Program-made: the position numbers and the translations under genes
Source: Candida dubliniensis CD36
Taxonomy: Eukaryota > Ascomycota > Pichiomycetes > Serinales > Debaryomycetaceae
NCBI RefSeq assembly: GCF_000026945.1
Contig: NC_012861.1
Location: 744,001-808,000 of the forward strand
Direction: 5' to 3'
DNA length: 64,000 bases
In this document: positions 1-64,000 of the stretch, piece by piece
How the letters are laid out: each line of letters begins with the position of its first letter
Numbering within the stretch: position 1 is the stretch's first letter
Notes under the pieces: generated by a model
Told to the model about the DNA's origin: nothing
The model's input: the letters and a program-made list of their open reading frames with translations, nothing else
The model's database searches: none

Positions 1-2332
1 TGACTAGGTTGTAAAATAATTCATATGTCAAGGTTGTTCATTGATCATGTGTCCCCCAGTATCATGAAACAATCGTGTCTATTCCACCACTTACATCATC
101 AGTCTTGCATGAAAAATTCAATTCCCACGACTCTGCGAAATAAGTTAATCCGGCAACCCAACCATTGAATGTACCAGAATAATGTAGAAAAAACACTCAA
201 AAGAAGTGAGCACATCTAAACCCGGAGTTTTGTAAAGCGGTTATGTTGTTAAAAAAATGGCTGTGGGAGTTAATCAAGATGACCAAGATTTTCAAACTTT
301 GTTGTCGGCATTAAGCAATTCCAATATGTGCTCTTTTTTTTCCGTTTCCTTTCCATTCCTCTACACTTTTCCTTCTTCTTACAATCTGATATACCTTTAA
401 AGAACAAATTGATACCTACATATGGCAGATATTGTTCGATTTATCAAGTCCACTTTTGAATCTCAGTATTCAGATAATTTCATTTAGAAATTTCTTTTTT
501 TTTTTTTTTGGTGTTGGTTCAGAATTAATGCTAAATTGGGTTAGTGGTAAGTCCTAACTCGGTGCGAGTTGCATTTTTGTATTTTGGTTCTAATGTGGCC
601 ACAAAAAGTTGTCTGTCCGCCTCAATTAAATACTAATTTGGGGGGATGACTAATTATCCTCGTTGGCTTTTCTCAATGGAAGTTTCCAAACAAGAACTTC
701 CTTCTAACAACTACTCTTTGTGTAATTCTTCATAGTTTCCATTGTGTACGAATTAATTAGCAACTACTTTTAGCTTGAAATTCAAATTGTGACGAATATC
801 AAATAGATGAATTTCAGATCTCATTTGTCACTCCGATGACCTTCAAAATTATTCCCCTGTTCCTCCATAGTAATAATAATGAATGATAAATATGAATACA
901 CTGTTCTACTTTTTTCTTTTCATTGAGCTATTGTTCTTCCTGATTTTTAGTAATTTTGTATTTCAATTGTCTAAAATGTCTTTGTTGTCTTGTATATATC
1001 ATGCATATTTAGATTTACATGTGCATACATGTATCATTAATTCCATTCAGTCCTCGAGAGTCTTCTTTTTTTTTTTGTTTGTTTGTTTCTAAATTAAAAG
1101 ACATAATGAATGAATACTAACCACAAAATTATACACATGAGTGGAGTCAAGTTTTAGTTTCTGCTAATTGTTTTCTAATTTCTCAATTCACATTGTTCTT
1201 GTTCTATTGGTGGAGTTTTATATAGAAGGAAATTCAGTTCACTCTTCTTTCCATGCCAATTCTATTTTTTTTTTTTTTTAGTTCTAGTTTACCCAGTTCT
1301 TAGTTTCTAAATTTTTTTCTAGTTTAGTATAGTTTGTCGATTTTTTTACTTATTTGCCACGATGGAGTTCATTAGATAAGAAATGAAATTATATTCCATG
1401 CCTTCCATGTGAAAGATAGATACGACATATAGAAATGACCTTTAATTCACAAATACATTAAAACATGCTTGGCCACGATGGTTCTATTCTTATATGCTCA
1501 ACTAAAAAACTAACAGAGTGTAAGTATGGGCTCAAAACAAAAATGATCGGCGCCACTAGAGTATTTTTTTTCTTGACTTTGTTTTCGTTTCTCCACTCTG
1601 TTTCGTCTCCTTTTTTTTCTTCTTTTTCTTTTCTCTCTCCCCTCATCTGGACAAAAATCTGCATTTGTCGTACCAGTGGTGCGACTTCCACCACCACTGC
1701 TGCATACTCGTACCACCTAGATGTATATGTACGTGGGTGCACACATTCACGCACCACTCACACCACTATCCCTAATGCCGACACTTCCATGAATCCCATA
1801 ACAAATTTTCAAGGAGTCAACGAAAAGAAATCGAGAAAAACCCATCAAAGTTTCAAATCGTCACGAATAGTTAGGCAAGCAGGGACTCCTAATATTAAGC
1901 TGGTGTGTATATTCAAGTAAATTAGCCTTTAATTATACTCCCCCTCTCCTTCACTCCGTGTTCTTGTTCTTGTTCTTATTTGCTTTTGCTTTTGTTTTTC
2001 TTTGCACTCAATGATGACGGAACTCAGTGAAAGTACTTAAAAAAAAAAAGGCTGGCCTTACGAACTTTTGATCTATGTTTCAAAATTGGGGCGAAAGGGA
2101 GGCAAATGAATGAATAGGAAAAGTACCAAAGGCAAAAGTGAGACAATAGAATAACTATGCGGCTAAAGTTGAGGAAGTAAAGAAGATATATAGGAAAATC
2201 TCCCCATCCCCTGTTTTATCTTATATCTTTCAGGTTTCAATTTCTATTTTATCATCCATCTTGAGTGATTTATTTTTAACTCTTCAATTTCGAAGATTTT
2301 TGAATATTTCGATTATACTGATGTATTTTCCT

Positions 2333-2365
<33 letters not shown>

Positions 2366-2997
2366 GCCAAATGCTTTTTCTTTTTTCTTCGATACCAAAA
2401 AGAAACTGTTCCTGGCCGTATTCTTTTTTTTTTCTTGGAGGGGGTTTCCACCCCCATTCGTGCCCTACACTGGCCGCCATTTCACCCCCATCTTTAAATA
2501 CAAGAACAAAAACTAAACATCTAATACTTTATCCAACTATAACCTTAATTAGTTTTTTTAAAAAAAGACCAACTGTATGTTCAAGATTACCACTTTGACC
2601 TCTTCATTTGCCGATAGTTTATTCTGTTAGGGTCTTGTCCTATCTCTGTTTTGTTTGGTGAAAAATATTAGATAGATATAGCTGACATATTGACCGAAGA
2701 AGATTGAGGGGGTGTGATATAGTTGACTTAGAACTGCGAAATTATATCGAATCCTTATTATCAACTCAATCACTATGTTCTTTACAAAATAAAAGTATCA
2801 AAAAAAAAAAAAGGCGTATTATATAACATTAAGATTATGGTATAATATATAAAATCTTGTATTTAAAACGTAATAAAAAATATTAATTACAAAAGTATAA
2901 CTGAAAAAAGAATGGTGGAAAATATAATTAATCTTGGTCTCTTCTATCCTCTATAATCTTGAATGGCAGTTGTGTTTGCAGAAGCAGCAATGGTGTT
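1..2997. other. Intergenic region without a recognisable gene
   Basis: About 3 kb at the left edge of the window. I see only short, low-complexity reading frames rich in Phe, Ser and Lys, produced by T-rich and A-rich tracts. No tRNA, repeat family or domain is recognisable. It contains many T homopolymers and lies downstream (3') of the minus-strand Ada-like gene. It may hold part of the 5' region of a gene outside the window. Confidence 0.6.
2335..2364. repeat. Poly-T tract (30 nt)
   Basis: An uninterrupted run of 30 T. It is the longest homopolymer I counted in the window and a typical slippage-prone tract of an AT-rich yeast intergenic region. Confidence 0.9.
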
Positions 2998-4668
2998 TTA
3001 GTTGTGGTGGGTTCCAGTTGGTGTGGCGATGCTTGCCAATTGTGGAAGAAACAACCCGGCAGCAATAGTATCATCATTGGTGATATTGGTAGTGGTGGTG
3101 TCTTCATCTACGCCAGCGCCAAATGAAAACATTGAATTGAAGCCATTATTGTTACTAGCGTTATTATATGGATTAACACTAGTAGTGGTGAACATGTTTT
3201 CATCAAACATCGAAGAGTATGAACCTAAATCCTCACCTAATCCATAGTCAATTGACGACGACTGTGTATGTGATTGTATTGGCTGAGAATAATCCAAATC
3301 TTTAAACATATCAGTGTTAAACATTGGTGCACTGGTATTATTATTCGAAATTGAATCAGTCACGCTGATATTGGTTGTCGAAGATGATGAAGGTACGGAG
3401 TCAAACATTTCACTGAATACTGGAGCGGTTGATGATGGCACTGAAAATTGTTGGTGTTGATAGTTTTGTTGCGATGGTAATATGTTGTATTGTAATTTAT
3501 CATCATTATTGTTTACACTGTTGTTGTTGGGAAGCAAATTGTAATCGGAATAAGAAGGCATTTTCGTCATTGGCAAACTTGATTCATCAGCAAAGTTCAT
3601 ATTCAACAATTGATCATCTAAAGTTGTTGGGTACGATATTGTTCCCATATCGGAAACTGCAGTGTTTGGATTGCTTAGACTTGGTATTGTTTGACTTATT
3701 GGTGTCAATGGAATCGAAGGATTGGAAGCTGTGTCATCATGAGGAGAAAATACCGAATCACTGGCACTATGGTGGTGATGTTTTTTCTTGTTGCTTGAAC
3801 CAGCTGCTGTTGTGGCAGATAACTGTGGTGAAGTTAGCGACGATGAAGTCGAGGACTTTGGTGTTGAATACACTTCAAATGTGGTATACTCACCTGATTC
3901 TTTGACTTTCTTAATAAAATCCCAACATTTGTCACCATAAGTCTTAGGGGTCAACCCGAGCACCGATTTAAACACTCGATGGAAATGCCAAGCACTCAAC
4001 TTTGATTTAGCAGCCAACTCTTTGAATCCAAGCACACCACCTCTTCTTCTTCTTCTTTTCCCATTACCATTAGCAGTGGGGGAACTTGGCTCCTCGGTAC
4101 TGTTTGATTGTTGTTTTGGTTGAAATACATTTATAGCAGCAGCTAATGCCAAATGACGACATGCCAAATCAACCAAACGGTAATGGTCCGAATCATTTTT
4201 CGATAAACTCAAATCTTTGCTAGTAATATTTGGAACGGACCCACGATGATGGCTGCTTTTAAGATCACCAAAGTTATGAATGGATCTTAATCCGTCTTCT
4301 TCTTTTCTTGTTTCAATAATATTTTCTTTGATTTTCCGAGTATTTGATTCTTCGTTTTCATCCAATAAAGGTTGAATAAACCCGATTCTTTCATTAACAG
4401 TAGCAACACATTTGATTAACAAATTGACGTCAATGGCATAACTATGAATAGGATCGCATGTTTCACATGGCTTGTATCCCAACAGCAATGCTTCTTCATT
4501 GGTGTCAGTAAACTTGATTTCCAGTTTCAAATTGGTGGTTGGTCGAGAATCACAATCGGGACGACAATAAATTTGACTGACTTTATTACAAACGAAAAAT
4601 GACCCAGCCGCAAATGGGTCATTGAATTGGTAGGCTTTCCATTTAGAAGCTTCACTAGAATAAACCAT
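2998..4668 (-). CDS. ADAEC: Ada-like regulator with metal-binding and AraC-type HTH domains
   Basis: A 556-residue protein. Residues about 8-75 match the N-terminal metal-binding domain of bacterial Ada: Cys35, Cys39, Cys68 and Cys71 have nearly the spacing of the four zinc-binding cysteines of E. coli Ada, in the motif YCRPDC and later PCETC. In bacteria the first of these accepts methyl groups from phosphotriesters in DNA. After a linker with an Arg-rich patch (RRRRR), residues about 210-260 resemble an AraC helix-turn-helix (LSAWHFHRVFKSVLGLTPK). The O6-methylguanine transferase domain of full Ada is absent. The remaining 290 residues are Ser/Asn/Gln-rich and look like an activation region. 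I infer a DNA-binding transcription factor, possibly responding to DNA methylation. The symbol ADAEC is from memory of the Candida literature and is moderately sure. It has very long flanking non-coding regions. Confidence 0.85.
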   Translation of the reverse strand: MVYSSEASKWKAYQFNDPFAAGSFFVCNKVSQIYCRPDCDSRPTTNLKLEIKFTDTNEEALLLGYKPCETCDPIHSYAIDVNLLIKCVATVNERIGFIQPLLDENEESNTRKIKENIIETRKEEDGLRSIHNFGDLKSSHHRGSVPNITSKDLSLSKNDSDHYRLVDLACRHLALAAAINVFQPKQQSNSTEEPSSPTANGNGKRRRRRGGVLGFKELAAKSKLSAWHFHRVFKSVLGLTPKTYGDKCWDFIKKVKESGEYTTFEVYSTPKSSTSSSLTSPQLSATTAAGSSNKKKHHHHSASDSVFSPHDDTASNPSIPLTPISQTIPSLSNPNTAVSDMGTISYPTTLDDQLLNMNFADESSLPMTKMPSYSDYNLLPNNNSVNNNDDKLQYNILPSQQNYQHQQFSVPSSTAPVFSEMFDSVPSSSSTTNISVTDSISNNNTSAPMFNTDMFKDLDYSQPIQSHTQSSSIDYGLGEDLGSYSSMFDENMFTTTSVNPYNNASNNNGFNSMFSFGAGVDEDTTTTNITNDDTIAAGLFLPQLASIATPTGTHHN

Positions 4669-7600
4669 CTTAGGAATTAATAGTATTAACTTGTTGTTGT
4701 CGTGGTGGTGGTGGTAGCAAGTAGTAATAGTAGTTGGGGTTTCTAGTTGTTTATTGTGAAACTCTTAATTAATATTATTATTTAAATTGGGGAAAAAACC
4801 CTTGAATTGAAATAATTTGACGGGGGTGGCAATTTATATATATACTGTTTTCAGTGTATATCTGTTGATAAGGTATAATTTATTTTCCGTCGTTTCCAAT
4901 TGAATATAAATAATATTATTTTCTAAATGGATAAGTTAAAATAAAAATGAAAAAGAATTCCTCGAGGATAAATTGAAAAATAAAAAAAAAGGGGGAAGAA
5001 TTTGAAAACGGAGGAGGAGGAGGAGAAATATTGGTGGGTTTATATATAGATGATATGTTTCTGGTGTATGCACAATTGTTTGTATATATGTGTAAGTGTG
5101 TGTAAGTATATGTGTGGGAGGGTTATTGGGGGGGGGATGAGTGTGTGTGTAGTGATTGTGTGAGGGGGTGCACAAAAAAAAGATGAGTGATGTAATTTCA
5201 AGTATTGAGGCGTTGTGTTCTATTCCGATAACTTAGCACAAAACTAAAGGGGGAAAAGGAAGATTGAAAAAAAGAAATAGAAACACAATAGAATTGCAGG
5301 AAACACAAAGCTGGCCCTCAAAAAAAAAAAAAAAATTGATTGTTTCGTTAGTTAGTTTTATAATAATTGACTAAAGATACACAACCACAAAACTTATCTC
5401 TATGACGAAATACTTTTTGTTTTCAGTCTGATGCAGATGTATAAACTAACAACTCAAAAAATAGATTTTAAATTTTCACTCTGGAATATATTTTAAATTT
5501 TTAATCACAAAGGACAACCTTGGTATTAAAAATCAAATCTTAGAATGTCGTAGAACAGGAAAGATAAATGTTCACGATTCGGGTTTCCAAACTAATCTAA
5601 TATATTTTAAATCAGTTTTTGGATTTTAGTTGGTGTAATTGGTATTAGTTTCAAAAATGCAAATAATGTATATCCCAATTTTGTGCACCAGTTGTACCAA
5701 CACGCCTTTTTTGGATCGGATAAAATAAATAATAATCGATAATATCTCAGAAGAACAAGTGACTTAATCACTTTAGGTAATTAATATCCGAAAATAAAGT
5801 GAACGTTGTTTCTTAAAAGTATATGATTTAAAGTAATAACAGCCTTAAGCGAAACTAAAATAGCTTGAATGTTGTTATTATTCAATAAGGTTTGTTGGAA
5901 TTGAAAAGGGAAAAAGAATACAATCGGAACAATAGAAGACAAAAAAATAAGCAACGGTGAACTCGAGAGATTGCAAGGTGATCTCTTCTCATATTTATAG
6001 TTCAAACATCTCGAATAATCACAATTATTAATTTGAGAGCAATGAATGAAAAACCAAGACCTTGTCAGTTAGAAATTATCATAGCCATTGGCAAATGTAG
6101 TTTTCCTATCCATTCAGGAGGAGAAAATGGAGTTCCTTGAGCATTCAATGTTTTTTATTTAAACTTTTCATAGTCTACGAATATGTGGATTTACTTGTTT
6201 TCAGTCTTTAAATTCTACAAATGGTAAAAGGATCAACTCAATGCAAAAAAGAAAACAGAACTGATGAACAAGCCCTTATATTTAAAGTTTAACACTCATA
6301 GCATTGGTTGTTTAAGTTGTGAAATTCTGAGTACAAAAAATTTAGTTTTCACCTAACCATACAAGTTTTGGATATAAGAGCAGCCACAGATGAAGTATTG
6401 TTAAAAAGTTTGTTCATTGAGTTGTGAATGAAATAGATAGTTTTGGACTGTTATACTACTGAAATTCGACACACCAAACTAGCCAAAGTGTTATTTCTTC
6501 CCTTTCCATTGTTGAAATCCCAAGTCTATTCCATTTTGCAGCTTTTTTTTTTTGAATATTATTATTTCTTCTTTGCCTTGTGACGGACAATGTTTGTGTC
6601 TATTCACTGTGTGCAGGATAATGTCGTTTTCATTTTTAAATAGATTTGCGCATCATCATTTTGCAAATTCTTTTCCCAAACTAGAAGCTAACAAGCACAA
6701 CCACCTATATTAGACTTAACAACTAATATTACATGGGATATATTTCAAACTAAAAACAAATAGTCCTATCTACATGGGGTTTTTTTTGTTAAGTTTTTTT
6801 TTTTGCCTCTCCTTTCACGCCTTGGGAAAAAGAAACAAAAAAAAAAAGCTAGTGAAACTCCCTTCTATTGTTTGTTCATGGCAAGTGTAATTCTCCACAG
6901 ATTGTATTCTTAGAGACGGAAATCTGTAGAGTTTGTTAAAATATAACAATCGTGTCTAAGATTCTGGCGGACGGGATTCCAGAAATAAAGAGTAAGTTTG
7001 CCAGCCAGCATATAATTATTCAATTGCCAGTGCTATTTAGATTGTCTTTCAATTGGTAATGATGCCAATGACAATTACATCATCATTATCAACGAGTTTG
7101 ACATACAGCTTTAATTATTTTTATAGATATGTAATAAGTAATGGATTACGTAATAATCCCTTACCACTTGCAACTTTAAAATCACAGATAAAATATTTTG
7201 TTTTTAAACAGCACCTGTGGTTGAGAAAAAAAAAAAGACTAAAAAATAAAAATAGAGTTTCTATTGTTAGTATTTCGGTATAACATATATCCGTGGCTAA
7301 AATAGGCGAAATAAAAAAAAAAATGTTCAAAAACTGAATGAACAAATAAAGAATACAAAAAATAAAACCGATACAAAATTACAAAATCATGAATCGGTGA
7401 GTTTCAAAACCAACTTATTATAATTCTATTTAGCAAATTATAATAATTCTAACTATCAAAATTATTATAAATTCAAGAATAAGCAATAATTCTAATCGGT
7501 TTCTACTAAAGCAGATAATCAGATGTTTTTACAACAGATTCAGAACTAGAAACGATGATAAAGAGCACTATAAAATAATGTTACAAAGGCAACAATGCAT

Positions 7601-9484
7601 CAACACTCAAGAGAACAAGAACAATCCCGTTTGCTGCATAACTTAGTTTATGCACCAATGATGACGTTGATATAATTGTTAAAGATTGTCTTATACTTCC
7701 AATTTCAATTTTTGGGTTTCCAAATAGTAATATTATTAATGGCTTGTCGGGGATAATTTAGCTAAGGTATAGTAATGACGTCTATCAAGAACTTGATTTC
7801 AACTGTAGTTAACATCGAATCGAGATATACATTTGATTTTACAAAAAGAAAAAACATTTCTTTAACAATAGAGCAGTATATAAACAATAATTCAAATCGG
7901 TCACAACAGAAATTTTTTGTTGTTTTCCCGTTATTTGTTAAACGATTTTATTAAAACTAATTAAATAATCGATTTACGAAAATACCACGTTAGCCTTGGG
8001 TACTATTTCTTTTGCAACTAAATTTGAAAACTTCCGGACTTTATTTCAGCTTCTTGACAATTGGTAGTTGATTATTGTGGCTCTTTTGAAATTAAAATAA
8101 AAATCATACAAACCTTGAAAAAAAAAAAAAGCAACAAAAGTAGCTCTTTCAAAGAAAAGTGATCCTAACAGCAAGCTTTCTGGTTGTGTCGGCCATCCAT
8201 TAAAGTTTATGTATAACATTGACGTCAACAAAAATCTCAATTGAAGCTTACCAATATATACATCAGAAGTTTAGTTATAAACTGAAACTTTCAGAGTTGT
8301 AGCAAAGACCAAAAAAAAAAAAGAAATAGACAGTGAATAAAACTGAATCCAAGCAAAACCTGAAAAGTCTAATTTCAATGATGTGCTTCTAGAACATAAT
8401 TCAAATTGTTTCAAGTGAGGGAGCATGCATACATTAGCCTTGGGTATAGACGAAAAGATCTAAAATAACAGCGATTTGTGGAGTACATATATAAAAGAAA
8501 TAAGAAAAAGATATATATATCTCTTAGTGCACGGATTTCCGTTAGTGCTAAGTCCTTTAAAATACTCGTGGCTATACCAGAAAAGGGAAATAATATCCAT
8601 TCTCAAACTTTCTACCTTATACATATCTTGTTGTGGTGACGGTAAATTCCGATTTTTGTCATTTTGCTTGCTTGATTAATAGGTTGAAATTGATCTACTC
8701 TGGGAGTAATAATTCAAATGCTTGTTTTGTTGTTGGGGAAATTTCATATGAGTTTGATCTTGATTGAGAATTGTGTCAAGAATTATCTATCAATCTATAT
8801 TTTTAAAATAAGCATTTGAAAAGAATATTGCTGCTCATCAAAAAACTGGAGTTATATTTGAATTATGAGAACAATTCCTTCTTGTCTTGCAATAATGGAC
8901 TTAACAGTTTCTAAGAAGCAGATTGATGAGGCAAGTTTTCACAAACCTTTATTATATAGATTCTCTTTTTTTTAGCAAAGATTTCATCAAATCTTTGGTC
9001 AATTGTAGACTCACCTTCTGCTATTAGCGGCTTTGCTTTCTTTTTACTTGGTTTGCATTCAGTGATTGCAAATGAATATAATCTTGCCGGAAATCAGTTT
9101 ACCTTCCTTCTCTTTTTTTGGCTGCTAAAAGATCGAAAAATGAAAAAAATAGAGAAGTTTATCTTTTGTAAATTCAATACACGACCCATCTATTATCAAT
9201 TTTTACAAACTGAATATTTTTCATTGGCGTTTCAAAAATGGGAATGTTAAACTTCTCACGTGATTCTTTAATAAATCAAAAACTAAAAAAAAGAAAACGA
9301 GGGCTCTACTGTTAAGGGTTGGTTCTTTTTTTTTTTTTTTTTTTTTGACACGAGTTAACTATCGAATTATACCACGTATTCAAAGACTAGTCCCCTCTGT
9401 ACAATCCACAAATTAGCTTTTTGATTATCTCTCTCAGGCCAATTATTGACTATTCAATTCATCACAGTTATACACATATGAGCC
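4669..9484. other. Long shared upstream region (4.8 kb)
   Basis: The divergent gap between the Ada-like gene (minus) and the ferric reductase (plus), the longest gene-free stretch in the window. All frames are short and low complexity. There are many A/T homopolymers, a G-rich strip near 5130, and AT-rich sequence around 7400-7500. No LTR, tRNA or known repeat is recognised. Long upstream regions are common for regulator genes in Candida, so long 5' leaders or unannotated transcripts are possible, but this is inference. Confidence 0.5.
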
Positions 9485-11098
9485 ATGGAAGAGGTCGTTG
9501 TTCCAAGACATGGAGATCATCATAACATCAATATCAAATACGGATTTTTCATATTTGCCCTAACGATCATTCAAACAATATTTTTCCTTCAAGTGAAATT
9601 TATTCAAATCAAACGATGGAATAGTACTGGACGATTCAGTAAATTCTGGTCCCAAATAACCAACCCTCCAATATGGTTAATGGTTACTGTTTGGCTATTA
9701 ATTGTAATTTTCACTGGGGGTCATAAAATATCAGATTTCCTGGAAGAATATATCATATCGGCAAAAAGATATGGTAGAATGGCATATTGTTTAATACCAT
9801 TGAACATATATCTAGTATTGCGTCCCACAAACTCGCCATTGTTGAAACCAGGTTATTATTTAGAAAATATGAGTTTACATAAATGGACTTCACGGATAAT
9901 CGTCTTTTGTAGTACTATTCATGCAGCAGGATATGTCTATAAATGGATTAAAGAAGGGGCCATATTGAATAAACCATTCAGATTTCTTAATTTGTTAGGG
10001 GTGGTTGTATTTGTTTTTTTGGTTGTTTTGGCCATTATTTCAATCAGACCATTCAGAAGAAAAGTGTATTCAACGTTTTATCTCATTCATAATGTCACTG
10101 CTTGGTCAATGGTCATTCTTATAACTTTCCACGCTCGGCCCGGGGTGACAGTTTTTGCAGTAATTAGTTTAATTTTATTAGGGTATCAATTATATTTAAG
10201 ATATTATTCTTCCTATATGGTCAATTCATTGAAGGTTATTGATATCCCCACTTCAACTTTACAAATCATAAAAATCCCTCAATCGAATAAATTCCCCAAT
10301 TGGTTGCCCGGATCACACATTAGATTAAATTATACAATTCTGAAATTCAAATCATGGACAACGGCTAGTCATCCATTTACAGTAGTCACTATTCCGGAAG
10401 ATTCTACTAATAATCTCACTTTGATTGTTAGAAAACCAAACAGCTTTGTTATTAACCCATTGGATAGTTATCTAGTAACTGGTCCTTACCCATCTCTTGC
10501 TCCCCCATTTTTTACTACTGCCAACATTGTCAACATAATATGTGGTGGATCAGGGATCTCTTTGGGTTTACCAATTTATCATCATTTCAAGAGCATTAAT
10601 CTGACTGTTCCGGTGAAGTTGGTGTGGACAATAAGGAACCAGAACGATACTTTTATAATGAATCAATTGGATATGACTGGGGTTCAAGTATATGTTACAT
10701 CTATTGGTGATACTAACTCTGAACAGCAAGAAAATCAACAACAAGCTGTTCCATTATTTGTCATTGAGGAAGAAGAAGAGGAACAAGGACATGGATTATT
10801 AAATAATGATAATGAAAACGGAATTGAACTTCAAAATATGCCTAAAACTAATGAAGAAAGTAGCGAGGCTAACAGTACTAACAGTAAAAATAATAAAGAC
10901 AATCAAGAAAGAAAAGAATATTTCAAATTTGGTCGACCAAAATTTGATGAAGTTTTTGCTATCGATGACCCAACGACAACTTATGATTTAGATAATAGTT
11001 GGGTAATTGCTTGTGGACCTGATGAATTGATATCGGATGCTAAACGTTGGTCAAAAGATAGAGGATATAGATTTTACTATGAAAAATATGAAATGTGA
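9485..11098 (+). CDS. Ferric reductase-like transmembrane oxidoreductase
   Basis: A 537-residue member of the Fre/NOX superfamily, which reduces extracellular Fe(III) or Cu(II) using cytosolic NADPH, FAD and two hemes. About seven hydrophobic segments fill residues 20-235. Two pairs of histidines spaced 14 residues apart (HKWTSR...TIH and HNVTAW...TFH) are the expected bis-heme ligands. The FAD-binding motif SHPFTVV follows at about 300, then the nucleotide-binding motif GGSGISLG at about 355 and the C-terminal ACGPDE motif. An acidic, Asn/Glu-rich insert at about 425-480 separates parts of the NADPH domain. At 537 residues it is shorter than many yeast Fre proteins (about 700), mainly for lack of a long N-terminal extracellular domain. 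No signal peptide is evident. It is likely a plasma or vacuolar membrane reductase. I do not assign a specific FRE/FRP name. Confidence 0.88.
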   Translation: MEEVVVPRHGDHHNINIKYGFFIFALTIIQTIFFLQVKFIQIKRWNSTGRFSKFWSQITNPPIWLMVTVWLLIVIFTGGHKISDFLEEYIISAKRYGRMAYCLIPLNIYLVLRPTNSPLLKPGYYLENMSLHKWTSRIIVFCSTIHAAGYVYKWIKEGAILNKPFRFLNLLGVVVFVFLVVLAIISIRPFRRKVYSTFYLIHNVTAWSMVILITFHARPGVTVFAVISLILLGYQLYLRYYSSYMVNSLKVIDIPTSTLQIIKIPQSNKFPNWLPGSHIRLNYTILKFKSWTTASHPFTVVTIPEDSTNNLTLIVRKPNSFVINPLDSYLVTGPYPSLAPPFFTTANIVNIICGGSGISLGLPIYHHFKSINLTVPVKLVWTIRNQNDTFIMNQLDMTGVQVYVTSIGDTNSEQQENQQQAVPLFVIEEEEEEQGHGLLNNDNENGIELQNMPKTNEESSEANSTNSKNNKDNQERKEYFKFGRPKFDEVFAIDDPTTTYDLDNSWVIACGPDELISDAKRWSKDRGYRFYYEKYEM

Positions 11099-12036
11099 AT
11101 ATAGGAGTATTTCTGTTAGTGCCGTTATTACTATTTCTGATTTTACACAAACGCATTCTAATCTGGCTTGTAAAAAACTTAAAAGACGCTTGGTTTACAA
11201 TCTATTTTTAGGAGTAGGTGGGGCGGTGGAGAAGTTCCGTGATTATCCACATACATACTCACAGATGTTTATGTATCCGCTTATGTAATCATACTTATCT
11301 GTAGAGTTTGCATTGTGGCATTAATATTGAATTGCGTTCTATTGTTCAATTTCCTTTGCATTTTATTTTATTTTGTCGTCTACTTTTATATTCCACAAGA
11401 TGGTGCATCTGGTATGTACAAACTTTCATGACGAAAAATTCGAGATTGATCTTATCTGGTAGTACTTACCTAATCTCATGCACACATTTTTTTTTTTTTT
11501 CTTTCAAAGTGTAGTAATGTCGGATCATTATTATTATGTCTTGTCGAGAGAGAAGATTGACGTAATACGGTCCTGTTTTGTATTTATTCCTTTGAATAGA
11601 GAAAGTATTTGCTATTGGGAATAGAATTGATGCTATGAATATTAGGAGCTGACAAAAAATAAAAAATATACACTTGTAGCCAAATAAATATGCTAATACA
11701 GTACAAAGGTTTGTGAAACTGAATCCTCTAGCTTGTAGTTTCAATTTTTCAAGTCCAAGTCTCATTTCAAATATCATCTGATAATAGAAACTGAAATAAT
11801 ATTACAAGCACCAGAGTATGCCAAGTTTTACCCATACATAAAGTTATAATAATTGTGGTAAAAGTGACATCATCAAACTTCACTGGTATTAAAAACACAA
11901 TCAATTTTGAATTTGTGCGAGATGGGAAGAGAGAGAAAGAGAGAGAGAAAAATAATATAAAACAAAATACATGAATCATGGCAATATCGATTGAAAAATA
12001 TTTTCATCTTTTTGGTATGAACCGTCATCATACGTC
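11099..12036. other. Intergenic region between ferric reductase and RAD30
   Basis: 938 bp between two plus-strand genes. It holds the ferric reductase 3' region and the RAD30 promoter. A minus-strand frame at 11466-11777 (103 codons, hydrophobic) is the only one of any size, and I do not accept it as a gene. GA-rich sequence near 11925-11950 precedes RAD30. Confidence 0.5.
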
Positions 12037-13965
12037 ATGGCCGTGAAACAGGAGACCCTCCCTTTAACAATCCCATTAGCAACAAATCCAGAAGTGACAA
12101 CGACATCATCAAAATTTGCCTATCAGAATCTCGATGATTTGAACGATCCCAGAAAGGCGTATTTACTGCCCCTTGCTGTCATTGCGCTAATTGATTTGAA
12201 TGCATTTTTTGCACAAGTTGAACAAATACGGTTAAATTTAACCGATCAGGACCCAGTTGTGTGTGCCCAATGGAACTCTGTTATTGCTGTCAGTTACGCG
12301 TGCCGAAAATTTGGCATCACCAGAATGGATTCAATTGCGTCTTGCAAATCGAAATGTCCCAATGTAATCATTGCTCATGCTGCAGTTTATAAAAAGGGAG
12401 AGTCACACTGGGCGTATATCGAGGGATTGCCTACTATCAACAATCACAAAGTGTCATTGGATCCCTACCGACGAGAAAGCAGAAAGATTTTACGTATCAT
12501 TAGTAAATCATTTGACTTGACAGAAAAGGCAAGTGTCGATGAATGCTACATTGATCTTGGCAGAGAAATTTATAAAAGATTGATAGATTTGTTCCCACAA
12601 TTATCAAGGAGTTCTCGTGATAATCCTGAAAACGGCTATGCTAATTTGCCCTTAATACCGTCAATTTTACCCTTGGATTTGAAATGGGAGGGGGAAATAA
12701 TTAACTCAGAAAAGGAAAAAACTATGGACAATGGAAACCTGTCGCCGCCACCACCTGTAATAGAAGATTGGGATGATATTTGTTTTATTATAGGTTCACA
12801 GATATTATTGGAAGTGCGTAAAGATATCTTTGCGGAACTAGGATATACCACATCTGCAGGGTTAGCAAGAACGAAACAGGTGGCTAAGTTAGCGGCAGGA
12901 TTTAAGAAACCTGATGCTCAAACAATAATTAGGAATTCTGCCATTAATAGTTTTTTAACCAATTTTGAATTGACAGATGTTACCGGTATGGGTGGGAAAT
13001 TAGGGGAATCGATCATTAATAAAATAAACGTGCCACCACAAATAAATTCAATCAGTTTTATTCGAGAGAATTTCAGTATTGACTCAATTAAAGAAAAATT
13101 GGGAGGGGAACTTGGGTTGAAGGTTTATAATATTTGCCGAGGCACAAATGCTATTGAACTACAATCATTGATCGAAGTTAAATCAATGACATCAACTAAA
13201 AATTTCACTAGCTTTCTGGTAAATAATCTATTTGACGCTTACGATTGGTTAAAAGTATTTGCCGGAGATCTACATAATCGACTAATTGACTTGGACAATG
13301 AAAATATCGAATTATCGTCAACAGAATTGTCCAACAAGTCCAAGGGAATAATGAAAAGACCAAAGACTCTAACCTTGGGTGTGCTCTCACAGAACGGAAC
13401 CAGGCAAACCAGGCAAATGCAAATACCTATTCACAAAGATCTTGACAAAATGAAAGATATTTTCTTTGAAAACGGCTGTGTCTTATTAAGAGAGTTTTTG
13501 GAATTCAACACACACGTTAGTTTATTGAATAGCCGTACTCCTGTAAAGGAGCTTTTCATATGGAACCCAAAGAAAGTCAAAATTGTGGAATTAATAAACA
13601 TTTCTTTGACCATTTCAAAATTTGTTCTGGTGGAAGACAGATTTTCTCTTTTGAAAACCACAGATACTCAATTCAATAAAGAGGAACACATTGCCAAACT
13701 ATTTCGCGACTATGAACAAGCACCGGAAACAATGAGATATTCACCACCACCGCCGCCACCACCTCCACCGCAAAAAAAAAGGAGCAAGAACGGTCAGTTG
13801 GATATTTTTGAGTCTCTAAAGAAGAAATCAAAGCCTGATGACCTTCTAGAAGAACTCATAAAGACAAAAAAGTGTCTGAGATGCAAACTTAGTGTGGATG
13901 ATCCTATAGAGCATAACGATTACCATATAGCAATGGATTTATCAAACAAACTAAATAATCATTAA
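12037..13965 (+). CDS. RAD30: DNA polymerase eta (translesion synthesis)
   Basis: A 642-residue Y-family polymerase that inserts opposite UV photoproducts in the nucleus. The catalytic core is clear: IDLNAFFAQVEQ carries the first metal-binding Asp (D53), and SVDECYIDL carries the Asp-Glu pair D168/E169. Palm, finger and thumb regions run to about residue 330, with a helix-hairpin-helix part near VTGMGGKLG. A little-finger domain follows to about 560. Then comes a poly-Pro stretch, a basic patch, a possible degenerate PCNA-binding motif (QLDIFESL) and a C-terminal ubiquitin-binding zinc-finger-like segment (KCLRCKL followed by EHNDYH). Length matches yeast Rad30 (632). Codon 44 is CTG, probably Ser in this clade. 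It is convergent with NMD2, separated by only 79 bp. Confidence 0.95.
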   Translation: MAVKQETLPLTIPLATNPEVTTTSSKFAYQNLDDLNDPRKAYLLPLAVIALIDLNAFFAQVEQIRLNLTDQDPVVCAQWNSVIAVSYACRKFGITRMDSIASCKSKCPNVIIAHAAVYKKGESHWAYIEGLPTINNHKVSLDPYRRESRKILRIISKSFDLTEKASVDECYIDLGREIYKRLIDLFPQLSRSSRDNPENGYANLPLIPSILPLDLKWEGEIINSEKEKTMDNGNLSPPPPVIEDWDDICFIIGSQILLEVRKDIFAELGYTTSAGLARTKQVAKLAAGFKKPDAQTIIRNSAINSFLTNFELTDVTGMGGKLGESIINKINVPPQINSISFIRENFSIDSIKEKLGGELGLKVYNICRGTNAIELQSLIEVKSMTSTKNFTSFLVNNLFDAYDWLKVFAGDLHNRLIDLDNENIELSSTELSNKSKGIMKRPKTLTLGVLSQNGTRQTRQMQIPIHKDLDKMKDIFFENGCVLLREFLEFNTHVSLLNSRTPVKELFIWNPKKVKIVELINISLTISKFVLVEDRFSLLKTTDTQFNKEEHIAKLFRDYEQAPETMRYSPPPPPPPPPQKKRSKNGQLDIFESLKKKSKPDDLLEELIKTKKCLRCKLSVDDPIEHNDYHIAMDLSNKLNNH

Positions 13966-14044
13966 ATATACACAAAAGATTTGTTGTCAGCTCGCTGTTT
14001 TTTTTTTTTTTTTGGTAGTTTTCATTAGTGATATTTTGATCTCC
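13966..14044. terminator. Short convergent 3' region of RAD30 and NMD2
   Basis: Only 79 bp separate two convergent stop codons. A run of 16 T (13998-14013) lies between them. The two mRNAs very probably overlap in their 3' UTRs. Exact poly(A) sites cannot be read from sequence. Confidence 0.4.
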
Positions 14045-17000
14045 TCATTCCATATTGGAAACCAACTTCATGATTCGTTCACGATCTTGTCGTTGATGTT
14101 CTTTTTCCTTTAATACCGACTCAGCAAACTTGGTGTCACTTGGAAGTTGAAGTTTCTTGATATCTGTAGCTTTACCTTTTCTAGTTAACAACCCAAACGA
14201 AACTTTGCTCTTGTCAGTTGAAGGAGTTACAAGATTTTTTTCAACAAATAGTTTCCGTGGTGTTGGCATTAATAATTTATTTCTATTAGAGGAATTCTGT
14301 GACGAAGATAAATCGTAGGAATCAATCAAAATCTTTTGGTACTCTTTATCAAGATCATCCATGAACTTCTTTTCGGCTTCTAAACGCAACCTGTCTTCTT
14401 CAGAGACTCCTTCGCTTTCAGTGTCACTAATATCATCTTCTCGCTCACTCTCCTCATCATTATCTTCTTCACTCTCGCCATCTTCATCGTCCTCGTCGTC
14501 CTCGTCATCTTCATCTGAGTCAATGTCTTCACCATTGTCATAATCTTCAGTAACGTCCTCGTCGTCATCATCATCATCAACCACCAACGCCTCATCGCTG
14601 TTGTCCAAATAGGATTCTGCCTCCCTTTTTCTCTGAATCAGCTCTTGGAGTCTTTTTCCTATCTCTTGTAAAGTGTCATACCGCTTAACGGTAGGTATGC
14701 TTTTGTATTTGGTGAACAAGTCGTTTAATTTAAAGTCTAGCTCAACAGGTAATGGCTTCTCCTTGCAAAACAAGTAATACTGCAAAAATGTTATAAAAAC
14801 TCCCAATAAATCTTTATTTATGTCATTCCTTTTCTTCAACTCAACTGCACGATTATGTGCTTTCTTTTTCGAAAGTACGTCAGTATCAATAAAGATTGAT
14901 TTTAAATTGTTCAACAATGAACAACACAACTGGATTCTGAAGTAGTTATCTGGTAAATCAATTTCAACATCCCAGTTATTCGGTAAAGGTTGGTTATTTG
15001 GGTGACCAAAGCAAAGAATCCGGTATAATAAATCATTAACAAGTTTGAAATTTATTACCCTATGGTTGTACATTTCCGCGACAAACTTGACCTGTGCCAT
15101 TCTAACTCTATTCATTCTATAATCATTGAGTTCCAATCCACGGATGATATTCTCGATTGTGGTGTCAACGGTATAAACAACAATTTTCTTATATTTGGTG
15201 AAGTATACTTCTAAAACAGCAGCCAATGCTGTAATGTTGTCGTAATTAATCAATTCAGGATGGGCAAAGCAATCTAAAATTGTAGCGCAGCATTCCTCCT
15301 CTTGTTTCATATGAATTTTTTTTAACAAGTTTACTACCAATGGAAGTGATGTATTATCCAATTCAACCCTGATTAATCTTTGAATAAATTGCAGTTTTGG
15401 AGATAATTCAGGCTTTGTCTGCAATGATTTCACCTTTGTTGTTGGGGGCTCAACAATAAGAAGTAAGTTATTTATTGCTAGTTTGTCGTTAATTTTTAAG
15501 TTAGGTCTCTTCAGTGTTTCCTTCAACATGTCAATCATTTCTCGCATCAAATCTTTATAATCAGGATCATTCAATGAGAATCGACCCACATGTTCATAAA
15601 ACACAGAAAGGATGTCAATGTTATTTGTAGAGGTGATATTCAAAGTCAATTTTCGGATTTTGTGAAATATTATGTGTGTTGGGATCATTTTGAACTTAAT
15701 CATTTCAACGAAAAATAAAATATTCTTAAAATTCAATTTGTTTTGATAAAGCTGCGATCTGAAACCTTTGTCCAAGTAGTTGATTAATTCTTCTATCAAG
15801 TCAGATAGGTTCACTTCGTTTATTTTGAGAAACCTAGTGTAGTACTTCAAGCTGTCGATACTTGCAGTGTCCACGAAAAATTTCATAATTCTATTTTTGG
15901 TCGCCTTATTGTTTAAGTTTAAGTTGTTGAATTCAACCACCAATTGATCCAATTCATATGAGTTGATATTTTCCAATTTTTGCAAAAAAGCTTGAATTCT
16001 CTCTCCATCTCTGGATTGTGATGTCCGTGATTCTTTGTCTGTGTTTGGATGTGCCTCGATTAGCTCGCCTACCAGAGGAATCACAGTGTAAAAATTCTTT
16101 TCCTTAATATCTTCCCAAACCCCATTGAGATCGTCTTCGTTCATAGACTTGGATTTAACCACTTCTACCACAGCATTTGTAGGCTCTTCCCCCTCTTTAT
16201 CCTGGTCATCTGCTTGAAGCTCATTTGGTAAAGGAACATCAAGAATTGACGATACAAACTCGGACGTAGACTTAAACTTTTCAAATAGCTTGGTGACACT
16301 TTCTATCTCGATCTGATTTTCCTCCAATATGCGACCTGTTCTGATTGACGCCTTTTTGCCTTTCTCCGTCACTTGGTGCACTCTCTTTTTCAATTCAACC
16401 AGTGTCTCAAAGATTGTCCTGGTATAAATTGTGAAAATTTGTTGAAGCACATTTCTCACTTCAAATTGTAATAGCTCATTGGTGGAATCATATATTATAT
16501 GTTTGAATCTTTTTAAAAATGACTGAACTATTGCTAAAGTGTTTCCCAGTTTAATTTTGTAAGTTAATAAATCCTTTAGCACAACAATTATAATTGGTTC
16601 TGAAGCTGATTTTGCATACTTTACCAATATTTCATCAGGAATAATGTCTTTACTGCACATTTTCAAATTGGTGAATATTCCGATTATATAAAACTCCATA
16701 ATCAACTTCAAAAGATTTCTTTGTCTTAAAATACGGGATGTATCCTCTTTTTCGTCAGTCACTTCGTTGGGACCTGGGTTGGAAATTGCTACTAACATAT
16801 TTACCAAAAGCATTGGCGAAAATTGGGAAGTAAATCTTTGGTGCAAAGCCGAAACAACTTCCATGGCGGCTAAAATATCATCACTCTTGGAGACTTTTGA
16901 CAACGCTTCAGTCAAGGAAGTTAACACTTCGCTCAAGTATTTCTCGATAGATAATGTTTGAATATCTTTTAGTATTGACAGTGATGATTCATTGCTGATT

Positions 17001-17143
17001 GATTTTACTTTTTTTATAAAGGTAGAATTCTTCTTCAATGAGGAATCTAGTTTGGCAGCAGTTTCGTATGTAAACTCTCCTGCCCAAGATTTTACATTCA
17101 AAATATGTAGCTCTTTTCTTCTCTTATCCAATTCAATTGTCAT
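14045..17143 (-). CDS. NMD2: Nonsense-mediated decay factor Nmd2/Upf2
   Basis: A 1032-residue protein resembling yeast Nmd2 (1089) from its N-terminus, where the pattern RRKELHILN...KLDSSLKKN followed by SSLSILKD is characteristic, through three helical MIF4G-type repeats (about 20-270, 400-590 and 620-830). A strongly acidic Asp/Glu tract covers residues about 850-910. The C-terminal segment (about 950-1032) corresponds to the region that binds Upf1. The protein bridges Upf1 and Upf3 on mRNAs with premature stops and acts in the cytoplasm. The S. cerevisiae gene has an intron near its start. Here the frame is continuous from the chosen ATG and no convincing TACTAAC branch point was seen upstream. 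Confidence 0.95.
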   Translation of the reverse strand: MTIELDKRRKELHILNVKSWAGEFTYETAAKLDSSLKKNSTFIKKVKSISNESSLSILKDIQTLSIEKYLSEVLTSLTEALSKVSKSDDILAAMEVVSALHQRFTSQFSPMLLVNMLVAISNPGPNEVTDEKEDTSRILRQRNLLKLIMEFYIIGIFTNLKMCSKDIIPDEILVKYAKSASEPIIIVVLKDLLTYKIKLGNTLAIVQSFLKRFKHIIYDSTNELLQFEVRNVLQQIFTIYTRTIFETLVELKKRVHQVTEKGKKASIRTGRILEENQIEIESVTKLFEKFKSTSEFVSSILDVPLPNELQADDQDKEGEEPTNAVVEVVKSKSMNEDDLNGVWEDIKEKNFYTVIPLVGELIEAHPNTDKESRTSQSRDGERIQAFLQKLENINSYELDQLVVEFNNLNLNNKATKNRIMKFFVDTASIDSLKYYTRFLKINEVNLSDLIEELINYLDKGFRSQLYQNKLNFKNILFFVEMIKFKMIPTHIIFHKIRKLTLNITSTNNIDILSVFYEHVGRFSLNDPDYKDLMREMIDMLKETLKRPNLKINDKLAINNLLLIVEPPTTKVKSLQTKPELSPKLQFIQRLIRVELDNTSLPLVVNLLKKIHMKQEEECCATILDCFAHPELINYDNITALAAVLEVYFTKYKKIVVYTVDTTIENIIRGLELNDYRMNRVRMAQVKFVAEMYNHRVINFKLVNDLLYRILCFGHPNNQPLPNNWDVEIDLPDNYFRIQLCCSLLNNLKSIFIDTDVLSKKKAHNRAVELKKRNDINKDLLGVFITFLQYYLFCKEKPLPVELDFKLNDLFTKYKSIPTVKRYDTLQEIGKRLQELIQRKREAESYLDNSDEALVVDDDDDDEDVTEDYDNGEDIDSDEDDEDDEDDEDGESEEDNDEESEREDDISDTESEGVSEEDRLRLEAEKKFMDDLDKEYQKILIDSYDLSSSQNSSNRNKLLMPTPRKLFVEKNLVTPSTDKSKVSFGLLTRKGKATDIKKLQLPSDTKFAESVLKEKEHQRQDRERIMKLVSNME

Positions 17144-17456
17144 AAGCTCTGTGGATATAGTAAGGTACTGTCAATGATGAATAATTCTTTTTTAATCTTT
17201 ATATGGTTTTTTTTTTTTTTCTTACATTTTTTTTATTTTGTCACAAGATTTGCAGAGACAATTCTCATTCTTCCTTCCTCAATACTGTTCTCTTCTATAA
17301 ATCACCGGTTTTAATTGTAGAGGATGATGATAAGTAACAAAGAATCTTACTCAATTGATGACTATAAACGTTATTTATATACACGGGGGAGGAAAACATG
17401 AGAAAATATCTACATATATCATTAACATATCCATACGGTTATGTTAACTTGATTAA
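17144..17456. other. NMD2 upstream / MRPL35 downstream region
   Basis: 313 bp between two minus-strand genes. It contains a run of T near 17206-17221 and A/T-rich sequence. It must hold the NMD2 promoter and the MRPL35 3' end. No specific site is recognised. Confidence 0.5.
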
Positions 17457-18605
17457 TTAGGGCATCGGTGCTAATCCTCTTTCTTTATAGAAAACTCTAC
17501 CTTTGTCCAACCCATATTTCTCTCTTATTTCATTGACACTTCTATCAAAATGTTGTCTCCAAACATGAGCGCCAATTGGTAATAAATTGTTCGATTCAAC
17601 AAAAGATCTTATGTCAAAATTCTCTCTTGCAATTTCAATTGGTTGTAATTGATCCTTCTGTCTAAACACCCAAAGACAGGCTCTTTGAGTAGGGGCATTC
17701 TTTTCAGGGGTCAATGGTAAGTAATCCTTTAAAGTTATTTTGTCCCCTTCATTCAAAAGTTTTGACACATCGATTGTGTTATCGACATTATTCAACAGAA
17801 CATTGGTTAAGGCATAATGTAAAGTTGTTGAAAACGAATTTTTCTCTAAATCTGGAGTATCTGGATTAACTAACAAAACAGTGTATAACCTTTCATCAGC
17901 TTCAACTTTATCAAACTCTTGCACTTGAACCACTGGAGGTTTTTCAACAGCAAATGTTGGCAAAATAGACCCAGGAGTAATCCAATCTTTAAATTCTTCT
18001 TCAACATTGTGAGTGAACTTCACTTTAACATCTGCTTGAGGTACCAATGTTGGCAAGGTGTCTGGAATAACATGCAACTGTTCCAATCTTTGCATGGTAA
18101 GTAACAAATCATGTTCCTTCCATTTTTCCTTCAACAACTTTCTGTATATTGGCTGTGATTTGTCAATAATATCTGACGAATAGTATTCAATATTGTATAA
18201 TACTTCAGGATTTCTCAACTCAGTCTCGATCTGTAATTCCTTGATTTCTCTCTTGATAGAATTAGCTTTAGTACTGGATTTATCTGTCATTTTTGTATAT
18301 TCTTCTTGCAATTTTTCGAGTCTGCCGTATTTCTTACTTGCATCATCTTCTAGAATCTTATAAGCTTCAGAAAACGTTTCATCAATAGCAATAGGAGAAT
18401 GGTAAATCCCTCTGATATTTGGATTCGTTATTGATGCTGGTCCTTGTTCATCGATTCCTTCAAATAATCCCTTTCTAATGTTCTCATTTTGAATCCTTAA
18501 AGATGGCGATCTTTTGGAGAAATCTGACCAAATTCCCTTTGTTGAAGTGCTTTGGTTTCTTTGAAATTGACGAAATATAGTTCTTCTCAACATTGTGTAG
18601 GTCAT
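17457..18605 (-). CDS. MRPL35: Mitochondrial large-subunit ribosomal protein mL38
   Basis: A 382-residue protein resembling yeast Mrpl35 (367 residues). The N-terminus is basic and lacks acidic residues (MLRRTIFRQFQRNQSTS), a typical mitochondrial targeting peptide. Translation could start at codon 1 or at the Met four codons later, which gives the cleaner presequence. The body contains a PEBP-like fold in roughly residues 190-340 (YTVLLVNPDTPD, then LHYALTNV and a segment with RACLWVFRQ), as in mL38 proteins. It acts in the mitochondrial matrix as part of the 54S ribosomal subunit. It lies upstream of NMD2 on the same strand with a normal intergenic gap, so the two are separate transcription units. 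Confidence 0.93.
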   Translation of the reverse strand: MTYTMLRRTIFRQFQRNQSTSTKGIWSDFSKRSPSLRIQNENIRKGLFEGIDEQGPASITNPNIRGIYHSPIAIDETFSEAYKILEDDASKKYGRLEKLQEEYTKMTDKSSTKANSIKREIKELQIETELRNPEVLYNIEYYSSDIIDKSQPIYRKLLKEKWKEHDLLLTMQRLEQLHVIPDTLPTLVPQADVKVKFTHNVEEEFKDWITPGSILPTFAVEKPPVVQVQEFDKVEADERLYTVLLVNPDTPDLEKNSFSTTLHYALTNVLLNNVDNTIDVSKLLNEGDKITLKDYLPLTPEKNAPTQRACLWVFRQKDQLQPIEIARENFDIRSFVESNNLLPIGAHVWRQHFDRSVNEIREKYGLDKGRVFYKERGLAPMP

Positions 18606-18890
18606 TAAATCTGATCTCTTCTAGTATGATATTTGGATTTTGAGTTTGAAAATTTTTTTTTTGTTGGTCTGTTTGGCACTATCACCAAGAGTGCAGATTT
18701 TTTTTTTCTTGTCCTTTGCACCAATAACAAATTTCTTACTTTACTCAAATTTTAGATATAAATAACATTGAACTATAAGAGCCTACATAAGCATTATAAT
18801 TAAAGTTATGACCAGCACAGCTTTAACCATCGTTAACCAAATTACGTTAGAACAAGAAAACCTACTACTTCTACCATTCGGACATATTGA

Positions 18891-19607
18891 TTACTGTCTT
18901 TTATGGACTACTGGATCCAAAGGAAGTTCTTTGGTATCCATAAAATTGTCATGAGCATTCAAATTCATTCTTGGAAACAAACCAGGAACAGGTGGGTTGG
19001 AGTTCGCATTGGCACTATCGTGCAGTTGAAAAATATCATCCTGATTCCAGCGTTTAACTCTATTGCTGTTTTCATTATAACTGTCACCAAATATTGCTTC
19101 CTCTTCATCATCATCTTCATCATCATCGTCGTCATCCTCTTCAAACTCAAGTAAATCCATTTCCGGAGATGATGAAAGCAAGTCGTTGGTAAATATCGGC
19201 GACATCAAAGGTGGTGAAGTTGAAGGTGTTCGGGAGATCTGATCAGGGGCTAGAATATTGCCAGCAGTCCTCAACTTCTTCTTATTGGCACGAACTGTGT
19301 CATTCTTTTCGCTGAAGTCTTTGTTTAAATTCGAAAATTGAAATTGATCTGGAAACTGTTGTTGTAGTTGTGCTTGTGCTTGTGGTAGTTGTTCGAGGGG
19401 ATGGTAGTATTGCTTTGAATCAAAATGGGGCCTTGTTGAATTCTTGGTATTTGAAGGTGATGCTGACACCTCTCGTGAAGAGTCTATGCTTGGAACTTCC
19501 AACTGTATAATACTATCATTAAAGTCCTTTGACTGAAACAGGTTAAGAAATGAATGCACCGACTGGAAATTTGTGTGCTCTTTGAATGATTCGTGGTTGT
19601 ACGACAT
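18891..19607 (-). CDS. Uncharacterised acidic, probably disordered protein
   Basis: 238 residues starting at an ATG, with no domain I recognise. Visible features are an N-terminal segment with some helix potential (SVHSFLNLFQSKDFNDSI), Ser/Thr-rich and Gln-rich stretches, a short basic motif (RANKKKLR), Ser-Pro sites (TPSTSPPLMSP), and a long Asp/Glu block at about residues 155-172. The composition suggests a nuclear or cytoplasmic disordered regulator with phosphorylation sites, but function is unknown. The frame is substantially longer than chance frames in the surrounding gaps and is not simply a homopolymer product, so I consider it a real gene. It lies between MRPL35 and a bZIP gene, both also on the minus strand. 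Confidence 0.7.
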   Translation of the reverse strand: MSYNHESFKEHTNFQSVHSFLNLFQSKDFNDSIIQLEVPSIDSSREVSASPSNTKNSTRPHFDSKQYYHPLEQLPQAQAQLQQQFPDQFQFSNLNKDFSEKNDTVRANKKKLRTAGNILAPDQISRTPSTSPPLMSPIFTNDLLSSSPEMDLLEFEEDDDDDDEDDDEEEAIFGDSYNENSNRVKRWNQDDIFQLHDSANANSNPPVPGLFPRMNLNAHDNFMDTKELPLDPVVHKRQ

Positions 19608-20354
19608 GTCGATAATTGCCTAATATATAGAATAGTTGTGCTCTAATTGTAATAAGGATAGATGTGTTCTCTGAAAAATCCTTATTATTCCTATCTTTGT
19701 TGTATAGAAGTACTGTTATGGTTTGTGGTCTTTCAAAAAAAATTTTTTGGAAGTAGAAAAAAAAAAAAAAAGGAAATAAAAATCCTCAATATAGTATACT
19801 AAATAATAACAACTAAGGAGTAAACTTAATCCTTAACTAGTATTTATTTTAAAAAAATTTTGAAATGGGTCGCTCTATGAATATGGGTGTCACTGTCGAT
19901 GGCAATGTATAAGTTGGAAGCTTTGAGAGGGGGCATTTGAGTGACTAATAAGTCTTCTTTAGGAGAACAAAAAAAAAGGATTTTGGTATCATTTACTCGA
20001 TCTATTTACGAATTCTTCGTTTCTTGAACCCACACTTAGTGAAGCTAGCTATTCTATTATTAACAGTCACACACCTTATCTTTAACAATTCCTTATACTT
20101 CATTTCGTCTCTTGATATAAATCAGTATATTCAACCATAAAGGAAACCAGCTTTATATTAAAGGACTACAAAATCTGTTAAGGATTACACCTATAAAGAG
20201 GGTTATTATCACAAATGAAACCAAACTTAAAAATACTGTCTCAGAGATTATGCTACCTGTTCTTTGTATTGATCACATAATCACACACACACACACACAC
20301 ATACAAAAAGAAGCAAATACACTACAAAGGATGTTTCGTTCTAGTGTGGTAATT
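19608..20354. other. Intergenic region with a CA microsatellite
   Basis: 747 bp upstream of the acidic protein gene and downstream of the bZIP gene. It contains a (CA)10 dinucleotide repeat at about 20282-20301 and an A-run near 19758-19771. No gene or RNA is recognised. Confidence 0.5.
20282..20301. repeat. CA dinucleotide repeat
   Basis: About ten CA units, 50 bp beyond the stop of the bZIP gene, so it lies in or near that gene's 3' UTR. Confidence 0.85.
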
Positions 20355-20885
20355 TCAATTGCCTGATGGGGTGTTATTTTCTTTCCCATTATCGTCGCTT
20401 TTGCTGGGGGTTTTATTATTATTGAATTCAATTATTTGCCGTTGCAACTCACATATATAATTGGCCATCGATCGATTCCGTGCTTCTAAACTCTCAATCT
20501 TCAGTTTTAACTGATCGACCTCTTTGGCTTTACTCTCCAATTCTTTAAACTGATTTGCTTTGCGAATGCGGAAAGCTCGTTGGGCATTACGGTTCTGTTC
20601 AGCTCGTTTTGTCGTGGAAACTATTCGGTGGCTATGTGCTTTGGGTAATTCTGGATCGACTTTCACATCCATGGATCCAGTTGATGGATTTATTTGTGCT
20701 TGTGATGCAATTGCATGTGCCGATAAATCTTGCACCCTACTATAACTTGGGCCCATAAGTTCTTTTCCTGTTGGACGTGAATTGGTAGAATTTGACTGTG
20801 TTATTGCACTAGCAAATTGAGGTGTCTCATGACCGTTAGCACTTTCTGCCTTATTATTTTTCGTCCATGGTGTAAATATATTCAT
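20355..20885 (-). CDS. Yap-type bZIP transcription factor (short)
   Basis: 176 residues. The basic region at about 93-113 contains NRNAQRAFRIRK, matching the fungal Yap consensus NxxAQxxFR. It is followed by a leucine-zipper heptad pattern through about residue 150 (VDQLKLKIESLEARN, then MANYICELQ). The Yap family binds TTACTAA-like sites and often governs stress responses. This protein is much shorter than Cap1 or Yap1 and lacks the C-terminal cysteine-rich redox domain, with only one Cys near the end of the zipper. The N-terminal 90 residues are polar with no known domain. It could be an autonomous factor or a heterodimer partner. It is divergent from the BMT gene and shares a 777-bp upstream region with it. 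Confidence 0.85.
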   Translation of the reverse strand: MNIFTPWTKNNKAESANGHETPQFASAITQSNSTNSRPTGKELMGPSYSRVQDLSAHAIASQAQINPSTGSMDVKVDPELPKAHSHRIVSTTKRAEQNRNAQRAFRIRKANQFKELESKAKEVDQLKLKIESLEARNRSMANYICELQRQIIEFNNNKTPSKSDDNGKENNTPSGN

Positions 20886-21662
20886 ACTTTAAATTGACTC
20901 CAGATTTGATAGAAGAAAGCTCTGTGTTGTTATTTATGCCTATTTAAAAAGGTGTTGCTTCCGATTTAACTGATGGTAAACTGTTGAATCTCAAATGTTG
21001 TGATTTATCTAAAATAAAATGCAATAAAAACTGGAATTGAAATAATTAGATGTCGATGAATATACACCTGGAGCGTTGATGCAAATAATGAACTCAAATA
21101 ATTGATAGGATGTGTCTATTCTTTTGGTAAGAAGCAAGAATCTTGATTTGTAATTTCTTTGTCAGCAAGTTTGCGTGAAGGAGAATAATAAAATGGACAA
21201 AAAAAGATTTGCTCCTTTTCTTCTTCACACTAAAGAGAGGAGTTTGCTTTTCAGTTTTGTGTATCTTGTCCAGTTTTTCCTACTTTATAAAAATGGGGTG
21301 TAAAAGATTGATATCCCACAACTTGTTTGTTTTAATTTTTTTGAAGACACAACTAGAATCTTGGTGCAATTTCAAAAACTATAATTACACTATAGTGGTT
21401 TGTTTGGGAGAAGAGGAAACACTAATATAGAGCAGTATATATATATTTTATATTGTAATAATATTGGAGTCGTGTTTGCACGAATGACAAAGATAAAAGT
21501 CAGACCTTCTCCAATCGAGTGTGAAATCTTTTTCCCCTGAAGAAAAAAAAAAAAAAAGGGAAAAACCGAACGAAAACAAAATACACTTTAAACTTTGATA
21601 GTCCTCACCGGATATCAGCATCTAATACTTCTCTGATGAGACTACTGTCATGCAATTGAATT
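20886..21662. other. Shared divergent promoter region of bZIP and BMT genes
   Basis: 777 bp between divergent starts. It contains an A-run near 21542-21557 and AT-rich sequence at 21431-21470. I cannot assign specific regulator sites. The arrangement means both genes could share upstream elements. Confidence 0.5.
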
Positions 21663-23747
21663 ATGAAATTCCCCAAATTAAGAAAAAGAACTGTGTATTG
21701 GGCTGTTTTGACGGTTTCCATACTTTTCATAATACATCTTGTTTTCCAATATAAGGAGCACAACAGCTACGAAACATATCCAATTGTATTGATTCCGAAA
21801 ACTTTTTCGTCTTCAATTCTGGACGCTTTCGAAACTCAAAATAATGAAGCATTCCCAATAAAGCTACTAAAGAATTGCCAAATCATACACTCCTATCATG
21901 CTGGACATGAAGAGAATATAAAACTGATGGCACAAGAACCCCAATCCAACTTTCACAAGTTCAATTTCACAGTGTTCAACTCAGCGAAGCCAATTGGACT
22001 AGATCTCAAACAATGTCAACTACTACGGTCATCATCCCAAATAGAAGTCAATGACGCTGTTCGCATGGATGCATCATTACACGATATATTAAGCAAACTA
22101 TTGCAAGATATACAACATGGCAAGTTGGAATATTTCCGAGAAATAGCACCATTCTTCCTCCCAGAATTACAGCTACAGTTAAATCTAAATATTGTTGACC
22201 GATTTTGGTATCGGTTTTCAGGGAGTTCCATATGGTTAGAGCAATATGATATGTATTTCATGATTTCTCGAATTGCCTATTCACCACATGGAGTTAAGAA
22301 CCAGCCAGTTGTTTCCTTGACGTATGGTCAATTGTTTGACCGAAATTGGAACGAAATCAAAAATATCAATTTGTTGGTTCCCAGTAATGAATTTACAAAA
22401 GACGATGGGCAGGGTTCTTTTAGGATCATATCGTTCCCTTACTTCTTACCGATCCCATTCTGGCACGATATCGATAGCACAGATGGAAACTACTTTGGAC
22501 CAGAGGACCCACGATTAATACTAGTGAAAAATAAACAGGGTTATGAAGAGCCATTACTCATATTCAACTCATACCATAGGAAGTTTGTGCATTATGACGA
22601 TGATGAAGATTCTATCATGGGGCAAACTGTTAAATTCCAGAGGTCGATGTTTATGTGCTGGCCGTGGCAATACCAAACGGGTAAACTGAATGTTGAAGGA
22701 ACAAGCAACCCTGAATACGACAATAAAGTATATAACAGAGTGGTCGAGTTAAAGGTGAAGCTTTTGGCCGACATGAAGACTCAAAAGAATTGGACTCCAT
22801 TTATTAGTAACGATGGTATAAATAACTTTGATTCCTACATTTTTTTTGTGTATCGGTGGGCAAATTTGGATGTTTTGAAATGCAATCTACTTGGTGATGC
22901 TGCAGGTAATTGTGTTTTCGATTATAGAGTAGATGAAACATTAGTGCCACAGAACAAAGTTGGTCCATTGAGAGGAGGTACGCAATTAGTTAATCTTCGC
23001 CAAATAATTCCTCCATCAGTCTATCACCGCTTGTTACCTCCTCATCGAGAACTATTTGTTGGATTTGCTCGCACACATTTGGATGAGTGTGGTTGTGGCA
23101 AGGTCATGTATCGTCCAAATTTGGCGATTCTTGTCAAGGACAAAACTGACAGAACCTACTACAAGGTCAGCCACATATCGCTGTCGTTGTCATTTGATGT
23201 GCCAATAATTGGATGGAACGTGTACAAACCTGATGACTTGTGTTTTGATTCCAATGTTTTGATACCTTACAGTGTATCAAACTGGAATATCACATCTTTG
23301 GAATTGGATAGAGAAGGCGGTAAGTGGGTCTCCGATGACCAATTGACGGTGACGTTGTCGATAAGTGACTCAACTGTCCATAGACTTGATATCAGGGGTT
23401 TGTTTCAATCAATTCTTGATTTGACTGATCATAACTTATTTATGCCAATTCATGCGGATGACATTGGAAATGATAAATGGAAGAATAGTTTACAAATTCC
23501 AGGCAGTGATTCCCATATCCAGGATATGATGCAGTTTGGTTTCAATAACGATAATATAGTATGTGCGTTACATGCATCTGTTGAATTCTGTTTTGAGTAT
23601 GGGGTTAAGTTTGGCATCCCCAAACAAGAGGATTTCTACGAGGTTGAACAGCAAGAGTTCAACGAAGAGCTAATTGATCCCAAGAAACACCAGTATTTTA
23701 AGATCTTGAGTAAGTATCTATATGATCAAGCCGTAGCCAATAGTTAG
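21663..23747 (+). CDS. BMT8: Beta-mannosyltransferase family (BMT) protein
   Basis: 694 residues with type II Golgi topology: a short basic cytosolic tail (KFPKLRKRT), one membrane anchor at about residues 11-28, then a lumenal domain. The lumenal part resembles the fungal BMT family, which adds beta-1,2-linked mannose to phosphopeptidomannan or phospholipomannan in Candida cell walls. Characteristic segments include GPEDPRLILV, SYHRKFVHYDDD, the CWPWQY motif, GPLRGGTQLV and an ARTHLDECGCGK segment. The family is defined by overall similarity, so exact catalytic residues are not assigned. The number BMT8 is inferred from remembered gene order next to the GABA transaminase/SAP98-99 region and is less sure than the family call. 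Confidence 0.88.
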   Translation: MKFPKLRKRTVYWAVLTVSILFIIHLVFQYKEHNSYETYPIVLIPKTFSSSILDAFETQNNEAFPIKLLKNCQIIHSYHAGHEENIKLMAQEPQSNFHKFNFTVFNSAKPIGLDLKQCQLLRSSSQIEVNDAVRMDASLHDILSKLLQDIQHGKLEYFREIAPFFLPELQLQLNLNIVDRFWYRFSGSSIWLEQYDMYFMISRIAYSPHGVKNQPVVSLTYGQLFDRNWNEIKNINLLVPSNEFTKDDGQGSFRIISFPYFLPIPFWHDIDSTDGNYFGPEDPRLILVKNKQGYEEPLLIFNSYHRKFVHYDDDEDSIMGQTVKFQRSMFMCWPWQYQTGKLNVEGTSNPEYDNKVYNRVVELKVKLLADMKTQKNWTPFISNDGINNFDSYIFFVYRWANLDVLKCNLLGDAAGNCVFDYRVDETLVPQNKVGPLRGGTQLVNLRQIIPPSVYHRLLPPHRELFVGFARTHLDECGCGKVMYRPNLAILVKDKTDRTYYKVSHISLSLSFDVPIIGWNVYKPDDLCFDSNVLIPYSVSNWNITSLELDREGGKWVSDDQLTVTLSISDSTVHRLDIRGLFQSILDLTDHNLFMPIHADDIGNDKWKNSLQIPGSDSHIQDMMQFGFNNDNIVCALHASVEFCFEYGVKFGIPKQEDFYEVEQQEFNEELIDPKKHQYFKILSKYLYDQAVANS

Positions 23748-26011
23748 TTGCACAATATTTCTTAGAGCAAAAAAAAAAAAAAAAAATGAATCAAAAGAGC
23801 TATTGGAAAGTATATCGTATTGTAGAGCATGGTTTGCAATCGATGGATGGATATGAATGAACAGGATATAATGTTTGTCTTTCTCTTAGAGCTGAGTGAT
23901 ACGTTTTTGGTGACAACAATCGCAGATTAATGGCAAATCACCACAATTCGAATCGAATCCTTGTAATATTATTTTTTTTTTTCATGCTGTTAGCCCCTTT
24001 GACACTCGTGTAGGTACTTGATCAATAAATGTAATTTTTAAAGTTGGACATATTTTTCAGTTGCTAAGCTAGTTAGTGTCCAACTTTATAGAGATACAAG
24101 ACTGGATGTTGTTTAAACAACTGGTAGCTATTCCTCGGTGATGTGATACAAATGCACTTGTCTGAGATTGTTATAATGACAGGATTACCCCTGCATGTGA
24201 CTGCCTCTACTACAGATTATTTGTTCAAAACGTAGGAATGATAAACGATCAATTACAATATGATTACACTCAACTCCAACTATAGGAGTGGAGGCAAGAA
24301 ATGATTGCTTCTGTTGAAGATTAAAATTTCTTTCTGTTTAGGTTACTGACAAGGACCTCCACTTACCAACATTTTTTTCTGTATATGAGGGGGCATTGTA
24401 AAGTTTGAAGTTTGATTTTCCTTTAAAATTTGTAACCTGCATAAGACTTGAGAGTGTTTGTTTTACACTTTTATTCTTTATTATAGTTTCGAAGAATTTC
24501 CTAGGAACTTGAGAATTTGTAGGAGAACGCTAATAAGAAGTTGGTATTTCTTAATTGAAAGTTATAATCGTAAGAATATATTGTAAAGTAAGATGATGAT
24601 ATAAAAGAAAAGATATAAAAATTATATAAAAAGGTATTGTAAAATAAAGGTCTATGAAAAACACATAGAATAGAATATTTGCACACAAAATAAAAGTAGT
24701 GCGAATTTGACAGAAATGTAAAATCAAACAAGAGTAAGGAAAACCCCCTTTTTCTTGTTTTTGAACTAATCGGACTAAAAAAGCAAAAAGTACTTTTGAT
24801 AGTACTTGGTTTGATAAAACTATCAGTGACAGTAGTCGAGTGTTTATTTTAGGCTAACGCATGTTGCTAGAAAACAGTTGTGTACTGCCTCTTTCACAGT
24901 ATTGTAATTTCAGTTAAGTCCGTTGGAAGAAGTCATTTTTTTGGTGGGGTAAACAGGTGCCAAAAAAAAATATAAAGAGCGGGGTTCAATATGATACGTT
25001 TGTAAACTGTTACACCACGAACCTCACAGCACCATCATCATCTGTATTTCTTGTTATTGCATAAATTGTACAGAAGAATCTGAGGCTCATAACCAGTTTT
25101 TGTTTCAATCGGTCTAAATATATAGAGTGACAAATCATCTTGGTTTAAGGTACCTTATGTTTTTGGGGAGTTTCACATATACACCAGAAGCTCAGGTGTT
25201 GATAGATATCAAGTGCAAAAGAAATGTCTTGATGACATTTGTGGGAAACTACTTGATCTACTAACCAGATTGAACTGTCCACATTGAAGAAGTAATAAAT
25301 GAATTTGCCACAGTCGAACTTGTGTCATAATGTGACTCTAGAGATGTATATAGTACAAAATCGTATTCAGGTAAGTAGAAAATGAAGATTATGGCAAAAG
25401 AGTATTATAATACAATTAGTTATAGGTGCCGGTGGCACTATAAGAGAAATCAAAAATTATGAGGAGAATGATATTTCCACAATTTTTCCGTTAGAAAAAG
25501 AAATAATAGAATAGAGTGATGTATAAACTATAGAAGTTAACTGATTGAAAGGGAGGCGGCTAAGAAGGGGAAAAAGAAATAATATCCGTAAATTGAATGT
25601 GATTGCATCGAAAGGACATGACGACATTGAAAACTACTTTGTAAAGTTAAGACTAAAAACTACCATACAATGCACCAAAAATGTTTATTGGCTGTTGATT
25701 GAAAAATTCACATGTCGTAGTTTCCTCCATCAAAAAAAAAAAAAAAAACTAAAAATGGAGTGACAAAATATTACTCCATGCACCATGCGGAGATAGTACA
25801 GTTCACATATACACTCTCTAGAGTCGTCATAAAGACATCATAAACAGCATGGAAAAAAAAAAAAAAAAAAAAAGTATAAATAACTCCCGTCATCCTGTTT
25901 ACTCATCTTCTGGTGTTTTAGAGTCCCAGGTTTTCAAACTTTTTCCTTTTCTATTTTCATTTACTTGACTTTCGAGAACTTGTATTTATTAACAACAACA
26001 TCTCCATCGAT
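23748..26011. other. Intergenic region upstream of the flavin monooxygenase
   Basis: 2.26 kb with only short low-complexity frames. It contains A-runs at 23769-23786 and near 25734-25748. Near the right end an A-run of 21 (25853-25873) is followed directly by a TATAAATA box. No tRNA, LTR or recognisable gene relic was seen. Confidence 0.5.
25875..25882 (+). promoter_or_regulatory. TATA box of the flavin monooxygenase gene
   Basis: TATAAATA 130 bp upstream of the ATG at 26012, immediately after a 21-nt A tract, which is a typical nucleosome-excluding promoter arrangement in yeast. Use in vivo is inferred. Confidence 0.5.
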
Positions 26012-27670
26012 ATGTCTGTGATTACATTAACAAAAGAGTCGCACAAGCACCCAGAAAAGTTTAGAATTAAGCACCAGGATGAGGTGGAGATATTAGGTCC
26101 CCATCGTAAGGACCGTTTTGCCATCAATGAGGATTTACCAACCATTACTACTACTTCTAAAATTGCCATTCTCGGGGCCGGTTTTGGAGGTATGGCAAGT
26201 GCAATCAAGACAATGCAAAAGTACGATGAGCAAGACATTCAAATTTTTGAAAGACACGACAACTTTGGAGGTACCTGGTACGCCAATACTTACCCAGGTT
26301 GTGCTAGTGATATTCCTGCCTTGTGGTATTCATTCTCTTTTGCTTTGACATCCAATTGGAGTAGAATTCAGCCACCACAATATGAGATGGAAGAGTACAT
26401 TTTACGTGTTGCTGAACAGTTTAAATTAAGAGAGAAAACAAGATTTCAAACGGAAATTAACAAGTTTGAGTGGGATGACGTGAATGGTCAATGGACCTTG
26501 TATGCACACGATGTTAAAACAGGACAGAAAATTATTCATAAAAGTAAACTCTTACTTGCTTGTCAAGGTGGTTTGGTTCACCCTTTGCAATTGCAAGCTG
26601 AAGGATTGGAAAACTTCAAAGGGACATACATGCACTCGGCCCTTTGGGATCATTCTGTTGACTTCAGAGGGAAAAAGGTTATTGTTATTGGTAACGGGTG
26701 CAGTGCCAATCAAGCTGTCCCTGCTTTGCTTAATGATCCTAAATATAGTGTTGGTTCATTGACCCAACTAGTGAGATCAAAGCATTACATCATGAGACCC
26801 CTCCCTAGAATACTTTACATACTTTACCGTTTATTATCATTCAACTTTATTGCATTGTATATTGTCCGTTTAATTGTTGTTTTTGGTGCTGAATTGAGAG
26901 TACCATTGTTCAAAGGTGATGGTTTACTCTCCAAAATTGTTCGTTGGATAAACACAACTGCTTCTGTCAGCTACATGAAAGGCAATGCTCCTAAGAAATT
27001 TCATGATTTGATCATTCCTAATTACAAGATTGGCTGTAAGAGATTGATTTTTGACTACAATTATATTCCATCGTTAAATGACCCAAGAGTTGACATCAAG
27101 AATCAAGGTATTGATAGAGTTGTTGAAGATGGAATTATATTGAAAAATGGTGAACATATTGAAGCTGATATTATTGTTGCTTGTACTGGGTACAATTTAA
27201 GCAAGAGTTTTTTTAATTTTGAAATTATTGGTCGTAATGGAGCAAACATCTCTGAGGAATGGAAACAAGATGGTCCAAGTGCTTATAGAACTCTTTTGGT
27301 TAAGCAAAGTCCTAATCTCTGGACCATTGGGGGCACCAATTCGGCTACTGGACATGCATCAGTTGTTATGGCAATCGAGAATGGTGTTGATTACTTTCTC
27401 AAAACCGCTAAACCAATCATCGAAGGAAAAGCTAAATCGGTTAGAGTTACCGACAAGGCTTATGACAATTGGCTTACAACTATTCAAAGAGAGTTGAAAA
27501 AGTCTGTTTTTGGTACTCCATTTGGTGGTTGTGTTTCCTGGTATTCCGATGCTAAAGTTAATTCCACAGTTTATCCTTGGAGTCAATTCCATTATTGGTG
27601 GATTACACATTTCCCAGACTACAAAGACTTAATATATGAGCCATTGAACGAAGATAAAAAGAGAAGATGA
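26012..27670 (+). CDS. Flavin monooxygenase, Baeyer-Villiger type
   Basis: 552 residues. An FAD Rossmann motif GAGFGG is at residues 55-60. GGTWYANTYPGC follows, a typical Baeyer-Villiger monooxygenase segment. The family fingerprint FxGxxxHxxxW(P/D) is present as FKGTYMHSALWD near residue 202. A second Rossmann motif (VIGNGCSA) for NADPH follows. A late ATG motif-like segment (VACTGYN) is also present. Such enzymes use NADPH and oxygen to insert oxygen next to a carbonyl or oxidise heteroatoms, and the substrate here cannot be predicted. A hydrophobic stretch at about 265-300 (YILYRLLSFNFIALYIV) might be a membrane-associated insert. Nothing nearby forms a biosynthetic cluster. Confidence 0.9.
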   Translation: MSVITLTKESHKHPEKFRIKHQDEVEILGPHRKDRFAINEDLPTITTTSKIAILGAGFGGMASAIKTMQKYDEQDIQIFERHDNFGGTWYANTYPGCASDIPALWYSFSFALTSNWSRIQPPQYEMEEYILRVAEQFKLREKTRFQTEINKFEWDDVNGQWTLYAHDVKTGQKIIHKSKLLLACQGGLVHPLQLQAEGLENFKGTYMHSALWDHSVDFRGKKVIVIGNGCSANQAVPALLNDPKYSVGSLTQLVRSKHYIMRPLPRILYILYRLLSFNFIALYIVRLIVVFGAELRVPLFKGDGLLSKIVRWINTTASVSYMKGNAPKKFHDLIIPNYKIGCKRLIFDYNYIPSLNDPRVDIKNQGIDRVVEDGIILKNGEHIEADIIVACTGYNLSKSFFNFEIIGRNGANISEEWKQDGPSAYRTLLVKQSPNLWTIGGTNSATGHASVVMAIENGVDYFLKTAKPIIEGKAKSVRVTDKAYDNWLTTIQRELKKSVFGTPFGGCVSWYSDAKVNSTVYPWSQFHYWWITHFPDYKDLIYEPLNEDKKRR

Positions 27671-27880
27671 GTTTAAATTGAATCATAGATTTTAAAGCAA
27701 GTAGGCAACTTCATTGTGTCACTTTTTTTTTCGTTATGTATAGGAAAATAACAAACGAGTTGGCAGGTAGTTTTCATTTTTTTTTTTTTTTTTGCAGCAA
27801 ACAAAATGTAGCTTTGTAGTTGATGAAAATTGAAGATTAATTTTTAAGAAACACCTCTCTAATCATTTGCTATCTAAGTC

Positions 27881-28630
27881 ATGCCAATTGAATTGATCCT
27901 TTCTCCCCTCATGAGACCGGCAGTCCATGCCAAATCAATTTTATTTGCTCCTCATCGTAATGCTTCACACTATGTCCCAAAAATCAAAGAACTTCCCCCA
28001 CCAGAAACCATTTCGCAGTATGCTGTAATAAGAAGAATTGGTACTGGCAGTAAAGTGTTTGACGTTTTTGATACCCAAAGAGGTAAATTCCCTACTGGAC
28101 CAAAAGATCCTAACGAAAGAACCTTTTGGTTCAAACGTTCACGTGCCGCCAAAGGTGGCTATACAATGTTTTCCCAAGATATTCTACACACGGGACCAAA
28201 TGGTGAAGATGAACCTATTGCCAATGTCAGAGCTGGATTGAGAGGCAATGTTCTATTAATACGAGCTCCTCAGGCTCCTGCTGCTGAGTTGGGATGGCAT
28301 ATAATCAATCATCGTGTGGATGCTATTGATACATACAGAATGTTTACCCTATGTGATGGCAATACCTATCAGTGGACCTATCGAGGACAATGGCTTGAAA
28401 AGGTTTCTAATGTTGGAGAGAAGGAGTCAGAAGTTCGAGAAAGGATAGGCCGAGTCGTCCCCAATGGTGATTTTGGGTTTACCTTGTTTATTGATGAATC
28501 GAAAATGATTCGAGAAATGGCATTAAGTACTGCATTGTGCTCATACATTGATCAGTGGAACACTAATCTTGAAGTCGGAGGAATTTATTATGGACGCCAA
28601 AAGGGACAGGTACGTTGGAAGAGGGATTGA
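27881..28630 (+). CDS. Conserved-looking protein of unknown function
   Basis: 249 residues with balanced composition and no low complexity, so a real folded protein is likely. I do not recognise the family with confidence. The middle contains beta-rich segments (YAVIRRIGTGSKVFDVFD, RTFWFKRSRAAKGG, NVLLIRAPQAPAAELGW), with a pattern loosely like LURP-one/tubby C-terminal or DUF6593-type beta-barrel proteins, but this is only an impression. There is no signal peptide, membrane segment or catalytic motif. It starts 210 bp after the monooxygenase stop on the same strand, and a T-run separates the two genes. Confidence 0.8.
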   Translation: MPIELILSPLMRPAVHAKSILFAPHRNASHYVPKIKELPPPETISQYAVIRRIGTGSKVFDVFDTQRGKFPTGPKDPNERTFWFKRSRAAKGGYTMFSQDILHTGPNGEDEPIANVRAGLRGNVLLIRAPQAPAAELGWHIINHRVDAIDTYRMFTLCDGNTYQWTYRGQWLEKVSNVGEKESEVRERIGRVVPNGDFGFTLFIDESKMIREMALSTALCSYIDQWNTNLEVGGIYYGRQKGQVRWKRD

Positions 28631-29161
28631 ATAGATATGTGTATTTGTAGTAGTTCTGTACTTTAAAAAATCCAACAATCTCCTTGACTTTCCCAAATAG
28701 GACAAGTTGATGTTGAATTAAAGAGAGAACGTGTATATTATAAACAAATGCTTTCTTTTCTTTTTTTTGGTGGTGGTGGTGGTAGTGGTGCGTTCGTGAA
28801 GCGAGCTCCGATAACAACACAGATATTCAATTATTACACAAAACTCTACATCCAGATACTACAGCTGGAGAAAGAAGATGAGGGAGAGAGGAATACCAAT
28901 TCCTAAACTACACAAAATGAATAATAATAATAACAAGACTGAAAAATTGTTGAAAAATTTGTTTTCAATTTCAACATTATCTCCTCTTCAATTATATCCT
29001 CCCCACAACTAATTCAAAGTATAAAAAGATATGTAAAAGCACCCTTCTGCAAGTTGTTTTTTTTTTTTGGCTTTCTTATATTTTTCAACTCTCCCTAATC
29101 AATTGTTTCTTTCTTCTTTTGTTTTTTTGCTCCAACTAGTCTAGTAACAAGTTTCAGTTTT
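28631..29161. other. Promoter region of the GABA transaminase gene
   Basis: 531 bp between two plus-strand genes. It contains a GGT trinucleotide stretch at about 28769-28790, a TATAAAAAGATA-like sequence near 29021, and a T-run at 29057-29068. No gene is seen. Confidence 0.5.
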
Positions 29162-30637
29162 ATGATGCAGAGAACGATTATCAATACTTCTTTGAGACAA
29201 GTTCAAAAGAGATTCAATTCGACTTCTGTGACTGCAAGTTACTTCCCCGAAGAACCCAAAAACCCAACATTTCAGACAGAAACTATTCCTGGTCCTAAAT
29301 CGATTGCTTTGAACAAAGAATTGGGTGAAGTCTATGATAACCACGCAACTTATTTTGTGACTGATTACTTTAATTCTTTAGGGAATTACATTAGTGATGC
29401 AGATGGTAACAAATTATTGGATGTTTATTGTCAAATTTCATCCATTGCCTTGGGCTACAATAACCCGGAATTAATAAAAGCGGCCAAATCAGACGAAATG
29501 GTCAATGCGATTGTTAATCGTCCTGCTTTGGCCTGTTTCCCATCTACCAATTACAAGCAAATTCTTGAAGAGGGTCTTTTGGCAGCTGCACCACCAGGAA
29601 TGGACAAAATATGGACATCGTTAAGTGGGTCTGATGCCAATGAAACCGCATACAAGGCAGCGTTTATGTATCAACACGCAAAGTTAAGAGGTGATAAACC
29701 ATTTAGTGAAGAAGAACTCATTTCTAGTATGGAAAACAAGACCCCAGGTGCCTCTGACATGACCATTTTGTCATTTGATAAAGGGTTCCATGGAAGATTA
29801 TTTGGCTCATTATCAACTACAAGATCGAAAGCAATTCACAAATTAGATATTCCTGCTTTCCCATGGCCAAGGGCCCCCTTCCCTCAATTGAAGTATCCAT
29901 TAGAGGATTTTGAAACTGAAAACAGGGATGAAGAACAAGGTTGTTTGTATCAATTGGAGTCAATAATTGAAAACTCTTTAAGTAAAATTGCAGCAGTTAT
30001 TGTGGAACCAGTTCAGTCTGAAGGAGGTGACAATCATGCAACGTCATTTTTTTTTCAGGGCCTCAGAGATATTACTAAAAAGCATGACATTCTATTTATT
30101 GTGGATGAAGTCCAAACTGGTGTTGGGGCATCAGGAAAAATGTGGGCCCATGAGCATTGGAATTTGACCACTCCTCCAGATATGGTGACATTTTCTAAAA
30201 AATTCCAGGCTGCTGGATTCTATTTCTATAATCCTGATTTGCAACCAAAGTTGCCATATAGACAATTTAATACTTGGTGTGGTGATCCATCCAAAGCCAT
30301 TTTGGCAAAAGCAATCTATCAAGAAATTGTGAAATCGAACTTGGTGGAAAGAACTGCTGTGGTTGGTGATTATTTATTTGAGAAATTACTGTCAATCTTA
30401 TCAAGATTTCCTGATAAAGTTTTCAATTTAAGAGGAAAGAATTATGGTACATTTATTGCATGGGACTGCTCGAGTGCTGATCTTAGAAACAAAATATTGG
30501 CAGCATCAAGAGAACAAGGACTCAATATGGGTGGGTGTGGTGATCAATCAATCAGGTTAAGACCAACTTTATTGTTTGAAAAAGAACATGCTGATATATT
30601 CCTTGGTATTTTGGAATCGGTTTTGAGCAAATTGTGA
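29162..30637 (+). CDS. UGA11: 4-aminobutyrate (GABA) transaminase
   Basis: 491 residues, a class-III PLP aminotransferase. The N-terminus (MQRTIINTSLRQVQKRFNSTS) is a likely mitochondrial presequence, whereas S. cerevisiae Uga1 is shorter and cytosolic. Translation may start at either of two adjacent ATGs. Family motifs include the glycine-rich SGSDANETAYKA, the PLP-contacting DEVQTGVGASG and the Schiff-base lysine in TFSKKFQ (K346 or K347). The enzyme converts GABA and 2-oxoglutarate to succinate semialdehyde and glutamate, for use of GABA as nitrogen source. Candida has several UGA paralogs. The name UGA11 is inferred from its place beside the SAP98/SAP99-type pair. Confidence 0.9.
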   Translation: MMQRTIINTSLRQVQKRFNSTSVTASYFPEEPKNPTFQTETIPGPKSIALNKELGEVYDNHATYFVTDYFNSLGNYISDADGNKLLDVYCQISSIALGYNNPELIKAAKSDEMVNAIVNRPALACFPSTNYKQILEEGLLAAAPPGMDKIWTSLSGSDANETAYKAAFMYQHAKLRGDKPFSEEELISSMENKTPGASDMTILSFDKGFHGRLFGSLSTTRSKAIHKLDIPAFPWPRAPFPQLKYPLEDFETENRDEEQGCLYQLESIIENSLSKIAAVIVEPVQSEGGDNHATSFFFQGLRDITKKHDILFIVDEVQTGVGASGKMWAHEHWNLTTPPDMVTFSKKFQAAGFYFYNPDLQPKLPYRQFNTWCGDPSKAILAKAIYQEIVKSNLVERTAVVGDYLFEKLLSILSRFPDKVFNLRGKNYGTFIAWDCSSADLRNKILAASREQGLNMGGCGDQSIRLRPTLLFEKEHADIFLGILESVLSKL

Positions 30638-31124
30638 GAAATTTTAATGGCCCTTGAATATTTAGTGTTTGTGCTTTTGGTAATATGTGTATCTTTATGG
30701 CTAGTGGTACCTCTAATTGGTGTATTCAAAAAAAAAAAACTATAATCTAAAACAAAATAATTATTAATATATGGTTTAAAAAATGTTACTTTATATTCAT
30801 GCTCTGAAATTAGTCTTTTATGGCTCGGAAATGTAAGAATGATGTTTATCATCTATTGTTTCTTTGAATCTTTTATGTTTTTATAACTTTTTTGATGAAA
30901 AATTTGAAGTAAACTTTGAGACATGGTTTTTTCTTTTTGTCACTTTGAAGATTCAATGAATTACTAGTTCTACATAGATAAACCTTCTAATTTCCTAGCT
31001 GCCATTTATGCAAAACTATCATTTAGCTTCTTTCAAATGAAAATAAAGACCAACAGTAAATACGACAAAAGATTAATATTCAAGATAGTAAGGAAATCAC
31101 AAATTTTTGTTTTTTCGTAAAACA
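30638..31124. other. Intergenic region before tRNA-Glu
   Basis: 487 bp containing the GABA transaminase 3' region. An A-run lies at about 30730-30739. No gene is recognised. Confidence 0.5.
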
Positions 31125-31196
31125 TCCGATATAGTGTAATGGCTATCACACGACACTCTCCATGTTGTGATCCGGGTTCGATTCCCGGTATCGGAG
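31125..31196 (+). tRNA. tRNA-Glu (anticodon CUC)
   Basis: A 72-nt cloverleaf without intron. The acceptor pairs TCCGATA with TATCGGA, with discriminator G. The D arm has the eukaryotic Glu pattern, and the anticodon stem CGACA/TGTTG encloses the loop CTCTCCA, giving anticodon CTC. The T arm is CCGGG-TTCGATT-CCCGG and contains the B box. Position 37 reads C, which is unusual because a purine is normal there. A short T5 tract at 31201-31205 serves as the likely Pol III terminator. Confidence 0.93.
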
Positions 31197-32327
31197 TTAA
31201 TTTTTATCTCATACACGCGTTTATTTTTACTTCCATGAAAATGCTTTTTAATTTTTTTGAAAAATTATCCAAACACTGATCTCCTAACTAATTCATAATT
31301 CTATCACATGTCAGCAGTTTCGACAGAATGGTATTAGATATGGATATATGGTTATGGTTATGGTATACTTGTGTGTTTTGTTTTTTATGGGGAGCACAAA
31401 GATGAAGAAGATTCAAACTTACCTGTGTTTGTTTTGACAGATTTGACCAATTCAAAGAGAATAGTAATGTTGAAACAATTTGAAATCTACATGTGTTTTC
31501 AGTCTCGAGAATATCATTAGTCAAATGAAAACCATTCTTAAATTTCTGGGTTTTTAATATCCACATTAGCACGATCATGTGCTTCATCTATCGAAAAGTA
31601 ACCAATTACTTTGGGAAGCATATGGATATTCATCAGAGCCTCTTCACAAGAGGAGAATGTTTTTTCAAGACTTTAGATTCTACATATATGCTGAGACACA
31701 TATAATTAGTGATTATAGTCAATTATAGACAGAGCAACATACCATTGTCGAATACTATCATATACAAACATTGAAACTTCGTTAGCATTTGATCAACCTA
31801 CTGAAAACATGACATGAATAATAACCAATGAAATACTTCAGTTGAAAGAAGAATGTTCTTGTTTATTAGATGATTTGTTTTCCCGTTCAATTACACACCT
31901 CAAATCATTATCATCTGTGCAAAAATAACCCCAATCTTGAAAGAAATGGAAATCTATGGACCGTAGAGAACGTGTTTCAATTGTTATATTTCCAAAACTG
32001 GTATCAAACTTAAAGTAGAAATTTCCTGATATGTACAAGCAATGGAGAAACCATTTGCAGATAACTAAAAATCAACAATATGTTGTGCATCATGCATTGA
32101 AGCAGCTACCTTTGCTAACCATTTTGACCACGAGTTGTTCAAATTATAGTAATATTTTGAATGGTTACACTATTGATATGAAATTTCTATTGTGGACACT
32201 TGGTTAGTATAAATATAATGTGATTGTTTACTTTTCATGACGTGTGCGGGCTACCAACCATTTCGACTAGTTAATATATTGACACCAACATTGCTATTTT
32301 TGCAATATGACACAATAACAACTGTGA

Positions 32328-32341
32328 GGGGGGGGGGGGGG
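32328..32341. repeat. Poly-G tract in a SAP-like promoter
   Basis: Fourteen consecutive G, 172 bp upstream of the ATG at 32514. G/C homopolymers of this length are rare in an AT-rich genome and prone to slippage. Confidence 0.9.
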
Positions 32342-32428
32342 ATATTAGTTCCCGTTAGCAAAATACTTATCCAATTATAATCCCCTAAGGCCATAACAAT
32401 ACATTTAACAAATATTATTCCAAAAGAC

Positions 32429-32436
32429 TATAAATA
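32429..32436 (+). promoter_or_regulatory. TATA box of the first SAP-like gene
   Basis: TATAAATA 78 bp upstream of the ATG at 32514. This spacing leaves a short 5' leader and supports the chosen start. Confidence 0.55.
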
Positions 32437-32513
32437 GGCATTAAACAACTGGAATAAATTTGTTTCCTCATGGATTTATTTTCCCTAATCAACAAAAGTC
32501 AAACCGAATCAAA

Positions 32514-33605
32514 ATGTTGTTGAATGTTTTATCCTTTATTTGCTTAGCTATTATCACTAATGCTGCTGTGGTAAAGAAAAATGAACCAAAAGTAATCAGA
32601 ATGGATGTCAAACAAGGTGTTTCCAATTTGGTTAAAAGAGGTGATGCTACTGGAACGAGTGGGTTGACACAAAACTATTACGCGTTTACCCACCTTGAGG
32701 TAGGCTCAAATAAGGAACTCACCGAAGTTATAATTGATACTGGAAGTTGGTTGACACATATTTTTGATGTAAATATCACTTGTTCAGGCTGCCAAGGTAC
32801 TAGTGAGTACAATTCTTCCCAATCTTCCACCGTTGTCAAACTGGGCAAGAAAGGGCAATCATTTTTTGGTCCTGATGCCTATTATATCGGGGAATTGGTT
32901 AGTGATTCTATTCAAATTGGCGATTTAACTATCCCAGAAGTTCTTTTCAATGACGTTCATAATTCCAGTGGGTTTGGCTATGGTATTCTTGGTTTGGCTA
33001 AGCCATCTACCGAAAATGAAAGTGTTGCATGGGTCGCGAGAAACCATGGATTGATTAACAAAGCTGCTTACTCCATTATTATCCAAAACCTTGATGGAAG
33101 TGATGGGAATCTTATTATTGGTGGTTATGATGCTGCTAAAATTGATGGGGAAATCAACTGGACTAGCATCAAGGATTCAAATATTCATGCGTTACTTTCT
33201 CAAGTTGAGATAAATGGTGAAACTATCCCAGTAAACAGAAACTATACTTTAGACACTGGTGGTGGTAATGGATACTTACCTGAAGATGCATATAACCGAG
33301 TCGTTGCCAATTTACCCGAAGATCCAGATTTTGGGAGTGATCATAGTTATATTCGCTGTTCTCTACTTGAAGGCAAAACTTTTACCTATAATTTGAATGG
33401 AATTGACTATAAGTTTCCATTAAGATCATTATATGCCCCCGGAGAAAGTTATGGTTATTGCCATCTTGCTTTGTATAAAGGGGATGTTGCTCAATTGGGT
33501 GGAAGTATTTTCAGAAACTTATTCCTTGCTGTTGATTTAGAAGGTGATTTGTTCGGGCTTGCTAGTTTGAAAAATACCGCTGAAACTGACATAAAACTGT
33601 TCTAA
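32514..33605 (+). CDS. SAP99: Secreted aspartyl protease-like protein, paralog 1
   Basis: 363 residues from the first in-frame ATG (the frame is open further upstream but lacks an ATG). A signal peptide covers residues 1-17. A Kex2-type Lys-Arg site at 41-42 ends a short propeptide. The pepsin-family fold is indicated by DTGSW (Asp75) and DTGGG (Asp247), and four cysteines are in Sap-like disulfide positions (CSGC, then RCSLLEG and YCHLAL). The motifs are atypical: the usual DTGSSxxW is DTGSWLTHI, and the flap YGDGS segment is replaced by FFGPDAY, so proteolytic activity is uncertain. Several N-glycosylation sites are present and no GPI tail is seen. It is a tandem paralog of the next gene. 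The symbol is inferred from remembered order, and SAP98/SAP99 could be swapped. Confidence 0.85.
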   Translation: MLLNVLSFICLAIITNAAVVKKNEPKVIRMDVKQGVSNLVKRGDATGTSGLTQNYYAFTHLEVGSNKELTEVIIDTGSWLTHIFDVNITCSGCQGTSEYNSSQSSTVVKLGKKGQSFFGPDAYYIGELVSDSIQIGDLTIPEVLFNDVHNSSGFGYGILGLAKPSTENESVAWVARNHGLINKAAYSIIIQNLDGSDGNLIIGGYDAAKIDGEINWTSIKDSNIHALLSQVEINGETIPVNRNYTLDTGGGNGYLPEDAYNRVVANLPEDPDFGSDHSYIRCSLLEGKTFTYNLNGIDYKFPLRSLYAPGESYGYCHLALYKGDVAQLGGSIFRNLFLAVDLEGDLFGLASLKNTAETDIKLF

Positions 33606-34711
33606 ATGACCGGTATGTTGATTTGAATAGTTTTATAGTGTTTGATTTTCTTTCTATCTTTCTTTCTTTCTCTCTAATCTCTCTGTGTATCTTTTGTTCT
33701 GTTATGTCAGAGTGATATTATATGTTTGTTTTTTAAATTTTGCAACCTTGGAGTTTTCTACACGTTCGTACTATGAAACCAAAATATACTTGCTGTATGT
33801 ATGGCCATACTACCATTTCATAGGATTCAATACGCATTACAACCGTGATTCTTCTGCTTCAGTTGTATTTTTAAAGAAAACAAAAATGAAATATGTAGAT
33901 TAAGAGATATTGAATTTACACTTAGTTGTGAGTTGATGTCCATTTGATTTAGGGGTGGGAAAGAACTTACATTTGTTTTTTATCCACGACCATTGAATTA
34001 TAATCAACAGAAAAGGGATGTTAACAGGAGAGGAGGTACTAAAAAAATTATGAGCTTTGTACCAATCAAAATCTGTTTGATGTCAATTTATTACCATTTC
34101 CAGAGATACCAAAAATTCCCTTTGCGGTTAAGAATTTGAAAGGCATTGATACTAAACATAATTCAATGATTATGTTGCTACTACTAACCTTGGTCCACGG
34201 GGGGAAGTGCTAAAATAGAACTAATAGCAAGGGCAATGGGAAACTCCTTTATCGTTTTACTCTTATTGGTATACCATTTCTTTTAATCTATTTAATGTGG
34301 CATTAGCTAATAATTCAATAGTGAAGTTGCGAACCAAGGTTTTACTGAAAGAATACTGGACTGCTTTGACCCGACCACAATCAAGAACCAGGGATACAAA
34401 TTCAACTAGCAAACAACACAAACAGGTATCATAAACGTGTTTTACAATATATGCTGCCATGGGGAAAACTATAGCCGGTACTTATTAAGCATTACTAATG
34501 GTGAATTTCATGTTATGAAGTGGTTATAAAGAAATTCTATTGTTCAGCAGCAGGTTCTCTATTGACTTTTGGATAGATATGGGCTACCAACCATTCAATG
34601 AAGGGTTGATCAATACTCCCGCCCTCAGATTAACAAAAAGAATTATAGTGATACTGCAAAAATGCAAATTTCAGAATATGAACAACACTGCATTTTCCTT
34701 AGAACAAACTT

Positions 34712-34720
34712 CCCCCCCCC
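34712..34720. repeat. Poly-C tract in a SAP-like promoter
   Basis: Nine consecutive C followed by TCTC, 140 bp upstream of the ATG at 34861. Its position parallels the G14 tract upstream of the other paralog, but on the opposite strand. Confidence 0.85.
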
Positions 34721-34792
34721 TCTCATACAAAATACAAAGATGTTTCCCCCAAAATAATTAATATAAAAGGTGACTGAATAGTCCACTTGAAG

Positions 34793-34800
34793 TATAAATT
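34793..34800 (+). promoter_or_regulatory. TATA-like box of the second SAP-like gene
   Basis: TATAAATT 60 bp upstream of the ATG at 34861. An alternative ATATAAAA lies at about 34761. Either would place transcription start downstream of the non-ATG upstream extension. Confidence 0.45.
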
Positions 34801-34860
34801 TAACAGTTGATTAATTCGTTATTTCTAACATCTCGATCAATTAATCAAACAGAGAATAAC

Positions 34861-35958
34861 ATGATTTTCAAAATTTTAGCTTTTATTTCTTTAGCAATTA
34901 TCATTGATGCTGTTGCTGTGAAAAGCAACCCAAAAGTCATTAGTTTTGATTTTGAACCAAGATTTTCCAATCCTGTCAAAAGAGATGCTGGTACTGGTAC
35001 TGGTACTGTTGCCTCGGTCAAGGACACTTATTGGTTTTTGACTGTTAAAGTTGGGTCGAACCAAGACCCGGTAACAATTGCAGCTGATACCGGTAGTTGG
35101 TTAACACAAATCATTGATGCTAATGCCACTTGCCTGAGTTGCAAGAAATACGGTGTTTACAATTCGTCTGACTCATCAACGGTTGTCAAGCTGGGTAAAT
35201 CAGCAAAATCATTTTTTGGGCCACATGAACACTATATCGGTGAATTGGTTAGTGATTCTATCCAATTCGGGGATTTACAAGTGCCTCAAGTAACTTTTAA
35301 TGATGTTTATAATTCGAGTGGATTTAATGATGGTATTTTTGGTTTAGCAAGACCACCAACTGACAAGAATCAAAGTATTGCCTGGACTGCTAAATATCAT
35401 GGTTTAGTTGATAAAGCTGCCTATTCTATCTACTTGCAAAACCTTGATGGAACTCCAGGAGCTTTTACTATTGGAGGTTATGATGCTGCTAAAATTGATG
35501 GTGATATCTCTTGGACAAGTATTAAAAATGCTAATATTCAAGCACTTCTTGGTCATGTTGAAATTGGTGGAGAAATTATTCCCATTAATAGAAACTACAC
35601 TATGGATACCGGTGGTGGTTATGGTTACTTACCACAAGAAGCATTTAATAAAGTACTTGCTCATTTACCTGATGATCCAAAATACGGAAAGAGTCATTGG
35701 CAAGTCAGTTGTTCATTACTTGAAGGCAAAAATTTTACCTATAATTTGAATGGTGTTGATTATACATTCCCGTTAAGAACTCTATATGTTCCTAGTGAAA
35801 ATACTGATCATTGTTACATTGCTTTACGTAACGGAACCACTGCCCAATTAGGTTCATATGTGTTTAGAAATTTATTCTTTGCAGTTGATTTTGAAGAAGA
35901 CTTGATTGGACTTGCAAAATTGAAGAATACCACCGAAACAAATATCAGACCATTTTAG
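34861..35958 (+). CDS. SAP98: Secreted aspartyl protease-like protein, paralog 2
   Basis: 365 residues from the first in-frame ATG, with a signal peptide (about 1-17) and a Lys-Arg processing site at 40-41. It is closely similar to paralog 1 along its length. Shared segments include VVKLGK, YIGELVSDSIQ, the AAKIDG...SWTSIK region and CSLLEGK. Putative catalytic aspartates are Asp76 (DTGSW) and Asp249 (DTGGG). As in paralog 1, the canonical flap motif YGDG is missing (FFGPHEHY occupies its place). The four cysteines are kept, so the fold is probably intact. A short Gly-Thr repeat follows the processing site (GTGTGT). The pair arose by tandem duplication. Whether either cleaves peptides is an open question. 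Confidence 0.85.
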   Translation: MIFKILAFISLAIIIDAVAVKSNPKVISFDFEPRFSNPVKRDAGTGTGTVASVKDTYWFLTVKVGSNQDPVTIAADTGSWLTQIIDANATCLSCKKYGVYNSSDSSTVVKLGKSAKSFFGPHEHYIGELVSDSIQFGDLQVPQVTFNDVYNSSGFNDGIFGLARPPTDKNQSIAWTAKYHGLVDKAAYSIYLQNLDGTPGAFTIGGYDAAKIDGDISWTSIKNANIQALLGHVEIGGEIIPINRNYTMDTGGGYGYLPQEAFNKVLAHLPDDPKYGKSHWQVSCSLLEGKNFTYNLNGVDYTFPLRTLYVPSENTDHCYIALRNGTTAQLGSYVFRNLFFAVDFEEDLIGLAKLKNTTETNIRPF

Positions 35959-36221
35959 GTGGTTTCCTTTGATGATATCTATCTATATTTTTTTTTTAGA
36001 CTAATTTTCTTATTTCCTAGGTTAGTGTTCAAATTGAATGTTTTTATTTCCAAAAGATAAATCTCTCTCTATATATATATATATGCCATGAATAATCTTA
36101 GAAGAGTTGGTTGCAAAACAACAAAATTTTCGAATAGCTCTCTCTATAACTGGTTTATTTATCTAATGGAAGTATAAATATACAATACATACATCTATCA
36201 GTTATTGTTGTTCCTTTCTAT

Positions 36222-38744
36222 TTAGTTAATCCCGTTAACAATTTCATTTCTATTTAATGGATCATCATTATCACCATAACCATCACTATTGTTGTCATCA
36301 CTATTTTGTTTTTCTTGCTTTTCTCCAAGCAAAAGTTTGATTTCTTTTAATTTATCAATATAATTATAATTCGATTGAAATGAATTAAATTTAAATAAAT
36401 CTTGACTCAAATCTTGTATTAACCCCTTTTTCAAAATCACTTGGGATTGTTGATCTTCCTGTTGCTGTTGTAATTCCTTTTCAGTGAAAAACAATGATTT
36501 GGCTGATCTCCCATTAAAATAATGAACCAATTCATCCTGATGGAATAATGTGACGTTACTGGTAATCAAATAACTGATTAATTCAGATTGATTTTCCAAT
36601 AAATATTGAGAATATTCCTCATCACTTAAATCAATAGTAATGATACTAATTGTTTTCTTGGGAGATTCGTTTTGTTGCTGTTGTTGCTGTTGTTCTTGTT
36701 GCTGTTCTTTCTCTTCCTTTGCGGCAACAAAATTAATAATTGGTTTTTTTTTAACCCAAATTCTTAACTTGGGTAAAAATACAAACCCATTATAATCTTT
36801 ATTATTGATGGATTTTTCATTATATTCAGTTTTTAAAATAGATTCAAATTCATTTGGGATATAACCAAATTCCCCTTCGACCAAACTTAATCTAATGGGG
36901 GACAACTCTTCTAATCGAGTGAAATGATTATTTCGACAATTATAAACTTGTAAAAATTCATTTCTTGTTAATTCACTAATAGTTGCATCACGACTATTTT
37001 CTCGAGCCAATTCACCATTATTAGGACTCGAATGTAATAATTTATTAAATCTTGCTGGTGCCTTAGTATTACTCAATGCCAATCCGGTAATATCAATGTA
37101 TAATCCAGTATCCATATCAATGAAACGAGCATCAATGTTATTATTCCCGTTACCACGAGTTCTTTGTGATATAATACTGGAACAATCCAAAAAATATCTA
37201 CCTAATCGAATATTATTTATATCATGACCAAAATCAACAATCACCGATTGGTTCAAATGTCTTGATAACTTGTGTAAATCCATTATTGGCATTTGTACAT
37301 CTATATCACTATCCCAAGGGAATTGTAATCCATTCCAATACCATGACAACAATGAGCCATGAGCAATCCAAGTGTTTAATCCAAATTGATTAGTCAATCG
37401 AAACCATGATTTGATCAATTGATTGATCGAGACAGTTAATTGAGGGGTATTATTGATTATCCCATTCATAAATCGCCAATCATAATGTCCTCCAAGAGCA
37501 AAATTTGCTTCTCGAGTAAGTATATTTGCTTCATGGAAATATTTTTCAGGGTTTTCATACAGTAATGAAAATTTCAATGTATTTAAATAATTAGTATCAG
37601 TTTGATTAAGTGGTTGTGCTTGTGATTGTTGTTCCATTGACATTATTATCGCGGGTGTGTTATCAACGAATGAATCGTGTGATAAATGCTTTTCATAAGT
37701 CAAAGTAGTTAATTTTTCTGGTTTATTACTGTTTATCAATTTGTTTAATTCTTGTTTTAGATCAATGGTAATCCCCAGTTTAAATATTTGATTAGTATTT
37801 GATATCTTATTTCGAGTTTGTTGATTAACAGGCATTTGATACATCATTTGCAAACCCTGTTGTTCTTGATCAGTGGTTGGCAATAGCATTGTTAATGTCG
37901 AGGGGTTTTTCATAAATTCATAAACATAAGCTTTACCCAATATTGGACGATATTTCTTAGCATTTCTTCCTGGGAAATTGAAAATATGAAATCCTATTGA
38001 TATTGGAGAATTTTGTTGCTTAATTTCTTTCAATTGTTCAATAACATACGAATCATATTTTGAATACAGTTCTTGATCATTTAGTATGGTATCAATCTGG
38101 TCATCATCAATACAATACTGCTGTGTTGGAAGTAACATATTTTTCTGGTTGATTCGAGGGTTCTTTTTAGTGGCATCAAAATCTTTACAATTTAGTCTCT
38201 CCTGTTGATTGTTGTCTAAATTATTAGTATTATGAAATAATTGATTTTCCAATGGTGACATATCAACAAAATCACTCCAGTGGAAACTAGGTAATTCTAG
38301 AACTCTATTGTCTTGTTCATTAACGTATTTCAAAAGCAAGCCCAATGTGAATCTTGGATCAAATGGTTGATAGGCCAAAGGTATATCATTAGGAATATCA
38401 ATGATGTCAAATTGACTAGCTTTTGTTGTTGTTGAATCGAGCTGATCATATAATGCATTGCTTGATTTATCTTTATCAACAGCCGTCGCCACTTCATTGT
38501 GGAATGAGATTTCTTTTTCATGATTCATAGATAATGCAAATGCAGCATCATTACTTAAACTCCACGAGCTAAATAGTGATGATGGGGAATCAGGTTGATA
38601 TTTTATTAGTAGCTGTTTGATACTATCAATATACTTATTACCAATGACATAATCATCTATTGGGGTGAACTGAAATAGTGATAACACAATCAAATTGAAC
38701 ACAACAATTGAAACAACCAACAATACTCCTCGAGATCTTCTCAT
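36222..38744 (-). CDS. MNN4/LicD-family mannosylphosphate transfer protein
   Basis: 840 residues with type II topology: a short basic N-terminus (MRRSRG), one membrane anchor at about 7-24, then a large lumenal region. The LicD/Mnn4 signature is present near residues 460-490 (WIAHGSLLSWYWNG and FPWDSDIDVQMP), containing the DxD-type acidic motif of this nucleotidyltransferase-like fold. Further family segments are RFIDMDTGLYIDITGLAL and the NCRNNHFTRLEELSP region. Mnn4 proteins promote mannosylphosphate addition to cell-wall mannan in the Golgi. A Gln-rich repeat (EQQQEQQQQQQQ) lies near residue 690 and another near 755. It is paralogous to the gene at 45097. Both face outward from NTA1. Confidence 0.88.
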   Translation of the reverse strand: MRRSRGVLLVVSIVVFNLIVLSLFQFTPIDDYVIGNKYIDSIKQLLIKYQPDSPSSLFSSWSLSNDAAFALSMNHEKEISFHNEVATAVDKDKSSNALYDQLDSTTTKASQFDIIDIPNDIPLAYQPFDPRFTLGLLLKYVNEQDNRVLELPSFHWSDFVDMSPLENQLFHNTNNLDNNQQERLNCKDFDATKKNPRINQKNMLLPTQQYCIDDDQIDTILNDQELYSKYDSYVIEQLKEIKQQNSPISIGFHIFNFPGRNAKKYRPILGKAYVYEFMKNPSTLTMLLPTTDQEQQGLQMMYQMPVNQQTRNKISNTNQIFKLGITIDLKQELNKLINSNKPEKLTTLTYEKHLSHDSFVDNTPAIIMSMEQQSQAQPLNQTDTNYLNTLKFSLLYENPEKYFHEANILTREANFALGGHYDWRFMNGIINNTPQLTVSINQLIKSWFRLTNQFGLNTWIAHGSLLSWYWNGLQFPWDSDIDVQMPIMDLHKLSRHLNQSVIVDFGHDINNIRLGRYFLDCSSIISQRTRGNGNNNIDARFIDMDTGLYIDITGLALSNTKAPARFNKLLHSSPNNGELARENSRDATISELTRNEFLQVYNCRNNHFTRLEELSPIRLSLVEGEFGYIPNEFESILKTEYNEKSINNKDYNGFVFLPKLRIWVKKKPIINFVAAKEEKEQQQEQQQQQQQNESPKKTISIITIDLSDEEYSQYLLENQSELISYLITSNVTLFHQDELVHYFNGRSAKSLFFTEKELQQQQEDQQSQVILKKGLIQDLSQDLFKFNSFQSNYNYIDKLKEIKLLLGEKQEKQNSDDNNSDGYGDNDDPLNRNEIVNGIN

Positions 38745-39182
38745 AATGAGTATATTCTAATGTATAAGAAGTTTAGGTAAGTAAGTATTACTTCAAGTTA
38801 GGAAAAAAGAAAAAAAAAAAAAGGACCTAAGCAGATTCAAATCTGATATAAATCGAGATCCGTTGAAATAATATATAATATGTGATCTCAAGACACTTGC
38901 TAGTTATTGGGAAAGGAAAAAAAAAAAAATTTTAACTTTTGTACCTTTATCCTGTATATAATAAACTTTCTTTCTTTTTTCCTTTGTTCCCGAATTTCAC
39001 CCGAATTTTTCTTTGTAGTATTTTAACAGTGTGATTCTATAATCTGATCGGGGATTATATTTGTTGCCAAGAAAAAAAAAAAACGAACAACTGGAACAAT
39101 GATTTAATAATTAGCAAGAAGTAAATATTTGGTACCTTATTTATAGCAGTTTTTGATTTGATTTCTGGATTCAATAAAGATC

Positions 39183-39210
39183 AAAAAAAAAAAAAAAAAA
39201 AAAAAAAAAA
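39183..39210. repeat. Poly-A tract (28 nt)
   Basis: Uninterrupted run of 28 A about 440 bp upstream of the MNN4-like ATG (minus strand). Confidence 0.9.
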
Positions 39211-39668
39211 GGAGGAAGTTGTAACAATATTGAGTAATGAGAAGTGTACTAAAATTTTCTGTTTTAAGAGTCCAATAGGGAATTCGTGAATGAATCGAGA
39301 ATATTCAAGTTTTGGAGTGAAAAGAGATTTCACTAGAAGACTAATCCTATGACGTCGTGTGAGGATTATATAAATGTGTTCTTTTCTTTTCTTTTTTCTG
39401 TTACTGGCTCTAGACGTAATAGCAATGAAAAAAAGCTTTTGATTGGATGAAATGAAATATAATTATTGGATCTAGATCAATCAAATTGAAAAGGAGGTAA
39501 TGACAAAAAACTCTTTGTTTTGTTCACAAAAATTTTCAAGATGCAAAATGGGTGGCGGTACATATATATTTATAATATTCTACAGAATGGATACTCTGTA
39601 GTTATTGGTCTTCTGAAATTGTCACAGATTGGGCAATTCAATCAATAAACAAATTTGAAGCCTCCCCT

Positions 39669-39683
39669 CCCCCCCCCCCCCCC
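39669..39683. repeat. Poly-C tract (15 nt)
   Basis: Fifteen C followed directly by seven A. It is one of three notable G/C homopolymers between 32 and 40 kb. Confidence 0.9.
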
Positions 39684-41596
39684 AAAAAAACATAAAACAT
39701 AAAATTAAATTCCCTGTGTCAAAACAAAATAGTTTAGTTACAAAAATGAGGAAATTCTTTTTTTCAGTTTTTAGTTGTTGCTTTTTGGGAAATTATAAAA
39801 TAGCATACACCCATTCAATGAAATTGTGCACAGTAACAAGTTTTTTTTTTTTTTTTTGCCGTTTAAGGAACAAAGTTAAGGGTGGTGATTTATCTATTGT
39901 TTGATACCTTTTGTGTTCAGAGATTGAATCATCATCATCGTTATGATAAGAGTACCACCAGTTTATGGTTTTATAACACAAATAAGTAAACTTAAAATTT
40001 TCCAGAAACGAGGCGAAGTCAAAGATGAACAATGAAAAGATTATCGTTTGCAACTCTTATTCTCACACGTCCCTTACATCTCTTCCCCATCCTGTGTTTT
40101 CGGTGCCACTACCACCACCACCACCACCATCTCCTTTGTTGGCCTTTTTTTTTCAATACTACAACACGCAAGTACAGGAACAAACTTGTCTATCACATAA
40201 TTATGAACTGATTCTAAAAAAAAAAAAAAGAAATGGTGTGATGATACAAAAGCTAGACAATACATTTTTCAACACCCTTGCATTTGCCATTGCTGATGTT
40301 ATTATTCTACTTCGACAAAGAAAATTCAGCTCTTTTTAAGCCTTGTCAATTGATTCATTTATTGTCACGGTCATTGTTAGAGAAAATCCCACACGAGACC
40401 CAGCTCACAAATACATATGCACATCAAACATAATATCAATAACAGAAGAAGAAGAAGCATACCCCGCCTCAGTAACAAAATCTATACATTATGTAGCTAT
40501 CGGTTGTACTTTCTTATTTATGATACGTTATTATTATTATTGGTGAGTGAAGCTGTTTTTCATTTGCCGGGTTTGTGGTTTCGATTGCTTTGTTACAATA
40601 ACTTAGATAATACAAGGGCTTCAAACTCATACATACTATGACAAAGTAACCATCTCTTTGCTACATTGGAGAAAGAAAATTCATCTTTTATTATAAATTG
40701 GAACTTACCGGTTCATCAAGCTGAAGAGTAAATACCATAGTTTAGTTACTGCTAATATTGCTCAATTCAAGAAAATTTCATATTTAAGCCACCTTTATTA
40801 TTTGTAATAATAATATCAATTCGTATGGTTGTATAATTCAAGATTAGATCTGATTGGCCGTGTTATCATAAGGCATACATTAATTTTTAGTTTAGGACTT
40901 AAAAAAAGGAAAGATGCAATCTGCCTTTTAGAAACAACAATAACAACAAGGCTTTTTTTTAAAAAAACCCTCAAATCAATCTTTTATTAAAACTAATACG
41001 AATACGAAATACTAAAAAAAAAAAAAAGAGCAATCGACAATGATAAAGATATAAAAGAAGATGATGGCTTGTACTAATTTCAATTACGAATGACCTCTGC
41101 TAGTTTGTTTTGAACACAGATAAGGAAAAAAAAAAAAAAAAAAAAAACAGAAGCATTATAAGGTTCAAACCCTCAAAGTGATATGAGAAACCGGAAATCA
41201 GACCAAGTGTTGATTTTGCGGATTTATGCCAGGTTATAATGGAGTGGATTAGGCCAAACTCTTTAAACCACCCACATACCACTTTATACTTATTCTTTTT
41301 TTATACATACAATTTAGTAAATTTGAGTAGTAAAGTTCTCTTCTCCAAATCAGCTTTCGAACAAATGTTAGCCTTTATTATGGATGATGTTGTAATACGT
41401 GTTGGAAATACTTTGTTAATGATTTGGTAACTGCACGCAAAAGAGAGCTAGTAAAAAAAAAAAAACATCAGCCAAACCCTCCCAACCACCACAGAACAGA
41501 TATTGATTCGAAGATTTGAACCAACTCCAATAAATTAAGAAATAGAACACTCCCCTGTAACTTCAATTAATAGATTGACAATTACAAATACCTACA

Positions 41597-42703
41597 ATGA
41601 AGTTAAAAGTAGCATTATTACAGTTGAATCCAAGAATTGGAAAGATCAATGAGAATATTTCCAATGTTTATAAATTATTATCATCATCGACCCAACAACA
41701 GACTACAATTACAACAACAAAACAACAATTGAATAATAAATTTGATTTAATAGTATTACCAGAATTAGCCATTACAGGATATAATTTTCCTAATAGTACC
41801 GCCATCAAACCATATTTAGAATCAATTGATAAATTTGGTCCATCATTAAATTTAGGACGTGAATTAAGTATTAAATATCAATCTATGTTAGTCATAGGAT
41901 ATCCGGAATTTTCTCATGGTGATAATAAAATTTATAATAGTTGTGCTGTTTTCAATCGATGTGGTCAATTGATTTATAATTACCGGAAAACTTTTCTTTA
42001 TGAAACTGATGAAATTTGGGGATGTAATGAAAATCCCATTAAGGGGTTCCCGTCAATAGAATTAGATTTTTCCCTTAACAACAACAACAACAACAACAAC
42101 AATAAAAAAAAAATTGACAAAAATGTCAATGAGAATTCTAAATCAACCCTGTTGTTGATTACTACAAATATTGGTATATGTATGGATCTAAATCCTTATA
42201 AATTTGAAGCTCCATTTAATAAATTTGAATTCAGTATGAGTTCATATTCTCAACGAGCAAAATTATTAATTTGTCCTATGGCATGGTTAAATCCAAGTTC
42301 ACCATCGATTCTTGATAAAGAAGAATTTGATAAATCAGATAAATTGGAATTAGCTCAAGAATTAGAATTAGAATTGAAAAATCTGGATTTTGTTGAACCA
42401 AATTGGTCCACAATAAACTATTGGATATTAAGATTTTTCCCTTATCTATCTCATAAATATAGTATCATGCCTAAATGGTTCAACAAAATCAAAGATAATA
42501 ATGATGAAAAAATAACGGTTATATGTTGTAATCGAGTTGGAGTCGAAGAGGATGTGGTATATGCTGGAAGTAGTTGTATTTTGCAATTTAATAATCATGA
42601 TAAATATAATGATGCTACTGATTTAACCAATAAAAGTGTTGAATTAATTGGTAATTTGGATCAAATTAATGAAGGGATATTGATTAAAGAAATTGATATT
42701 TAA
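41597..42703 (+). CDS. NTA1: Protein N-terminal Asn/Gln amidase
   Basis: 368 residues of the nitrilase (carbon-nitrogen hydrolase) superfamily. The Glu-Lys-Cys catalytic triad is visible: Glu56 in VLPELAITGYNFPN, Lys131 in NYRKTFLYETD and Cys195 in IGICMDLNPY. The combination ELAITGYNF and CMDLNPYKFEAPF is typical of yeast Nta1, which deamidates N-terminal Asn and Gln to create Arg/N-degron substrates. Yeast Nta1 has 457 residues, so this form is shorter. Two low-complexity inserts (a Gln/Thr-rich one near 36-50 and an Asn repeat encoded by AAC units near 161-171) lie in surface loops. It sits between two divergently pointing MNN4-like paralogs with no evident functional link. Confidence 0.88.
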   Translation: MKLKVALLQLNPRIGKINENISNVYKLLSSSTQQQTTITTTKQQLNNKFDLIVLPELAITGYNFPNSTAIKPYLESIDKFGPSLNLGRELSIKYQSMLVIGYPEFSHGDNKIYNSCAVFNRCGQLIYNYRKTFLYETDEIWGCNENPIKGFPSIELDFSLNNNNNNNNNKKKIDKNVNENSKSTLLLITTNIGICMDLNPYKFEAPFNKFEFSMSSYSQRAKLLICPMAWLNPSSPSILDKEEFDKSDKLELAQELELELKNLDFVEPNWSTINYWILRFFPYLSHKYSIMPKWFNKIKDNNDEKITVICCNRVGVEEDVVYAGSSCILQFNNHDKYNDATDLTNKSVELIGNLDQINEGILIKEIDI

Positions 42704-45096
42704 AATAGTCTCCAACGACTAAATTGAAAAGAAGTTAATTGGTATGAGTTCAATGTAACAAGCACAAAAGGAATGGCTTATTAGCCAAACTTGTGGGTAA
42801 AAGATATATTCTGGTTATCGTGTGATACGATACCTTTTTGGTTCTATTTTGTTTATTGACCTGTTTCAATTTATTTATACAAGAGAGTATTTGTTAGATG
42901 TAATATAAAGTTTTACTTTTGGGGTATAGGCTTAGATTTTTTAACCTTGAAATTGTAAGGGTGCTACTGAATTCTAAATTAAGAAAAGACTAAAGAATTG
43001 GATAAGAGCTAGCCAATAATGACAGACCAAATATTATAGACTACTGCAGTTACACGTCAAAACGAAAAAAAAAAAAAAAAAAAATTAAAATAAAATTAAT
43101 AGTCGCGTGCGAGAGAGAGAATGTTAATATTATTTTATATAACAATAAGTATGCAAACGAGAAAGATTTTCAATTCAATTCAATTTCTTCTGCAAATATT
43201 ATATATTGTTTTATTAGACATGGGTAGTCTGTACACTTGTCTATGAGTTTGCACTTCAACACTAACAATATTGGGATTGTTTTTGACAGGGCTGTAAACT
43301 GCACATGATGAAAAGATACAAAAGGGAAGTCAACAAAACAAAACAAAAAATTAGCAAGGCTGCTCCTACTACTACAAATTCGGAATTATTACTTCTATGT
43401 AATAAGATATATCTAATACTTAAGGACAATAGATGACAAACAATAACAACAACAACAACAACAACAATCACCAGGACACGAACAAAGATTACAATCAAAT
43501 CGATTTATTATAATTAAACCTCTATTGTTTACTTTGATGTCACACAAACTCTTAACTTCTATTGTTAAACTCTTTTTTATAATCAGTTATTTACAAACAA
43601 GAGAGTCTTTATTAATTGATATTCGTCACAAGGGTACCTACAAATTATCTTGAATCATGCGGTAAACCTTTTAGTGAATGTGCATTATATTAAGGGATGA
43701 CTTTCTATAAGAATCGTATCACAGTTTCAAAGAGATTGATGCCGGTCATATCTAAAAACAGCAACAACAACAAGAACAGTAAACTGAGGAAAAATAAGAT
43801 CGTCTCATGTATATAATCCATGAATGGAATCATGGCGAATCTAGTACTTAACCGACTCTGTACCCAATTTATTTTTCTACAGGATTCCCTTATTTCTATT
43901 TTCTTGGCAGACTTCTGGAGAGAAGCGTTCGTGTGAGTATGACTTAATGTTAACAATTGCATCATTTGTTTCAGAATGGAAAGGAAAGGGTAAAACAATT
44001 ATTGGATTACAATGTAACGCCTTAGATAATTCTTATTAGTAGAATGCCCTTAAATGAATCAATGCTTGCTGAAATAAACAACTCTTCAAAGATTTGTTAG
44101 AGCAGAAAAAGAAAAAAAAAAAAAAAGAAACGAGAGAGAGAGATAGAGACCATACAAGAAAACCTATAATAATAATAATAATAATACTAAATAAATGTTG
44201 ATTGACTTATAATTGAAATAGATTTACATGACATGTCAAAAGTCAGTACAGTATACAACTAGGTAAATCCCAGCCGGTCTGGTAATAATTAGAGATTCAT
44301 TGGAGCTGAGCCCGGTCGTTCGTGTCGTTATGCTTCTACCTTCACTCGCCCCCCCCACACCATTCCCTCCTTTCTGACTAACCTGCATATACTTTTTAGT
44401 TTCAAGAAATTCTTGGTTTTGTGTCTGTTTTCACCTTGTATTGTTTGTTTTGTGTTAAGTTTAGTATTTTGTGTTTTGTATGAAGAAGAAGAAAAGAAAG
44501 AACAGATTTTCCAATTCCAACTCTAATCTACGAATTATTTTATTTTTTTGAATTGCCTTTACATATATATATATAAATGCCTTTCTGTATTTTTTTTTCT
44601 TTGGTTTTCATGTGTTCGCTTATTCTAGAAAATAATTTGTTAGTTATTTCCAATCGTTATTAATCTTGTATTTCCATACTTTTACATCAAGGATTATCAA
44701 GGTTTATATCTTTGCAATCGCTTAGAGACTAATATAGACGAAATAAAGTTTTAAAGTTTTACAGTTTAGAAAGAGAAAAAAGAGATCTTGAATTTAAAGT
44801 TTTCATCTTTCAACCTGTTCTTTTTTTTTGTTTTAGTTAATTGGTTTGATTAATCTCCAATTTTATTACTATTAATCGTTTGTAATAAAATTATTATAAT
44901 TGGAAGAAATAAACAACCACAAACCACAAATCAAAACAAATAACAACTTTACATCTTTACAGTTTTTGTATTTTTTCTTTTTTTTTTTGACAACTCATAT
45001 TTGTTTCTTGATTTTGGCAACACTGTTTCCTCCCTCCTTTACCCATCCAATATATATATATATATATAATCAACACTCAACACCATACACTACAAG
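42704..45096. other. Intergenic region upstream of the second MNN4-like gene
   Basis: 2.4 kb with no credible gene. It includes an A-run near 43064-43084, a CAA repeat near 43443-43466, an ATA repeat near 44166-44185, short TA repeats (44561-44575 and 45050-45068) and pyrimidine-rich sequence. The long leader-like A/T sequence just before 45097 is consistent with a promoter and 5' UTR. Confidence 0.5.
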
Positions 45097-47703
45097 ATGG
45101 CAAGACTAAAACGGGTATTATTGTCGCCTAGATCGTACATTAAATCGATACTATTGGTGACTATCATTTATACAATATATTTATCAACTTCAACTACCAC
45201 TTCAGTATATTTAACCACCACTCAATCCAAACTAAATATATATAAAAACCAATTATATCAAAAGATCAATCATCAATTCAATCAATGGTATTACAATATC
45301 TTAGCTTCCGATTATGATTTCTTTTCTGATTCAAATTTCCAACAACAATTAACTGCAATCAAATCTGAAAAATTACACGATGAAAATCATAAACTAGATC
45401 TTTGGAATCTTGATGATAGTTTTAAATTACCTTTATCGGTTAAAGTACCCAATTATTTATTATCTTCTTCTTCTTCCTCGTCGTCATCAAGTACTGACGA
45501 GAAACCTTTGATCCAGCCATTTGATCCTCGTTTAACATTATCAGTATACTATAATTACATCGAAACACACATTAACAAACAAAGTCATGATAGCAGTAAT
45601 GATCTAAAATTACCATTTCATTGGTCTGATTGGGTTGATTTCTCCAAATTAAACAAGTATATTCTTAATCCATTGAAAACTGACCTTTGTTCCAATTTAT
45701 TTGATTTATCTCATGATGACAAATTGAATGAGGATTCTGAAATTAAAAGTGTTGATAAATATTGTCAATTTATGGGTAACACTAATAATGATAATGAAAA
45801 TAAGGCTACTAAGATGTTGGGGTATAAGATTTTTGCCCCAGCCCATGCTCAAACAGGTGATAATCATGAATTAATTGGTAAATCATACCTTTACACCCAA
45901 GCACCATCGCCGAAACGGTTGGTTTTTTTAACAAATACTAATGATAATTACCAATTTGACATTGATAACTATAATGTGAACAATGTTACTAATTCAATTT
46001 TATACAATGAGAAGTTGACTTCAGACTTGGAATCAAAAGTTACCAAGGAAAATGAACAATCATCAACATTAAATGTATTGTCAAGTTATATTTCCTTGAT
46101 TAAGAATTCTCCACCGTCACTATTACCAACGAAACAACAAAACAACCAAAACAACCAAAACAACCCCAATGATAATGAAATCAATAGTCATGTAATTGAT
46201 ATCCCAGAAGAATATTTTATTAATGATCCACGATCAATTATTAACCAGCTTGAATCATCAAATTCACAATTGTCAAACTCTGAACAAGATTTTTTAAGTT
46301 CAATAAAATATAGTGTTGATTGTAATGATCCACCAAAATATTTTTATGAAGCCAAATTTGTTAAGGCAATGAAAGAAAACTGGCATGGTGAACATTATGA
46401 TTGGAGATTTTTTAATGGTGTTACAATACATAATGCACAACAGCAATCAATTATATTGCACAGATTATTGAAAAATTATTTAAAATTCACTCAATCAAAT
46501 AATTTAATTACTTGGATTGCTCATGGTTCATTGTTGTCCTGGTATTGGAATGGGATTAATTTTCCCTGGGATAATGATATTGATGTTCAAATGCCAATTC
46601 ATGAATTGTATCAATTAGCAAGGTTTTATAACCAATCTTTGGTAATTGAAAATGTTGGAACTAAGCATCTTGGAAACAACAAACAACAACAAAATGCTGG
46701 CAGTGATAAAAATGAAGAATTTGAATTTGATGGTATGGGGCGTTATTTTATTGATGTTGGATCTACAATTACTCATCGTACAAAGGGGAATGATAATAAT
46801 CACATTGATGCTCGATTCATTGACATTGATACTGGATTATACATTGATATCACCGGATTAGCATTGACTAGTGAACAATCCCCAGATAGATATGATGATT
46901 TATTGACCATTAATCAAAATAGTGCTGAAGCTAGACAAAAATTGGATCAGTTGAAACAAAACCAAAAAGATGGTAATAATAATAATAATCACTCATTTAA
47001 AAATCAACAATTGAAAATTTATAATTGTCGAAATAATCATTTCAGTTCCTATGATGAATTATCACCACTAATTCAAACCGTTGTGGAAAATCAACCAGGT
47101 TATATCCCGAAAAATTTTATGGTGATTTTAAATGATGAATATAATTTAGAATCTTTGACGAAAAAGAATCATCGTGATTTCACTTATTTTAATAATTTTA
47201 ATCTTTGGCTAAATACTAAAGACGTGTCAAACTATTTGGCATATAAACATTCACCAAGTGATAGTTCACCTGAAGGGAATAATCAAGCGTACAGTTTGAT
47301 TAAATTTAATAAGTTGCTGAAATCAGATCATATTAATTTATTAAATTATAATGTATTAATGATGAAAGAGTATTTGGAAACAATGAATTTTACAAATTAT
47401 CATAATTTAGAATTAAATCAATTATTAAAAATTGGTAATTATAATCATAACCATGTAAATACTAATTTATCAAATACTAGTATCTACAGAGAAAGTTATG
47501 ATTTATTTAATTATTATCGAGATAATTATAAATTAGGATACAGTTTACGTCCAGACCATTTTATAAATTTTATTATTCATGATAATTCTCGATGGGATTA
47601 TCAATTACAAGTTGACGATTTGATTAAGTTACAGAAACAATTGAATGATGATCCACAACAGCAACAACAACAACAACAACAAGAAAAAGAGCAACAAAAT
47701 TGA
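45097..47703 (+). CDS. MNN4/LicD-family mannosylphosphate transfer protein, paralog 2
   Basis: 868 residues, type II membrane topology with an anchor at about 15-35. The same signature as in the 36222-38744 gene is present near residues 470-500 (WIAHGSLLSWYWNG and FPWDNDIDVQMP), with RFIDIDTGLYIDITGLAL further on and the NCRNNHFSSYDELSP segment. It differs in carrying a Ser repeat near residue 127, an Asn/Gln tract (QNNQNNQNN) near 348-358, and a C-terminal Gln repeat followed by EKEQQN. It probably acts in the Golgi on outer-chain mannan. The two paralogs suggest an old local duplication followed by insertion or retention of NTA1 between them. Confidence 0.88.
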   Translation: MARLKRVLLSPRSYIKSILLVTIIYTIYLSTSTTTSVYLTTTQSKLNIYKNQLYQKINHQFNQWYYNILASDYDFFSDSNFQQQLTAIKSEKLHDENHKLDLWNLDDSFKLPLSVKVPNYLLSSSSSSSSSSTDEKPLIQPFDPRLTLSVYYNYIETHINKQSHDSSNDLKLPFHWSDWVDFSKLNKYILNPLKTDLCSNLFDLSHDDKLNEDSEIKSVDKYCQFMGNTNNDNENKATKMLGYKIFAPAHAQTGDNHELIGKSYLYTQAPSPKRLVFLTNTNDNYQFDIDNYNVNNVTNSILYNEKLTSDLESKVTKENEQSSTLNVLSSYISLIKNSPPSLLPTKQQNNQNNQNNPNDNEINSHVIDIPEEYFINDPRSIINQLESSNSQLSNSEQDFLSSIKYSVDCNDPPKYFYEAKFVKAMKENWHGEHYDWRFFNGVTIHNAQQQSIILHRLLKNYLKFTQSNNLITWIAHGSLLSWYWNGINFPWDNDIDVQMPIHELYQLARFYNQSLVIENVGTKHLGNNKQQQNAGSDKNEEFEFDGMGRYFIDVGSTITHRTKGNDNNHIDARFIDIDTGLYIDITGLALTSEQSPDRYDDLLTINQNSAEARQKLDQLKQNQKDGNNNNNHSFKNQQLKIYNCRNNHFSSYDELSPLIQTVVENQPGYIPKNFMVILNDEYNLESLTKKNHRDFTYFNNFNLWLNTKDVSNYLAYKHSPSDSSPEGNNQAYSLIKFNKLLKSDHINLLNYNVLMMKEYLETMNFTNYHNLELNQLLKIGNYNHNHVNTNLSNTSIYRESYDLFNYYRDNYKLGYSLRPDHFINFIIHDNSRWDYQLQVDDLIKLQKQLNDDPQQQQQQQQQEKEQQN

Positions 47704-48791
47704 TTTTGCCTAACTAGACGTTTAGGTATATTTATTTAAATAGCATTAGATTATTGCCATATGTAGGCATACATACACCCTTACTTTACACAATAGAAGT
47801 ACTATTTCTGATTTCATTTAGATGAATTGTAGTAACTAATCATGTTTTTATTGTTGGAAACGTCTAGATTTGTAAGTAGACACAATACAATAGGGAGGGT
47901 TAATAATAACAACTTACATTATCTATGTGTGTATGTAGGATTGTGTTAATGCGTGCCTGCGTCTTATTTTTCTTATTGTGCTCATTCTAGCAAAGCAGCA
48001 AGTTACAATAGGGGGTTTTTTTTTGTTAGTGTTGCAAAAAAAAAGTGCTGTTTTTGCAGAACGCGACATGTCAAAAAATAAGTGGTGAGTGGTTTTCTTT
48101 TATAGGTTAAATGTGGTACTACTTATAGAGGTTTTTATCTGTCAATAAGAATGGGTATATATTATAAATTGATTGTATTTGTTATGTTTGATTGTTTGAC
48201 TATTACTTAATATAGATGTTTAGATTTTTTTGTTCGAATTTTGCCGTTAAAAAAAGTTAAAAATAAACTGAACCACTATTTACATCCACAAAAACTTCCA
48301 CAGAATAGTTATTTCCCTAACTTCATTAATTTCAAAAAAAAAAAAAAAAAAATACTAATCACAGTTCTAAAAGAAAAAGAAAGGGGCATATCATATTAGT
48401 TAAGGGATGGAATTAAGGGATTATTGACATATTCATACATATATTCACACAATCAATCTACCAACCAACAATTTTAGGAAACAATAAAACAAAAGTATAA
48501 TTTATTTGCTCCTAATTTTTCAACTTCTTATTAATCAGTTATTCATTTCAAATAGCTTACTTCCCACTTGCTCCTCTTTTCTTTGAAGAATTTTGGACCT
48601 TTTCATCTTCAAAAAAAAAAAATTAATTTTTCTAACAATCCTAATTCCTGTTTTCTTTTCTTTCTATTCGATATTAAAGATATTTTCGAGTTCAAAAATA
48701 ATCAAGTTTTTGTTTAAAAATATAATCTCTATCACAATATCCAGAATACTAAATATCAATAAATAAAGGTAAAGGTTTTTCATATATAAAA
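47704..48791. other. Intergenic region before the small GPI-type gene
   Basis: 1.09 kb, A/T-rich, with a long A-run at about 48334-48351. No gene or RNA is recognised. Confidence 0.5.
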
Positions 48792-49100
48792 ATGAGGGTT
48801 TTCCAAATTGTATACATTTTAATAATTTCCAATTTGATTTATGCTACAAGTGGTGGAGGTGGTGGTGGTAATACTCATCATTATCATAAAGATGATAACA
48901 GTATTGCTGATAATACGAATAACAACAATAATAATATCACCAATGCTACGACTACAAGAACAGTCACAACTTCAACCAAAACTAAAACTCACACCGGTGG
49001 TGGTGTTGCTGGTATAGGTGGAGTTTTGGGACAAGATGGTTGGCTTTCTGGAGATGGTGGGTTAATGGCAGTAATAATCGGTGCTATGTTGTTATTATGA
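48792..49100 (+). CDS. Small putative GPI-anchored cell-surface protein
   Basis: 102 residues with the layout of a GPI protein: a hydrophobic signal peptide (about 1-18), a Gly repeat, a His/Asp/Asn-rich stretch with two N-glycosylation sites (NITNAT), a Thr/Lys/Ser-rich region (TTRTVTTSTKTKTHT) suitable for O-mannosylation, a Gly-rich segment, and a C-terminal hydrophobic tail (LMAVIIGAMLLL) after small residues (SGDGG) that could be the anchor site. There is no enzymatic domain. The combination of both signals in so short a frame argues against chance, although the Asn and Gly repeats reduce certainty. It could contribute to the wall surface or be processed to a short peptide. Confidence 0.7.
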   Translation: MRVFQIVYILIISNLIYATSGGGGGGNTHHYHKDDNSIADNTNNNNNNITNATTTRTVTTSTKTKTHTGGGVAGIGGVLGQDGWLSGDGGLMAVIIGAMLLL

Positions 49101-49457
49101 GGAAGTAGCTTCTGTTTTGGGGTTGTTGTTTTTTTTTTTTTTTGAGTCTTATTTGTGAGTTCTTTTATTGTTTAATTTCTATCTCTTGGTTCAATTTCTA
49201 ATTTGTTTGTTTTGATATTTCAGAAATAATTGATTCCATGTTTTTATTTTCTCTTTTTATAAATATGATTGTGTTTAATTTCAATATAATTTACAATACA
49301 AATGTTGTTATTGTTGCTTTTTTTACTTGCTTTGACGGCAATTGGTATTATAAGAGGACTTTATTACCTGATTAATATCTAATCTATTACATTTGAATAA
49401 TGAAGTACCCAAAACTAGTTGGTATGATTATGTAGGCATTTGTTTCTGCTACCAAGT
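49101..49457. other. Intergenic region before the tRNA pair
   Basis: 357 bp with a T-run at 49130-49144. It holds the 3' region of the small surface protein gene and the 5' flank of tRNA-Arg. Nothing else is seen. Confidence 0.5.
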
Positions 49458-49530
49458 GCCTGCGTGGCGAAATGGTTATCGCTTTTGACTTCTAATCAAA
49501 GGATTCCGGGTTCGAATCCCGGCGTGGGTT
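49458..49530 (+). tRNA. tRNA-Arg (anticodon UCU)
   Basis: 73 nt, no intron. The acceptor GCCTGCG pairs with CGTGGGT with some wobble pairs. The D arm includes TGGCGAAATGG (A box). The anticodon loop CTTCTAA gives anticodon TCT, and the T arm is CCGGG-TTCGAAT-CCCGG (B box). It lies 8 nt upstream of tRNA-Phe on the same strand, with at most TTTT at the junction, so co-transcription is plausible. Confidence 0.93.
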
Positions 49531-49538
49531 TTCTTATT

Positions 49539-49628
49539 GCAGCTTTAGCTCATCTGGGAGAGCGTCAGACTGAAGTATTTCAAAAGCCTGAAATCTGGAG
49601 GTACTGTGTTCGAGCCACAGAAGCTGCA
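49539..49628 (+). tRNA. tRNA-Phe (anticodon GAA) with intron
   Basis: 90 nt including an intron of 17 nt at 49576-49592, just 3' of position 37. The acceptor GCAGCTT pairs with AAGCTGC. The anticodon stem TCAGA/TCTGG encloses C-T-GAA-G...A. The T arm is CTGTG-TTCGAGC-CACAG. Introns at this position are usual in yeast tRNA-Phe genes. The mature length would be 73 nt before CCA addition. Confidence 0.93.
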
Positions 49629-49629
49629 A

Positions 49630-49639
49630 TTTTTTTTTT
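49630..49639 (+). terminator. Pol III terminator after tRNA-Phe
   Basis: Ten consecutive T immediately after the tRNA-Phe 3' end. It is the first strong Pol III stop signal after the start of tRNA-Arg. Confidence 0.8.
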
Positions 49640-50725
49640 GCCAATTTAAGTATTAAAGTTGAAGAAGAACGGTAGTCAATTCGGATTGACTGGAACTTTA
49701 TTTTCGACAAGAATACACTATATTCATAGGGGTTATATAAAAGTGGTACGAGACTGATCAGGACATTACGTGGACTGACTTAGCTGGGATGAAAAGATTT
49801 TGCCATTTGATAACAAACGCGGAGTTAAATCTATCACGAACCTTACATCCGTTTCGGAAATTGATTTAACTCCGTGCGTGTTGCCTAGAATCCAATCTCG
49901 TAAGTGAAGAAAAGATCACGAGGACAAAAATATATCTACTTGGTCTTACTTGCCGTGTGAATTATAGAAAGTGAAATGGTCAACACATGCTGATCTAGAG
50001 AGTGAGCTAATTACTATTTTACTATCTCATCTAACTACAAAGATTGATTCTTTGGGATAGAAGGCAGCTCGATTTTTCATAGCAATATACTGGTACCCTA
50101 ACAGAGGTATTTGTTATTTTTGAAAAATTTATACACATTGTTCAAATAGTTCTATGTGGGAAAAGACCTATTTTTGTTCCCGCATCACAATTCAGGTTTT
50201 TTTACGGATTATATGTATGACTTCTCCTTAGATTTCTAAATACTCAACTTCTTTTTATGTCTTGACAACGGCTCAGCTAGGATATCTGAGTAACTACAGG
50301 ACTGGAACTTGAATATGTACTCAAAAGAAAGGATGGCAAAACCTACAAAAAAATATACGCAATAGAAAAGCCATACCTGTTCCAAAAGCGGATACGTTGT
50401 CTTTCTGCATTATTTATCCGTTAATTTACACAAAATTTCGAAAACCACAAACGGAGTAATTAATCCGTTGACTTAGAATACTTTAGAAGAATTGAATCTT
50501 AGAATTTTCAGTCATCGCAAATAATAATATAAGCCCACCTTTCGTATGTTGTGAAACGAAATAATTAATAAGCTAATTGAAACTTTGAATATACAATTAA
50601 AAAGTATATATATATCCTTGTTTTCAACAAGAAAAAAAAAAAAAAAAATCTAATACAACTTCTTCATCTTCTTCTTCCTTACACTAATTCCAATCTAACC
50701 ACTCAAACTTCACACATAACATTAA
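49640..50725. other. Intergenic region with several inverted repeats
   Basis: 1.09 kb between tRNA-Phe and YIM1. It has no protein gene and is less homopolymeric than other gaps. It contains a 7-bp stem with a TCGG loop (49674-49691), a perfect 12-bp inverted repeat (49820-49831 with 49863-49874), and a near-palindrome around 50448-50466. Its identity is unknown. A structured RNA or an old mobile-element relic beside the tRNAs is possible. Confidence 0.45.
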
Positions 50726-51814
50726 ATGACTTTGTCAATTCCAGAATTAAACTTCAAGGCTTATACTTATAAAAACAGGAGTACTCCTGTTCATTTGACT
50801 GATAAATCAATTAAATTAGTCAAAGATCCATTAAATCCTGACTCCTATATTGCTCCTCCCGGTAAGATCTTGCTTAAAATCAATTATACATCATTGAACC
50901 CTGTTGATGTTAAATTGCACCATCTTGCCACCAGTTTGGTTTCATTATTATTCAATAATCAAAATGGATTTGGTAGAGATTTTAGTGGTGAAGTTCTTTC
51001 CATTGGTGATAATGTGAAAACCAATGTTAAAGTTGGTGATTTAGTTCAAGGGATTTATCATAAAGTTTATTTTCAGGGTACTGCATCACAATATCTTTTA
51101 GTTGATCCAAGTGAAGTTGATATGATTGCTAAACCAGATAATATTTCATTAGCTGAAGCTTCAAGTTGGCCAACAGTGTTTGGGACCGCATTATTGATGT
51201 CAAGTGATTTAAAATATAAAGATAGCAAAGTTTTAGTTATTGGCGGCGGTACTTCAGTTGGTAGGTATCTTGTTCAACTTGCTAAACAAGGTGGCGTTAA
51301 AGAAGTTGTTGTTACTTGTTCCCCAAGAACTGAAGACGTTCTCAAATCATTAGGTGCCGATACTATTATTGATTACACCAAACATAAAAACATTGTTTAT
51401 CCTGTTTTAGAATCAGTTAAATCAACAGGGAAATTTGATTACATATTGGATACTTATGGAGGTCATGATTTATTCCCAGAAATAAATAACATTTTGACTG
51501 ACAAAATTGGTCGTTATTATAGTATTGTTGGTGATTATCCAGGATCTAGCTTTTATAATTTAATCTCAACTTTATCAGCAATTTCATGGAGAAAATTTCT
51601 TGGTGCTGTTGGATTATTATCATTTAATTACAAATTTATAATGTTTGATAACTTTAGAAGTACTATAGAAAACGCAAGAGATCTTATTGGTAGGGGCAAT
51701 CTCAAAATCTTTGTTGATAGTGTTTACCCATTTGATCAATTGGATCAAGCCATTGAAAAATTAGATTCCGGTAAAGCTGCTGGTAAAGTTGTTATTGAAG
51801 TTGCTAAAGAATAA
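50726..51814 (+). CDS. YIM1: Yim1-like quinone oxidoreductase-type dehydrogenase
   Basis: 362 residues of the medium-chain dehydrogenase/reductase superfamily, matching the length of yeast Yim1 (365). The N-terminal GroES-like part contains LNPVDVKLHH, GRDFSGEVLSIGDNV and GDLVQGIY. The Rossmann nucleotide-binding motif is VIGGGTSVGRYLVQLAK at about 170. The family's zinc-binding cysteines are absent, as in zinc-independent quinone oxidoreductases. The C-terminal segment DQLDQAIEKLDSGKAAGKVV is typical. The likely cofactor is NADPH and the substrate is unknown. Yeast Yim1 localises to lipid particles and mitochondria and has been linked to DNA-damage response. The identity could also be another Yim1/Ast1 family member. 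Confidence 0.85.
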   Translation: MTLSIPELNFKAYTYKNRSTPVHLTDKSIKLVKDPLNPDSYIAPPGKILLKINYTSLNPVDVKLHHLATSLVSLLFNNQNGFGRDFSGEVLSIGDNVKTNVKVGDLVQGIYHKVYFQGTASQYLLVDPSEVDMIAKPDNISLAEASSWPTVFGTALLMSSDLKYKDSKVLVIGGGTSVGRYLVQLAKQGGVKEVVVTCSPRTEDVLKSLGADTIIDYTKHKNIVYPVLESVKSTGKFDYILDTYGGHDLFPEINNILTDKIGRYYSIVGDYPGSSFYNLISTLSAISWRKFLGAVGLLSFNYKFIMFDNFRSTIENARDLIGRGNLKIFVDSVYPFDQLDQAIEKLDSGKAAGKVVIEVAKE

Positions 51815-52032
51815 ATTTAAGTAGTTTATTAATTACTTGGAAACAAACCTTTCCAGCTTTTCTTACATGTACTAGATACAAGCTATATGCGTATTCATAT
51901 GCAGTAATTTGGTTAAACAAGAAAACTATAATGTAGTATTTAGCAAACTTGCGACTTCATGAGTTGACACTACAGGCCCCTATCCAAATTAAGAATTAAC
52001 TATTAATTACTTTCAGTATACGATACCTAAAT

Positions 52033-54897
52033 CTATATACTACTAAATGTACAAATTTGGTCATTAATCATTTCCATATCCCATCTCTTCGTTATATCTG
52101 GTTCCAAACAACCAATTACAATGTCATATAACCACTCAAATTCTCTTTTGTCTTTATATTTGCTCCATTCATCCTCTAATTTTATTAAATCATTTTGTCT
52201 ATTCATATCAATTAATGAATTTGAATTAAGAAGCTCATTAGTCCAACTAGAACTGCTATTATCAGCCGAGTTACAATTTTGTTGCTGTTGATTTTGGTGC
52301 TTCTGTTTAGTATCTTCTTTCAATACCCACTCTAATAAACAAGCCTTGCGTAAATCCAATTTATTGAATTTTCCTGATGCTATTATTGCTCTCAATCTGG
52401 GTTCATAGTGATGTTGGAACGGTAATCTGCCAACAATCATAGCATAAATCAATACACCAAACGCCCATACGTCAGCACTAGGACCCAAAGGTGGTGGCGA
52501 AGGTTGCAAAATTTCGGGCGACGCATAAGGTAAGGACCCAATATGAGAATGGGGCAAACCTGAATCTAGTCCATTCTCTTCTTTACCGTCGTTATGCAGT
52601 TGTTGATATCTTGAAAAAATCGGTTTACTATTGTCAAAGTTATCATTTTTGTTTGTGAGATCAAAATAACCATCAGAAGGGGAATGCCCGTTTTCTGAAA
52701 CAACTGGAGTTAAATGGATCGATTGCATTGAAGGACCATGAGCTCGGAAAAAATTGGCTAGTCCAACCCGTGAGTCATCTCTTATATCAAACTCTAATTT
52801 GCGAGTATTTGGTGAATCGCCGCCAAAATACGGTTTCCTAAATTCAATATTGGAAGATCTACTTCTCATCATGAGTGTATCTTCAAGATCACCATCAATA
52901 GATAATTTGCTGTTGCCCTTATAATGAATGTGTCTTTTCGATGATTTGCGACTAATCCTTGAACTATAAACTCTCGACATTCCAAAATCACATAAAATCA
53001 TTTTACAATGACCCTTTTCTCTTTCCACTAAAACGTTCTCCAATTTAAGATCTCCATGTACTATACCCTTTTCTTCGTGCATATAAAGCAATGCTTGGAC
53101 TATTTGACGAGCACACTCAATCACTTTTAAAAGTCTTTGGCGTTGCTCTTCAAACAGGTATTCCAAAGGTCCACACATGACATTAACCCTAGCATTGAAT
53201 TGTCCCCAGGAATCAACAACCTCAAATAAAGTACCTCCATTTATTCTGTTCATGATACAAAAAATTGCGTCTTCAGTTTCATAATAATCAATTAGTGGTA
53301 ATATATTATCATGGTGCAACTGCTTCCAAATTTGAATTTCTTTTTTGAAAACCTCTAAAACTCGAGGGTTTTTGCTCTTCATGGAAGCATTTAAATCTGT
53401 TTTGGAATTCAAATTGCCACTAGAATGGTTCCCATTACCAGACCCTCCATCAAAATCACGAGTTGATTTTACAATCTTAATAGCTCTTACGATTCCATCT
53501 TCTTGGTCGGTACATTCCCTAATAGTTCCCCAAGCACCAAACCCAATAACTTTACCCAACTCATGGCCCAAAACTATGGCGCCTTTTTCATCAACATTGT
53601 ATTTTGGTTTCATTGCTTCCTGGAGTTTTTTAAAGTCAGAGGTTGAAGTCCTTGCCAATAGTCTTCCAGCAAGTGTGTTGAGACTCCCCACACGATTTCG
53701 GCGAGATAAACTACTACTGGCAGATGCAATACCAGTACCACTACTACTCCCTTTCAAAGTCTTAGCCGAGCCCACTGAGGAACCAAGATAGTTTTTAGCA
53801 AACAATGAAAATTGCGAATAATCAATTGATTCAGAAAACGATTTCACCAATTTCTTGCGTTGAGAGTATGGCATATCATTGAAATTGGGTGGCAAACTAT
53901 TGATGATTAGTTCGTAATTGATCTCACCAGTAGCAGGGTCTATAGCTGATTTTTGTTTCTTTCTTGCTTTCGAACTTTCTGCCATTGCACCAGCAGATGT
54001 TTCACGCTTAGCAGAACTAGGACTTGAACCTAATCCAGATGATGATCTAGAAAAATCATCCTTCGTTAACAGTACTATATCATTATCCTCGATATCATTA
54101 TTTTTATTGTTATAAGCATTTCTTTGTTGTTTAGTTTTCATAAATTCATGCAATTTGGAGTAAGATAAATTTCTTTGTTGATCAGTTGAAGTCTTGATAG
54201 GTTGTGGAGCCACTTTGGAATGCAATAGATTTAAATCAAGGTACGATCCATCTCGGCTTCTTGGTGTATTTGAATGTGTGGTATACAAACTCACATTCGT
54301 AGTGTTTCGTGTCAAATCCAAATTGGAATTGGAATTGCTGTTCCACTTGGAAACAAGACTCGAGAAATCTAATCCGGGTATAAACTCTTCATATCCCGTT
54401 TCATCTTTATAGCCTATATTGCTGTCGTGAGATCTTGCATGTAACTGATTGTTGTTGTCGTTATTGTCATTAATGCTATTTGTGCCGCGGTTGGTGACAT
54501 TGTTTCTACCAACATCACCGGAATTATTAAAGTTGTTGATATTTGTAAATGTATTTCGTGCACCCAAGTGTTCATGTTTGATTTGATGTGGTCGAATTTT
54601 ACCATCAGCAAATATCCTATGTCCAGTGTCTGGGTCAAAATTGTTCTTCTCTGTTTCTGAATATCGTCGAGAAAATGTATAATTTGGAGGAAACCCTTCT
54701 AGTTGTTGCTGATTCTTTGAACTGTGTCTAATTTTTAGATAATCAGGATTCAACTGAGATGGTTCATCAGAATCCTTTTTATCTATATCCAACGAGGCTG
54801 ACGATAATGAATTTGTGGTGGATCCAATTTCAAATTTGGAGTCTGCAAGAAGGTTCACTGTAGATACCTTTGGTTTTGATTTCAAGGGAATATCCAT
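52033..54897 (-). CDS. NNK1: Serine/threonine protein kinase, Nnk1-like
   Basis: 954 residues. The long N-terminal region (about 1-430) is Ser/Asn-rich with short conserved-looking motifs (GHRIFADGKIRPHQIKHEHL, LPPNFNDMPYSQRKKLV) and is probably regulatory. The kinase domain runs from about 440 to the end: glycine loop GFGAWG at about 452, the VAIK-type lysine in RAIKIVK, catalytic loop HGDLKLEN at about 609 (HGD instead of HRD), DFG at about 636, and the substrate-side motif YASPEI at about 790. About 150 residues between DFG and SPE are inserted in the activation segment, rich in Ser and charged residues. S. cerevisiae Nnk1 acts in nitrogen signalling, interacting with TOR and Gdh2. The name rests on overall pattern and neighbourhood with STE11. 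An insertion lies 401 bp upstream. Confidence 0.82.
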   Translation of the reverse strand: MDIPLKSKPKVSTVNLLADSKFEIGSTTNSLSSASLDIDKKDSDEPSQLNPDYLKIRHSSKNQQQLEGFPPNYTFSRRYSETEKNNFDPDTGHRIFADGKIRPHQIKHEHLGARNTFTNINNFNNSGDVGRNNVTNRGTNSINDNNDNNNQLHARSHDSNIGYKDETGYEEFIPGLDFSSLVSKWNSNSNSNLDLTRNTTNVSLYTTHSNTPRSRDGSYLDLNLLHSKVAPQPIKTSTDQQRNLSYSKLHEFMKTKQQRNAYNNKNNDIEDNDIVLLTKDDFSRSSSGLGSSPSSAKRETSAGAMAESSKARKKQKSAIDPATGEINYELIINSLPPNFNDMPYSQRKKLVKSFSESIDYSQFSLFAKNYLGSSVGSAKTLKGSSSGTGIASASSSLSRRNRVGSLNTLAGRLLARTSTSDFKKLQEAMKPKYNVDEKGAIVLGHELGKVIGFGAWGTIRECTDQEDGIVRAIKIVKSTRDFDGGSGNGNHSSGNLNSKTDLNASMKSKNPRVLEVFKKEIQIWKQLHHDNILPLIDYYETEDAIFCIMNRINGGTLFEVVDSWGQFNARVNVMCGPLEYLFEEQRQRLLKVIECARQIVQALLYMHEEKGIVHGDLKLENVLVEREKGHCKMILCDFGMSRVYSSRISRKSSKRHIHYKGNSKLSIDGDLEDTLMMRSRSSNIEFRKPYFGGDSPNTRKLEFDIRDDSRVGLANFFRAHGPSMQSIHLTPVVSENGHSPSDGYFDLTNKNDNFDNSKPIFSRYQQLHNDGKEENGLDSGLPHSHIGSLPYASPEILQPSPPPLGPSADVWAFGVLIYAMIVGRLPFQHHYEPRLRAIIASGKFNKLDLRKACLLEWVLKEDTKQKHQNQQQQNCNSADNSSSSWTNELLNSNSLIDMNRQNDLIKLEDEWSKYKDKREFEWLYDIVIGCLEPDITKRWDMEMINDQICTFSSI

Positions 54898-55298
54898 AAT
54901 AGTTGATCTTCATAAAGAAAAAGCTGAATATTGGTTGTAAAAAATTTTAGGGAGTAAATATCCAAAATACGCAAATAACCCTAAAAAGAAAAAACAAAAA
55001 AATGAATCACCATATTAGAAAAAAAAAAAAATGAATCAAAGATTAAGAGGAAGGGAGTGGGAAGAGAAACAAAAAAAAAAAAGTGTGATGATGATGATTC
55101 AAAAACTTTTAGCCATTTTCCTCCTTCTCACTCTTCCCCACCAACATCCCCTGTGTTATCCCGGAGTTCGTATATCATTATTCTATTACCCCTCTTTATT
55201 TATTTTATGGGATATATTTAAATGCCCAACAACCTCTTTATTTTACATAGTCTGTCTTTTTAGAATCATCTATAATTTCAATTTAAACCTCATTATAG
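54898..55298. other. NNK1 upstream region, truncated by the inserted element
   Basis: 401 bp between the NNK1 start and the left arm of the inverted-repeat element. It contains two A-runs (55019-55031 and 55071-55082) and no gene. The NNK1 promoter is limited to this stretch unless it extends into the element. Confidence 0.5.
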
Positions 55299-55730
55299 TA
55301 TATAATTAATACACATTAATTTATATTATTAGTATTACTCAAAGCTAGAAGATAACATTCCTTAAGGTACTTCAGTTAAGAATAATAATCAGTAACCCTC
55401 ACGGTACCAATAACACAGAAAATATATTTTCTGTTCTATCAAATATTTCTATCAACAACTTTTATAACAGTATCAACTTTTGTTAAAACTTAAATAAACC
55501 AAAAACAATATAAACTTTCCAAATTACAAAAAAAAAATTTATTAACTCTTATTAAAATCAAAATGGCTAAAAACACTAGATCTACTACTTCTTCCAACGC
55601 TGAAGCTGTTGAAGCTACCGACGCTACTACTTCCGTCAATGTTCCTTCATAATCTGAAAACGAAACCTCCCATCGTTTGTCTACTCTTGAAAACGGATTA
55701 TCAACTCTCGGACATCGTTTCTCTTCTATG
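55299..55730 (+). repeat. Left arm of the inverted repeat (432 bp)
   Basis: It matches the reverse complement of 57072-57503 without gaps. By eye there are about five substitutions: one A/T in the leader and four in the coding part (codons 30, 36, 45 and 51). It contains a perfect 20-bp palindrome at 55415-55434 centred on AATATATT, which could be a promoter element, and an A10 tract before the gag ATG. Confidence 0.9.
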
Positions 55731-57101
55731 GAAAATGGTTTTACTGACATGAAGAGTCAATTAGCTCAAATTATTACCAATTTCCAAACTTTTGCTCAAG
55801 ACCAAAATAAGGAAATGGAATATATTAAAACTGAAGCTGCTAAAGGTATTAATGAATTGCACGAGAGAGAGAACCAAACTCAGGATCGTGAATTACACCT
55901 CGAAGACGTTGAGGCGAAGCTCGAACTGAGAGAAGCTAAGCTTGAACAGAAAACAGCTTTCCACGAACAGCAAGAAGCTCAAAACTTTAAGGAAGTTGAT
56001 GATGAATTATTGTGGTTGAAGGATTATATTGAGAAGACTGAAGCCACTACAGCTTGTTTAGAAGCTCAGTTAGAGAATTCTGTTCCAAAAGGTGCTATTG
56101 ACAACAGAGACTCTATTGACTTCAAACTTAAACGCTTCTTACCTGATGCGGATTTTAGTGATGGTGATCCTGCGGGAGCAGTTACCAAACAACCCTTTGT
56201 TTCAGACGATTTAATCATCTCAGGATCCAATGATGAAGAAGCATTGACAAAGTTTACGGCTTTGCAATCGCACTTTCGCGGTAATCTTTTAGAAAAGAGA
56301 ATCTGGTTTTTCGCAGCCAGACCTTATATTCGGGATAATTTGGCCCATTCTTATCATGCTCTTTCCCCAGCTCAACAAAATTGGAAAGGTTTAGCTACAT
56401 TGATAGTTAACGCTCAAGACTGTGAACGAGTTAATGGTAACAAAACCTTGGAAAAGAACAGATTAACCCCGCAACCTGGTGAATCTGTAGTTCTGTTTAT
56501 TCAAAAGGCTCAGAACTTTAGCCAAGCTACTATTTCCTACCGCAACAGTTTTATCAATGATAAAATTAATTTGATTTTTATCCTTAACAAAAATTTTGCT
56601 TATCTTGTTGCCCATGCTAAATTGGATTTGATTAACACTGCCGACGAATTTTATTCAACTGCTATTACTAGGTTTACAGGTTTGAATTTCCCCACTACTA
56701 CTGCAGTAAATGCTATTGAGTACGACACGGAAGAAACTCCTTTTGCTGACGAATTCATTCAAGACGAAGAGTCAGATGATGATGAATATGAGTTAGCATA
56801 CATTCGTCGTTTCAATAACTATCAGAGTAAACCTAAGTACAAATCTAATTATCAATCCAATAACTATCAAAACTCCAATTATCCGAGATCCAATTATCAA
56901 CAACCAAACTATCAAAGATTTAATAATTATCATTCTTCCAATCCGTTTTACCAGTCCAATAACACCTCACAATACCAACCTCGCAATAATTATTATAATA
57001 ACTCAAAGGATAATAAATTTAATCAGACAAAAAAATTCAATCCACACAGACATGACAACAACAGACAACAACATAGAAGAGAAACGATTTCCGAGAGTTG
57101 A
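55563..57101 (+). pseudogene. gag-like gene with early in-frame stop and lost 3' end
   Basis: It starts at ATG 55563. Codon 30 is TAA (55650-55652), where the right-arm copy has CAA. After it the frame is open to 57101. The protein would have Ser/Thr-rich start, heptad-like repeats (STLENGLSTLGHRFSSMENG), a coiled coil through about residue 180, a globular region with FKLKRFLPDADFSDGDP and NWKGLATLIVNAQD that looks capsid-like, an acidic stretch (DEESDDDEYE), and an Asn/Tyr/Arg-rich basic tail suited to RNA binding. There is no CCHC zinc knuckle. Native gag sequence ends at about 57071. The last ten codons read antisense through the right arm, so the original C-terminus and any pol are missing. 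Readthrough of TAA is possible but not supported. Confidence 0.75.
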
Positions 57102-57239
57102 TAATTCGTTTTCAAGAGTAGACAAACGATGAGAGGTTTCGTTTTCAGATTGTGAAGGAACATTGACGGAAGTAGTGGCGTCGGTAGCTTCAACAGCTTC
57201 AGCGTTGGAAGAAGTAGTAGATCTAGTGTTTTTAGCCAT
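57072..57239 (-). pseudogene. Inverted fragment of the same gag-like gene (56 codons)
   Basis: It starts at ATG 57239 on the minus strand and encodes the first 56 residues of the gag-like protein with Gln at codon 30 instead of a stop. After Met56 the sequence leaves the homology and enters the left copy's 3' part. It shows that an intact version of the gag start existed. Confidence 0.85.
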
Positions 57240-57503
57240 TTTGATTTTAATAAGAGTTAATAATTTTTTTTTTTGTAATTTGGAAAGTTTATATTGTTTT
57301 TGGTTTATTTAAGTTTTAACAAAAGTTGATACTGTTATAAAAGTTGTTGATAGAAATATTTGATAGAACAGAAAATATATTTTCTGTGTTATTGGTACCG
57401 TGAGGGTTACTGATTATTATTCTTAACTGAAGTACCTTAAGGAATGTTATCTTCTAGCTTTGAGTAATACTAATAATATAAATTAATGTGTATTAATTAT
57501 ATA
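57072..57503 (-). repeat. Right arm of the inverted repeat (432 bp)
   Basis: The reverse complement of 55299-55730, gapless and about 99% identical by eye. It ends 67 bp from the STE11 stop codon. Confidence 0.9.
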
Positions 57504-57570
57504 AAATTTTTTATTTCTTCTTTATGTAACCATCACGTGTCCAACAATTTATATTAATGTCTTTTTTTTT

Positions 57571-60039
57571 TTATTGTTTCGACATAATCAATGGATTTAA
57601 AAATTGTTCAGCTAACAACTCAATTGCATCTGGTCTCATTTCAAAATTAATCTCAAATGTTTTCTTTAAAAATTCTTTTGCTTCATTAGTACACCATTCA
57701 GGGATTTGCGGGGTAATATGATTACCAATCTTAAATAAAGCTTGCATTTGACTCAACTCTGGAAATGGATGTCTACCAGTAAACATTTCCACAATCAAAC
57801 ATCCCACTGACCAAATATCAGCTTTCTTGGTATATGTAGTCTGCTTGACCACTTCGGGTGCCATCCAGAATACTGATCCTTGTAAAGATGCTCTTTTTCC
57901 TGTCTTTTTGAAATCTTCATCTTCTTCATCGATAGCACTAACTTTTTTACTAATACCAAAATCACCAATTTTGACTGTACCTTTGATATCAATCAATATG
58001 TTAGCTCCTTTAATATCTCGATGAATAATATCTTCACCATGCAAATAACTCAATCCAATCAATACTTGTCGGATGAAATTTCTTATCAACGGCTCTTCAA
58101 ATGGCCCGTACGAGTTTAACATAGATTGAACTGAACCTCCAGGGACATATTCCAAAAATATATTTAAAAAATTCTCATCTGTTGTAGATCCAAAATATCG
58201 AACTATATTCTCATGATTCAATTCCTTTAGTAACATCATTTCTCGTTGTTGCTCTTGCATTGATTTTTGCATATTTTCCGTATTATTATTTCCATTCTCA
58301 TTGACTAACGGTATTTGCTTTACCGCCATCAACTCACCTGTAAACGGATTCATTCCTAAGTACACCGTACCAAAACTACCAGAACCAATTCTAGCTCCTT
58401 TTAACCAATTTTCAGGTGGACCATTCTCTCCAGAACTAGAACTCAAACCAGCAAAATCGGAAGTACCAAATTCTCCATATTCTTCACCATCTTCGCCTTC
58501 TGAATCAGAAGGGTTCAATAATTCAATTGTGGAATGACGGTCATGTGCAGGATTATCATTATAATTCGGAGATATAGAAATTCTATGCAATGCAGTGCCT
58601 CCACTTAATGATTTTGACGATATTATTGACCTGGAATCATGATTATTTAATGGTTGTGTTGATTGATGTGAAAATGACGTTGAAGGTTTATTAAATACAG
58701 AGAATGTATCGTTTGAATTCACAACTTCGTCAATAGCAGTAATGCTATTCACCATCACATCCCCAATAGTCCTTTGTGCTCTTCTTAATCCACCACTACC
58801 ACCTCCACTGGTATTGAAAATTCCACTTTGTTGTTCACCAGAAGAAATCGACATAGTACGATTAGAAGGAAATCCAGTTGAGTTACTCAAAATAGACTGT
58901 CTCTTATTAAGAGAATACACACTAGAAGAAAATGCCCCTGCTGGCAAATTAAATCTTCGAGATAATCTAACACTATGTCTAACTGAGTTTCTAACTGTTT
59001 GTTCCAAATCTTTTTGTCTTGTGTCAGGGAAATATTCTGCTAAATTCGATGAAATCAATTCACTAGGAGGTCTTTGTCCAAAGAAATTCCTCAAGGTTGA
59101 TCTATGTGCTTGAACATCTTTGGTATGAAGTTGATTGACTTCCTCTTGCAATTCGGCTTTAGATCCAGAAACTTGCTTTTTATATTTGGACATGATTTTT
59201 TTCGATGTTTCAATGGCTGCTGGTGTAGGGGGTTCGTTTTTCGGCACCAACATTATACGATATTTCTCTAACCGTTCTGGTGAATAACAGATTGTAACTA
59301 ATTCAACGTCATATAGTAAAGTAATGGTAGGTTCAGTTTTGCCATACAACACATTCTCTACACCGTGCGGGACTGAATGGACATAAGTGTCAAATTGGAC
59401 TTCATCGGGTTTGAACCCTAATTTCTTCAAAACTCTTCTTTTAATTGCTTGTGCATTAAAACAACCAGTGACATTCACACGTTTGGTTGATCCGTCTTGC
59501 AAAATAAACGTAATATTCTTACTGGCATCTTTACTGGAAGTGCCACTACCGACAACGTTTCCAGTGTTACTATTGTTGGTATTACCGTTTATGTTGTTAG
59601 TGCTGGAGTTCATACTACTAATGGGCAAATTATTACTGGAATTGTTTTGACTTAGTTGAGTTAATGTCCCCTCGTTACTGTTGGATACATCTAACAAGCT
59701 ATTATTATTGTTATTCAAATTTGTCAAAGAACCATTTGTTCGAGTGTTTAAGTTTAATAATTGATATATCTCATCAACACTTATTAGTTCCTTTAAATTA
59801 TCTGCCTTTAAGTTAGATATTGCAATTTCTAATCTTAACCGGTCTCCTAATTTCGTAATACCCAATTCCTTTAATGAACCTGTATCTAATTCTGGTAGCA
59901 AATCCATGGTAATCCCATTTTCAATAAATTTGGAATAGTGATGTTGGCAGTTTGCCTTCACTAGCCAATGTTTTAATTCCTTTGCATCATTTCGATCTAT
60001 TCGAGCTATGTTTTCTGTAGAATCATTAATTTCTGTCAT
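57571..60039 (-). CDS. STE11: MAP kinase kinase kinase Ste11
   Basis: 822 residues with the full Ste11 layout. A SAM domain is at about 17-80 (LKHWLVKANCQHHYSKFIEN and LKELGITKLGDRLRLE), which binds Ste50 in yeast. A Ras-associating-like domain follows at about 186-260 (NITFILQDGSTKRV). A Ser-rich regulatory linker with basic patches comes next. A kinase domain spans about 545-815: IGSGSFGTVYLG, the lysine in MAVKQIPL, IIHRDIKGANILID, DFGISKK and WMAPEVVK. Ste11 phosphorylates the MAPKKs Ste7/Hst7 and Pbs2, serving mating, filamentation and osmotic pathways. Yeast Ste11 has 717 residues and the extra length lies in the linkers. Its 3' end is only 67 bp from the inserted element. Confidence 0.96.
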   Translation of the reverse strand: MTEINDSTENIARIDRNDAKELKHWLVKANCQHHYSKFIENGITMDLLPELDTGSLKELGITKLGDRLRLEIAISNLKADNLKELISVDEIYQLLNLNTRTNGSLTNLNNNNNSLLDVSNSNEGTLTQLSQNNSSNNLPISSMNSSTNNINGNTNNSNTGNVVGSGTSSKDASKNITFILQDGSTKRVNVTGCFNAQAIKRRVLKKLGFKPDEVQFDTYVHSVPHGVENVLYGKTEPTITLLYDVELVTICYSPERLEKYRIMLVPKNEPPTPAAIETSKKIMSKYKKQVSGSKAELQEEVNQLHTKDVQAHRSTLRNFFGQRPPSELISSNLAEYFPDTRQKDLEQTVRNSVRHSVRLSRRFNLPAGAFSSSVYSLNKRQSILSNSTGFPSNRTMSISSGEQQSGIFNTSGGGSGGLRRAQRTIGDVMVNSITAIDEVVNSNDTFSVFNKPSTSFSHQSTQPLNNHDSRSIISSKSLSGGTALHRISISPNYNDNPAHDRHSTIELLNPSDSEGEDGEEYGEFGTSDFAGLSSSSGENGPPENWLKGARIGSGSFGTVYLGMNPFTGELMAVKQIPLVNENGNNNTENMQKSMQEQQREMMLLKELNHENIVRYFGSTTDENFLNIFLEYVPGGSVQSMLNSYGPFEEPLIRNFIRQVLIGLSYLHGEDIIHRDIKGANILIDIKGTVKIGDFGISKKVSAIDEEDEDFKKTGKRASLQGSVFWMAPEVVKQTTYTKKADIWSVGCLIVEMFTGRHPFPELSQMQALFKIGNHITPQIPEWCTNEAKEFLKKTFEINFEMRPDAIELLAEQFLNPLIMSKQ

Positions 60040-60497
60040 GTTTGTTTGCTATATTTAAGAACCACACAAACACACGCTGACAGACAGACACACACACACT
60101 GACGTATTAGGGTTTCTATCTTATCTCTAAACTTAATTGCATTCAAATCTTATGAAAGAATAGAAACAAGGGAATCAAGTGAACGTTGGCTTTTGTTATT
60201 TTTGCATGAATTTGAGTAGACGGGATTTGAGAGAAAGAGCCCATACCACCACAGAATTTTTTTTTTTTTTTCTTTGTCTCTCTTTTCTCTAATATCTATT
60301 GTTTTTTTTTTTTGTACAACACTAAAATTTGTTTGTGTGGTATTGTCCAGCTAAGTTTCGGAATTGAATGTTGATTGACAATCTATCATTTCCTAAACTA
60401 GACTACTCTAGCCGATCTTAACATCAAGCAAAAAAATACTATAAGATATTAATTGATTTATAATGACTAAAACTACCTAATAATAATATTGATCCTG
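60040..60497. other. STE11 upstream region
   Basis: 458 bp between STE11 and the DCR2-like gene, both minus strand. It contains a CA-rich stretch near 60062-60100, T-runs at 60257-60271 and 60303-60314, and no gene. Confidence 0.5.
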
Positions 60498-62687
60498 CTA
60501 CCAATTAACCACTTCACCGTTTGTCACCAATACCTGTTCATCAATAACATTACCAGGATTGTCCTCACTGCGTTTCCAAGTTTTGATCTCACCTTTACTG
60601 GTATCTAGTTCATAAACTCTCATTCTTCTAATGTATCCGTTATATCCACCATATCCACCTAACCCTGCTCCTCCACCATAACATAACCACATTTTGTTAT
60701 CTGCTGATGACAGAGATTGTTGGGTATCCTGCAAACAGTAATCATTACAATGGTCATGTCCAACACTAGCTACACTTACACCAATCTCCCTCAACACTTG
60801 TCTACCTCCTGAATTATAACGTGGAGCAGTAACACCTTCACGGTTTTCTCCAATAAAAGGTTGATTCAAGTTTCTGAATTCTGGTAATGGAATGTGAAAG
60901 AATGCCATTGCCAACGGAATCTTGTTGCTCTTTCTGTATTTTTCCACACTATCTTGGATTGATTCTGCTTCTTGTTTTAGATAAATCAACTGATTCTCTT
61001 TGATCCAATCATAACCTGGTGTGATTTTGGGCGTCTTGGAATAAGCATGGGAATCAACAAAATATAACGACAATGCTGTACTTTTGGATGACTTCCCCTG
61101 CACGGTTACCACATAGTTACCAAATCCGTCAATTGAGTCGGGACCCATGGCTGCAACTGAGTACGGCATATCAGTATAGATACCCATAATCTCCTCTCTT
61201 TTCAATGACCCTTCATCATCATGGTTTCCAACTGTGATTGCAAATGGAATTTTCCGTTCCACAAAAGGATTTAATGCCTTAAATGCAGAGGATTCCAGAT
61301 CTGGTGAAGCATCACCAAATATCTGATCCCCAGTCAAAACAACCATATCGGGTTTTTCCAAATCCAACACTTTATTAATAAATTCCAAAGTTCTTGAATC
61401 GGCTTTGCAACCTTTTGCTGATGATGGAGGTTGGGGATCCAAACATTTACCATATCCAGTTGAAAAATGCAAATCTGCGATTTGAAGGATTTTAAATTTA
61501 TCCTCTGAGTTCATTGCCAATGTTGTTTCAAACTCTTTTTTGTAATCAATTTTTGGTCCTCTTCTAAATGTGATGTATGCAGGCAAGTTTGATGGGTTGG
61601 AAACTCCGGTAATTGGAATTTTGATTAAATTCCAATTTGGTCTAGGATCAACTGCTTCGTATCCAAACAATAAATCTATCGCTGATACTGTATTCTTGCT
61701 GTTATGTGGACCATATTTCAACCAGATACCATTAGACTTGTATCTCCATCCACTTTTTAGAACTGCATCCATTTTAGGAACATAAAGCACTCTATTCAAA
61801 TCATTTCTATTTGTAACAATCTCCCGTTTATCTTTCTTGTCGTCTCCTTTAGGTGATTCAGGTTTAATGTTTTCTTCAAATTCCTTGGGATGGTCGTTGT
61901 CGTTCTGTTCTGAAGATTGCTTTAATTGGTCTGCTTCTTTTCCCTTCTCTTTCGCATCTTCTTGTGCTGCTTCCTTTCTTTCATCATCTTGTTCTTTCTT
62001 ACTCTCTTCTTCTTTTCGGTTCTCTTCTGCACTTTCGATATCCTTGTTGCCATCAGACTCCAATTCTGCTTGTATTTTATCATCTACTGGAGCAGCATTC
62101 ACTCTATTGTCGTTATTTTGTTCCATAAAACTTGCATGGGTATCATCATCATATACTTGTACATTATGGAAAGTTTGTATAATGTATTTTGGTAATTTCA
62201 ATTTTTCGTTTCCCTTTATTTTAACATCATTAACTGGATCGGCAACTGCAATATCTATAATGACTTCGTCAACAACATTTTCTTTATTCTTCTTTCCCGC
62301 TGACAAGTACTTTTCAAACTCATCATGTTTTATTTTTTTATAATTTAAATATTGTCTTTTACTCCATGAAGATCCTAGACATATGTCTTTTTTTAATCGA
62401 TACCATTGTGCTTTGTCACCCAATAATCCTTTGCTGACATCAGGTAGTCCGCATCTTTTATTATTGAAACCTAACTTGAAGCAATTGTTAAATGATATAT
62501 CCACAATAAACAGATCCGAAGGTGGTTGGAAAAATAATGGTGCCGCAGTACCAAATATATCAAACGGAATATATTTATTGATCTCAATAATCTGATGTTT
62601 GTTTGCAAGTAATAACAAAAAGAGAGAGACCGCTAAGAAAAATGCCAAATAAATTAGCAGTCGTAATAGTCTTTTAGGTAGTAACAT
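60498..62687 (-). CDS. DCR2: Membrane-anchored metallophosphoesterase, Dcr2-like
   Basis: 729 residues. An N-terminal membrane anchor at about 9-28 is followed by a lumenal or extracytosolic region. The calcineurin-like phosphoesterase domain occupies about 395-690, with the metal-binding motifs in order: ADLHFS (about 404), TGDQIFGD (about 450), VGNHDDEG (about 489) and VGHDHCND (about 645). Upstream segments (YGPHNSKNTVSAIDLLFGYE and the PRPNWNLI region) resemble yeast Dcr2, a phosphatase linked to cell-cycle dosage control and to dephosphorylation of Sic1 and Ire1. A highly charged Glu/Lys-rich, probably coiled or disordered insert at about 195-285 makes it longer than yeast Dcr2 (578). 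Related paralogs (Sia1 type) exist, so the symbol is probable rather than certain. Confidence 0.85.
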   Translation of the reverse strand: MLLPKRLLRLLIYLAFFLAVSLFLLLLANKHQIIEINKYIPFDIFGTAAPLFFQPPSDLFIVDISFNNCFKLGFNNKRCGLPDVSKGLLGDKAQWYRLKKDICLGSSWSKRQYLNYKKIKHDEFEKYLSAGKKNKENVVDEVIIDIAVADPVNDVKIKGNEKLKLPKYIIQTFHNVQVYDDDTHASFMEQNNDNRVNAAPVDDKIQAELESDGNKDIESAEENRKEEESKKEQDDERKEAAQEDAKEKGKEADQLKQSSEQNDNDHPKEFEENIKPESPKGDDKKDKREIVTNRNDLNRVLYVPKMDAVLKSGWRYKSNGIWLKYGPHNSKNTVSAIDLLFGYEAVDPRPNWNLIKIPITGVSNPSNLPAYITFRRGPKIDYKKEFETTLAMNSEDKFKILQIADLHFSTGYGKCLDPQPPSSAKGCKADSRTLEFINKVLDLEKPDMVVLTGDQIFGDASPDLESSAFKALNPFVERKIPFAITVGNHDDEGSLKREEIMGIYTDMPYSVAAMGPDSIDGFGNYVVTVQGKSSKSTALSLYFVDSHAYSKTPKITPGYDWIKENQLIYLKQEAESIQDSVEKYRKSNKIPLAMAFFHIPLPEFRNLNQPFIGENREGVTAPRYNSGGRQVLREIGVSVASVGHDHCNDYCLQDTQQSLSSADNKMWLCYGGGAGLGGYGGYNGYIRRMRVYELDTSKGEIKTWKRSEDNPGNVIDEQVLVTNGEVVNW

Positions 62688-63035
62688 GAATGCTCAATTT
62701 GTAATAGTGGCTTTGAATATGTACTTGAATACTAATAAGAAATTAAAAAGAAGGATTCTTGTTGGTAACAGAAAAGAATATTATTGAACATTTTCAATTC
62801 TTTTTTTTTTTTTTTTTTTTTTTTTTCTTTCTGTTTTCAATTTTAATTCCCACACAATGAAGCTTTCTTACATTGATTTATAATGACACAAATGCGACAA
62901 GACGTTTTCTCCTCCTCCAACCCAAAATATAACAATTACTCCTATGTATCTTCATAAACCTATTTAAAGCAATTGACAAAAACAAACAACTTCACTGGAA
63001 TCTAGATTCAATGGCCAAAAAAAGAGTAATTCTGT
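62688..63035. other. DCR2 upstream region with poly-T tract
   Basis: 348 bp holding the DCR2-like promoter and the 3' end of the small membrane protein gene. A T26 tract (62801-62826) lies 114 bp upstream of the DCR2-like ATG. No gene is seen. Confidence 0.5.
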
Positions 63036-63446
63036 TTATTCGCTTTTTTTAACTCTTTCAGCCTCTAATTTGGCTTCTCTTTCTTTAGCCTCTGGTTCAA
63101 TATCAGGAAATGAATTTGGATCAATCTTTGGTTTATTGGTGTCGGGTTTTAAAATCTGTTGACTAAATTCTTTTAAATCTTCTTTTTGTTTTTGTTCGGG
63201 TTCAACATCGGGGAATTTGTTAGCACCAATATTTGCATGGTGATCAGCAGGGTGAACGACGGCGTGAGGTTTGTTAATTCTTGATATAGGAACCATTTTA
63301 TCCCCTAATTTAACATATAATTCCCCATCGATTTTCTCACCAGTTTCAAAACTATCTTCTTTCTTACCATCTGCAGACATGAATGAATATTTGTATATTA
63401 AAAGTAAACCAATGAATAATAAACAATTGAATAAGAATCTATTCAT
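63036..63446 (-). CDS. Small membrane-anchored protein with repeated FPD(I/V)EPE motif
   Basis: 136 residues when started at the first ATG (63446). The open frame extends upstream but only through a poly-T stretch without an ATG. An N-terminal hydrophobic segment (about residues 3-20, FLFNCLLFIGLLLIY) could be a signal anchor. If translation began at Met23 the protein would be soluble. The rest is charged and probably flexible. It carries two copies of a short motif, KFPDVEPEQKQKE and SFPDIEPEAKERE, about 40 residues apart. I recognise no family. Gene order suggests it may be the Candida ASR3 stress-responsive gene, but that rests on memory of the neighbourhood only and I leave the symbol empty. 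Confidence 0.75.
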   Translation of the reverse strand: MNRFLFNCLLFIGLLLIYKYSFMSADGKKEDSFETGEKIDGELYVKLGDKMVPISRINKPHAVVHPADHHANIGANKFPDVEPEQKQKEDLKEFSQQILKPDTNKPKIDPNSFPDIEPEAKEREAKLEAERVKKSE

Positions 63447-63580
63447 TAAATCCTTAAAAAAAAAAAAAAATTGGTAGAAGGGGTATCTATAAGGAACTAA
63501 AAAAATTGAATGGCAAAAACTAAAACCATGCAGACTAGGTAATACAAATCTCACTCTTATTTATATATTGTTGCTGTGTT

Positions 63581-63611
<31 letters not shown>

Positions 63612-63836
63612 TTAAGTATTTGTTTATCTTGCTTTTTCGGTATCATGCGGAGAGAGAATATCGATTTTCTCGAACAAATAATCACGTGTTTTGCAGACAA
63701 CTGCTCCTATACTCAGATTTGAGCTCGCAAGAAGCCAAGAGCAAATTTTACTGTAAAACTCATAAACTGCTAGACTGTTTGAGTATATATTCGACGACGA
63801 CGACGACTGAAAGAATATGAAACCTATATTAATTGT
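63447..63836. other. Intergenic region with AC microsatellite
   Basis: 390 bp between the small membrane protein and the partial gene at the window edge. It contains an A-run just upstream of 63446, the AC repeat at 63581-63607 and a short GAC repeat near 63793-63806. No gene is seen. Confidence 0.5.
63581..63607. repeat. AC dinucleotide repeat
   Basis: About 13 AC units, 135-161 bp upstream of the small membrane protein ATG. Confidence 0.9.
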
Positions 63837-64000
63837 TTATAAGGGACTCGCTACTTTCCCAGACAGAACATCATTAACTACTTTGCTTGAAGCTATTCCA
63901 CCAGTACTCGTATTCTTTCCAACTTCTGGTATCAAGGTGGTCAGCAAATTCATGGCATAAATTGTCACAAACATAACAATAATATGTAGTCCCAAACAAT
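63837..64000 (-). CDS. 3' end of a gene running off the window
   Basis: Read on the minus strand, the last 164 bp form an open frame that ends in TAA (63837-63839). It encodes at least 53 C-terminal residues. A hydrophobic stretch (GLHIIVMFVTIYAMNLL) near the window edge looks like a membrane segment, followed by a polar tail (TLIPEVGKNTSTGG, then ASSKVVNDVLSGKVASPL). Composition is balanced and unlike the surrounding low-complexity frames, so I believe it is a real C-terminus of a membrane protein. The family is not recognised, and the start lies beyond 64000. Confidence 0.6.
   Translation of the reverse strand, partial: CLGLHIIVMFVTIYAMNLLTTLIPEVGKNTSTGGIASSKVVNDVLSGKVASPL

What the first reader, a model, noticed from the sequence alone, without database searches (positions are those of the whole stretch)
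55299..57503. 2.2-kb element built as a near-perfect inverted repeat of a gag gene start
Two 432-bp arms, gapless and about 99% identical, face each other. Each carries the same leader and the first 56 codons of a gag-like gene. Ordinary LTR retrotransposons have direct repeats, and the outer edges show no TG...CA ends. Possible explanations are an aberrant integration or template switch joining two cDNAs head to head, a deletion product of two oppositely oriented copies, or a distinct element class with inverted terminal repeats (DIRS-like elements have them). The high identity suggests recent formation or conversion between arms.
Basis: partly seen in the sequence, partly recalled or inferred. 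Interest (0 to 1): 0.75.

Follow-up and report, generated by a model that had tools for sequence, protein, structure and literature searches.

The report
Folded-back fragment of a yeast retrotransposon
A broken jumping gene in a yeast, probably a Candida, carries a second, backwards copy of its own front end, so any RNA read from it would fold into a long hairpin; it is most likely an ordinary rearranged remnant, but one that could feed the cell's RNA-interference machinery.

Summary
The inverted repeat is real: 55299-55730 faces 57072-57503, 426 of 432 matching, no gaps. Element: full 5' LTR, leader, 503 gag codons (stop at codon 30), then inverted gag codons 1-56, leader and 119 bp of LTR. 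No pol, 3' LTR or target duplication. Gag relatives are Ty3/gypsy-like. PF00589 (tyrosine recombinase) gave no match, so DIRS is disfavoured. A protein from another assembly (453 of 457 identical) reads through the inverted junction, so an assembly artefact is unlikely. Best reading: an LTR-element remnant whose 3' part was replaced by fold-back copying of its 5' end; main rival: two opposed copies plus deletions. A second gag family (C5) also has an inverted LTR, and three families share a perfect palindrome at the LTR/leader junction. The host has Argonaute and Dicer-type genes; a hairpin siRNA locus is possible but untested.

The parts
55152..55417 (+). Complete 5' LTR, 266 bp, TGTGTTAT...ATAACACA
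   Evidence: C8 solo LTR (C8:232555-232820) has the same ends, 5 of 266 mismatches
55299..55730 (+). Left arm: LTR positions 148-266, leader, gag codons 1-56
55415..55434 (.). 20-bp perfect palindrome spanning the LTR / leader junction (presumed primer-binding site)
   Evidence: pattern found at 5 places in the genome, all at such junctions
55418..55562 (+). Leader, 145 nt
   Evidence: between the LTR end and the gag ATG
55563..57071 (+). gag fragment, 503 codons, TAA at codon 30 (55650-55652); no protease or pol before the junction; the open frame runs 9 codons into the inverted arm
   Evidence: no significant Pfam family; homologues
57072..57503 (-). Right arm, inverted: gag codons 1-56 (57072-57239), leader (57240-57384), last 119 bp of LTR (57385-57503)
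   Evidence: LTR parts of the two arms identical
57368..57387 (.). Second copy of the palindrome, in the right arm
57571..60039 (-). Flanking STE11-like kinase gene (SAM, Ras-binding, kinase domains); its stop codon is 67 bp from the element's right edge and it is transcribed towards the element
   Evidence: the name STE11 is inferred from the domain set and recall
52033..54897 (-). Flanking protein kinase gene; the element lies 254 bp upstream of its ATG

Best explanation
It is a decayed insertion from the Ty3/gypsy-like lineage of this yeast: full 5' LTR, leader and most of gag. Its pol and 3' LTR were lost and replaced by an inverted copy of its own 5' end (gag codon 56 back to LTR position 148). 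Shown: the anatomy, the full left LTR, the missing 3' LTR and target duplication, a related family with normal direct LTRs, and the same inverted junction in another assembly. Inferred: a free 3' end inside gag, either at a broken chromosome end or in a nascent plus-strand cDNA, folded back or switched onto the sense 5' region, copied it outward as antisense through 119 bp of the LTR, and was joined to host DNA 67 bp from the STE11 stop codon. Consequence (inferred): a transcript from the LTR, or STE11 read-through, would form a 432-bp hairpin with a 1341-nt loop, which Dicer could cut. I put the rearranged-LTR-element part at about 0.95; the stated confidence is for the single fold-back event.
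For: Arms and LTR limits. No matching target duplication and no LTR end on the right. Gag homologues in the same genome, weakly including an intact Ty3/gypsy-order element (25%, E 2e-4), and a 65%-identical gag fused to RNase H in P0002. P0001 reads through gag into the first 9 codons of the inverted arm in another assembly. No other internal copy of this family was found in the genome, only one solo LTR (the tool calls its counts lower bounds), so a within-element source needs the fewest events. RNA fold: 429 (plus strand) and 427 (minus strand) of 432 arm positions pair with their mirror.
Against: No parent copy is held, so microhomology at either junction cannot be scored. C8:428433-450322 holds two opposed elements, 98.6% identical over 3583 bp and about 9 kb apart, exactly the starting point of the two-copy rival. 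All mismatches lie in the inner part of the arm, which plain copying followed by random mutation does not predict. The right arm of the other assembly was not recovered beyond its first 9 codons.
Confidence: 0.55

Rival explanations
1. Two copies of the same element inserted in opposite orientation between the two kinase genes. One deletion removed everything from gag codon 503 of the left copy to gag codon 56 of the right copy, and a second deletion removed the outer 147 bp of the right LTR with adjacent host DNA.
For: Two opposed, near-identical elements of another family sit about 9 kb apart on C8. The C5 gag remnant is also followed by an inverted LTR. Arm divergence of 1.4% equals that of the C8 pair.
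Against: Needs two insertions in what is now a 321-bp intergenic gap, plus two deletions. Only a solo LTR was found elsewhere, and the outer 239 bp of the arms are identical.
Confidence: 0.3
2. An aberrant reverse-transcription product was inserted as such: plus-strand cDNA switched onto the genomic RNA at gag codon 56 and ran to the RNA 5' end, so that LTR position 148 is the start of R.
For: The right LTR copy is cut at one internal point; a TATA-like stretch (55212) lies 87 bp upstream, within yeast promoter distance (the distance rule is recalled).
Against: TATATAA at 55299 itself suggests that transcription starts further downstream. In the C5 case the inverted LTR reaches the LTR's TG end, which copying of RNA would not give.
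Confidence: 0.1
3. A distinct mobile class with inverted terminal repeats (DIRS-like, or a gag-only element mobilised in trans).
For: The inverted layout occurs in two gag families.
Against: No PF00589 match in the genome (one model, a divergent recombinase could be missed); no second copy of the whole structure; no target duplication; the arms differ in extent between the two cases; the right arm is truncated.
Confidence: 0.03
4. Assembly artefact.
For: Inverted repeats can arise from chimeric clones or reads (general knowledge).
Against: Six differences between the arms; another assembly's protein (299,775-bp contig, 4 differences in 457 aa) crosses the junction.
Confidence: 0.02

Closest known systems
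Ty3/gypsy LTR retrotransposons of Candida (Tca3/Tcd3 type; these names are recalled, no paper on them was seen)
   Same: LTR with TG...CA ends, leader, gag; relatives with RT, RNase H, then integrase; same palindromic LTR/leader junction as the intact C3 element
   Different: Lacks pol, 3' LTR and target duplication; the 3' side is an inverted copy of the 5' end
Mu killer of maize (PMC3440606, abstract seen)
   Same: Partial inverted duplication of a transposon gene together with a terminal repeat region; a flanking gene could read into it
   Different: Retrotransposon, not a DNA transposon; no silencing or siRNA shown; no full-length target found here
Palindromic siRNA loci of Naumovozyma castellii (PMC7528652, passages seen)
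   Same: Long inverted repeat in a budding yeast that has Argonaute and a Dicer-type RNase III
   Different: No small-RNA data available for this locus
DIRS-like elements (features recalled)
   Same: Inverted repeats at the ends
   Different: No PF00589 recombinase found; left end is a TG...CA LTR end; the related C3 element carries an integrase

Membership tests
Ty3/gypsy LTR retrotransposon (intact member) | LTR with TG...CA ends | tested here: met
   55152-55417, confirmed by the C8 solo copy
Ty3/gypsy LTR retrotransposon (intact member) | Two LTRs in direct orientation with target duplication | tested here: not met
   Right side has an inverted, truncated LTR; flanks CCCC and AAAT do not match
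Ty3/gypsy LTR retrotransposon (intact member) | pol with RT, RNase H, integrase in that order | tested here: not met
   No such domain here; present in the related C3 element
Ty3/gypsy lineage (descent only) | gag homologous to gag of Ty3/gypsy-order elements | tested here: met
   25% identity to the 1798-aa C3 frame, E 2e-4, weak; P0002 gag 65% identical and fused to RNase H, PF17917 over its cut-off
DIRS-like element | Tyrosine recombinase | tested here: not met
   PF00589: 0 of 1 genome; rings in 14 of 14 control genomes, which are prokaryotic, so a divergent eukaryotic form could be missed
Hairpin siRNA locus (Mu killer / N. castellii type) | Long near-identical inverted repeat of a mobile element | tested here: met
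Hairpin siRNA locus (Mu killer / N. castellii type) | Host has Argonaute and a Dicer-type RNase III | tested here: met
   (genes present; activity not tested)
Hairpin siRNA locus (Mu killer / N. castellii type) | Transcribed; gives 21-23-nt small RNAs; silences a target | not testable with these tools
   No RNA data at hand

The most novel reading that the evidence does not exclude
The locus is a natural hairpin-RNA gene: the LTR promoter or STE11 read-through makes a 432-bp double-stranded RNA that Dicer turns into small RNAs, which suppressed the parent element until only this trap and a solo LTR remained. Inverted gag/LTR remnants (this one and C5:1470649) would be kept, or made repeatedly, in RNAi-competent Candida as retrotransposon traps, perhaps helped by the palindromic primer site of this lineage.
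Probability: 0.15. Interest if true: 0.65.

Novelty: new variant of a known kind. Interest (0 to 1): 0.4.

Why it matters
If it makes small RNAs, it would be a simple natural case of how a transposon remnant becomes its own silencer in a budding yeast; the role of RNAi at transposons of C. albicans is still called open (PMC11047096, passages seen). It is testable by mapping small RNAs to one locus. If it is silent, it still records fold-back rearrangement of a retrotransposon; an inverted layout is seen at two of the four loci that carry this palindromic junction.

Tried and rejected
DIRS or another tyrosine-recombinase class: PF00589 gave 0 matches in the genome. Autointegration (integrase attacking its own cDNA): rejected because neither the inner junction nor the right edge is an LTR terminus; in the C5 case the inverted LTR lacks its last bases at the inner junction. 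Centromere-type repeats shared between chromosomes: rejected, because the only match found outside the element is one solo LTR. Assembly artefact: disfavoured. Searches that gave little: gag in viral contigs, 4 pattern matches, 0 confirmed. The 78-aa frame of the right arm found only the window's own copy, so presence of the whole right arm in the other assembly is not shown, only its first 9 codons. Pfam on gag: nothing over its cut-off. C2:155001-164000 was fetched as an integrase locus and showed only one 128-bp direct pair; not used. Papers: the Tcd3/Tca3 searches listed 20 of 43 and 12 of 81 papers; from titles and abstract starts I saw no description of these elements; one listed paper (PMC2864245) holds 'tca3' once and was not opened. 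The inverted-LTR search listed 12 of 461 papers, none of the 12 holding the term 'inverted LTR'. The search for template-switch duplications listed 2 of 2, not opened. Two papers were not held.

Full report
What was checked. The inverted repeat exists as described: 55299-55730 against 57072-57503, 432 nt without gaps, 6 mismatches, 1341 nt apart. Nothing else like it is in the window: of 22 inverted pairs of at least 45 nt, the next two in length (146 and 119 nt) are 76-79% and lie in two opposed open frames 9 kb apart, and the other 19 contain A/T runs. The window is C3:744001-808000 of a 14,618,422-bp genome in 8 contigs. The neighbours are kinase genes (SAM, Ras-binding and kinase domains on the right, STE11-like).

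Anatomy. Searching the genome with 55151-55562 returned the query itself, the right arm, two rows of the short palindrome, and a C8 copy running past the arm edge to 55152. Both LTR copies are exactly 266 bp, start TGTGTTATCC, end CAATAACACA, and differ at 5 positions. So the left side of the element has a complete 5' LTR (55152-55417) and the arm begins at its position 148. Then follow a 145-nt leader and gag from 55563. The left gag has TAA at codon 30 where the right arm has CAA; after it the frame is open to 57101. At 57072, after gag codon 503, the sequence turns into the antisense of gag codons 1-56, leader and LTR positions 266 to 148, ending at 57503. There is no 3' LTR, no pol and no matching target duplication (flanks CCCC and AAAT). 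The C8 solo LTR also lacks a matching duplication (GTCT / GGGG). The left and right flanks together would be a 321-bp intergenic gap (254 + 67 bp).

Family. Gag homologues in the same genome, 5 loci besides the window at E <= 0.1: C7:14103 and C4:11653 (28% identity), C1:2255975 (22%), C3:1738675 (25%, E 2e-4) and C5:1470649 (35% over 84 residues, E 0.0014). The C3 locus is a 6260-bp element with two identical 297-bp direct LTRs, a 4-bp TATC duplication and one 1798-codon open frame holding RT, RNase H and then integrase, the Ty3/gypsy order. It is a related family, not another copy of this one: its DNA gave no match to the window element. In public proteins (2 hits at E <= 0.001; only the 7995 candidates sharing most words were scored), P0002 is identical at 226 of 349 aligned positions (65%) and is fused to an RNase H segment. 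P0001 is 453 of 457 identical, from a 299,775-bp contig, and its last 9 residues lie beyond the inverted junction, 8 of 9 as in the window. Another assembly therefore has the same junction. The organism of P0001 is not given. The right arm's own 78-aa frame was found only in the window.

Second case. The C5:1470649 locus (L018, read in reverse complement) has a 297-bp LTR (TGTTTTATTT...AAAACAAACA), a leader, a decayed gag 82% identical in DNA to the C7 one, and then an inverted LTR copy that reaches the LTR's TG end (pieces 83-96% identical) and is interrupted by a 278-bp block that also occurs, at 87%, upstream of the C7 and C4 gags, probably a nested solo LTR. The 5' end of this LTR is supported by relatives elsewhere in the genome that begin at the same base (C1:430681, C5:90521 and two partial ones; 10 matches in all, 3 of them in the C5 locus itself). 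Its 3' end is inferred from the CA and the palindrome. No target duplication is seen (flanks GATTG and AAAGG). A different gag family thus shows the same layout, LTR, gag, inverted LTR, but with a different inner breakpoint. That argues for a recurring accident or process rather than for one mobile element with fixed ends.

Palindromic junction. The window element has the perfect palindrome ACAGAAAATATATTTTCTGT straddling the LTR end; C5 has CAGAAAATTAATTTTCTG and the intact C3 element TCAGAAAATTAATTTTCTGA at the same place. The pattern CAGAAAATWWATTTTCTG occurs at 5 places in the genome (the reversed control pattern at 0; about 0.01 expected from assumed base composition): the two arms here, C3, C5, and a decayed sister of the C3 element on C8 with direct LTRs 86% alike. 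All 5 lie at LTR/leader junctions; the LTR end is fixed independently by a second LTR copy at 4 of the 5 and inferred at C5. A tRNA 3' end would call for TGG here (recalled), and there is none. I infer that the palindrome serves dimerisation or self-priming. Ty3 RNA dimerises through 5' palindromes (PMC11381356, abstract and passages seen) and Tf1 self-primes by another route (PMC7175516, passages seen). Of the 4 loci with this site, 2 have direct LTRs and 2 the inverted layout. That is too few to link the palindrome to the rearrangement.

Origin. The simplest account is one insertion whose 3' part was lost and whose free 3' end in gag was extended by copying its own 5' region backwards. Two opposed insertions with deletions is a serious rival, because the genome holds such a pair, of another family, on C8 (98.6% identical over 3583 bp, about 9 kb apart). 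The mismatch pattern (0 in the outer 239 bp, 6 in the inner 193; P = 0.0076, tested after looking) may reflect conversion between arms, or two slightly different parents. I cannot separate these without the parent copy or other isolates.

Possible function. A full transcript would fold so that 429 (plus) or 427 (minus) of 432 arm positions pair with their mirror. The genome has one Piwi-domain match, an Argonaute of 917 aa from the first ATG with PAZ and Piwi, and three RNase III matches (two over the cut-off), of which the best is a Dicer-type protein of 611 aa with two dsRNA-binding stretches. In Candida albicans, Argonaute is RNAi-active with E361 and inactive with K361 (PMC11047096, passages seen); this genome's Argonaute has E at residue 361 counted from its first ATG, matched by numbering and motif, not by an alignment. 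In N. castellii 74.1% of siRNA-locus reads came from palindromic loci (PMC7528652, passages seen). Against it: in C. albicans small-RNA peaks at transposons are much smaller than at TLO genes, and transposon transcripts did not rise without AGO1 (PMC11047096, passages); an artificial hairpin failed to silence in a strain derived from SC5314, which carries the K361 variant (PMC7175516 and PMC11047096, passages); no RNA data exist here; and no full-length target was found in this genome. I therefore put the hairpin-gene reading at 0.15.

Verdict. A real, rearranged LTR-retrotransposon remnant; not a new element class. The recurring inverted layout, the palindromic junction and a host that looks RNAi-competent make it worth one small-RNA experiment.

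Noticed in passing
L018 (C5:1465501-1475500), reverse complement 2924-5880: A second, older LTR-gag-inverted LTR structure in a different gag family, with a probable solo LTR nested in the inverted LTR.
   Followed up: partly
window 55415-55434; L017 7056-7075; L018 6765-6782; C8:882901-882918: Perfect palindrome at the LTR/leader junction in three element families; all 5 genome hits of the pattern are such junctions. May be a self-priming or dimer site.
   Followed up: partly
L017 1110-7369 (C3): Intact-looking Ty3/gypsy element with identical 297-bp LTRs, TATC duplication and a single 1798-codon gag-pol frame.
   Followed up: partly
C8:428433-450322 (L052-L054): Two opposed, 98.6% identical LTR elements about 9 kb apart with two related open frames between them, and a 151-bp stretch in the opposite relative orientation.
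   Followed up: partly
L014 (C7:10001-20000) and L015 (C4:8001-18000): Near contig ends, gag is followed by a partial second gag in direct orientation (300 nt, 90-91%, spacing 1941 nt), with repetitive GTGGTCAAA-type sequence nearby.
   Followed up: no
window 24455-24730: Degenerate relative (74% and 81% in two pieces) of the C5 element's LTR, minus strand.
   Followed up: no
window 49538-49629: ARAGORN reports a tRNA-like gene with a four-base anticodon (gaag) next to tRNA-Arg; probably a tRNA with an intron or a miscall.
   Followed up: no
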